A stretch of 37,177 nt of DNA from positions 1 through 37,177 of the forward strand of contig DYHQ01000007.1 in assembly GCA_020724065.1 (NCBI GenBank), given 5' to 3'. Of this stretch, positions 1 to 37,177 are shown piece after piece. The notes under the pieces were generated by a model. That model ran no database searches and was not told the origin of the DNA. It was given only the letters and a program-made list of their open reading frames with translations. This DNA comes from Candidatus Puniceispirillum sp. Lineage in GTDB: Bacteria; Electryoneota; RPQS01; DYHQ01. The position numbers and the translations under genes are program-made. Position 1 is the first letter of the stretch, and the number at the start of each line of letters is the position of its first letter.

Positions 1-14
1 CCACCAAAAATCAA

Positions 15-48
15 AAGGGGCCATCCCATACTTATGGGACAGCCCCTT
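15..48. repeat. Imperfect inverted repeat, possible terminator
   Basis: Two 16-base arms (starting AAGGGGCC, ending GCCCCTT) are separated by a CT loop and have two adjacent mismatches. On the minus strand the hairpin is followed by a T-rich stretch (CCCCTTTTGATTTTT). On the plus strand the tail is only moderately pyrimidine-rich. It could end transcription of a gene lying left of the window, or be a copy of a dispersed palindromic element; no second copy was noticed in this window. Confidence 0.45.
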
Positions 49-110
49 CTCTTGGTAGCTTATCAAGGATGCATTCACCGCGAAGGGGCGGTCGCTCGCG
101 CCGAACGCGG

Positions 111-139
111 TTGACTTTGGGAGCAAAAATTGCTATAGT
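111..139 (+). promoter_or_regulatory. Sigma-70-type promoter for the first secreted protein
   Basis: TTGACT at 111-116 and TATAGT at 134-139 are separated by exactly 17 bases. Each hexamer differs from consensus at one position. The expected transcript would have a leader of about 55 bases before the ATG at 200, and a strong ribosome binding site (AAGGAGGAG) lies at 189-197. Confidence 0.7.
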
Positions 140-199
140 TTTTCATAATTCGCATGCCTTAGAGACAGCTAACCACTGACCTACAGTAAGGAGGAGTCC

Positions 200-3145
200 A
201 TGAAGAGCCTGGTCAAAGGATTTATCCAACTTACCGCTTGGTTGACATTCTTTTGCCTCTCGGTCACGGCGCAGGTGGTCGTCCATGAAGTGGATGCACC
301 TTCCGATGTTGTGAACGGCCTGTGCTGGGACGGCCAAGCTCTTTGGGTCAGTGATAGCAGCAGTTCTGCAATCTGGCGTGTTGATCCTACAAACGGCGCG
401 ACCTTGAAAACTCTGATAGGCCCCGTGGCGGGTTCAGACGGGCTCGCATGGGAAAACGGTTATCTGTGGACAATGTCGGGAGTCCAATCGGACCAGACGC
501 TATACAAGCTGGACACAATAAACGCTACTGTCGTCTCACAAATCCCGGATCCGTCGCACGGCTATGGTGACGGCTTGGGTTGGGAGGGGAGCGGGCTTTG
601 GATTTCCGTCTATTATCCGCAGGATGTTCTTCTCAAGGTGAATCCCGCAACTCAGGAAACGCTGCGCGTTTTCGCCGCGCCCGGGGACGAACCCTATGGA
701 CTGGCGTTCGACGGGATTGCCTTATGGAACAGCTCTGAGGATGACGACGCCGACCGGGTTTATCGTCTTGAGCCCACCTCGGGTCAAGTGCTTTGGTCCT
801 TTGAGCTTCCGGAACACACACCGGCTCCGGGACGCCGACCTCGCGGACTGGCTTGGGATGGAGATTACCTCTGGATCCTGGCTTACGACGAGGATTCCTG
901 GGAGATGAAGATTCTTCAATACGATGTCAGCAATGCAGAAAATCCTGATATTGACTTCTCGGTGCCATTCCACGATTTTGGATCTCATGTGGTCGGATTT
1001 CCTGTGGTCTGGGGCGCCGAGGCGGCAAACATCGGCAATGTGGTTCTTTCCATTGACAGCGTTCGTTTCTTTGAAGGAGCCGCCTATCATGTTCTCGAAC
1101 CCGACTCGTTTCCCGTGACCATAGCGTCCGAAGCGGCGCGGTTGTTTATCATTGAGTTCGCTCCACCGGCAGCAGGTCTGTTTCGAGATACACTGGCTGT
1201 CTATTCCAGCGACCCGGATGAGAATCCCTTTTTTCTTACAATGGTCGGCACGGGACTACCTGATGAGGGAGATGTTGATGTTCTTCCATCGCCCATTGAG
1301 TTTGGATTGGTTCGCATTGGCAATCCCGTCCTTTCCACCAGTCGAACCGCGGAGATTTGGAATGTGGGAACGGGGAACTTGACCATCTCGTCGGTCGAAG
1401 TCGAGGGGGAGTGCTTCAGCATGGATCCCTTTGAAGTTCCGATGGAAATTGACAGCTCGGCCTACACCCATGTCCGCGTGTGGTTCGCACCTATGGAAGC
1501 ACGCGAATATGAAGGCATTCTCAGAATCGAATCCGACGATCCCGACGAAGGCGTTTTGGAAGTACTGTTGCGCGGTACGGGAGATGATTCTCCCTACGAT
1601 GGCGGAGATATGTTCTGGTACTATTGGGCGCAAGGCAATTGGGAAAATGGAATCAACTCCACGACCTGGATCCCCGATGTGAACGCGGATGGTGTCGCTG
1701 ATGTTCTGGCCGCCAGTGAGAATCATCTTGTGTATTGCTTGAACGGCAGTTCGAGCGGACTTGCAGATACTTTCTGGACTTATGACACCGGAGCCGATCC
1801 GATGCACTCGGGAATCGTATGGCATGAGCGGGGCATGAGCGCTTGCCCTGACCTGACGGGAGACGAAATCAGTGAGGTGCTTATCGGCACCTCCGGAGGC
1901 AGCCGGTCTGTCTATGCGCTCTCAGGTGCGGACGGGACGGAACTCTGGATGTTCGATACGCGCTTTTGGGGCGATGGCAGTTGGGTTTACGAGGTCTATC
2001 CGATTTCGGATGTGAACGGGGACTTCGTCGCGGATGTCTTGGCGGCTGCAGGAGATGATGGAAACGGAACCGGTCCGCGCAGAGCTTTTGCTCTGAATGG
2101 CGCCGATGGTGAACTTCTTTGGGCCGGGCCGGCATCGGTAGCCTATTTTTGCGTGCGAACCGTCACGGATGTCACGGGCGATGAAATACCGGATGCGGTT
2201 GCAGGAGATACGGATGGAGGGGTCATGGGTCTTGATGGCGCTTCAGGAGCTCCCATTTGGCAAGCGTCCGTCGGCGGTGGCTCACCTGTCTTTGTTCTTG
2301 TGGCGATGGGCAATGCGAATCCGCAGCAGACTTCCACAGAGGATGTCGCCGTTGCATCAGCGTACGAAGGCATCTACTGTCTCGATGGCGGCAATGGGGC
2401 GCGAATTTGGTTCAAAGATGTGAATTCCATCGTCTATGAAATCGCGGCGGGTTTCGATGTCACCGGGGATGGTATCCGGGAAGTCTATGTCGGCACGGTC
2501 GGCGGGCGCGTGATTTGCCTCGATGGAAGCAATGGATTCGAGATTTGGTCTATCATCGCTGACCCTATCTCGGCAGCCAATGTTCTCTCGATGACGATGA
2601 TTCCCGATGTGAACAACGATATGGTGGATGACATTGTCGCAGGGACCCTGGGCGATTATATTGTGCTCATTGATAGTTGGGATGGCATGGTTCTTTGGGC
2701 GACTCGGGGGCAAAGCCCTTATGACGCGATAGATGCTGTCGGGGTCCTTCCGGACATTGACGGGAATGGGTCGTGGGAGATATTAGCTGGCAATCGAGAG
2801 GGAATTATTCAAGCTTTGTCGGGAGGTCTTGATGCTTCGTCCGCACCGGTCGGCATAACTCTCCCTGAGGTTTTTGCTCTCGGGCCAAATTATCCTAATC
2901 CCTTCAATCTCAGTACGATAATTCTCTATTCGCTTGCACAAGGCGGTCATGTGAAATTAGTCATCTATGACCTTTTGGGACGCCGTGTGGCGACCCTCAT
3001 GGACGCCGCCCAATCCGCCGGACGGCACGAAGTGTTCTGGTCTGGAGCGAGTGAGCGTGGCATGTCAGTCGCATCGGGAGTCTATTTCATTGAGATGCGA
3101 ACAGGAGCTTTTTCGGCAACGCGCAAACTTGTCCTCCTAAAGTAG
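200..3145 (+). CDS. Secreted beta-propeller / choice-of-anchor-D / FG-GAP repeat protein with C-terminal sorting domain
   Basis: This is a large extracellular protein of unknown specific role. Residues 1-25 look like a signal peptide ending at TAQ. Residues about 30-250 hold five propeller-like repeats of the form GLxWDGxxLW. Two choice-of-anchor-D-like Ig domains follow (about 255-360 and 365-465, with FGxVxxGxP and SxDPDExP motifs). Then come about seven FG-GAP/VCBS-type repeats (D-x-N/T-G-D-x-x-x-D) that probably bind calcium. The last 85 residues form a FlgD-like domain with YPNPFN and DLLGRRV motifs and end VLLK, the hallmark of type IX-like sorting domains. The start is set by a strong AAGGAGGAG site and a near-consensus promoter. 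The next gene starts 30 bases downstream and has a related architecture, so the two are probably co-transcribed. Binding or surface display is inferred; no catalytic motif was seen. Confidence 0.85.
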   Translation: MKSLVKGFIQLTAWLTFFCLSVTAQVVVHEVDAPSDVVNGLCWDGQALWVSDSSSSAIWRVDPTNGATLKTLIGPVAGSDGLAWENGYLWTMSGVQSDQTLYKLDTINATVVSQIPDPSHGYGDGLGWEGSGLWISVYYPQDVLLKVNPATQETLRVFAAPGDEPYGLAFDGIALWNSSEDDDADRVYRLEPTSGQVLWSFELPEHTPAPGRRPRGLAWDGDYLWILAYDEDSWEMKILQYDVSNAENPDIDFSVPFHDFGSHVVGFPVVWGAEAANIGNVVLSIDSVRFFEGAAYHVLEPDSFPVTIASEAARLFIIEFAPPAAGLFRDTLAVYSSDPDENPFFLTMVGTGLPDEGDVDVLPSPIEFGLVRIGNPVLSTSRTAEIWNVGTGNLTISSVEVEGECFSMDPFEVPMEIDSSAYTHVRVWFAPMEAREYEGILRIESDDPDEGVLEVLLRGTGDDSPYDGGDMFWYYWAQGNWENGINSTTWIPDVNADGVADVLAASENHLVYCLNGSSSGLADTFWTYDTGADPMHSGIVWHERGMSACPDLTGDEISEVLIGTSGGSRSVYALSGADGTELWMFDTRFWGDGSWVYEVYPISDVNGDFVADVLAAAGDDGNGTGPRRAFALNGADGELLWAGPASVAYFCVRTVTDVTGDEIPDAVAGDTDGGVMGLDGASGAPIWQASVGGGSPVFVLVAMGNANPQQTSTEDVAVASAYEGIYCLDGGNGARIWFKDVNSIVYEIAAGFDVTGDGIREVYVGTVGGRVICLDGSNGFEIWSIIADPISAANVLSMTMIPDVNNDMVDDIVAGTLGDYIVLIDSWDGMVLWATRGQSPYDAIDAVGVLPDIDGNGSWEILAGNREGIIQALSGGLDASSAPVGITLPEVFALGPNYPNPFNLSTIILYSLAQGGHVKLVIYDLLGRRVATLMDAAQSAGRHEVFWSGASERGMSVASGVYFIEMRTGAFSATRKLVLLK

Positions 3146-3175
3146 GTGTGCTTCGTCACGGTCAGTGAGGTCATC

Positions 3176-5218
3176 ATGCAACAGAGCCGATTCTCCACAG
3201 TCTCGCAGGCGCGGCAGATGCTTTTCGTTCTCACGCTTCTGAGCAGCATCGCAATGTTCACTGCTCCGGTGCGTGCAGTGCGAATTGTCGAGATTCCGGC
3301 TGTCACGGATTCGGCCATCATTGGCGTTGCCGGGCTTGGCGTGCGGTTTCTGGATGCCAAGATAGAGAAGGTGAATCCGCGGGTGGGAATTCAACCGCGG
3401 CGAGTTCTGTGGAACCGAGAGAATGGCTATGTGACAGGCCTCGCGGACGAAGAGACTGTGGAGCGCCTGGAGCGCGCGGGAATTGCGTATCGGGATAATG
3501 GCCCCTACAATGCGTCCGCTTGGCATGGCACACCGCAAGTCATCTGTGATCTCCCCTATCAGTGGGGCTGGCCGCGCCCCATGTTAGGTTGGCCGACGAT
3601 CTACGGACACACGGCAACGATATCCGATTTCGATGGCAATGGCGATTTGGAGGTTCAGCTCTCAAATATCGAAAACTATTTCTATGTCTGGCAGCACGAC
3701 GGCGCCTTCTTTCCGGGCTTTCCATTGGAACCGATTATCATGTGGCTCCCTACGGATCCCCCGACACCGGTGACTTGGGTTTCGACCTCGTCTATCGAGA
3801 CGGCGGCCCTGGGCGACATTGACGGCGATGGCGGACAGGAATATGTCTACGGCTGTGGGCTGGGGTACCTCTGTGTGTATCAGACACACGAGCCGATGGA
3901 CGGTTTCCCGTGGCTTCTTGACACGACGCTTTACAGCGGTGTTCCGGCGCTTGTAGATTTAGATGGAATCGAGGGAGAAGAGATTATCATTCATACCTTT
4001 CCGTATTATCCTCAGTATTGGCCTCATCCCCCGATGGTGCACATTTATTACCCCGATCACAGCGAAATGGCGGGTTGGCCCAAAACACTCCCACGAGAGA
4101 GCGATTCGTTACCGGCAGTCGGAGATTTGGACGGGGACGGAGATCCGGAAATTGTCATCGGATGCGCGGTGCCGGGAAGCGGCGACGGTGAATTGCATGT
4201 TTGGCACCTGGATGGAACGGTCGCGCAGGGATTTCCGATTACTAATCTCTATTCAGTGGGCTCCACGCCGACCATAGCTGATCTGGATGATGATGGATTC
4301 AGCGAAATCATCGTGCGCGCGAAATCCCATGATTCGGAAATCAATGGAATCTATGTCTGGGATTGTCTGGGACAGTTGAAACCGGGTTTTCCTGCAGAGG
4401 TCATCACGGGTCATCCCGATGCCGCTTGTACTATCGGCGACATTGACGGCGACGGCGATTTGGAAATCGCTTTCGGAAGCGTCGAAGCGGTTGACCTCGG
4501 TCGTGTCTATGCGTGGCATCATGATGGCACTCCCGTCGAGGGATTCCCGCAGCTTGTGGGAGCAACCTGGGTGGATGGCAGTGTCGCCATTGCGGATGTC
4601 TCTGGAGATAGTCTGCCGGATATCATCGCGACAACCAATGGATTGTTGGATGACCGCGGGCATGTTGTCGCCTTTGATTGGCGCGGGAATATGGCGGCCA
4701 ATTTTCCGCTTTTCGCGAATGCGGAGGATGATTTCAGCTCGTTTGAATGCTCGCCAACGGTCGTGGATGTGGATAGAGATGGGGATACGGAGATCTTTGT
4801 TGGAGACCATGAAGGGAAAGTCTATGCATGGGACACACCGGGGCGCGTTTCGGAGCATGCGACTTGGCCGACCTTCAAGTATGGGCCGCATCGAACCGGT
4901 CGCCGCGAATCCGAGCCGATGCCTCCGTCCTCTGGTACACGCTTCCCTTCAGTTAAATCGTTCCACTTGCTTTCAGCTTACCCCAATCCATTCAATAGCA
5001 CGGTGCGCGTTTCTTTTGAGATTTCCGAAGCGCTGCGGGCCAATGCGACTTTGACAATTTTCAATCTTCTCGGTCAGCGAGTGGCGCGGTTTGAAGCGAA
5101 AGACTTGCAGCGCGGCGCCGTAGACTGGACACCCAATGACCTCCCCACCGGTCTCTACTTGGCACGGCTTTCAGCTAAAGACCACAGCCAAACAGCCAAG
5201 CTGATGCTGATGAAATAA
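3176..5218 (+). CDS. Secreted FG-GAP/VCBS repeat protein with C-terminal sorting domain
   Basis: The ORF track begins at a GTG at 3146, but the ATG at 3176 is preferred. It gives a clean signal peptide (MQQSRF... to about residue 34, ending PVRA), and AGTGAGG lies just upstream. The body has about eight FG-GAP-type repeats with canonical DxDGDGDxE calcium-binding loops (for example GDIDGDGDLE, GDLDGDGDPE), each paired with a V/hWHxDGxxxxGFP strand, consistent with an integrin-like beta-propeller. The C-terminal 85 or so residues are a FlgD-like sorting domain (AYPNPFN, NLLGQRV) ending LMLMK. The gene sits 30 bases after its larger neighbour. The likely role is a cell-surface or released propeller protein; the ligand is unknown. 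Confidence 0.83.
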   Translation: MQQSRFSTVSQARQMLFVLTLLSSIAMFTAPVRAVRIVEIPAVTDSAIIGVAGLGVRFLDAKIEKVNPRVGIQPRRVLWNRENGYVTGLADEETVERLERAGIAYRDNGPYNASAWHGTPQVICDLPYQWGWPRPMLGWPTIYGHTATISDFDGNGDLEVQLSNIENYFYVWQHDGAFFPGFPLEPIIMWLPTDPPTPVTWVSTSSIETAALGDIDGDGGQEYVYGCGLGYLCVYQTHEPMDGFPWLLDTTLYSGVPALVDLDGIEGEEIIIHTFPYYPQYWPHPPMVHIYYPDHSEMAGWPKTLPRESDSLPAVGDLDGDGDPEIVIGCAVPGSGDGELHVWHLDGTVAQGFPITNLYSVGSTPTIADLDDDGFSEIIVRAKSHDSEINGIYVWDCLGQLKPGFPAEVITGHPDAACTIGDIDGDGDLEIAFGSVEAVDLGRVYAWHHDGTPVEGFPQLVGATWVDGSVAIADVSGDSLPDIIATTNGLLDDRGHVVAFDWRGNMAANFPLFANAEDDFSSFECSPTVVDVDRDGDTEIFVGDHEGKVYAWDTPGRVSEHATWPTFKYGPHRTGRRESEPMPPSSGTRFPSVKSFHLLSAYPNPFNSTVRVSFEISEALRANATLTIFNLLGQRVARFEAKDLQRGAVDWTPNDLPTGLYLARLSAKDHSQTAKLMLMK

Positions 5219-5270
5219 TCCGCCCAGTTTCGTGGACACAGTACGCCCAGGCAAGGGAACAGCTCGAGTC

Positions 5271-5292
5271 TCCCCCTGCTTTAGCAGGGGGA
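5271..5292. terminator. Perfect 10-bp hairpin between convergent genes
   Basis: TCCCCCTGCT and AGCAGGGGGA are exact complements separated by TT. The hairpin lies between the stop of the plus-strand propeller gene (5218) and the stop of the minus-strand protease frame (5382), where a bidirectional terminator is expected. No T-run follows on either strand, so it may instead be a REP-like palindrome. Confidence 0.45.
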
Positions 5293-5381
5293 CGGAAGGG
5301 GGTTAATATTTGAGTCTGCTTTGTTTCGCCATCGTGGGTCCGGAGACCCTCGACGGCGACCAGACTTTTCTGAAAAGGACT

Positions 5382-6287
5382 TTACCGAAGCAGGAGCACT
5401 TTGCGGACTTGGTGGAATTCTTCAGATTCCATGCGGACGAAGTAGAGCCCTGTCCCCGCTTTTTCCGCGTTCCATCGCAGATGATGATAACCGACGGGGT
5501 AATTGCCGTCAGCAAGGCAGGCCGTCTGACGCCCGAGAACATCATAGATACTGATTCGGACATTCGAGGCACGCGGAAGAGCAAAGGCAATTGTCGTGGT
5601 CATATTGAAAGGATTCGGGAAGCAGGGCGAAAGCTCAAAAGATAGTGGCAAGTGCGATGGCGTTTCCTCGAGGCCGGAAGTGACTTGCGCTTGGGCATGA
5701 TTCGATGAATCGCTTGTGCCGCCATCATAGACGGCACGCACATAATAGTCATAAATCCCGCTAACTGATAGCGAGTCAGTGAAAAAGGTGTCCACTGGCG
5801 CGGCAATGAGTGAGTCGTTTCGGTACACCGCATAGCTCTGAAGTTCGTCAAGATAGTCAGCTCCTTGTACGCTTGCGGGAGGATGCCATCGCAGCGTTGC
5901 AACATAGTTCTGGCACGACGCCTCCAGACCCCAGGGAGTATCGAGCCGCCATATTTCGAGTGATATCCCGCTTGTTGAGTCCGCACTGATTACGACCTCG
6001 CCGCTTTCCACTTCATATCCATCAAAGAAGACTTCGGGCCGATGGAGACCGGTCAAAAGTGAATCTATTGTGAAATACCCCGATTCGTCGGGATGAATCT
6101 CGGCACATCCGACTCGAATCACGGCTGCGGAAAGGTCCGGCGCTTCGGGGTGGGTGACAATCTGTCCCACGAGCGAACCGTAAGATGAAGCCAGAGATCG
6201 GGTCGTCAGCCGCAGAGCTGCGCCAGGTTGAATCGGCCAGCTATGGCTGTTGAGGTCGCCATTCAGAAGTAACTGCAGGCCATCGCC
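5382..6287 (-). pseudogene. C-terminal part of the subtilisin-like protease, in a shifted frame, with sorting domain
   Basis: This frame continues the upstream S8 protease ORF after an apparent one-base loss. Read from 6287 it begins GDGLQLLLNGDL, the natural continuation of the protease frame's VGIEDPTE. The ORF track begins at a GTG at 6170, but no signal peptide or convincing start is present there. The segment contains a carboxypeptidase-regulatory-like region (GQIVTHPEAP... to about residue 90), a fibronectin type III-like segment (LSVSGIYDYYVRAVYDG), and a FlgD-like sorting domain (CFPNPFN, DVLGRQT) ending KVLLLR. Alone it would not be exported. It is best read as the severed tail of one protein of about 1,150 residues. 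Whether this is a real mutation or a sequence/assembly error cannot be told from the window. Confidence 0.75.
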
Positions 6288-8830
6288 TCTGTGGGATCCT
6301 CAATTCCTACCGTCGAGGCATCGGGGATGTCCAATCGCTTGTAGAGATAGACGATTTCGCAGTCGCCCGTGGGAGTGGGTCGCGCTTCAGAAGAATAGAT
6401 TTGAGCCTGGAAAGTCAGGTGTGTGCTGCTCGGCGGCAGATATTGGAAGTTGTTGCATTCTACAATGAAACGACAATTCACGCTGTCATGGTAATAGCAG
6501 ATTTCGCCATCGGTGCCGTCATGCAGATTATCCCAGAACGGCGCGAACATGCCCGATGGACCTTGGGTGCCGGGAATGGTGAAGTTGAAGAAGGAATGGT
6601 CATGGGATATCCCCGGCGACAGCCATCCATATTCGTTGATGGTCAGGCTGTCAAAGACTCGACCATAAAAATAGAGCGGGAAGGGCATGGGGGCAAATCC
6701 CGAGGAATCGCGCGCGGGAAGGCTGACAATGGTCCCGCTGCCTCCCAGGGAAGGAGAGATTTCCACCCAATCAAAAACCGCCACATTCCCGTGATCAAAC
6801 CGATCAAAAGAAAGATAACCATAGGCATCGGGACCGACGGGCAAACTGCGCGGAGATTCCAAATAGACCACGACCTCCGTGGTCACACCGGTCGCGACAA
6901 AAAGGGTTGTGTCACGAGCGGCATCATAATAGGAAGCGCTCAGCTCATAGGTTGCGTCGCCGGGCATTTGAATCTGGAACGCTCCGAGAGAATCCGTTTC
7001 CAGAGTGGGCAAGGGAGTACTCGGGAACGAGACCGCGGCTCCTTTCACTGGAATCGAATCTCCGGCCAGAATCCAGCCGACCAAAATCCCAAAAGGCGCC
7101 GGCGTGAGCTGCACATCCAGTGCCGTGGTCTCTCCAACGGCCACTGTGAGTTCGTGTTCTTGTGACAGGTAGCCAAAAGCGCTGTAGTGAAGGGTCCAGG
7201 TCGAATCACCAAGGAGCGAGATTCGATAAAAACCGTTCGTACTGGTCTGAGTTCCGTGACCGGTTTCAATGACCTCCACGCTGGCACCTTGGATCGGCTG
7301 ATTTGTGCTGTCATCATGAATCATGCCCTGCACGAAGCCACGGTTTGTCGAGACCCGCAAGACGGCTTCGTAGGCATCCACGAATCCAAATCCGTAGGTA
7401 TTGTCCTCGCCTGCAGGGCCATAATCAAGCGCGGTCCGCATGAGGATGGATTTAATATCTCTCACCTCGGCATCGGGTAGCGCCTGGCGCATTAGCGCCA
7501 CGATGCCTGCGACATGGGGGCCCGCCATGGAAGTCCCGCTATACCATTCATAGCGGTTATCAGGGACCGACGAATAGACCTCCACGCCGGGGGCACAAAC
7601 CTCCGGCTTGATGGCAGAATAGGGAGGGCAATCGCTGGGTCCGCGACTCGAGAAGGATGCGATTTCATAGGGGGGTATGGTATCATTGGTGGCATCCACT
7701 GCGCCCACAGCGAACATGGTGACCGAATCAATCGCCGCCGTCGCGGGACTGCGGCAGGTCTGAGGCGACGATCCCTCATTGCCGGCGGAGAAAACAACCA
7801 CAATGCCAGCCGCTTCACAATTGATAATGACATTATTCCACAAATTGAAGCAATCCTCATAACCTTCGAACCGGCCATCAACTCCCCATGAATTCTGGAT
7901 GACATCGGGAACATCCTCTATGGAGTAAGGATTGTTGTCCGGATCCGCAAACCATTGGAATGCCGCGAGAATATCATTGTTAACTTCAGGCCCGACATCC
8001 TGGTCAACGGCATTGCTCGCAATCCATAAGGCGTTGGGAGCCACGCCAATGGAGTCATTGGTAATCAGGGAATTGCCGCATATCGTGCCCATAACATGAG
8101 TTCCGTGCCCGTAGAAGTCTCGAGGGAATGTGTTGCCATAAACCGGGTCGTGCCAGCACTCGACTGCCGGAGCGAACTGGCCACGCCAGCGTGCTGAAAC
8201 CGCGGGATGCACACCATCCACGCCCGTGTCGAGATTAGCGACTAAGCGTCCCGCACCAGTGATTCCGAGTTCATACCAAACCCGTGGGGCGCCGATGGCG
8301 CGGATTCCTCGGGGCACGCCGTGATTATCATCAAAGTGCCAGCCGCGTTGAGCGCCTTTGATCGGGACGGGCTCAATCAATCGGACTTTGAAATTCTTTT
8401 CCAACCATTGAATGTCGTCGCGATCGCTGAATTCCATGAGAGCACGCGCCGTCGCATGAACGACAACGCAGTTCGTGATCCAATAGACTGTGTAGCCCCT
8501 CACTTCGCCTCTATTCCTACAGCTCTCCAACGCTGCCGAGAATTCCTCTTGACTCTTCTCGGCCGCATCACGGAGTGCGCCGACAACAATGGCATGTCTC
8601 ACAGCTCGACTCGCTCTGGTTTCGTAGAGCTGCTGGTCAATCGCTGAAATGTCCGCTTGTTCTCTAAGATGAACAATGGCGCTTATCAGGGAATCAGGTT
8701 GGCAAGCAAGAATTTCCTCGCGAAGTGGGCGACTCATTTTTTCCGGCGAGACAGCCAGACTGCTCTGTCCGACCGCGAGCCAGAGCCCGAGGCATACTAA
8801 GGCGAAGCGACGCATAAACTTTGTTCTCAT
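6263..8830 (-). CDS. Secreted subtilisin-like serine protease (S8), frameshifted near its 3' end
   Basis: This is an extracellular endopeptidase of the subtilase family. An N-terminal signal peptide (to about residue 26) and a prodomain (about 30-150) precede the catalytic domain. The triad is complete: Asp201 in NLDTGVDG, His242 in GHGTHVMG, Ser434 in SGTSMAGPHVAG, with oxyanion Asn351 in SAGNEG. Two carboxypeptidase-regulatory-like beta-sandwich repeats follow (about 480-650), then a domain rich in aromatic residues (about 655-850). The frame ends abruptly with MACSYF-stop immediately after VGIEDPTE, while the adjacent frame continues the same domain and adds the sorting signal. The break lies at about 6287 (GAGGCG, where GAGGGCG would restore the frame). 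The start is MRTKFM at 8830, with MRRF five codons later as an alternative; the ribosome binding site is weak. A consensus promoter lies about 85 bases upstream. Confidence 0.88.
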   Translation of the reverse strand: MRTKFMRRFALVCLGLWLAVGQSSLAVSPEKMSRPLREEILACQPDSLISAIVHLREQADISAIDQQLYETRASRAVRHAIVVGALRDAAEKSQEEFSAALESCRNRGEVRGYTVYWITNCVVVHATARALMEFSDRDDIQWLEKNFKVRLIEPVPIKGAQRGWHFDDNHGVPRGIRAIGAPRVWYELGITGAGRLVANLDTGVDGVHPAVSARWRGQFAPAVECWHDPVYGNTFPRDFYGHGTHVMGTICGNSLITNDSIGVAPNALWIASNAVDQDVGPEVNNDILAAFQWFADPDNNPYSIEDVPDVIQNSWGVDGRFEGYEDCFNLWNNVIINCEAAGIVVVFSAGNEGSSPQTCRSPATAAIDSVTMFAVGAVDATNDTIPPYEIASFSSRGPSDCPPYSAIKPEVCAPGVEVYSSVPDNRYEWYSGTSMAGPHVAGIVALMRQALPDAEVRDIKSILMRTALDYGPAGEDNTYGFGFVDAYEAVLRVSTNRGFVQGMIHDDSTNQPIQGASVEVIETGHGTQTSTNGFYRISLLGDSTWTLHYSAFGYLSQEHELTVAVGETTALDVQLTPAPFGILVGWILAGDSIPVKGAAVSFPSTPLPTLETDSLGAFQIQMPGDATYELSASYYDAARDTTLFVATGVTTEVVVYLESPRSLPVGPDAYGYLSFDRFDHGNVAVFDWVEISPSLGGSGTIVSLPARDSSGFAPMPFPLYFYGRVFDSLTINEYGWLSPGISHDHSFFNFTIPGTQGPSGMFAPFWDNLHDGTDGEICYYHDSVNCRFIVECNNFQYLPPSSTHLTFQAQIYSSEARPTPTGDCEIVYLYKRLDIPDASTVGIEDPTEAMACSYF

Positions 8831-8913
8831 TTCCAGTTACTCACGGCATTGTTTGGCAAGACTCAGAGTCAATTCCGCGGACTATTGACCTGCTAAATGG
8901 CCTGCTGAAGACA

Positions 8914-8942
8914 AGTATAATCATCCAAAGTCACGAAGTCAA
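8914..8942 (-). promoter_or_regulatory. Sigma-70-type promoter for the S8 protease
   Basis: On the minus strand TTGACT (8942-8937) and TATACT (8919-8914) are 17 bases apart, the same -35 hexamer and spacing as the promoter at 111-139. The expected start site is about 75 bases upstream of the protease ATG. Confidence 0.7.
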
Positions 8943-9055
8943 GGAGTGAATGGTGAACTGAACGCCGCTGGGCTTGCTGCATCTCACATGACGCACTCGT
9001 GTGCAACCGAATTCCACGGCATTCATTCTGTCAGAAACACCCTCCAAGAAAAATC

Positions 9056-9265
9056 CTATTCCCTAACCAGTAGCACATTCACTGCTTTCACAACCACCTT
9101 TACCGAATCTCCGACCTTGAGACCAAGTTCCTCGAGCGAATCTATGGTCATCACGGACGCCATTGGCGACTTCGCGGGAATTTCAAGCTGAACTTGACAC
9201 ATGACCGTGCCCTTCTTGATTTCCAAGACTTTGCCGATGAGTTGATTGCGTGCTCCATACTTCAT
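9056..9265 (-). CDS. Molbindin-like TOBE domain protein
   Basis: This 69-residue cytoplasmic protein is a single TOBE/Mop domain, the oxyanion-binding fold of molbindins and of the molybdate-responsive regulator ModE. It shows the typical opening ARNQLIGKVLEIKKG and the closing pattern EELGLKVGDSVKVVVKAVNVLL. Such proteins bind molybdate or tungstate, usually as oligomers, and may store or buffer it. The start is fixed by a strong AAGGAGGT site 5-6 bases upstream. It follows the S41 peptidase gene by 33 bases, but no molybdate transporter or molybdoenzyme is in the window, so its partner is unknown. A stand-alone TOBE domain could also be a regulator fragment, but the full domain is present. 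Confidence 0.85.
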   Translation of the reverse strand: MKYGARNQLIGKVLEIKKGTVMCQVQLEIPAKSPMASVMTIDSLEELGLKVGDSVKVVVKAVNVLLVRE

Positions 9266-9298
9266 GGACCTCCTTACTTTCCGCTACATGTCAGTTCT

Positions 9299-10969
9299 CT
9301 ACCTTCCACTCTGGCTTTTCAGGCGATCTGTGGCTGCATCTAAAACCGGATCTCTGCCGGCTCGCACATCTTTCACTGTTGGACGAACTTCGATATCGGG
9401 CAAAACGCCGACACCGACAAACTCTTTGCCGTCGGGATAGAAGCAATGCGCTGTGCAGACGAACGCGTTGCCACCTCCCGGCAGGGAGAAGATGAGTGGC
9501 TGTCCGGTGGAGCCGCAGGTCGGCTCTCCGATGAGTGGGCCCCGATTCATCAGATCAAAGGCGACGCAAAAATCCTCCTCCGCCGAGCCGGTTCTTGCAC
9601 TAATGAGCACGGCCACCGATTCTGCAAAATACTTTGAGCCTTGCGGTGTCCAGAGGTCATGCGGCTCTTCGCGCCAACGCTCCGAACGCCCTTGCGCACG
9701 ATGGTAGGGACGATATTCGCGCGTCACCCAGCGTTCCATGTCAAAAGAATCCGCCGTCAAATACGAAAGCAATCGGAAACCGGTTCCGCTGTTGCCGCCG
9801 CCGTTTTCTCGAAGATCGAGAATGAGTGCGTCCGCCTTCTGTATTAACGGAAAGAGAGAATCGAACTGCGCTACTACACTCTCATTCGAGAATGTGTTGA
9901 CCGCCACATAGGCGATGTTGCCTCTGAGCATTTTGAACTCCACATCGGGAACCGGAATACTTTTCTTGAAAGGTGTGCGCGACAGTGTTCGCGTGAAAAT
10001 TCTGCCCTTCTCATCTTGCAGTTCGAGTTCGACGGGACTCACCTTCGCGCCATTGAGGAGCTGATAGGAGTAGAGCTGTTCGGCCAGTCCCTGGGGAGTC
10101 GAAGCCCTTCGATAGGGTGCAATTCGGGTGCTGGCATACTCTTTCACCGGCACACCATCAATGCGGAGGATTTCGAGGCCCGGCCGAATGCGTGTTTGGA
10201 CCAGACTATCGTCAAAGACTTTGGTGATGAGCACACGATCCTCGATAAGTCGGGTATGAATAGGTGGGCGGCCATAGACTTGATCATAGAGCGCTGGAGG
10301 CCAGTTGACCCCGGTATGCCCATCCTTCAGGTGGGCGCACATTTCCTGCAGCGCGCGATAGTATTCGAGCGTGCTCCGCGTCTGCCGGACTTTGGGCAAG
10401 AAAGCTACATAGAGACTATCCCAGTTTACCTCGAGCACGCGCTCGAAATAGACGAAGTTGTATTTGATTTCAGACCAGAGTTTCGAGAGCCCAGCCACCT
10501 TCTCATCATCACTCAGATTCTCTTCATAGGGCGTGTTAATGAAAGAATTCTCCCAGAATTCCTGCCGCCTTTTGACACTGGCAGCTATCTGCTTGTACCC
10601 CTCTGTGCTGCGAATGTTGTCCAAATCCGTATCGGACTCCATGTGCTTGAAGTCGCCATAGCCCGCCTCAACGGCCCCGCGCAGGAAGTCCACCGCTTTT
10701 TCTTTCTGGTCGAGCAGCGAGTATCCACAAGCCAAGTTGTAGAGCACAGCTTGCCAAGCCCAATCCATCTCTTGCGTCTTCGGGTAGGTCCGAAGTTCTT
10801 CGAGGATGGGAATTGCTTTGGTAAAGTCTCCTTGCTGCCAGAGCTCGCCCACTTGCTGAAGCTTGCTCTGGATCAATTTGGTCGAATCCAGAGGACTCGC
10901 CGATTGCTGTGCAAAGGCAAGTGAGATTGCCACGGCGAGGGTGAGAAGAGTTCCTACAATCCGTACCAC
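9299..10969 (-). CDS. Secreted TPR-containing S41 (C-terminal processing-like) peptidase
   Basis: The ORF track starts at 11044, but a GTG at 10969 is preferred. It has a good AGGAG site 8 bases upstream and directly yields a signal peptide (VRIVGTLLTLAVAISLAFAQ), whereas the longer form buries it. Residues about 30-125 of the mature region form a TPR-like helical segment (QQGDFTKAIPILEEL, LYNLACGYSLLDQKEKAVDFL). An N-terminal helical domain and a PDZ-like part (GLEILRIDGVPVKEY) follow. The S41 core has ILDLRENGGGN and a probable nucleophile in ARTGSAEEDF, and ends with GVGVLPDIEV. It should act in the periplasm or outside the cell on peptides. It lies 147 bases past hypB, and is probably unrelated to hydrogenase maturation. 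Confidence 0.82.
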   Translation of the reverse strand: MVRIVGTLLTLAVAISLAFAQQSASPLDSTKLIQSKLQQVGELWQQGDFTKAIPILEELRTYPKTQEMDWAWQAVLYNLACGYSLLDQKEKAVDFLRGAVEAGYGDFKHMESDTDLDNIRSTEGYKQIAASVKRRQEFWENSFINTPYEENLSDDEKVAGLSKLWSEIKYNFVYFERVLEVNWDSLYVAFLPKVRQTRSTLEYYRALQEMCAHLKDGHTGVNWPPALYDQVYGRPPIHTRLIEDRVLITKVFDDSLVQTRIRPGLEILRIDGVPVKEYASTRIAPYRRASTPQGLAEQLYSYQLLNGAKVSPVELELQDEKGRIFTRTLSRTPFKKSIPVPDVEFKMLRGNIAYVAVNTFSNESVVAQFDSLFPLIQKADALILDLRENGGGNSGTGFRLLSYLTADSFDMERWVTREYRPYHRAQGRSERWREEPHDLWTPQGSKYFAESVAVLISARTGSAEEDFCVAFDLMNRGPLIGEPTCGSTGQPLIFSLPGGGNAFVCTAHCFYPDGKEFVGVGVLPDIEVRPTVKDVRAGRDPVLDAATDRLKSQSGR

Positions 10970-11039
10970 GGGTTCGTCTCCTGAATCTTGAAAGACCGCT
11001 TCCTCACAGAATTGGATTCGTGAATTGGGATGGATGTTC

Positions 11040-11061
11040 CACATTGGAGGTGTCCAATGTG
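11040..11061. repeat. 9-bp perfect inverted repeat between hypB and the S41 peptidase gene
   Basis: CACATTGGA and TCCAATGTG (top strand) flank GGTG. The element lies in the 147-base gap after hypB and about 70 bases before the peptidase start. It could be an operator for the peptidase or a terminator of the hydrogenase operon. No T-run follows, so a terminator role is not well supported. Confidence 0.4.
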
Positions 11062-11116
11062 CACAGAATTTGGGAGAATCAGCGACTCGCCCAAGAGCTC
11101 TGTCTGCAAGCGACGG

Positions 11117-11782
11117 CTAACTCTGGCCGACGCGAGCACGAAGCAGCCATGCGATCCACTCGCTGAGGCCTTCACCCGTCTTTGCGGAAATGGGAAGGAC
11201 GGCGATATGTCCATTCGTTTTTCGGATATTGGTTTTCATGAGTTCAACATCCACTTCTAAATGCGGAGCGAGATCCATTTTGCTGAGCAAGCATAGATCG
11301 CATTCTCGGAACATCAAAGGATATTTCAGTGGTTTGTCCTCGCCTTCCGGCAAGGACAAGACGACCACTCGGCGGTTTTCACCGAGATAGAACTCGGCTG
11401 GGCAGACTAAGTTGCCGATATTCTCGATGAAGAGAAAGTCAATCGCAGAGAGATCGAGGTGTTTCAATGCCGCTTGCACGAGGTGCGAACCCAAATGGCA
11501 ATCTCCTCCGAAGGGCTCCGTGTTGGCTTGTACAACCGGAATGCCGAGAGGCTGCAAACGCTCGCTGTCAATCGTGGAAGTGATATCTCCTTCGATGACC
11601 GCACTTGAAAATCCGCGTTCTTTCAGTGCAGGAATCGTCTTTTGCAGCAGCATCGTTTTGCCGGAACCCGGAGAGCTCATGATGTTTACAACGAGGACTC
11701 CATGTTCGTCAAAAAGGGCGCGATTCTCTTGTGCGCGAAGGTTCGATTCCTCCAGGACATCACGAATGATCGGAATTTCCAT
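11117..11782 (-). CDS. hypB: Hydrogenase nickel incorporation GTPase HypB
   Basis: HypB is a SIMIBI-class GTPase that works with HypA to insert nickel into the [NiFe] hydrogenase active site. The Walker A motif SSPGSGKT (residues 36-43), the metal-site Cys95-His96 in GGDCHLG, the ENIGNLVCPAEF segment and a SKMDL G4-like motif are all visible. The length of 221 residues is normal. It lacks the N-terminal His-rich nickel-storage stretch present in some homologues. The start ATG lies 1 base after the hypA stop, with a GGAGGAG site inside the hypA end. It is the last gene of the cluster. HypB GTPases resemble urease UreG, but the operon context settles the identity. Confidence 0.95.
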   Translation of the reverse strand: MEIPIIRDVLEESNLRAQENRALFDEHGVLVVNIMSSPGSGKTMLLQKTIPALKERGFSSAVIEGDITSTIDSERLQPLGIPVVQANTEPFGGDCHLGSHLVQAALKHLDLSAIDFLFIENIGNLVCPAEFYLGENRRVVVLSLPEGEDKPLKYPLMFRECDLCLLSKMDLAPHLEVDVELMKTNIRKTNGHIAVLPISAKTGEGLSEWIAWLLRARVGQS

Positions 11783-11783
11783 T

Positions 11784-12143
11784 TCAATTCTCCTCCGCCT
11801 CTTGAACTGTCACACCGGTTAGCCGGATTCCTCGACCTCGCAAAATTTCCACATCACCTCCGCCACATCGCGGGCAGAGAAACAAGGGAAGCTCTACGCC
11901 AAATTCATAAGAACATCCGCGACAGCGACAGACCACTTCAATTTGGTCGATGTTCAACTTGGCGTTTGACAAGCCGCTGTTTCTTTTGATTGCATCAAAG
12001 ACAAAAATGAGCGTGTCAGGAATGACCGCGTCGAGCTGTCCAACTTGCACGCGGACCTCCGTCACGGAGGTCGTTGGAAGATTCTGCGGCAGCGATTTGC
12101 TGACGGATTTCACAATGCATTCGGCAATGTACAATTCATGCAT
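11784..12143 (-). CDS. hypA: Hydrogenase/urease nickel chaperone HypA
   Basis: HypA delivers nickel to the hydrogenase large subunit together with HypB. The ORF track begins 21 codons upstream (12206), but the correct start is the ATG at 12143. HypA proteins begin MHE, and the His2 side chain plus N-terminal amine bind nickel; here the protein starts MHELYIAE. Two Cys pairs for the structural zinc are present (CRCRGC and CPRC). The length of 119 residues is standard. It starts 7 bases after the hypE stop and abuts hypB. Confidence 0.95.
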   Translation of the reverse strand: MHELYIAECIVKSVSKSLPQNLPTTSVTEVRVQVGQLDAVIPDTLIFVFDAIKRNSGLSNAKLNIDQIEVVCRCRGCSYEFGVELPLFLCPRCGGGDVEILRGRGIRLTGVTVQEAEEN

Positions 12144-12150
12144 GTGTGCC

Positions 12151-13161
12151 CTAACAAATTCGTGGCAGCAGTTCTCCGGCGGGCCGGTGCAACCGCCGAA
12201 CTCCACCCGCCTCTGTCTTCATGCGAACGATTCCCATGCCACCGCCAATGATCTGACCGATAGTTGCCGCCGCGCGACCAAGCGGATGCGCGCGCAGAAG
12301 CTCGACAATGCGTTCCGCTTCGCCCGCGGCAATGACCATGACCACCTTACCTTCATTCGCGAGATGTAACGGGTCAAATCCCAAGAGTTCGCAAACGGCT
12401 CTCACAGGTTCTTGAACAGGAATCGCTGCCTCCCGAATGAAAATATCACAGCTTTGCGATTCGGCCAATTCGGTCAGGGCCGCTGCCAGGCCGCCACGCG
12501 TCGGATCGCGCATCCACTTGACGCCCTTTGATTCCTTCAGCACAGAGCCAATAAGCTCATGCAGAGAGGCGCAATCACTTTCAATCGTCGTCTGCAACGC
12601 CAACCCTTCGCGAGCGGCAAGGATGGCGATACCATGATCTCCAATGGTTCCTGAAATGACGACAGCGTCACCTTCTGTGAGTGGAGCCTTTGACAATCCA
12701 TGCCCGAGAGGGCACATACCGAGTCCTGCCGTATTGATGAAAATCCCGTCGCACTCGCCGCGCGGGACCACTTTCGTGTCGCCGGTGACGATTTCAACTT
12801 GAGCCGCACGCGCTGTCTGAGACATCGAAGTCACGATTCGTTCGAGAATCTGAATCGGAAAGCCCTCTTCGAGAATGAAACTCGCCGAAAGGTACAAAGG
12901 CTTTGCCCCCATGACAACAAGATCATTGATCGTCCCACAAACCGCAAGTTGACCGATATTGCCGCCAGGAAACTCGAGCGGCTTGACCACATAGGAGTCC
13001 GTCGTGAAAGCCAAGCGTTCTTCATTCAATTTCAGGATGGCTGCATCGGCAAGTGGGTTCAGCCGTGGGTTGGAAAATTGCTTGACGAAGAGCTCTTTGA
13101 TGAGGCGGTGCATGGCCTCGCCACCGGCCCCATGACTGAGCGTGATGATCTTATTGTCCAT
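12151..13161 (-). CDS. hypE: Hydrogenase maturation protein HypE (carbamoyl dehydratase)
   Basis: HypE accepts a carbamoyl group from HypF on its C-terminal cysteine and dehydrates it with ATP to a thiocyanate, the source of the active-site cyanide ligands. The AIR-synthase fold motifs are visible (LSHGAGGEAM, TTDSYVVKPLEFPGG, GDTKVV, RDPTRGGLA), and the protein ends in PRIC, the required terminal cysteine. The ORF track extends to 13353, but the ATG at 13161 gives the canonical start MDNKIITLSHGAGG and a usual length of 336 residues. It overlaps the hypD end by 11 bases, suggesting translational coupling. Confidence 0.95.
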   Translation of the reverse strand: MDNKIITLSHGAGGEAMHRLIKELFVKQFSNPRLNPLADAAILKLNEERLAFTTDSYVVKPLEFPGGNIGQLAVCGTINDLVVMGAKPLYLSASFILEEGFPIQILERIVTSMSQTARAAQVEIVTGDTKVVPRGECDGIFINTAGLGMCPLGHGLSKAPLTEGDAVVISGTIGDHGIAILAAREGLALQTTIESDCASLHELIGSVLKESKGVKWMRDPTRGGLAAALTELAESQSCDIFIREAAIPVQEPVRAVCELLGFDPLHLANEGKVVMVIAAGEAERIVELLRAHPLGRAAATIGQIIGGGMGIVRMKTEAGGVRRLHRPAGELLPRIC

Positions 13162-14248
13162 GATGTCCAGATGAGAACTGATAGACGGCTGAACATGCAC
13201 CTTCGGCGGATACCATGCAGGCTCCACGCGGCGTATCTGGCGTGCACACCGTCCCGAAGAGAGCACATTGGGTCGGATGAATCCGGCCGCGCAAGACATC
13301 CCCACATCGGCAAGCGGCATCTTCTTGCGTCGGCTCCACTTCGACGGAAACATTTTCTGCGTCCCATTGGGAGTAACTCGATCGCAGTTTGAGGCCGCTT
13401 TCTGGAATCACACCAAACCCTCTCCACGACATGTCGCACGGCTCGAACATTTCGCGAATGAGCTCTTGTGCGCGGACATTGCCCTGCTTCTGCACGACAC
13501 GCCGATATTGATTTTCAATCGAAGCGCGCTTCTCGGCAACTTGGCGGCAGAGCATCAAAATTGTCTCCATGAGGTCCACAGGTTCAAATCCGGAGACGAC
13601 ACAAGGAATGGAGAACTCTCGCGCGATGAATTCAAAGGCATGCCATCCGACAATCGTTGTCACATGACCGGGCAAAATCAAGCCGTCCACTTGGGCATCT
13701 GGTGCTGTGAAGAGGACGCGCAGCGCTTCGGGCATCGTTTTCAGTGCCGAAAGGAGAGAGAAGTTCTCAACTTTGTTTCGGAGGGCTTCCGCAATCGTGG
13801 CGGCAAGCGTGCATGCTGTGGTTTCAAAACCGATCCCCAAGAAGACGAGAGTGCGTTCTGAATGCGCTTTTGCCCATTCGAGAGCGTCCGCTGGTGAGTA
13901 AAATACGCGAACATCCGCTCCGCGAGCGCGCATATCCGCAAGCGACCTCGTTGAACCGGGCACGCGGATGAGATCGCCAAATGTGGCGATGGTCACATCA
14001 GGCAACATGGCCAGCGAAATAGCCCGATCAATAAAATCGTTTGAGGTCACGCATACCGGGCAACCCGGGCCCGAAATGAGTTTGATCTCCGGTGGAAGCA
14101 GATCGTGAAGCGCATAGCGGTAAATCGCCGCCGTATGCCCTCCGCAGACTTCCATGAGTTGCACAGGCTGGCTCAGATGAAGGTGTGCAGTTTCACGGGC
14201 GATTTGGCGCACCACATGGGCATCACGAAAGTAAGTTAGCGGTTCCAT
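13151..14248 (-). CDS. hypD: Hydrogenase maturation iron-sulfur protein HypD
   Basis: HypD carries a 4Fe-4S cluster and, with HypC, forms the scaffold on which the Fe(CN)2CO unit is assembled. Family motifs include MEVCGGHT, SGPGCPVCVT, FGIGFETT-like LGIGFETTAC, GFEP and a Cys-rich C-terminus (CRCGDVLRG, PTQCALFG, GACMVSAEGAC). The preferred start is MEPLTYFRDA at 14248 rather than the upstream ATG at 14335, because the longer version adds a Lys/Ser-rich stretch that simply reads through hypC in another frame. It overlaps hypC by 26 bases and hypE by 11. Confidence 0.94.
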   Translation of the reverse strand: MEPLTYFRDAHVVRQIARETAHLHLSQPVQLMEVCGGHTAAIYRYALHDLLPPEIKLISGPGCPVCVTSNDFIDRAISLAMLPDVTIATFGDLIRVPGSTRSLADMRARGADVRVFYSPADALEWAKAHSERTLVFLGIGFETTACTLAATIAEALRNKVENFSLLSALKTMPEALRVLFTAPDAQVDGLILPGHVTTIVGWHAFEFIAREFSIPCVVSGFEPVDLMETILMLCRQVAEKRASIENQYRRVVQKQGNVRAQELIREMFEPCDMSWRGFGVIPESGLKLRSSYSQWDAENVSVEVEPTQEDAACRCGDVLRGRIHPTQCALFGTVCTPDTPRGACMVSAEGACSAVYQFSSGHHGQ

Positions 14249-14468
14249 CGGTAGATTCTTCGCTGATTTCACGGAGGAGGTCGAGGGTTTCCTGAGCTTT
14301 CTCTTCATCGAGGATTTCGATGGCATATCCCGCATGGATGATCACATAATCTCCGATGCGCGCATCCGGAGTGAGCGTCAACATGATTTCTTTGCGCACG
14401 CCTCCGAGTTCGACGGTTCCGCGGACCCCCTGCACTTCGAGCAACTTCATAGGAATCGCAAGACACAT
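14223..14468 (-). CDS. hypC: Hydrogenase assembly chaperone HypC/HupF
   Basis: This 81-residue chaperone binds HypD and the hydrogenase large-subunit precursor and transfers the Fe(CN)2CO unit. The N-terminus MCLAIPMK contains the essential Cys2. The central GGVRKEIMLTL and GDYVIIHAGYAIEILDEEKA segments match the family. The ATG lies 3 bases after the hypF stop, with GAGAGG as ribosome binding site. Confidence 0.95.
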   Translation of the reverse strand: MCLAIPMKLLEVQGVRGTVELGGVRKEIMLTLTPDARIGDYVIIHAGYAIEILDEEKAQETLDLLREISEESTDGTANLLS

Positions 14469-14471
14469 GGC

Positions 14472-16781
14472 TTACCTCTCCTGCGCGTTGGCAACGACCG
14501 CCTGACCGAGCGACACTCCTCCATCATTCGCTGGCACCTGATGGTGTGAGAATACGCGGAATCGTCTCTCTGTCAATCGTTCCTCGAACGCGCTGACCAA
14601 GAAGGCATTTTGGAAGCAGCCACCGCCGAGAGCCACGGTTTCGAGGTGGTGTGACTCGCGGATCAGCTCGCACAGACGAATGAATCCGCCGACAATCGCT
14701 TCATGAAAACGCCGCGAAATGACCTTTTCGGAAATTCCCGTTTGGATATCTGACACCAGAGCGTGAAACATGGGTAATGGCGAGAGAATCCAGCGCCCCT
14801 CACTCTGATACACATCCATCGGGTAGGGTGGTTCCGGCACAGAGGAAATGCGTCCCTCAAGCAGCATCGCCGCTTGGCCTTCGTATTGATGCCGCATGCC
14901 GAAAAAGAGGATGGCGGCTACCGCATCAAAAAGCCGACCCAAACTCGATGTGAAAGGAAAGATTCTCCCCCGCAATTGCCGCTTCAATAGATTGTCCAGA
15001 GCTTGTTCACCGAGTTCCGACTCCAAATCTCGCATGAATTCCAGAGGGAGTCGAGTCATCTGTTCAGAGTAAGTCTCGTAGAGCCACGCCAGAGCCATGC
15101 GCCAGGGTTCCTGAGCGGCACGTTCTCCTCCCAGAAGTGGAACGGTCTGAAGGTGCGCCGCTCGCTCGAAAGAATGAAAACCTCCCACAAGCACTTCTCC
15201 GCCCCAAATCGTTTCATCGCTGCCGTAGCCCGTGCCGTCCAAGCAGAGTCCGATAGCGCGCTCCGTTGTCTCATTTTCAGCCAAGCAGGATGCCAAGTGC
15301 GCATGATGATGCTGCACTCGCACCAGGGGAATATTTCGTGCGGCACACCATGCGGTGGCCAAACGAGTCGTTGCATAATCGGGGTGAAGGTCGCAGGCGG
15401 CCAGCTCGATTTTCGCATTGAAAATGTGCAGAAAATGAGCGAGAGCGCTCTCTTGAGCCCTTATGGTGAGGTCGCTGTCCATGTCTCCGATGTGCTGTGA
15501 CAGAAGAGCGAAATCCTGCTTGCCCAGACAGAATGTATTTTTGAGTTGCGGCCCAAATGCGAGCGTGGGATGCCGAAAAGACTCGGGCACATGCACGGCG
15601 TGAGGAACATGACCTCGCGACCGCCGCCAGAGGCGCGCACTCCCCCCAACAACTTTCACAACGGAATCATCGGCAAAAATATGAATGGCTCGGTCATGAA
15701 GCAGTGCAGCATCGGCGATTTCGCGCATGCGACTCAGAGCGTCCCTCTGCTCATAGCAGATCGGCTCATCGCTCACATTGGCGCTGGTCATCACGAGCGG
15801 ACCGCCGTAACGGGAAAGCAATAACACATGGAGTGGGGAGTAGGGCAACAGCGCGCCCAGGTACAGGTTTTCCGGCGCGACAGAGTCAGCAATGATTGAG
15901 TTCGACTGCTTTCGCAATAAGACAATCGGCGAGCTTGATGATAGGAGATACGCAAGCTCTTTGTCCGAGACCTCGCAGTTCTCGCGCAGGCTTTCCACGC
16001 TGGGAAACATCAGAGCGAAGGGTTTTTCATCGCGATGCTTGCGCCTCCGGAGCTCGCGCACAAGTTCATCATCACGCGCATCGCAAGCGAGGTGAAATCC
16101 GCCAATACCTTGGATAAGAACGATCCGTCGGGATTTCAATGCTTCGACAGCTTGTGCAAGAGCATTGTTGCTGTCATTTGTGGATTGCCAGTAGCCTTCT
16201 TTGTTTGTGAGACATTGCAGCTTTGGCCCGCAGTCGGGACAAGCCACGGGTTGGGCATGAAAACGCCGGTCAGCGGGATCCTCATATTCAATGCGGCATC
16301 GCTCACACATGGCGAAATCGCGCATGGTTGTCAAAGGACGATCATACGGGACATCTTGGATGATTGTGAAACGCGGGCCACAGTTCGTGCAATTGATGAA
16401 GGGATAGTCGAATCGCCTATCATCGGCCTCTTCGAGTTCGCGCCAGCAGTCGGGGCACAGTGCCAGATCTGGAGACACTTGCGTGAATGCGTCCTCCAGA
16501 AGCTCGCTTTGAAGAATGCGAAAATCCAAAAAATTCGCGAGCGGCAGCTCAGTTTCGTTCAGCCTATCCACCTGCGAAGCCGGGGGCGCTTCGCGCATAA
16601 CGGACTCAAGGAATTGACGCAAGTGCTCTGGTGATCCCTCAATATGAATCAGAACACCTCTACTGTTGTTTTGCACCGTGCCGAGGAGGTTGAACTTGTG
16701 CGCGATATGATAGACGAAAGGGCGGAATCCCACGCCTTGCACCACCCCCGAGACATGAACTTGTAAGTGTCGAATATCCAT
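14472..16781 (-). CDS. hypF: Carbamoyltransferase HypF
   Basis: HypF makes carbamoyl-adenylate from carbamoyl phosphate and ATP and hands the carbamoyl group to HypE. All four parts are visible in order: acylphosphatase domain (GVVQGVGFRPFVY), two HypF zinc fingers (CPDCWRELEEADDRRFDYPF and the CERC/CPDCGP unit), a YrdC-like domain (LIQGIGGFHLACDA, PSVESLR) and a Kae1-like carbamoyltransferase (VQHHHAHLASC, LDGTGYG, LGGGCFQN). The ORF track starts at 16853, but MDIRHLQVHVSG at 16781 matches the family start and gives a normal 769 residues. A terminator-like hairpin lies just upstream, so hypFCDEAB may be partly uncoupled from the structural genes. Confidence 0.95.
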   Translation of the reverse strand: MDIRHLQVHVSGVVQGVGFRPFVYHIAHKFNLLGTVQNNSRGVLIHIEGSPEHLRQFLESVMREAPPASQVDRLNETELPLANFLDFRILQSELLEDAFTQVSPDLALCPDCWRELEEADDRRFDYPFINCTNCGPRFTIIQDVPYDRPLTTMRDFAMCERCRIEYEDPADRRFHAQPVACPDCGPKLQCLTNKEGYWQSTNDSNNALAQAVEALKSRRIVLIQGIGGFHLACDARDDELVRELRRRKHRDEKPFALMFPSVESLRENCEVSDKELAYLLSSSSPIVLLRKQSNSIIADSVAPENLYLGALLPYSPLHVLLLSRYGGPLVMTSANVSDEPICYEQRDALSRMREIADAALLHDRAIHIFADDSVVKVVGGSARLWRRSRGHVPHAVHVPESFRHPTLAFGPQLKNTFCLGKQDFALLSQHIGDMDSDLTIRAQESALAHFLHIFNAKIELAACDLHPDYATTRLATAWCAARNIPLVRVQHHHAHLASCLAENETTERAIGLCLDGTGYGSDETIWGGEVLVGGFHSFERAAHLQTVPLLGGERAAQEPWRMALAWLYETYSEQMTRLPLEFMRDLESELGEQALDNLLKRQLRGRIFPFTSSLGRLFDAVAAILFFGMRHQYEGQAAMLLEGRISSVPEPPYPMDVYQSEGRWILSPLPMFHALVSDIQTGISEKVISRRFHEAIVGGFIRLCELIRESHHLETVALGGGCFQNAFLVSAFEERLTERRFRVFSHHQVPANDGGVSLGQAVVANAQER

Positions 16782-16796
16782 CGTCCTATTAGACGA

Positions 16797-16822
16797 AAAG
16801 GCCTCGAGGATTCGAAGCCTTT
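16797..16822. terminator. Hairpin between the nickel permease gene and hypF
   Basis: On the minus strand AAAGGCTTCGA and TCGAGGCCTTT form an 11-bp stem with one possible G-U pair and an ATCC loop, followed by a short T-run (TTTTCG). It sits in the 101-base gap ahead of hypF and resembles a weak intrinsic terminator or attenuator. Confidence 0.45.
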
Positions 16823-16882
16823 GATAGATAGCCCAAAAAAATGTCTTATGCAAGCGACTTTGGATCTGTGCGAATCTCTATA

Positions 16883-17587
16883 TCAGAGCCCCAAGAACTG
16901 AATCCCCGCCCCGCACGCAGCCACCACACCTCCTGCCAAGGCATGAGAGTAGCGTTCCATGATGCCGAAGTTCACTTTCGCCAGTCCACGCACCGAGGTG
17001 TGAACCAGAGTCAGCATGGTCCCAATGGTGAACACGCCGAAAGTCAGGGCGACGGCGAACACATTCAAAGCGTTGGCGCGCGCCGCAGGAAACATGAGCA
17101 TGGGAATCAAAGGCTCGCAAGGGCCGAAGACGAAAATCGTGAAGATGATCCAGGGTGTAATGCTGACCTGGCTTTCATCATGGCTACCATGCGAATGTGC
17201 CAAGGCGCCGCCGGGATGTTTGTGAGTGAAGAGGCCGTGCGAGTGCGGGCGAGACGACATGTGCTTCATGGCACGGCGGACACCCCAGATCATGTACGCG
17301 ATTCCAAATCCAAATAACAGCCACCCGGCAATCTCAGCGCGAACGGATTCCAAAGCCGTGAGCCTCAGCAATTCCACGCCGAAGAGCAATCCAACCAAGC
17401 CAATCAACATAGAACTTGACACATGGCCGATACCACTCAGAAGAGTGATGATCATGGTCTGTCGGTTCGACCAGTTCCTCACTTTCGCCATCGCGATGAA
17501 AGGAACATAATGGTCGGGTCCCAGGAGCGTGTGCACAAAACCCAGTGTGGCGGCTGTGCCGAGAAGCAGTGGAAACTCGGTTGTCAT
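16883..17587 (-). CDS. Nickel permease-like membrane protein (UreH/NicO/TauE-like)
   Basis: This is probably an inner-membrane nickel importer feeding hydrogenase maturation. The preferred start (ATG at 17587, MTTEFPLLLG) overlaps the preceding stop as ATGA; the track's longer form to 17677 lies inside the neighbouring gene. The 234-residue protein has about six hydrophobic segments. In the first is HTLLGPDHYVPF, an H-x(4-5)-DH arrangement reminiscent of NiCoT/NicO and UreH nickel transporters. A cytoplasmic or periplasmic loop is rich in histidine (HSHGLFTHKH, HSHGSH), fitting metal binding. It lies between the maturation protease set and hypF. The alternative is a TauE/SafE-like anion exporter, but His content and context favour nickel. 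Confidence 0.78.
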   Translation of the reverse strand: MTTEFPLLLGTAATLGFVHTLLGPDHYVPFIAMAKVRNWSNRQTMIITLLSGIGHVSSSMLIGLVGLLFGVELLRLTALESVRAEIAGWLLFGFGIAYMIWGVRRAMKHMSSRPHSHGLFTHKHPGGALAHSHGSHDESQVSITPWIIFTIFVFGPCEPLIPMLMFPAARANALNVFAVALTFGVFTIGTMLTLVHTSVRGLAKVNFGIMERYSHALAGGVVAACGAGIQFLGL

Positions 17588-17901
17588 TTTCGTGTGTGGC
17601 TGGGATGAAAGGCGAATTCGCTCGCGGTCATCGAAGCGGGGACAGGATAGACACCCGCTCCGTGACAGAGCGGGCAAACGACTTTCTCGGTCTTTCGTAC
17701 CTCAATTCTGCCTGTGCCGTGACAGGCGTAGCATTCCTTTCCTCCGGCGCCAAATCCTTTGCCGTCACAGTAAGAGCATCGGTACTCGTGTTCGTCCATC
17801 ACACAGAGATTATCCGTCCAACCTCGCCCGCTGCACTCCGGGCATGTTTTGGGTTCTCCCTCGCCGGAGGGAGGCGGAGTAGGTCTTTTTTCAGTGATCA
17901 T
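17584..17901 (-). CDS. Stand-alone DnaJ-type zinc-finger protein
   Basis: This 105-residue protein carries four CxxCxGxG-type motifs (CPECSGRG, CSYCDGKG, CYACHGTG, CPLCHGAG). That is the arrangement of the central zinc-binding domain of DnaJ, with two zinc sites expected. There is no J domain and no C-terminal substrate domain. It overlaps the protease gene and the permease gene by 4 bases each (ATGA on both sides), so it is translated as part of the hydrogenase cluster. A role as an assembly or redox chaperone for the hydrogenase complex is inferred from position only. The protein could also be a small thiol/zinc-buffer protein. Confidence 0.85.
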   Translation of the reverse strand: MITEKRPTPPPSGEGEPKTCPECSGRGWTDNLCVMDEHEYRCSYCDGKGFGAGGKECYACHGTGRIEVRKTEKVVCPLCHGAGVYPVPASMTASEFAFHPSHTRK

Positions 17902-18401
17902 GAGGGCTCCTCGCTTGAGTTTTGTCTAATCCAATTGCGGACAAAGTCCAGGGCTTGCTCGAGCGCGCCATAAACTGCTGGGGTTAATTCCTCAGAAAGG
18001 GTTTCGAGATCCTGCGCTTCGACCGCCAGCACATCCACGACATCGGGCATTTCCAATGAAAGTTGTTTTCCCAATTCGAGAGCTGTCGGCAGGCTGACTT
18101 GATGGCTGGTTGTCAAATGGTGCGATGGTGTCAGTGCTCCCGCAGGGAAACAGTGCAGCGTTCCGGGCTTCGCAGCTCCGGTGCGGATGGTATCCACAAT
18201 GAGCACGCGCTTGCGGCCCGTTAGCAGGTCGAGCAGGTGAAATCCTGCCACTGGCGCGAAAACAACATCGGCCGGGAGGTCGAGAAGAGTTCCATCCTGA
18301 AGTCTGCGCGCAACCTCGGGGCCGAATCTATCGTCACTGACGATCTCATTACCAAGACAAAGAACCAATAAGGGTCTTGGCGATGTCACGACATTGTCCA
18401 A
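17898..18401 (-). CDS. Hydrogenase maturation endopeptidase (HycI/HyaD-type, A31 family)
   Basis: This enzyme should cleave the C-terminal tail of the [NiFe] large subunit after nickel insertion. Family motifs are clear: LCLGNEIVSDDRFGPEVARRL, whose Asp/Glu binds nickel, VDTIRTGAAKPG, and SHQVSLPTALELG with the conserved His. The length of 167 residues is normal. The start is unusual: the frame opens with TTG at 18401 or GTG at 18389, and neither has a clear ribosome binding site, so the exact N-terminus is uncertain. It lies 39 bases after the large-subunit gene, whose product carries the matching cleavable tail. Confidence 0.93.
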   Translation of the reverse strand: MDNVVTSPRPLLVLCLGNEIVSDDRFGPEVARRLQDGTLLDLPADVVFAPVAGFHLLDLLTGRKRVLIVDTIRTGAAKPGTLHCFPAGALTPSHHLTTSHQVSLPTALELGKQLSLEMPDVVDVLAVEAQDLETLSEELTPAVYGALEQALDFVRNWIRQNSSEEPS

Positions 18402-18440
18402 GCAATTGCCATTCTCATGGACGCTGCAAAGGTCTTGTGT

Positions 18441-19925
18441 TCAGCAATTGCGCCGCGCTGTTTGAACGATTTCGCCGCTTTCCGCATCGTGAATCACAAG
18501 TTCCATCGGCATCTCACCGGGGAGAGTATGCGTGGCGCACCCGAAGCACGGGTCGTAGGCCCGGAAAGCCATCTCAATGCGGTTCAGAATGCCATCGGTG
18601 ATCTGAGTTCCTTTCTTGACCAATCCCTCGGCGGCGCGTTTGATAGACATCGTGATGGGGGCATTGTTGTTCGTTGTGCCGACGATGAGATTTGCCTCCG
18701 TTACGATGCCGCTCTTATCGGTCTTATAGTGATGGGTCAGTGTCCCGCGTGGAGCTTCGACAATGCCCACGCCTTCCCCGACGATGCCCTGAGGCGGGCT
18801 GAATATCTTATCGGAAGTGATCTCATCGTCTTTGGCCAACGCCAGAGTCGCCTCGCACGCAAACACGAGTTCCACGACACGGGCCCAATGTGTCGCGAGT
18901 GTCGCGTTGACCGGCGTCTTGCCGCTCTTGTCTTTCGTCAGTGTCTCGTAGAATCGCTCGTATTCGGCTTGCGCCAGTGGTGTTACCATTCCGTCGGAGG
19001 CATTGAGCCGCGACAGTGGGGACGCCTTGTAAACGCCCGAATCCACTCCATCCACGAATCCCTTCCAGCCGATTTTCTTGAGGAAAGGATACTTGAGATA
19101 ACTGTACGGCTCGACATGCTCGGCCACATACTCCAAGTAATTCTTCGGTTCATATTTGCAGTGCTCTTTTCCGTCCGGTCCCACGACACGCACTTTGCCG
19201 TCATAGAAGTTCACCTTGTTGTTCGCGTCCACCAAGCCCATATTGTAGGTCTTGTGGGCATAGGTATCGGACAGAATGAGGTCCACATAAGCCGTGTTCG
19301 CCAGAACGACATCATTCACAATTTGAATGGTGAATTTGGAAAATTCCACCATCTCTTCGCCGATCTTGATCAACTCGGCTTGTTCTTCCTTGGAGACTCG
19401 TTTCGACATGCCGCCCGGAAGTGCGGTGACGGGATGCACCTTTTTTCCGCCGATGATTTCAATGATTCGTTGGCCTCGGGCTCTCTGAGCAATGACTTTT
19501 TTCCCTGCATCAATGCCGACTTTGGCGATGACACCGAGGATGTTGCGTTCGGCGGGAGGAGCGTCAGGGCCGCACACGAAATCGGGTCCCCCCAGTGCAT
19601 AGAAATGAGTGGTATGATCCCCGGCATAGAACGCATTGTACACTAAGTTGCGCAATTTGAACGCCGCTGAAGGAAGTGTCGCGCCAAACACCGCGTCAAT
19701 CGCCTTTGCCGACGCCATGTGATGAGCATCCGGACAAACGCCGCAGATGCGCGGAGTGATTTGAGCAAGCTCTTCCACCGGCCGCCCGACGCAAAACTGT
19801 TCAAAACCTCGAAGCTCCGGTACCTGAAAATAGCAGTTGGCCAAGGATCCATCGTCGTTCACGAAGAGATGGATCTTGCCGTGGCCTTCAAGACGGGTGA
19901 TGGGATCAATCACGATGCTTTTCAT
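18441..19925 (-). CDS. [NiFe] hydrogenase large subunit, group 3c-like (MvhA/VhuA type)
   Basis: This is the catalytic subunit that splits or forms H2 at the NiFe(CN)2CO site. The four nickel ligands are visible: Cys61 and Cys64 in RICGVCPDAHH (L1), and Cys460 and Cys463 in DPCFGCATH (L2). A 28-residue tail (TLPGEMPMELV... to the stop) follows His466 and should be removed by the adjacent protease. The length of 494 residues fits cytoplasmic group 3 enzymes; no Tat signal occurs on the partner subunit. Adjacent MvhD-like and HdrA-like genes point to group 3c (methyl-viologen-reducing, heterodisulfide reductase-linked). Its ATG overlaps the small-subunit stop by 4 bases. The group label should be confirmed by phylogeny. 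Confidence 0.93.
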   Translation of the reverse strand: MKSIVIDPITRLEGHGKIHLFVNDDGSLANCYFQVPELRGFEQFCVGRPVEELAQITPRICGVCPDAHHMASAKAIDAVFGATLPSAAFKLRNLVYNAFYAGDHTTHFYALGGPDFVCGPDAPPAERNILGVIAKVGIDAGKKVIAQRARGQRIIEIIGGKKVHPVTALPGGMSKRVSKEEQAELIKIGEEMVEFSKFTIQIVNDVVLANTAYVDLILSDTYAHKTYNMGLVDANNKVNFYDGKVRVVGPDGKEHCKYEPKNYLEYVAEHVEPYSYLKYPFLKKIGWKGFVDGVDSGVYKASPLSRLNASDGMVTPLAQAEYERFYETLTKDKSGKTPVNATLATHWARVVELVFACEATLALAKDDEITSDKIFSPPQGIVGEGVGIVEAPRGTLTHHYKTDKSGIVTEANLIVGTTNNNAPITMSIKRAAEGLVKKGTQITDGILNRIEMAFRAYDPCFGCATHTLPGEMPMELVIHDAESGEIVQTARRNC

Positions 19926-20893
19926 ACTTGCGCCCTCCGAAGGAAAGAATCAGCCAGCGTGAATCGGTAGAAGGTGCCGACGGGATCGGCGACTGTGGCG
20001 ATGATCTTGTCAATTTCTTCAGGATCCGTCGAATCAATCACGCTGGCGAGCGCGGAAATCATCTTCGCTCCTTGATCACGGACATTGATAGGCTTGCCAT
20101 AACATCCGCGACAGGGCATGCCCGCTTTCACACATTTCGCGCCGCATCCCGAACGCGTGGCCGGTCCCAGACACACTATGCCTTGCTCCATAAGGCAGAG
20201 GTTCGGCTCAGCGATAATCTCATAGGGCCGAATGAATTTCGTGATCTTCTTGATATTGCGCTCGCGAGGACATTCATCACAGCAGCTTTTCTCTGTAGCC
20301 CCCAGCACCGTTCCCTTGGGCGGCAGTGGTTTTCCATTCTTCAGAATGTCAATGACCGCGTCCACAACCGCAGCGATTTGATCAGACTGGGGTGGACATC
20401 CCGGAATAAGGTAATCCACATCCACGACTTGTTCCAGAGTGCGCACCGTATTCCACAGTCGCGGAATGGTGATTTCGCCTTCCGGAACCTTGGTTGTTGG
20501 TTGTGGGATAGTCTTGCCCGGATTGTCCAACGATGGCGCCTGAAGATAGACATAATCCAAGATAGAATCAAGAGTAAAAAGATTGGCCAGCGAAGGAATG
20601 CCTCCATCCGCCGCGCAACTCCCGAAGGCGCAAAGGACGACAGATTTCTGACGAAGAAGCTTAGCGATGTGGAAGTTTTCGTCACTGCGGATCGCGCCGT
20701 TGAAAAGCGTCAGTGTGATGGATTTGTCTTCCATCGCTTCCACATCGGCGTATTTGAAATCCATCGCACAAGGCCAGAAGACGACATCAAAGAAATCGGC
20801 GACATCGAGAATCTTCGCTTCAATGTCGAGGATGGCAATATCGCAACCACCACACGCCGCTGCCCAATAGATGGCAAGTTTTGGTTTCGCCAT
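19922..20893 (-). CDS. [NiFe] hydrogenase small subunit, group 3c-like (MvhG/VhuG type)
   Basis: The small subunit carries the iron-sulfur relay from the active site. The start is ATG at 20893 (MAKPKLAIYWAAACGGCD), with AGGAG 8 bases upstream; the track's longer form from 20959 lies inside the MvhD-like gene. Proximal cluster ligands are in AACGGCDIA, GSCAADGGIP and PGCPP. Further cysteines (CCDECPRE, PNLCLMEQGIVC, RSGCGAKC, MPCRGCYGKP) provide two more clusters, as in the MvhG/FrhG family. There is no twin-arginine signal, so the enzyme is cytoplasmic. It overlaps the large subunit gene by 4 bases and follows the MvhD-like gene closely. Confidence 0.92.
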   Translation of the reverse strand: MAKPKLAIYWAAACGGCDIAILDIEAKILDVADFFDVVFWPCAMDFKYADVEAMEDKSITLTLFNGAIRSDENFHIAKLLRQKSVVLCAFGSCAADGGIPSLANLFTLDSILDYVYLQAPSLDNPGKTIPQPTTKVPEGEITIPRLWNTVRTLEQVVDVDYLIPGCPPQSDQIAAVVDAVIDILKNGKPLPPKGTVLGATEKSCCDECPRERNIKKITKFIRPYEIIAEPNLCLMEQGIVCLGPATRSGCGAKCVKAGMPCRGCYGKPINVRDQGAKMISALASVIDSTDPEEIDKIIATVADPVGTFYRFTLADSFLRRAQV

Positions 20894-20903
20894 GTTTTTT
20901 CTC

Positions 20904-21371
20904 CTAAGAGGCTGCCGCGGAAATTTCCTGTGCTGTCCCCGCGGGATGTTCGGCATCAAAATTCAGCTCCCGAAGCTCAAGCGGCCCGAGCGTGCGAATC
21001 TCTTCCGTGAATCCCGTCACGACACTCTGGAACCGAGCTCCTTCGGACGCGGAAACCCATTCCAAACGCAGTCGCCGCGGATCAATTCCCATGTCCGCAA
21101 GCAGTTTTTTCGTCAGCGGAATTCGGCGCATGCATTTGTAGTTGCCTTCGACATAATGGCAATCCCCAGGATGGCAGCCGCAGATGAGCACCCCGTCGGC
21201 GCCCGAACGCAAGGCGTTCAGGATGAAGCCGGGATCCACGCGACCGCTGCACATGACACGCACGCTCCGCATATTCGCGGGATACTTCATTCGGGCCGTT
21301 CCCGCCAGGTCGGCGCCGGTGTAGCTGCACCAGTTGCAGAGAATCCCCAGGATTTTCGGTTCAAAGCTCAT
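20904..21371 (-). CDS. Hydrogenase iron-sulfur linker subunit, MvhD/FrhD-like
   Basis: MvhD carries a 2Fe-2S cluster and connects the [NiFe] hydrogenase to HdrA in methanogens. The 155-residue protein shows the family features LCNWCSYTGADLAG, VRVMCSGRVDP and ICGCHPGDCHYVEGNYK. It overlaps the stop of the upstream HdrA-C fusion gene by 4 bases (ATGA), which strongly suggests that their products are made together and contact each other. In this organism it is the expected bridge between hydrogenase and the C-terminal half of HdrA. Confidence 0.92.
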   Translation of the reverse strand: MSFEPKILGILCNWCSYTGADLAGTARMKYPANMRSVRVMCSGRVDPGFILNALRSGADGVLICGCHPGDCHYVEGNYKCMRRIPLTKKLLADMGIDPRRLRLEWVSASEGARFQSVVTGFTEEIRTLGPLELRELNFDAEHPAGTAQEISAAAS

Positions 21372-23116
21372 ACAAGGATTCCTTCGATTTGCGCATAGAT
21401 TTGTTCATCGGTGAAGTGCCGCGCGGCGATGGCACCAGTCGGACATGCCGCCACACAAGTGCCGCACGCCTTGCACATGGCGGAATTCACATTACTTACT
21501 TTCTTCGTCTCGTCAAAGCTGATAGCGTTATAGGGACACAATCCGTTGCAAATGCGGCAACCACTGCAGAATTCTTCGGCAATCTCAGCGTAGGCGGCGT
21601 CCATGAGAATCTGGCCCTGAGCGAGCATCTTCATGGCCTGGGCTGCAGCGGCACTGCCTTGTGCAACGGTGTCCGGAATATCTTTGGGGCCTTGACAGAC
21701 GCCCGCCAGATAGATCCCTTCGGTCGTGGTGGAGACAGGCCCGAGCTTGGGATGGGATTCGATAAACCATCCGTCGGCACCGGCGGAGATATTCAATTTT
21801 CGAGCCAGGTCCGTAGCGTCACTACGAGCCTCCAAGGCCGAGCAAAGAACAACCATGTCCACGGGGATTTCTCGGAATTTTCCAATGAGCGTGTCTTCAC
21901 AACGCACCAGGAGCGCGCCGTCACCCGCACCGGACCGATTCGGGACAATTTCCGTTCCCTTACCGCGAATTACATTGACTCCTTCGTCGAGAATTCGCTG
22001 GTAGAACTCTTCGTAGCCTTTGCCAAAGGCTCGCATATCAACATAGAGTTGATACACCTCGGCATTGCTCTTTTCCTTGACAAGGTGGGCAAACTTCAGG
22101 GCATACATGCAGCAGACGCGGCTGCAGTACTTGTGGTAATTCTCGTCGCGGCTCCCAATGCAATGCAGGATGGCTACCGACCGAGGTTCCTCACCGTTTT
22201 CCATCACAATTTTCCCACCTGTGGGGCTGCCCGCATTATTCATCTGCTCAAATTCCGCACCCGTAAGGATATTGGGATATCTTCCATATCCAAGTTGCTT
22301 CATCGGAGTTGGATCGAAATCGTCGAATCCCGTCGCCACAATGACCGCCCCAATCTCGAATTCCTCAATCTCATCTTTGTCGTCGTAGTGGATGCAATCC
22401 TTTGGACAAACCTTGGAGCACAGCATGCATTCGCCTGTCTTGAAGTGAATGCAATGCTCCGCATGAATCCGAGGGACATTCGGAATCGCCTGGCGGAAGG
22501 GAATCGTGATAGCGGCATTCGGGCCAAGGCTGAGTTTCGAGTGAATGATGCGTTCCTCGGCATCCGTCATTCGGATGTGGCCTGTCGGACAGACCTGAGC
22601 GCAGGCTCCGCAGAGAATACAGGTCTCGGGCGTCCGTTCGTACGGAGTAGAGACCTCTCGTTTTGAGCCTCGGTCGGCAAATCCGATAGCGTACGCCCCA
22701 ACCACATCTTGGCACATTTGGACACATAGGCCGCAGAGAATGCAGGATTCCTTGGGGTTTTCTATCGGGAATCGGGTCGTTTCAAGCCCCATCTCGGCGG
22801 CCATCTCCTGGATGATTTTCGCCGCGGGTGCCCGGGCCATCAGGAGCTCAAGGTTCATTCTCCGAAGCTTCAGCACTCTCTCGGAATTCGTCCGAACCTT
22901 CACCGACTCCCTCAGAGGATAATTGCAGGCTGTAACCAGTCGCGTGCGTTTTCTCCGGATCACTTCGACGACACAAATTCTGCAGACGGCATACGGTTCG
23001 ATGAGCTCGTTATAGCAGAGAGTGGGAATCTTTATGTCCAACGCATTCGCAGCATTCAAAATCGTCGTTTCCTCTTCGACTTCAATCTGTTTGCCGTCAA
23101 TCTCAATGGAAATCAT
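21368..23116 (-). CDS. Fusion of NuoG/HydA-like 2Fe-2S + 4Fe-4S ferredoxin with the C-terminal half of HdrA
   Basis: A 582-residue electron-transfer protein with two parts. Residues 1-70 are a plant-type 2Fe-2S domain (Cys34, 45, 48, 64), as in NuoG, HoxU and HydA. A short NuoG-like linker (RRMNLELLMA) follows, but the usual His-Cys4 cluster is missing. Two 4Fe-4S motifs follow (ESCILCGLCVQMC, ETCILCGACAQVCP). From about residue 200 (NAAITIPFRQAIPN) the sequence matches only the second half of HdrA: a Cys-rich cluster site (residues 222-241), VIVATGFDDFDP, CIGSRD, YCSRVCCMYALK, the late FAD-site segment GIYLAGVCQGPKDIP, and two terminal 4Fe-4S motifs. The GxGxxG dinucleotide motif is absent; it is on the separate 28,821-29,801 protein. 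The gene sits between nuoF and mvhD, matching a hub role. Confidence 0.88.
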   Translation of the reverse strand: MISIEIDGKQIEVEEETTILNAANALDIKIPTLCYNELIEPYAVCRICVVEVIRRKRTRLVTACNYPLRESVKVRTNSERVLKLRRMNLELLMARAPAAKIIQEMAAEMGLETTRFPIENPKESCILCGLCVQMCQDVVGAYAIGFADRGSKREVSTPYERTPETCILCGACAQVCPTGHIRMTDAEERIIHSKLSLGPNAAITIPFRQAIPNVPRIHAEHCIHFKTGECMLCSKVCPKDCIHYDDKDEIEEFEIGAVIVATGFDDFDPTPMKQLGYGRYPNILTGAEFEQMNNAGSPTGGKIVMENGEEPRSVAILHCIGSRDENYHKYCSRVCCMYALKFAHLVKEKSNAEVYQLYVDMRAFGKGYEEFYQRILDEGVNVIRGKGTEIVPNRSGAGDGALLVRCEDTLIGKFREIPVDMVVLCSALEARSDATDLARKLNISAGADGWFIESHPKLGPVSTTTEGIYLAGVCQGPKDIPDTVAQGSAAAAQAMKMLAQGQILMDAAYAEIAEEFCSGCRICNGLCPYNAISFDETKKVSNVNSAMCKACGTCVAACPTGAIAARHFTDEQIYAQIEGILV

Positions 23117-23125
23117 CTGTCCTCC

Positions 23126-24955
23126 TTAGGAGATCTGGATGGCGTCAAACTTGCAGACATCATAACAAACCCCGCATTTCTTGCAGGCATCTTGAATGAC
23201 GGAGTGAGCCTTGTTCTTCTCACCGACAATCGCTTTCTCAGGACACTGTGCCCGGCAGACTCCACATCCGTGGCCTTTCGTGACGCACAGGTTAGGATCG
23301 ATGGTATAGACATTCAATTGCCGGCAGACACGGGCGGGGCACTTTTTGTCTCTGATGTGGACCTCGTACTCCTCACGGAAGTAGCGCAAAGTTGTCAGAA
23401 CCGGATTGGGGGCTGATCCGCCCAAGGCGCACAGGGAGCTGTCTATGACATAATGTGACAGGTCCTCTAAAAGCACCAGATCTTCTTCGGTGCCTTTCCC
23501 GTCCGTTATTCTCTGGAGAATTTGCAGCATCCTCAGCGTGCCCTCGCGGCAAGGGGCGCATTTGCCACACGATTCATCTTGGGTGAAGGTCAGGAAATAT
23601 TTGGCCATGTCCACCATGCAGTTATCTTCGTCCATGATGACCATACCCCCCGAGCCCATCATGGAGCCGGCCTCGGTCAACTGCTCATAATCTACCTGCA
23701 AATCCAGAAGCTCTGCCGCAAGAAAACCACCCGAGGGACCTCCAGTCTGCACCGCTTTGAACTTCTTCCCCTTGGGAACACCGCCTCCAACATCGAAAAT
23801 GATCTCGCGCAGGGTGATTCCCATGGGGACTTCCACGAGCCCGGTGTTGTTGATCTTTCCGGCCACGGAGAACACTTTGGTACCCTTGCTCCCTCCCCAC
23901 GGATTCTCGCTGACATCTCCGGTTCCGATGGATGTAAACCAGTCTACTCCTCTCATGATGATGGCTGGGATGGTGGCCCAGGTTTCCACATTATTCAGAC
24001 AGGTGGGTTTATTCCATAGGCCGTGCTCCACAGTGTGGATATACTTCGCTCGCGGTTCTCCAACTCGTCCTTCGACCGAAGCCATCAGGGCGGTGGACTC
24101 GCCGCAAACGAAGGCACCGGCACCACGGCGAATGTCCACATCAAACTTGAAACCCGTGCCGAAGATGTCGTCGCCAAGCAGGCCGTATTCCCTTGCTTGA
24201 TTGATGGCGATAACCAATCTCTCGCGAGCCAGCGGGTATTCCTGCCGGACATAGATGTAACCCTCACTGGACCCGACAGCAAAAGCGCCGATGACCATCC
24301 CTTCAAGAACGGAATGAGGGTCCCCCTCAATGATACTCCTGTCCATGAATGCCCCAGGGTCGCCTTCGTCCGCGTTGCAGATCACATATCTGGGTTCGCC
24401 CTTGGCTTTCCGGCAGGATTCCCACTTGACTCCCGTGGGGAAGCCACCTCCGCCGCGACCGCGAAGCCCCGAGGCTTCTATCATCTGAATGACCTCGTCG
24501 GGGGTCATGGTGGTCAGGACCTTGGCCGACGCGCGGTACCCATCACGGGCGATATAGTCGTCAATGTTTTCGGGGTCAATCATTCCCCGATTCCGGAGGG
24601 CGACCAACATCTGGCCTTTGAAGAAGGCGATGTCGTTCATCTTCGGAATGTGGATTTTCTCTTCGGGAGGAACATACATCAGCCTGGGGACTGGCCGGCC
24701 CTTGAGGAGGTGCTCTTCGACCAGGTAGGGAATATCCTTGATTTTCAGGAGTTGGTAGAAGATTCCGTCGGGTTGGACGACGGCGATCGGACCGGCACCG
24801 CAGAAGCCATTGCATCCGGTGGTGACCACCTGGACTTCGTCGGCCAGGCCTCGTTTTTGGATCTCTTCCTCGAAGGCTTTTTTGATTTCCAAGGAGTGGT
24901 TTGAGACACAGCCCGTCCCGGCGCAAACCATCACATTAGCCCGATAAGGCTTCAA
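23126..24955 (-). CDS. NADH-binding subunit, NuoF/HndC/HydB-like
   Basis: This is the FMN- and NAD(H)-binding subunit of a soluble NAD-linked hydrogenase or bifurcating complex. Residues 1-95 form a thioredoxin-like 2Fe-2S domain (Cys11, 16, 48, 52). The NuoF core has the NADH/FMN-binding stretch GLRGRGGGGFPTG and CNADEGDPGAF, then an SLBB region and the 4Fe-4S site SCGKCAPCREG with a later Cys in SLCALGG. The C-terminus adds two 4Fe-4S ferredoxin motifs (CGVCRAQCPEKAI and CKKCGVCYDVCKFDAI). This domain order is typical of HydB/HndC rather than of respiratory NuoF. The length of 609 residues is standard for that type. It lies between the HndB-like and HdrA-C fusion genes. Confidence 0.93.
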   Translation of the reverse strand: MKPYRANVMVCAGTGCVSNHSLEIKKAFEEEIQKRGLADEVQVVTTGCNGFCGAGPIAVVQPDGIFYQLLKIKDIPYLVEEHLLKGRPVPRLMYVPPEEKIHIPKMNDIAFFKGQMLVALRNRGMIDPENIDDYIARDGYRASAKVLTTMTPDEVIQMIEASGLRGRGGGGFPTGVKWESCRKAKGEPRYVICNADEGDPGAFMDRSIIEGDPHSVLEGMVIGAFAVGSSEGYIYVRQEYPLARERLVIAINQAREYGLLGDDIFGTGFKFDVDIRRGAGAFVCGESTALMASVEGRVGEPRAKYIHTVEHGLWNKPTCLNNVETWATIPAIIMRGVDWFTSIGTGDVSENPWGGSKGTKVFSVAGKINNTGLVEVPMGITLREIIFDVGGGVPKGKKFKAVQTGGPSGGFLAAELLDLQVDYEQLTEAGSMMGSGGMVIMDEDNCMVDMAKYFLTFTQDESCGKCAPCREGTLRMLQILQRITDGKGTEEDLVLLEDLSHYVIDSSLCALGGSAPNPVLTTLRYFREEYEVHIRDKKCPARVCRQLNVYTIDPNLCVTKGHGCGVCRAQCPEKAIVGEKNKAHSVIQDACKKCGVCYDVCKFDAIQIS

Positions 24956-24979
24956 TGCACACCTCGCTTTCTGGGTACC

Positions 24980-25363
24980 TTATTGAGTGCGTTCACTCCC
25001 GACGGCCAGCGCATACTCTTGAACGGGGCGGCCGCCCAGGACATGCTCAAGGAATATCCGGCGGATCTTGTCCTCCGTGAGGTCAACATATTTCACCGGT
25101 GCCTCCTGTAGCAACTCGACGGTGGCCATGGGCTCGCGACTGCACAGTCCGGCGCACCCGGAAGTGGTGAGGATGACATCCTTCACATCTTGTTCTTCAA
25201 CGAGCCGCAGCAGGGTATCGATGATTTTTCGGGATCCGGCGGCGATACCGCAGGTTCCCATGTGAACGGTGACTTTGGCGCGGCCGGCTCCTTCACGAAG
25301 GAGCGTCGTCCGCCTCACCCGTTCACTGATCTTCTCCAGATCTTCTATGCTCAGCTTTGGCAT
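24980..25363 (-). CDS. HndB-like thioredoxin-fold 2Fe-2S ferredoxin
   Basis: This small electron carrier (127 residues) belongs to the family of HndB from the NADP-reducing hydrogenase and relatives in HydABC clusters. A helical N-terminus (LSIEDLEKISERVRR) precedes the thioredoxin-like ferredoxin fold with VHMGTCGIAAGSRK and TSGCAGLCSREP. Three cysteines are visible, which I recall as usual for this family. It sits 9 bases after nuoE and 24 bases before nuoF, forming the typical E-B-F order. Confidence 0.88.
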   Translation of the reverse strand: MPKLSIEDLEKISERVRRTTLLREGAGRAKVTVHMGTCGIAAGSRKIIDTLLRLVEEQDVKDVILTTSGCAGLCSREPMATVELLQEAPVKYVDLTEDKIRRIFLEHVLGGRPVQEYALAVGSERTQ

Positions 25364-25372
25364 TTCCCCTCC

Positions 25373-25843
25373 TTAGTCCGAGTATTTGTCCAGAACTTTG
25401 GGTGCATTCACGGGGGTCACAAACCCGTGAAGTTCTCCGTCCACGATGACAATCGGGGCCAGACCACAGGTTCCAACGCAACCGGAGATTTCCAGGGTAT
25501 ATTTCAAATCCTCGGTGGTTCCTCCGCACTTCACCTTCAGGTGTCTTTCCAGGGCTTCCACGATCCGGGGGGCACCCAACGCGTGGCACGGGGTTCCCAT
25601 GCAGACACAGATTTGGTGTTTTCCGCGGGGCGTCAGACTGAAAGCATTGTAGAACGTAGCGAGACCATAGAGGGTACTGTGGGGCACGCCGACCTCATGG
25701 GAAATCTGGTCCAGGGCCGGGAGCGGCAAGTAGTTAAATTCCGATTGCACATCGTGCAGCATTTCGATGATGAGATCCCTCCTCTTGTTCCATTTTTGGA
25801 TGATTTCCTGAACTCTGGCCGCCTGGGCTACTTGGTTTTCCAT
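25373..25843 (-). CDS. NuoE/HndA/HydC-like 2Fe-2S subunit
   Basis: This 156-residue subunit carries the N1a-type 2Fe-2S cluster that pairs with NuoF-like proteins. The N-terminal helical bundle has LPLPALDQISHEVGVPHSTLYG-type sequence followed by TFYNAF. The thioredoxin-like domain shows the cluster ligands CMGTPC and CVGTC. It starts the NAD-linked block, 68 bases after a HATPase gene. The pairing with the HndB-like and NuoF-like genes downstream indicates a soluble NAD(H) module. Confidence 0.93.
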   Translation of the reverse strand: MENQVAQAARVQEIIQKWNKRRDLIIEMLHDVQSEFNYLPLPALDQISHEVGVPHSTLYGLATFYNAFSLTPRGKHQICVCMGTPCHALGAPRIVEALERHLKVKCGGTTEDLKYTLEISGCVGTCGLAPIVIVDGELHGFVTPVNAPKVLDKYSD

Positions 25844-25911
25844 TCTGGTCTCTCCGAATTTGGATACATCCCGTTACATGAAGGAACCAACGGGTGATTG
25901 AAATCATCCGT

Positions 25912-26439
25912 TCACCGCAACTCTGGCCAGTTTTTCCTGACCAGATTTACCACTTCGAGTGCGTTCATCGCCGTCAGGTCGCCTTTCGTTTTCAGCTTGT
26001 CCGTATCGAACCGAGATTTGTGTCCGTCTTTCCGGTGTAGATACACAAATCGAATCTCCGGGTGACCTATAATCAAGGTGATCACTGTCTTTGCCATGTC
26101 GCCCAAAGGCTTTCGGTCAATGTGGCTATATTGAAAGGTTGCCCTTAGTTTCGTTCCCTGTCCAGCCTTCGATTGAACTTCGAGATCTCCGTTTGCCTGC
26201 CGGGCCGCTTCTCGAAAGAGAGACAATCCCAATCCTACCTTTCGGACCGTCTTCGTAGTAAAAAACGGATCGAGAGCCTTCTTCACCGTCCCTTCGTCCA
26301 TACCTTTTCCATCGTCGGCAATTTCAATGCTAAGCAAGTCCTTCCTCAAATCCTCGCAGATCTCAATCTGAATTTTCCTGGCTCCGGCGTCTATGGAATT
26401 CTCGACGATGTCCAGTATATGCAAGGAAAGGTCTTCCAT
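25912..26439 (-). CDS. HATPase (GHKL) domain protein
   Basis: This 175-residue cytoplasmic protein has the ATP-binding fold of histidine kinases and anti-sigma factors: N-box DIVENSIDAGA, G1 box DDGKGMD, F-box-like DPFFTTK, G2 box VGLGLSLFREA and a GxGT motif (AGQGTKL). There is no phospho-acceptor His domain or sensor. A C-terminal extension (about 120-175) is not recognised. Similar small ATPases accompany NuoE/HydC-type genes in [FeFe] hydrogenase clusters of fermentative bacteria. It follows the PHP gene by 12 bases. A regulatory role is likely, but the target is unknown. Confidence 0.82.
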   Translation of the reverse strand: MEDLSLHILDIVENSIDAGARKIQIEICEDLRKDLLSIEIADDGKGMDEGTVKKALDPFFTTKTVRKVGLGLSLFREAARQANGDLEVQSKAGQGTKLRATFQYSHIDRKPLGDMAKTVITLIIGHPEIRFVYLHRKDGHKSRFDTDKLKTKGDLTAMNALEVVNLVRKNWPELR

Positions 26440-26451
26440 GGGCCCCGTGCC

Positions 26452-27195
26452 TCACCGGCCACGGGCAATCCTCCGGTTCCCCTCATTCCTCAATGCCAAC
26501 TTGAGTTCCTCAAATGACCCCTCTTCCAGTACAAGGGCGGTCGCTCCTGAGCCGATATCTTCCAAATAGTGGGCATCCGAGGAGCATAGGAAAGGGTACT
26601 TTTTGTATTCGCTGAATCTCACTCGAGCTTCTTCCAGTTTCATGCGAGGAGAAATTTCCAGAGCGTCGAATTTCAATTCGGGCGGAATGAATCCCAATTG
26701 TCCGATAATCCCGAATCCTTCCCGGTCAATGTGAGCGGCGATGGCCAATCCGTTCAAAGAATGAATGGAGTCAACGACCTTTTCCACGGAGAGATTGGTG
26801 GCGCCGATCAGAAGCCTTCGATTGAAGTATAGTACTTCTCCTTCTGCGTTCACGACCACCTGCATGCCAAAGACCTTGTCGTCGTTTTCTCCCTCCAGAT
26901 TGTTGTAGATCAAAGCCTGCAGTTCAAGGGCATTATCCACACGGTCGAATAGGGCACATACATGGACTTCTTCTTTCGATGTCACCTCGATTCCCGGAAG
27001 GACGATCAGGCTTTCTCCCTCGGATGCTTTGATGACGGCTCCGGAATTCTCCGAAGAATTATGATCGCATATGGCAATAAGATCAATTCCTCTCTTCACG
27101 GCCTCTCTCACAATCGCCGCTGGCGACATTTCCAAATCTCCACAGGGAGACAGGCAACTATGGATGTGCAGGTCGGCTCGAAATTCCCTTAGCAT
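26452..27195 (-). CDS. PHP-domain metal-dependent phosphoesterase-like protein
   Basis: The 247-residue protein has the four PHP motifs: DLHIHSCLSP, CDHNSSEN, the central EVTSKEEVHV and HID...FLCSSDAHYLED. These His/Asp residues bind a cluster of metals in phosphatases of the histidinol-phosphatase and polymerase-associated type. The substrate is unknown; trPH-like phosphoesterases and signalling roles are both possible. The start overlaps the upstream DRTGG gene by 7 bases. The regulatory setting suggests turnover of a small phosphorylated signal, which is inference. Confidence 0.85.
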   Translation of the reverse strand: MLREFRADLHIHSCLSPCGDLEMSPAAIVREAVKRGIDLIAICDHNSSENSGAVIKASEGESLIVLPGIEVTSKEEVHVCALFDRVDNALELQALIYNNLEGENDDKVFGMQVVVNAEGEVLYFNRRLLIGATNLSVEKVVDSIHSLNGLAIAAHIDREGFGIIGQLGFIPPELKFDALEISPRMKLEEARVRFSEYKKYPFLCSSDAHYLEDIGSGATALVLEEGSFEELKLALRNEGNRRIARGR

Positions 27196-27527
27196 TCCCC
27201 AAGCAGCCCATACAACTTCCCTGCCAATTGAAAGGTCGCCAATCGAGTGGTCATCAGAGGAATCTTCTCTTCCTCTGCCCTCTCGATGGTCTCCTTCTCG
27301 GCTTCGCGCCCATTGACGAGGATAATGCCTGCCAAATCCTTGAGAGTGGCAACGGCCACGATATTAGGATGGACTTGAAGAGTCACCCAGAGCTGGCCCT
27401 CTTTTGAGTTTGCCATCACATCACTCAATAAGTCGCTGACATAGGCACCGGTTATCTCATGTGTGAGATCACCGCTTGCGCTTTTGACTTCAAGACCCAA
27501 GTTTTCAATGATGGTCGCCAGAGTCAT
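27189..27527 (-). CDS. DRTGG-domain protein (second copy)
   Basis: This 112-residue protein resembles the DRTGG domain that is often found with CBS domains and in phosphotransacetylase-like proteins. Sequence features are TLATIIENLGLEV, a central SDLLSDVMANS and EKIPLMTTRLATFQLAGKLYGL. It is a paralogue of the protein at 28,472-28,819: both open MTL-x-x-II-x-x-L and share a LMSDV/LLSDVM motif and an LLTTSLPMFEACGKLY-like ending. It overlaps the upstream CBS-HATPase gene by 23 bases and the PHP gene by 7. Ligand and role are unknown. Confidence 0.8.
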   Translation of the reverse strand: MTLATIIENLGLEVKSASGDLTHEITGAYVSDLLSDVMANSKEGQLWVTLQVHPNIVAVATLKDLAGIILVNGREAEKETIERAEEEKIPLMTTRLATFQLAGKLYGLLGEC

Positions 27528-28482
27528 GTTTCACAGCTCCATTTAGTTGAACGGCAATCTCAAGGCGGGTTCCCTTGCCCACGGTTGATTCCAGATGCAT
27601 CGTGTCCGCACATTTTCGTATGTTCGTCAAACCCATTCCTGCGCCAAAGCCCAAATCCCTGACCCAATCGGGTGCTGTCGAAAACCCAGGCTCCATTGCT
27701 TTTTTAATGTCAGGGATGCCGGGGCCGCTATCCACGGCCTCCACTCGGATTTCCCGGGGGGTTACTTGAGCAGTAATCTCACCTCCGTCGGTAAAAACCA
27801 CGATATTCATCTCCGCCTCATAGGTGGCAATCGCGATGCGTCGGATAATCTTTGGAGGGATTCCCATCCTTCTTAAGGTTTTCTTTAGCCCACTGGAGGT
27901 TCTGCCTGCCCGGCTGAAATCCTTGCCTGTCACCTTGTACTGGAAAATGAGAGTGGTTTTGTCAGCGATGATGTCCTCGAAGAAATAGCTGGCCCGATAG
28001 CGATGTATCTCCTCTTCATGGTAGTCTATTTCTATTCTCTTCAGCAGACCACGAATGATATCCCCCTTCGTGATTACCCCCACCAATGCCCCATTTTCCC
28101 GACTAATCACCGGAAAACGGCCATACCCCCGCCGGTCAAATTCTTGCACCGCTCGGACCAAGGGCTCATCATCATACAGAGTTATCACATCGCGGCTCAT
28201 CCTGTCTCTCACGAGGTTGTTCATCTTGCCTTCAGAAAGGCATTTGACAAAATCTTCAATGCTGACGAGGCCCACCAGTGTTGTTCCTTCGACTACAGGA
28301 ACACCGGAAATCCGCTTATCGTGCAATAGTACCCGGAGCTCACTCATCAGGTTATGGGGGCTGACCGTAATGACATCTGTGACCATAACCTGGTTCACCT
28401 TTATCTCGTAGACTAACTCCTGAACTTTGGTGATGGCCTTTTCCGCATCCATGGAGGAACCTGTTCTGTCTTCATTCGTCAT
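27505..28482 (-). CDS. CBS-pair protein with C-terminal anti-sigma-type HATPase domain
   Basis: Residues about 28-150 hold two CBS motifs (VNQVMVTDVITVSPHN... and DRMSRDVITLYDDEP...), which usually bind adenosyl nucleotides. Residues about 180-315 form an RsbW-like GHKL ATPase (IATYEAEMNIVVF, VDSGPGIPDI, FGAGMGLTNIRKCAD, VGKGTRLEI). The fusion suggests that energy charge or another nucleotide controls a kinase or anti-sigma activity. The start may be MTNEDR at 28482, which overlaps the upstream stop by 11 bases, or MDAEKA ten codons later; neither has a strong ribosome binding site. It lies between two DRTGG genes. Confidence 0.85.
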   Translation of the reverse strand: MTNEDRTGSSMDAEKAITKVQELVYEIKVNQVMVTDVITVSPHNLMSELRVLLHDKRISGVPVVEGTTLVGLVSIEDFVKCLSEGKMNNLVRDRMSRDVITLYDDEPLVRAVQEFDRRGYGRFPVISRENGALVGVITKGDIIRGLLKRIEIDYHEEEIHRYRASYFFEDIIADKTTLIFQYKVTGKDFSRAGRTSSGLKKTLRRMGIPPKIIRRIAIATYEAEMNIVVFTDGGEITAQVTPREIRVEAVDSGPGIPDIKKAMEPGFSTAPDWVRDLGFGAGMGLTNIRKCADTMHLESTVGKGTRLEIAVQLNGAVKHDSGDHH

Positions 28483-28819
28483 AACCTGAGAGCCCGTTCA
28501 TGTACAATTTCCCGCAGGCTTCAAACATTGGAAGGGAAGTCGTTAACAAAGTGATTCCACTTTCCCGGGCCAAAGTGATCAGTTCTTGGCTGGGTTGTTT
28601 TCCTCTCACGAAGCAAACAATTCTTATCTCGGCTATTTCCGCTGTGCGTACGACCTGGGGATTGTTCAGCCCTGTCAATAGTATCGCCCCAGGCTTAATA
28701 AAGGCCAGCACATCACTCATGAGATCGCAGCCACAACCCGTTCTGACTTTGGCGTCAAGATTGGTATTTCCGGCCACGACGCGACAATCAAGAGTTTTTA
28801 TGATTTCCCCAAGAGTCAT
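28472..28819 (-). CDS. DRTGG-domain protein (first copy)
   Basis: The 115-residue protein is the paralogue of 27,189-27,527: MTLGEIIKTLDC, CDLMSDVLAFIKPG, ILLTGLNNPQVVRTAEIAE and GITLLTTSLPMFEACGKLY. It begins 1 base after the stop of the HdrA-N gene and overlaps the CBS-HATPase gene by 11 bases. It is part of a five-gene regulatory block inserted between the Hdr genes and the NAD module. Ligand and role are unknown. Confidence 0.8.
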   Translation of the reverse strand: MTLGEIIKTLDCRVVAGNTNLDAKVRTGCGCDLMSDVLAFIKPGAILLTGLNNPQVVRTAEIAEIRIVCFVRGKQPSQELITLARESGITLLTTSLPMFEACGKLYMNGLSGYDE

Positions 28820-28820
28820 T

Positions 28821-29801
28821 CTATTTCGTCACGCCTTCCTTGGGCTGTCGGCTTAATGCCGCTCCGGCTTGGGTGTCCGCGAGGGTCAGCAAGTCATGGT
28901 CGGGCTCAAGTAACGCCGAAATGCCCGTTTTCAGCCGCGTACCCTCTTTGAATATCTTGTCGCCGATAATGAGCTTGCACTCTTGCGGGACAGGAAGGCT
29001 GGGACAGGCATCATAGCATGAGCCGCAACTGTTGCATAGAGTGGTATCCACATACCGCGCCTTCTTTCGGACCTTGATCTTGAAGTTTCCAACATAGCCT
29101 TGGACTTCTTCGATTTCCGCATAGGTGAGCAATCGGATGTTCGCGTGTTTTCCCACGGAAACCATCTTCGGGGTCAAAATGCACGCGGCACAATCCAGCG
29201 TGGGGAAGGTTTTGTCAAATTTGGCCATGTGGCCCCCGATGGACTCCTCTTTCTCCACCAGAATCACGTCACAGCCGGCGTCGGCAATCTGCAATGCCGC
29301 TTCAATTCCCGCAATGCCTCCTCCCACTATCATGACGCGCTTCGTGATGTCAATGCGGCGCATCTCCAGGGATTTCTGGAATTTGACGCGAGCCAAAGCA
29401 CCGTTGATTAGCGCATAGGCTTTCCGCGTCGCGGCATCACGCTCCGTCGTCACCCAACTACATTGTTCGCGTATATTCACCATTTCAAACAGGTAGCGGT
29501 TCAGGCCGCCTCGTGCCACCGCCGCGCGAAAAGTGGGCTTGTGCATCAGGGGGCTGCATGCCGCCACGACCACTCGGTTCAAATTCTGTTCTTGAATATC
29601 CTTGATGATGAGTTCCTGACCGGGTTCAGAGCACATGAATTTGTAATCTCGTGACACCACAACATCCGGATGATTCGCCATCGCCTTGGCAATGTGAGCG
29701 ACATCCACCATCTTGGAGATATTCGTTCCACAATGGCAAATGTATAAGCCGATTCGGCAAGGGGGGACCTTGCCATTGCCGCCTTTTGAGTCTTCGCTCA
29801 T
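28821..29801 (-). CDS. N-terminal half of HdrA (FAD-binding heterodisulfide reductase subunit A)
   Basis: This 326-residue protein matches HdrA only up to the end of its first 4Fe-4S domain. It has the HdrA N-terminus (GLYICHCGTNI, RDYKFMCSEPGQELI, VAACSPLMHKPTF, NIREQCSWV), the FAD motif VGGGIAGIEAA (residues 159-169), a flavin-site segment FDKTFPTLDCAACIL, and CNSCGSCYDACP (Cys256, 259, 262, 266). Where a normal HdrA goes on with an AIYIPFPQAVPN segment, this protein instead ends in a short unrelated tail. The missing second half is on the 21,368-23,116 protein. Its ATG overlaps the hdrB stop by 4 bases. It should bind FAD, but the late FAD-contact segment is on the other polypeptide, so an intermolecular flavin site is possible. 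Confidence 0.88.
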   Translation of the reverse strand: MSEDSKGGNGKVPPCRIGLYICHCGTNISKMVDVAHIAKAMANHPDVVVSRDYKFMCSEPGQELIIKDIQEQNLNRVVVAACSPLMHKPTFRAAVARGGLNRYLFEMVNIREQCSWVTTERDAATRKAYALINGALARVKFQKSLEMRRIDITKRVMIVGGGIAGIEAALQIADAGCDVILVEKEESIGGHMAKFDKTFPTLDCAACILTPKMVSVGKHANIRLLTYAEIEEVQGYVGNFKIKVRKKARYVDTTLCNSCGSCYDACPSLPVPQECKLIIGDKIFKEGTRLKTGISALLEPDHDLLTLADTQAGAALSRQPKEGVTK

Positions 29802-30682
29802 GCTGCGACCTTCTTATCTTTTGATTTCAGTTTCAAATCCTTGGGTCTCACAACCAATGTGTCCATGCCCAGTTTCGACGCCTCGATGTCCAGTGCGAGT
29901 CCGAGCAACTGAGTGAAATAGACAATGGGCATCTCGTGTTTTGTCTGATATTTCTCGTTGATTTTCGCCTGATACCCCTCGAGATTCATCTGGCACAGAG
30001 GGCACGCCGTGGCGATGACTTCGGCTCCGCTCTCCTCGGCGTTGAGGAGAAGTTCATTGTTGAGATCCAGGGCGATTTCTTCATAGGTGGTCATGAGCAT
30101 ACCACCACAGCACCGCACCTTGTCGGCAAAAGGAACTACATCAGCGCCCAAGGCAGAGAGCAGGTGGTCCATGGTCATGGGATCATCCAGTTCATCGAAA
30201 TGTTTCACGGGACGCACAATCTGGCAACCATAGTAGGGGGCCACTTTCAGTCCGTCAAAATAGCTTTTGGCTCTCCTTTCAAGTGTGTCGAGGCCCACAT
30301 CATTGACCAGAATGTCCAAAGGATGGCGAATATCCACCTGTTTATCGTAAGTCAAATTGGCGGCTTTCAAGGCGGAAAAAATTTTATCGCGAACCTTGGG
30401 GTCCCAGGAAATATACCGATTCGCTTTTCGGAGAATCGTGTAACAACTGTTGCAGGGCGCGCAAATGTCACAGCCCATGTGCTGCGCGATGGCGAGATTC
30501 CGCGCGGCAACTGCATAGGCGACGGTTTTGCTGATGGACATATACATGGTAGCGCCGCAGCAGTTCCAATCTTCAATCTCGCGAAGCGTAATGCCGAGGG
30601 CCTTGAAGACCTCACGCACAGACTGATCATAGGGCTTGCTGGTGTGCTCGAGGCTGCAGCCGGGATAGTACGCAAACTCCAT
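29798..30682 (-). CDS. hdrB: Heterodisulfide reductase subunit B (HdrB-like)
   Basis: HdrB houses two non-cubane 4Fe-4S clusters in paired CCG domains and reduces disulfides in methanogens. Both CCG units are visible: YYPGCSLE, DWNCCGAT, APCNSCYT and YYGCQIVR, VRCCGGML, ACPLCQMNL. The 294-residue length is normal. The last about 25 residues are Lys-rich. It begins 1 base into the hdrC stop (TGATG) and overlaps the HdrA-N gene by 4 bases. CoM-S-S-CoB is not expected in a bacterium, so the acceptor is unknown; another thiol-disulfide protein or an electron carrier is possible. Confidence 0.92.
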   Translation of the reverse strand: MEFAYYPGCSLEHTSKPYDQSVREVFKALGITLREIEDWNCCGATMYMSISKTVAYAVAARNLAIAQHMGCDICAPCNSCYTILRKANRYISWDPKVRDKIFSALKAANLTYDKQVDIRHPLDILVNDVGLDTLERRAKSYFDGLKVAPYYGCQIVRPVKHFDELDDPMTMDHLLSALGADVVPFADKVRCCGGMLMTTYEEIALDLNNELLLNAEESGAEVIATACPLCQMNLEGYQAKINEKYQTKHEMPIVYFTQLLGLALDIEASKLGMDTLVVRPKDLKLKSKDKKVAA

Positions 30683-31272
30683 CAGATACCTTCCAATTCT
30701 TTGGCACGGGCAATAATTGCTCTCACTTCATGCACCTTCTTGATCTTTGTTGGTCGGGTTGCCAGCCGACCCCGTTTCATCATAGAGAGGCCAAATCCTG
30801 CGCTTGACATGAGTCTCATAGGGTTGGTAGCAAGAAGATATCGGATTCCCAATCCCAACTCAAAATTCCGGCCATATTTGTAGAGATTCGAAACGAAGGC
30901 TTCCGACAATACATGGACCGGAAATCTCTTGGGAAAAATCTTCTTGTCTATGGCAAGCCGCTTCAAGGCATAGAGTGTTTCCGTCACCTTGATTCCCGAT
31001 GGGCATCGGACGCGGCACGCGTAGCACGAAGCGCAGATCCAAATGGTGCGGCTATGCAGGATCTCTTCAATCATGCCGGCGCGGAATAGAGCGACCACTT
31101 GCCGAGGAGTGATATCCATCCAACGGGATACGGGGCAAGTCCCCGTGCAGGTGCCGCATTGGATGCAATTCTTGATCTTCTCACCGTGAGGCATGCCGAT
31201 CACCTCTTTGAGGAATGCCTCTCGTAGCTCGGCTTCGCGTTTTGTCTTGATGGGTTCAAGTGTTTTGGGCAT
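30682..31272 (-). CDS. hdrC: Heterodisulfide reductase subunit C (HdrC-like)
   Basis: HdrC relays electrons between HdrA and HdrB through two 4Fe-4S clusters. Motifs are NCIQCGTCTGTCPVS and WICASCYACRVRCPSG. The preferred start is ATG at 31272 (MPKTLEPIKT), with GGAG 5-6 bases upstream; the track's TTG at 31290 has no such site. The product is 196 residues, normal for HdrC. It is the first gene of the roughly 20-kb minus-strand cluster, 70 bases downstream of a Rex-like operator within a promoter. Confidence 0.92.
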   Translation of the reverse strand: MPKTLEPIKTKREAELREAFLKEVIGMPHGEKIKNCIQCGTCTGTCPVSRWMDITPRQVVALFRAGMIEEILHSRTIWICASCYACRVRCPSGIKVTETLYALKRLAIDKKIFPKRFPVHVLSEAFVSNLYKYGRNFELGLGIRYLLATNPMRLMSSAGFGLSMMKRGRLATRPTKIKKVHEVRAIIARAKELEGI

Positions 31273-31290
31273 ATATACTCCAAAGCTCAA

Positions 31291-32034
31291 CCTTTCTTAG
31301 GTGCTGAGCGTGTTCCTTCCCAACCGCGACCGTCAAACGAAATAATGTGAAACTTTTCACATACTTTTCAAAAAAAGTAGACCGGGCCTACTGGTCGTCG
31401 TCTTTCGAGGTTCTATCCTCCGCCCATTGTGTTTCCAATATAAGTATAAAAAATGCGAAAAGCAAATCCCTTCTCATCAGATTTGCCGAGCTGCAGTTGA
31501 CATCTATAAATACAAATACATAAGATGGTCAGAAGCACCACCCAGAAATCGCCATGTTGCAAAACACAACAGTTCATCGAAAGGTCGTTGCGAGTGGCTT
31601 GCGATGACAGGCGGACCCTGCCCAATCCTCGGCACCGAGTGCGGCCACAGCCCGCTCGGACATGAAGATACAAGACCTCGAGGTCAAGTACTGGGTGAGC
31701 ATGTCATGAACTGGCTCGAACCTCAAGTCTCCGCCTTGACCATTCGTATGGTGACGAATTGTTTGTTCTTTCTTTGGGGCTGCGTGTGGTAAGGACATTC
31801 GCCTAACGCGACGGGCAGCTTCCGCGGAAACGAATCTGGAACAAATATTGCGTTCTATTTTCTGGAATCAATATGAAACGAGGCTCTACAGTCTGCCAGT
31901 CTCTCGGTCGGGTGATTAGGAACAGTTTCCGAAAATCACTATAATATAGCTCAGGATCTGGTATCCTCTTGGGGCAAGACTCGTGTGTGGCAGTTGTGGA
32001 CGCGACGGATTAGACAATATGGGAGAAGGAGAAG
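31291..32034. other. 744-base intergenic region between divergent transcription units
   Basis: No supported gene. The minus-strand promoter/operator for hdrC lies at 31342-31371. A perfect TATAAT (31940-31945) upstream of the 32,035 gene has a poor -35 (TTAGGA, 18-base spacing). A plus-strand TTGACA at 31497-31502 with weak -10 candidates has no clear gene to serve. ORFs of 121 codons (+) and 86 codons (-) occur, but show no ribosome site, domain or recognisable composition. The remainder is AT-rich near 31,430-31,530 and otherwise unremarkable. Confidence 0.6.
31342..31371 (-). promoter_or_regulatory. Promoter of the hdr-hydrogenase cluster with an embedded Rex-like operator
   Basis: On the minus strand TTGAAA (31371-31366, -35) and CATTAT (31347-31342, -10) are 18 bases apart. 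The spacer is nearly filled by a perfect inverted repeat, ATGTGAAA-CT-TTTCACAT (31345-31362). It closely resembles the GTGAA-N4-TTCAC core of Rex repressor sites (for example TTGTGAAATATTTCACAA). Rex senses the NADH/NAD+ ratio, and the operon encodes a NAD-linked enzyme. A repressor bound here would block polymerase. The Rex assignment is inference; no rex gene is in the window. Confidence 0.6.
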
Positions 32035-33126
32035 ATGGGAAAGCCAATCATTGTTTTCATTCTAACAGTGGCATTCTGTGTGGGTTTCAACTTGACATTC
32101 GCGCAGGCGCAGGGAATCATCATTGACCACACCTGCACCGACATCGAAATGGTTCCTTCCAGTTTTATTGATAGCGCGAAGGTTCATTTCAAAATGACCT
32201 ACGGTCATACATCTCACGGAAGCCAAATCGTGTCGGGTATGTCGCTTCTCATGAGCCATGACGAGCTCTATGACTTTTTCAATGACCACTACTACTATAG
32301 ATTCGGCCCGCCCAATCCCGTTGCGCCGCCCGGCGATCTCTCACTATGGGATTATGTTCCCGAGGGCGATTTGGGCAATCCTGACCGGGTCACCTGGTCT
32401 CTGCTGACGGATGCGATGCTGAGTAACAGCGACGGTGCGTATGTCATCTATCCGCATGGAAGAAATCTGGTCATGTGGTCGTGGTGCGGGCAAGTCGGCT
32501 GGGCTACACCCGCGGAAATAGATACCTATTTGACCCGCATGAGTTGGCTGGAGGGGGAATATCCTGATGTCGTTTTCGTCTACATGACCGGCCATCTGGA
32601 CGGAACGGGAGAAAGCGGGAATCTCCATCTGCGCAATGAGCAGATTCGCCAGTATTGCCGCGATAACAACAAAATCCTTTTCGATTTTGCGGATATCGAG
32701 AGCTATGACCCGGACGGAAATTACTACTTGCCGTTAGGGGCCAACGACAATTGCGATTACAGTGGGGGGAATTGGGCGGTGCAGTGGTGTGCGGCTCACC
32801 CGGGCGACCCTCTCTGCGACTATTGCGACTGCGCTCATTCACAGCCGCTGAACTGCAATCGGAAGGCGCGAGCTTCTTGGTGGATGATGGCGCGACTCGC
32901 GGGCTGGGGTGTCACGCCAACGGAGCTCGTCCTGCAAGTCGCTGCGGCAAATGTTTTCCTCGTCTGGAGATCCGTGCAGGGCGCCGCATCCTACAAAGTC
33001 TATTCATCACCCGACTCTCATACGGGCTTTGCAGAGGATTTTACCGGCGCATACTGTGACACGACTTGGATCGCTCCACTCCCCACAGGTCCCAAATACT
33101 ACCGAGTTACAGCGATTATCGAATGA
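32035..33126 (+). CDS. Secreted protein of unknown function with C-terminal fibronectin type III-like domain
   Basis: I do not recognise a characterised family. Residues 1-25 form a signal peptide (ending AQAQG). The main domain (about 30-290) shows conspicuous motifs: YGHTSHGSQIVSGM, VIYPHGRNLVMWSWCGQ, VVFVYMTGHLDGTGESG and FDFADIESYDPDG. Conserved His/Asp/Ser/Thr residues recall hydrolase active sites, but no classical triad is obvious. Eight or so cysteines in residues 230-265 (WCAAHPGDPLCDYCDC) suggest disulfides. The last 70 residues (VFLVWRSVQGAASYKVYSS...) look like a fibronectin type III domain. Unlike three other secreted proteins here it lacks a sorting domain. The start has AGGAG just ahead; the gene is monocistronic and a hairpin follows it. 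Confidence 0.8.
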   Translation: MGKPIIVFILTVAFCVGFNLTFAQAQGIIIDHTCTDIEMVPSSFIDSAKVHFKMTYGHTSHGSQIVSGMSLLMSHDELYDFFNDHYYYRFGPPNPVAPPGDLSLWDYVPEGDLGNPDRVTWSLLTDAMLSNSDGAYVIYPHGRNLVMWSWCGQVGWATPAEIDTYLTRMSWLEGEYPDVVFVYMTGHLDGTGESGNLHLRNEQIRQYCRDNNKILFDFADIESYDPDGNYYLPLGANDNCDYSGGNWAVQWCAAHPGDPLCDYCDCAHSQPLNCNRKARASWWMMARLAGWGVTPTELVLQVAAANVFLVWRSVQGAASYKVYSSPDSHTGFAEDFTGAYCDTTWIAPLPTGPKYYRVTAIIE

Positions 33127-33172
33127 TGGTCATAGGAACTCTGGCAAGTGGTAGAGATCCTGCACGAAGAAA

Positions 33173-33202
33173 AGCGGGCTCCTCATTTTTGAGGAGCCTG
33201 CT
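33173..33202. terminator. Bidirectional intrinsic terminator between convergent genes
   Basis: AGCGGGCTCCTCA and TGAGGAGCCTGCT pair over 13 bases with one wobble and a TTTT loop. On the minus strand a T-run follows (GCTTTTCTTC), the form expected for ending the TonB-receptor transcript. The position, 47 bases past one stop and about 70 past the other, fits termination in both directions. Confidence 0.75.
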
Positions 33203-33274
33203 CTGTCTCCTTGGGGGCGTCATCGCGTGCTTTTGCATCGCGCTTTCGCGTTCAGAAGTATACGGGAGCCGTTT

Positions 33275-35251
33275 TCAAAACGACCAGGTCATTCCCGCAA
33301 AGAACTGACGCCCTGGCGAGGGATAGCCTAATTCCTCTTGATAGTCTTCATCAAAAAGGTTGTAAACTCTCACATGCAACCTGAGAAGCTTCCCGATTTC
33401 TTGGGAAATCATTGCGCTGTGGATTTCATATTGGGGTAATCGCCAATCGGGCATGTAGGTGGTTCGCTCGTCAAAGCGGGTGAGCCCGAAGTAGTTTAGT
33501 TCATAGTTCGCTTCCATGCCAAAATCCGTCTGACCGGAAATCACAACGCGCAGCCGTTGGGGAGCGAGCTCTTCAAGCAGAACATCCGATGAATGCTTCC
33601 GATTGATGCCGAATAGGTCATCATCAACGCGCCCGTAGCCGAAATCGCCGGATACATAATGAGAAAACTCGAAACGAGTCCGCAATTCCCATCCTTGCAA
33701 GAAGGCCATCGTGTCAATGTTCTTGAAACGATATGACCTCGACTCTCGGTAAATCAGATTCGTGAGTTCATTATGAAAAAAGGCAATCTCTGAAGAAATC
33801 TTGAGCGGAATTTCATCGAATTGGAAATCGCGCTCAAGGCCGATTTCATATTTGTCCGCTTCTTCCGGCTTCAATTCGGGATTTCCAGACCCTTCGCTGT
33901 ACAGATGGTGCAGCACCGGAAAGCGGATGGAGTAGGCGTAGCTCGCATGAATTCTGAGTTCCCAAGGCAATCCTTGCCGGACGCTCGCCATCGGACAGAG
34001 TTTGTTAATTGAAGATTCCTCCGTTTCCGCTCCAAAGAAGTTGTCGCTCATTCCAACAGCGATTTCCGTCTTATCCCAAGGCCGATAATTCTCCTGGAAG
34101 TACATCGTGCCGTTGTAGATGTGATGATATTCCCAAGGATCATCCAGATCAGGCCTCTTGTTCATCACATCGCGCTTGAAACTCAGCCCCAGCTGGATCC
34201 AGTGTTTCCGCCACGCTGTAATCTTGGCGTCGGCCAAGCCACCGATGGTCCAGTTTTCCAACTTGGAATCCCACGCTATCTGGTCCTCTCGCATCTCGGA
34301 GCCGTTATACTCAATCAAGCGATCATGCTGCGCATCAACAAAGAAAACGGATTTCAGCTCGACCCTCGGATTCAGATGCCAATTGCCGGAGAGGGCGCTA
34401 TTGAACCGTTCCCAACTGGGAAATGTCCGGAAACGGGGCGCGTCCCAGGAATAGATTGTGGAAGGAACATCTTTTTCGGCCCAATGATAGCCCAAGGATA
34501 GTGCGTAGAGACTCTGCGCGCTGGGTTGAAAACCCAATTTCCCGTCGAAGCCCGTCTTATGATACGAGCTATTTTTCCTCAGGCGACCATCTTCGAGGGA
34601 AGTTGGCTGAAAATCTTCGCTTAACGCGTAGCCCTTCGCATAGTTTTCGTACCCGGAAAGCCAGTAGTTGAAACGGCCGATTTTGCGGCTGTGGTTGAGG
34701 CTCAGCTTTCGGAATTCATACTCTCCAAATTCGCTCTCGACGGTGGTTCGAGGTGTTTCCAATCCGTTTTTAGTCACGATATTCACCACACCCCCCATGC
34801 TATTGGCTCCATAAGCTACCGAGGCCGGCCCCTTGATGACTTGAAGCTTGGCAATGTTCTCATGGGAAAGCATGGATAGGTCCACCTTCCCATAGTAGCC
34901 CGGATTGATGGGCCGACCATCCACCAATACCAGCACATCCCTTGCGGGAAAGCCTCGGATTTTCGTCTCGGTTTCCGCCTTGGGACCCGCCGTGATCTCC
35001 AATCCCGGGTCTGAGCGAAGGAGGTCGGCAACCGTCACGGCGCTTCGCTTCTGAATCTCCTCCGCCGTGATTTCTGTGGTCATCGAAGTGCCGCCCATCG
35101 TGCGAGCTCCATAGACGACCACCTCTTGCAAGGTGTAAATGGAGGCGCTGGAGTCGCTTTCCGTAGGGGGACCCGGGTTCGGAAACACCGGCCATGTTAG
35201 ACCGGCAAGCAGAAAAAGAGTGTAGATCAGGATTGCGAGAGGTCGCTTCAT
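33275..35251 (-). CDS. TonB-dependent outer-membrane receptor
   Basis: A 658-residue outer-membrane transporter. The ATG at 35251 (MKRPLAILIY...) gives a proper signal peptide and overlaps the upstream stop as ATGA; the track's start at 35359 lies inside the lipoprotein gene. A TonB-box-like segment (LQEVVVYGA) and plug domain (SAVTVADLLRSDPGLEI, IRGFPARDVLVLVDGRPIN, IEVIKGP-like LQVIKGPASVAYGANSMGGVVNIVTK) precede a roughly 22-strand barrel ending in Phe (FFAGMTWSF). The substrate is unknown; iron chelates, cobalamin and nickel are candidates. No exbB, exbD or tonB gene is in the window. Confidence 0.92.
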   Translation of the reverse strand: MKRPLAILIYTLFLLAGLTWPVFPNPGPPTESDSSASIYTLQEVVVYGARTMGGTSMTTEITAEEIQKRSAVTVADLLRSDPGLEITAGPKAETETKIRGFPARDVLVLVDGRPINPGYYGKVDLSMLSHENIAKLQVIKGPASVAYGANSMGGVVNIVTKNGLETPRTTVESEFGEYEFRKLSLNHSRKIGRFNYWLSGYENYAKGYALSEDFQPTSLEDGRLRKNSSYHKTGFDGKLGFQPSAQSLYALSLGYHWAEKDVPSTIYSWDAPRFRTFPSWERFNSALSGNWHLNPRVELKSVFFVDAQHDRLIEYNGSEMREDQIAWDSKLENWTIGGLADAKITAWRKHWIQLGLSFKRDVMNKRPDLDDPWEYHHIYNGTMYFQENYRPWDKTEIAVGMSDNFFGAETEESSINKLCPMASVRQGLPWELRIHASYAYSIRFPVLHHLYSEGSGNPELKPEEADKYEIGLERDFQFDEIPLKISSEIAFFHNELTNLIYRESRSYRFKNIDTMAFLQGWELRTRFEFSHYVSGDFGYGRVDDDLFGINRKHSSDVLLEELAPQRLRVVISGQTDFGMEANYELNYFGLTRFDERTTYMPDWRLPQYEIHSAMISQEIGKLLRLHVRVYNLFDEDYQEELGYPSPGRQFFAGMTWSF

Positions 35252-36063
35252 CGAGTCACAATTTGATTGACCGAGATCTTCTGCAGGACTTTGAGCTTGT
35301 ATCTGCCACCCGCAAGACTCGTGTCCGTGAAGAATGTCTTCAGGCTTTGCGTGAGCCAATAGCCCGTTTGAAACTGTGCCCAGGTCATATCCGTCGTCGG
35401 GCCGTAATCATCGAGTGAGCGCATGTTGTACTGAAAATTCTCCGGATTGACAACCAGCGTATCCACGAAATCCTTCAAGGGAAGGGCATCTTCAAGCTGG
35501 CCCACATCATTGGTGATTTGCACAGAAGCAATATCCTTCAACTCCACGAATGAAACGGTATCCGGCGCTTCAATGTCGAACTTACGGTGGACGAGGATTC
35601 TCGCGACATCCTGCACATTGTAGGCACTAGGCAGATCAATTAGTTCGTCAGGGAAAATCGCTCGTTTCGTGGAAACGACAATGTATCCCAATGTCATGTG
35701 CTCCCAAGTGTTGTCCAGATAGCCTCTGCTGCCTGATGCCGAGAAACCATCTGCGCCGACAATTTGATAGGCATAGAGCGGTCGGGCATCATAATGAATA
35801 TCATTTCGATCCACATAGTCGTGAATCAGCGTCGTATCAATGAATGAACTGAGCTGGATCGCTTCCTGCCCATCCACACTAATTTTCGGCAACGCTGAAA
35901 AGAGAATCTCCGTGGAATCCCCGTCCAAGTGAATCCAGATGGAAACCTCGGTCGGAGTGGACGAGCCGGCGGGATTGTCTTCTTCCTTGCTGCAACCGAA
36001 AAAGAGCACGGCGCCCAGAGCAAAGAAGAACGCGATTTGGAATGGACGATACGCAATGCGCAT
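35248..36063 (-). CDS. Lipoprotein partner of the TonB receptor
   Basis: A 271-residue probable lipoprotein. The signal peptide ends in the lipobox LFFGC (Cys at about residue 24) followed by SKEEDNPAGSS, a typical flexible linker. The rest is predicted beta-rich and has no recognised domain. The start is supported by AAAGGAG upstream. The stop overlaps the receptor start by 4 bases, so the two are co-translated; a surface or periplasmic capture protein for the receptor's ligand is a fair inference. Confidence 0.8.
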   Translation of the reverse strand: MRIAYRPFQIAFFFALGAVLFFGCSKEEDNPAGSSTPTEVSIWIHLDGDSTEILFSALPKISVDGQEAIQLSSFIDTTLIHDYVDRNDIHYDARPLYAYQIVGADGFSASGSRGYLDNTWEHMTLGYIVVSTKRAIFPDELIDLPSAYNVQDVARILVHRKFDIEAPDTVSFVELKDIASVQITNDVGQLEDALPLKDFVDTLVVNPENFQYNMRSLDDYGPTTDMTWAQFQTGYWLTQSLKTFFTDTSLAGGRYKLKVLQKISVNQIVTR

Positions 36064-36123
36064 GGTGGACTCCTTTAGTCGTTAGGTGCGGAAATTGCCA
36101 AGCAGTGAGTGTCAAATGTCAAT

Positions 36124-36219
36124 GGAAAAGGAGTCGAACAAAGCCGAGGCTCTTGGCGAGGAGCTTGAATTTGTCGGCGGGAAAGGGCGGTGTGTGCTTC
36201 AAGGTCGCGTCTCCTTTCC
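36124..36219 (-). other. Candidate structured leader upstream of the lipoprotein/TonB-receptor genes
   Basis: On the minus strand GGAAAGGAGAC (36219-36209) can pair with GTCTCC-like GACTCCTTTTCC (36135-36124), with one bulge and one mismatch. Inside, CTTGAA (36203-36198) pairs with TTCAAG (36169-36164). About 96 nucleotides would fold back on themselves some 60 bases before the ATG. No known riboswitch consensus such as the B12 box was recognised. The fold is by eye and may be chance. Confidence 0.3.
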
Positions 36220-36259
36220 ATAGTGTGGAGGCCTGCTCGTTTCCAAATAGACCCTGTCG

Positions 36260-36295
36260 GTCTTCTCTCATAGGGGGCCCCCTAGAGAAGAAGAC
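36260..36295. repeat. Long imperfect hairpin around TAGGGGGCCCCCTA
   Basis: A 14-base perfect palindrome (TAGGGGGCCCCCTA, 36271-36284) is flanked by GTCTTCTCTC and GAGAAGAAGAC, which are largely complementary, making a stem of about 16 bases with a one-base bulge or two. It lacks a T-run. It could be a palindromic repeat or a strong block to transcription. Confidence 0.5.
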
Positions 36296-36533
36296 TCGGA
36301 GAAAACTAACAGTTCGGGAGCTGACAGAGAGCTCCTATTTTGCAAATTGTGTTTGGGTAGTCCTCTTTACTTTGGATAGTTTCTGAAAGCGAACAATAAA
36401 CCTCGGGGGCGAGTGCTCTCGAATTTCTTTAATTTACAAATCAGAAGAGACTTTGTCAAGTCACCGCATTACTTTGCATGAAATCCTCTATCGTCATTTC
36501 AGAGAAGGCTGCGCCTTGACCGGTTTGAGCTCA

Positions 36534-36604
36534 TAGCGCCACCTTGCTGGGCTTCGAAATCGCTTACGATAAGGCGGCAGTCTGGCCCAGCAAGCTGGGC
36601 GCTA
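36534..36604. repeat. REP-like inverted repeat with a 32-base loop
   Basis: TAGCGCCACCTTGCTGGGC and GCCCAGCAAGCTGGGCGCTA are nearly exact complements (one 2/3-base internal difference) around a 32-base loop. This form, extended arms with a short unique middle, resembles small non-autonomous repeat elements. No second copy was noticed in the window. Confidence 0.5.
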
Positions 36605-36716
36605 CCATGACTTAACAAAGACCCCCATGTTTCAGGAATCGGCTTGTCATGAAGAAAGATTCCCCATTGAGCCTCCGAAATCCACGGGAACTATCATTGC
36701 CACCCGGAGTTGAAAT

Positions 36717-36732
36717 ATGTAGCTACCTACAT
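36717..36732. promoter_or_regulatory. Operator-like palindrome at the MarR-family gene start
   Basis: ATGTAG-CTAC-CTACAT is a perfect 6-bp inverted repeat with a 4-base spacer, ending 20 bases before the ATG at 36753. MarR proteins commonly bind palindromes of about this size at their own promoters, so autoregulation is a reasonable inference. Confidence 0.45.
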
Positions 36733-36752
36733 TTATGGTGGATTTAACCCAA

Positions 36753-37177
36753 ATGCCTGACCGCTATGAGAGCCATCTGAGCTTCTGGTGTCACCGTGCA
36801 GCGCATGCGTTTCGAATGGCGTTTGATAGGCAGAGTGCTGCATGGGGATTGCACTGGGGAGAGGCCGTCGTGCTCTTCAAGTTGAGTCACTATGGGCCGC
36901 AGTCCCTCGCTGAGTTGAGCCGCAGGATCGGTCACTCACATCCGACGGTCTTGGCTCAGGTCAAGAATCTTGAGCATGCGGGTTATCTTACTCGATCCCC
37001 TCATCCCGAAGATCGGCGGGTAAGAGTCATTGCGCTGACGGCATTAGGTGATAAGATGGTATCGCGGTTCGGTCGGGTCGCAGATGAAATCAATGAGCGA
37101 GTGGTCACGCAGTTGGGATTGGCGGAGAGCACTCATGTCATCGCCGGTTTGAGACATTTGGTCGAAGTCTTGGAGGT
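36753..37177 (+). CDS. MarR-family transcriptional regulator (3' end beyond the window)
   Basis: This frame is absent from the ORF track because it runs off the window end. It translates from MPDRYESHLSFW through about 141 residues and includes a winged-helix pattern: SLAELSRRIGHSHPTVLAQVKNLE (recognition helix region), AGYLTRSPHPEDRRVRVIALT (the wing with the conserved DxR-like PEDRR), and a C-terminal dimerisation helix. That is diagnostic for MarR. An in-frame ATG at 36735 is an alternative start, but a GGTGGA sequence favours 36753. Ligand and target genes are unknown; neighbours on the right are not visible. Confidence 0.85.
   Translation, partial: MPDRYESHLSFWCHRAAHAFRMAFDRQSAAWGLHWGEAVVLFKLSHYGPQSLAELSRRIGHSHPTVLAQVKNLEHAGYLTRSPHPEDRRVRVIALTALGDKMVSRFGRVADEINERVVTQLGLAESTHVIAGLRHLVEVLE

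Follow-up and report, generated by a model that had tools for sequence, protein, structure and literature searches.

A predicted Rex operator at the head of an Hdr-linked [NiFe] hydrogenase cluster, conserved before hdrC in relatives

Results

An inverted repeat upstream of hdrC, the first gene of a cluster for heterodisulfide reductase (Hdr) and [NiFe] hydrogenase subunits, is very probably the operator of Rex, a repressor that senses NADH, as predicted from its sequence. We analysed a 37,177-nt stretch of DNA (hereafter the window; features in Table 1) together with the draft assembly it belongs to (G000) and the genomes of relatives. The preliminary description of this DNA had proposed a Rex-type site, a proposal now supported by the conservation of the site, the shape of the motif, the content of the putative regulon and the occurrence of the motif in genomes without CRP/FNR proteins.

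Table 1. Features of the hdrC upstream region and of the genes downstream of the predicted operator
Feature	Position	Strand	Basis or remark
Candidate -35 hexamer TTGAAA (weak)	31366..31371	-	consensus match only
Predicted Rex-type operator ATGTGAAACTTTTCACAT; minus strand reads ATGTGAAAAGTTTCACAT	31345..31362	.	8-bp arms, 2-bp spacer; kept in orthologous upstream regions
Candidate -10 hexamer CATTAT (weak)	31342..31347	-	overlaps operator's proximal end
GGAG, ribosome-binding-site-like, before hdrC	31278..31281	-	direct reading
hdrC, first operon gene (ATG 31272-31270)	30682..31272	-	start backed by aligned start of relatives
hdrB (CCG domains)	29798..30682	-	profile match
HdrA N-terminal part	28821..29801	-	matches HdrA2 profile 1-264
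Accessory block: DRTGG, CBS+HATPase, DRTGG-like, PHP and HATPase proteins	25912..28819	-	profile matches
NuoE/HoxE-like subunit	25373..25843	-	profile match
Small protein without family match, between nuoE and nuoF	24980..25363	-	conserved in G006
NuoF-like, NADH-binding subunit	23126..24955	-	profile match
NuoG/hydrogenase-type iron-sulphur N-terminal domain fused to HdrA middle/C-terminal part	21368..23116	-	profile matches
VhuD/MvhD-like subunit	20904..21371	-	profile match
VhuG-like small [NiFe] hydrogenase subunit	19922..20959	-	profile match
VhuA-like large [NiFe] hydrogenase subunit, both CxxC motifs (RICGVC, DPCFGCATH)	18441..19925	-	profile match and motif reading
Hydrogenase maturation protease	17898..18401	-	profile match

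The palindrome and its promoter surroundings

Direct reading verified the perfect 8-bp-armed repeat with a GTGAA-N4-TTCAC core that had been reported earlier; its distance from hdrC, given then as 73 bases, measures 72 bp to the ATG and was right within one base. ATGTGAAACTTTTCACAT fits the 18-bp inverted repeat TTGTGAA-N4-TTCACAA, with mismatches confined to its end bases, one on each side. Perfect inverted repeats with 8-bp arms are common enough in the window (approximately five expected by shuffling); hence, the palindrome by itself has little meaning, and a chance palindrome without function would account for that much. However, the specific TGTGAA-N4-TTCACA core occurs only once within the window and in 0/5000 sequences obtained by dinucleotide shuffling of the 200-bp region before hdrC, and the chance explanation, the probability of which we consider practically negligible, is refuted by the conservation of the site before orthologous hdrC genes across genera and phyla.

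The operator had also been placed between -35 and -10 hexamers. A promoter scan recovered the same arrangement (TTGAAA-18-CATTAT, minus strand, 31371-31342; 9/12 letters agree with the consensus, and shuffled sequence would yield 0.3 promoter-like sites); however, the match is weak, the -10 hexamer runs into the operator, and the arrangement of the two hexamers around the operator varies among the hdrC upstream regions of relatives and is not kept. TTGAAA/CATTAT is a plausible but weak candidate for the hdrC promoter. Directly upstream of the candidate -35 hexamer lies a terminator-like hairpin, AGTAGGCCCGGTCTACT, followed by TTTTTT (31376-31392, minus strand), which is not kept in the upstream regions of relatives.

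Conservation before orthologous hdrC genes

The preliminary description had staked the Rex assignment on the motif recurring before orthologous clusters in relatives, and this is what we found: 15/79 orthologous hdrC loci score at least 13/16 motif letters, against a mean of 0.18 and a maximum of 2 loci at the same threshold for 60 permuted half-sites. The nearest relatives include genomes labelled candidate division KSB1 and Calditrichaeota, and the orthologous upstream regions bear TTGTGAATATTTTCACAT, ATGTGAAATATTTCACAG, TTGTGAAATATTTTACAT and similar sequences. The site is absent upstream of most hdrC orthologues below ~55 % identity, and no good site was found upstream of hdrC in G016, in which rex is present. 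Distant orthologues display mixed GTGAA/TTAAC arms, which we take to be a Rex-like form of the site.

Several relatives possess two sites, which lie 63-129 bp and ~194-284 bp before the point where the HdrC match begins, whereas the window has the near site only, with no second site before hdrC. At hdrC in G001, G003, G007, L077, L080 and L084, the second Rex-like site lies ~105-160 bp further upstream than the near one. At four of these loci (L038, L047, L077 and L080), TTGC begins exactly 6 bases past the site, possibly representing the -35 element of a shared promoter.

Rex or a CRP/FNR-family regulator

ATGTGAAACTTTTCACAT contains a perfect TGTGA-N6-TCACA, a core common to CRP/FNR and Rex sites, and a regulator of the CRP/FNR family (CRP, HcpR or similar) could be envisaged in place of Rex, the more so as cNMP-binding proteins are present in G003, G004, G008 and G011. 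We compared 27 sites picked by their shared outer TTGTGA-N6-TCACAA letters only, blind to the inner positions. Of these sites, 22/27 have A at position 7 and 20/27 have T at position 12, and their centres are W-rich (A/T), as in the published Rex consensus TTGTGAA-W4-TTCACAA (PMC2883068); a generalised Rex consensus of the same form is quoted in PMC5317091. The central six bases of a CRP site should vary freely, and the inner positions match the Rex consensus and not that of CRP. The TTAAC arms of some distant sites also argue against CRP/FNR.

Moreover, no cNMP-binding domain (PF00027) was found in G000, G001 (96 % complete), G006 or G007 (97 %), and the motif is enriched in G000, G001 and G007 despite this. 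G000 has two CRP-type HTH (PF13545) matches, but one is a DtxR-type protein encoded next to FeoB and the other is ParB. Rex is therefore favoured on account of the motif details, the regulon content (below) and the several motif-bearing genomes without CRP/FNR proteins; a CRP/FNR-family site is very unlikely here and, for the family, already largely refuted.

Further sites in the genomes

Occurrences of the motif with at most two mismatches were counted genome-wide against a reversed-pattern control in eight genomes, and the count exceeded the control in all eight (14 vs 3 in G000, 24 vs 2 in G001 and 25 vs 1 in G004, but only 3 vs 1 in G006). Several such sites fall within open reading frames and were excluded from the target list. 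Copies before fermentation, respiration or NADH-related genes, which the preliminary description had suggested looking for, were recovered. A pyruvate:ferredoxin oxidoreductase (PFOR) gene lies just downstream of a site in G000, and sites of at least 12/16 letters also lie ~82-152 bp before PFOR in G001, G003, G009 and G011. In G003, sites lie before nuoA and before the genes for acetate-CoA ligase, glutamate dehydrogenase and pyrophosphatase. The downstream genes in G004 encode GAPDH, a cytochrome bd-like (Cyt_bd-like) subunit and an enzyme resembling alcohol dehydrogenase, and in G001 a site precedes the citrate synthase gene. This gene list is of the kind expected for Rex, while single two-mismatch sites within it may be due to chance.

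The G000 site at gdhA (C12:14415) has no conserved counterpart ahead of this gene in G003, G004 or G007 and was set aside as a probable chance match. Rex-like sites also occur ~420-440 bp before the ORF for a class II (B12-dependent) ribonucleotide reductase in G000 (C98:4062, L169) and G001 (C8:249, L180).

The location of rex

A search for a Rex homologue, as either the Rex N-terminal domain or the full protein, returned none in the G000 draft assembly; however, the N-terminal domain is present in 38 of the 41 genomes covered by the search, among them G001, the sole relative from the same family; nearly all genomes of the order have rex. The Rex proteins of relatives have an intact HTH and GxGxxG motif, and that of G001, which matches solved Rex structures at 1e-46, is a full family member by sequence. 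In G001, rex follows gyrA and converges with tatD, and many further members of the phylum likewise have gyrA next to rex. The corresponding flanks in G000 both coincide with contig ends: the gyrA match on contig C91 reaches the last base (5749 of 5749), and contig C168 stops ~80 bp past tatD, behind the same spoIID-tatD pair. Because both expected neighbours of rex end contigs and the genome is 88.7 % complete, we infer that the missing gene is best explained by an assembly gap. A third neighbour, the protein encoded immediately before rex in G001, finds a 29 % match but no orthologue in G000 and does not help to establish synteny.

Alternatively, the species may have lost rex, leaving an operator that has not yet decayed. 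The failure to find rex in G000 would fit such a relic, as would the single operator before hdrC where several relatives have two; in G010, another assembly without rex, neither hdrC nor PFOR is preceded by a good site. On the other hand, both rex neighbours lie at contig ends in this incomplete genome, the arms of the palindrome still match perfectly, a site remains at PFOR as well and the genome-wide enrichment persists (14 vs 3). A relic is thus very unlikely, and a functional Rex operator is the preferred reading. The combination of no rex and no good site in G010 also fits Rex control, albeit as one case.

No site indicative of autoregulation was found at the rex genes of genomes from the same taxonomic order. 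In a genome outside the phylum (L069; G039, contig C61), rex immediately precedes an hdrC homologue, which links Rex and Hdr genes by neighbourhood.

The downstream operon and its enzyme

The genes from hdrC to the maturation protease fit a single operon because the intergenic gaps are short or negative, with the exception of 68 bp before nuoE. The VhuA-like subunit retains both CxxC motifs and, together with profile matches that lie below the curated cut-offs, this points to a [NiFe] hydrogenase of the Mvh/Vhu (group-3c-like) kind associated with HdrABC and NuoEF. As in group 3c-Hdr clusters, the large subunit carries the two nickel motifs and the VhuDG and HdrABC genes are linked; HdrA is split. 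The enzyme had been described earlier as an NAD-linked hydrogenase; the assignment is corrected to a [NiFe] group-3c/Vhu-like enzyme with HdrABC and NuoEF. A HydA-type [FeFe] hydrogenase was ruled out by the VhuA profile match and both CxxC motifs.

HdrA is divided into three parts, with profile positions 1-264 in the first, 264-640 behind the NuoG/hydrogenase-type iron-sulphur domain and the tail in VhuD; all relatives with these genes show this three-way split. The accessory genes (DRTGG, CBS/HATPase, PHP, HATPase) inserted in the operon occupy the same place in G006 and are absent between hdrA and nuoE in G001, G007 and G011. The clusters of G001, G006 and G011 retain nuoEF, while those of G003, G004 and G008 have hdr directly linked to vhu, with no nuoEF, and the operator is still present.

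Discussion

Rex binds DNA as a dimer at low NADH and is released by NADH. At a low NADH/NAD+ ratio, a Rex dimer on the operator would block minus-strand transcription of hdrCB-hdrA-nuoEF-vhuDGA; on a rise in NADH, Rex would leave the operator, permitting the Hdr/[NiFe]-hydrogenase complex to be made and reductant to be rebalanced. The Rex that binds the site would presumably be encoded in an unassembled gap of this genome, and both the direction of regulation and the physiological direction of the enzyme (H2 sink or H2 uptake) are presumed in this scheme.

Comparable systems are known. The Rex operator sites of Staphylococcus aureus overlap or adjoin promoters and mediate repression at low NADH (PMC2883068); they share the inner core and spacing of ATGTGAAACTTTTCACAT, whereas the predicted site described here has A/T end bases, belongs to another phylum and precedes a different target. 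In Caldicellulosiruptor bescii, Rex sites lie before PFOR and before the operons for [NiFe] and [FeFe] hydrogenases (PMC6391272), and the combination of hydrogenase genes and PFOR recurs here; however, the C. bescii enzymes are the Ech membrane hydrogenase and Hyd, in contrast to the Hdr-linked, group-3c-like soluble [NiFe] enzyme predicted here. The promoter of Hnd, the NAD-linked bifurcating hydrogenase of Solidesulfovibrio fructosivorans, has a predicted Rex site (PMC10084766), but Hnd is an [FeFe] enzyme without Hdr subunits, unlike the present cluster. Caldithrix abyssi belongs to a related phylum, and its predicted Rex site, cTGTGAATCAATTCACAt, precedes rex together with an [FeFe] hydrogenase. 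An hdr/group-3c [NiFe] cluster without an assigned function is likewise encoded in the C. abyssi genome, and the excerpt of PMC5317091 reports no Rex site for it. The same paper describes bacterial clusters of heterodisulfide reductase and group 3c [NiFe] hydrogenase as having no known function.

That Rex controls hydrogenases and PFOR is already known from Caldicellulosiruptor; what is new is the predicted link to the Hdr-3c cluster across uncultured lineages. We propose, tentatively, that the split-HdrA Hdr-[NiFe] cluster, widespread in uncultured KSB1-, Calditrichota- and Zixibacteria-related lineages, could belong to the core of the Rex regulon whether or not it includes NuoEF, serving as an NADH-responsive reductant valve, often under two operators, and not as a constitutive enzyme. 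A conserved Rex operator at the head of the cluster would tie Hdr-3c clusters to NADH balance and predicts that the cluster is induced when NADH/NAD+ rises. The sites also outline a putative Rex regulon (PFOR, nuo, GAPDH and a cytochrome bd-like oxidase) for a phylum without cultured members. The predicted switch is an ordinary one, yet it would couple a hydrogenase cluster with no assigned role to the NADH level of the cell.
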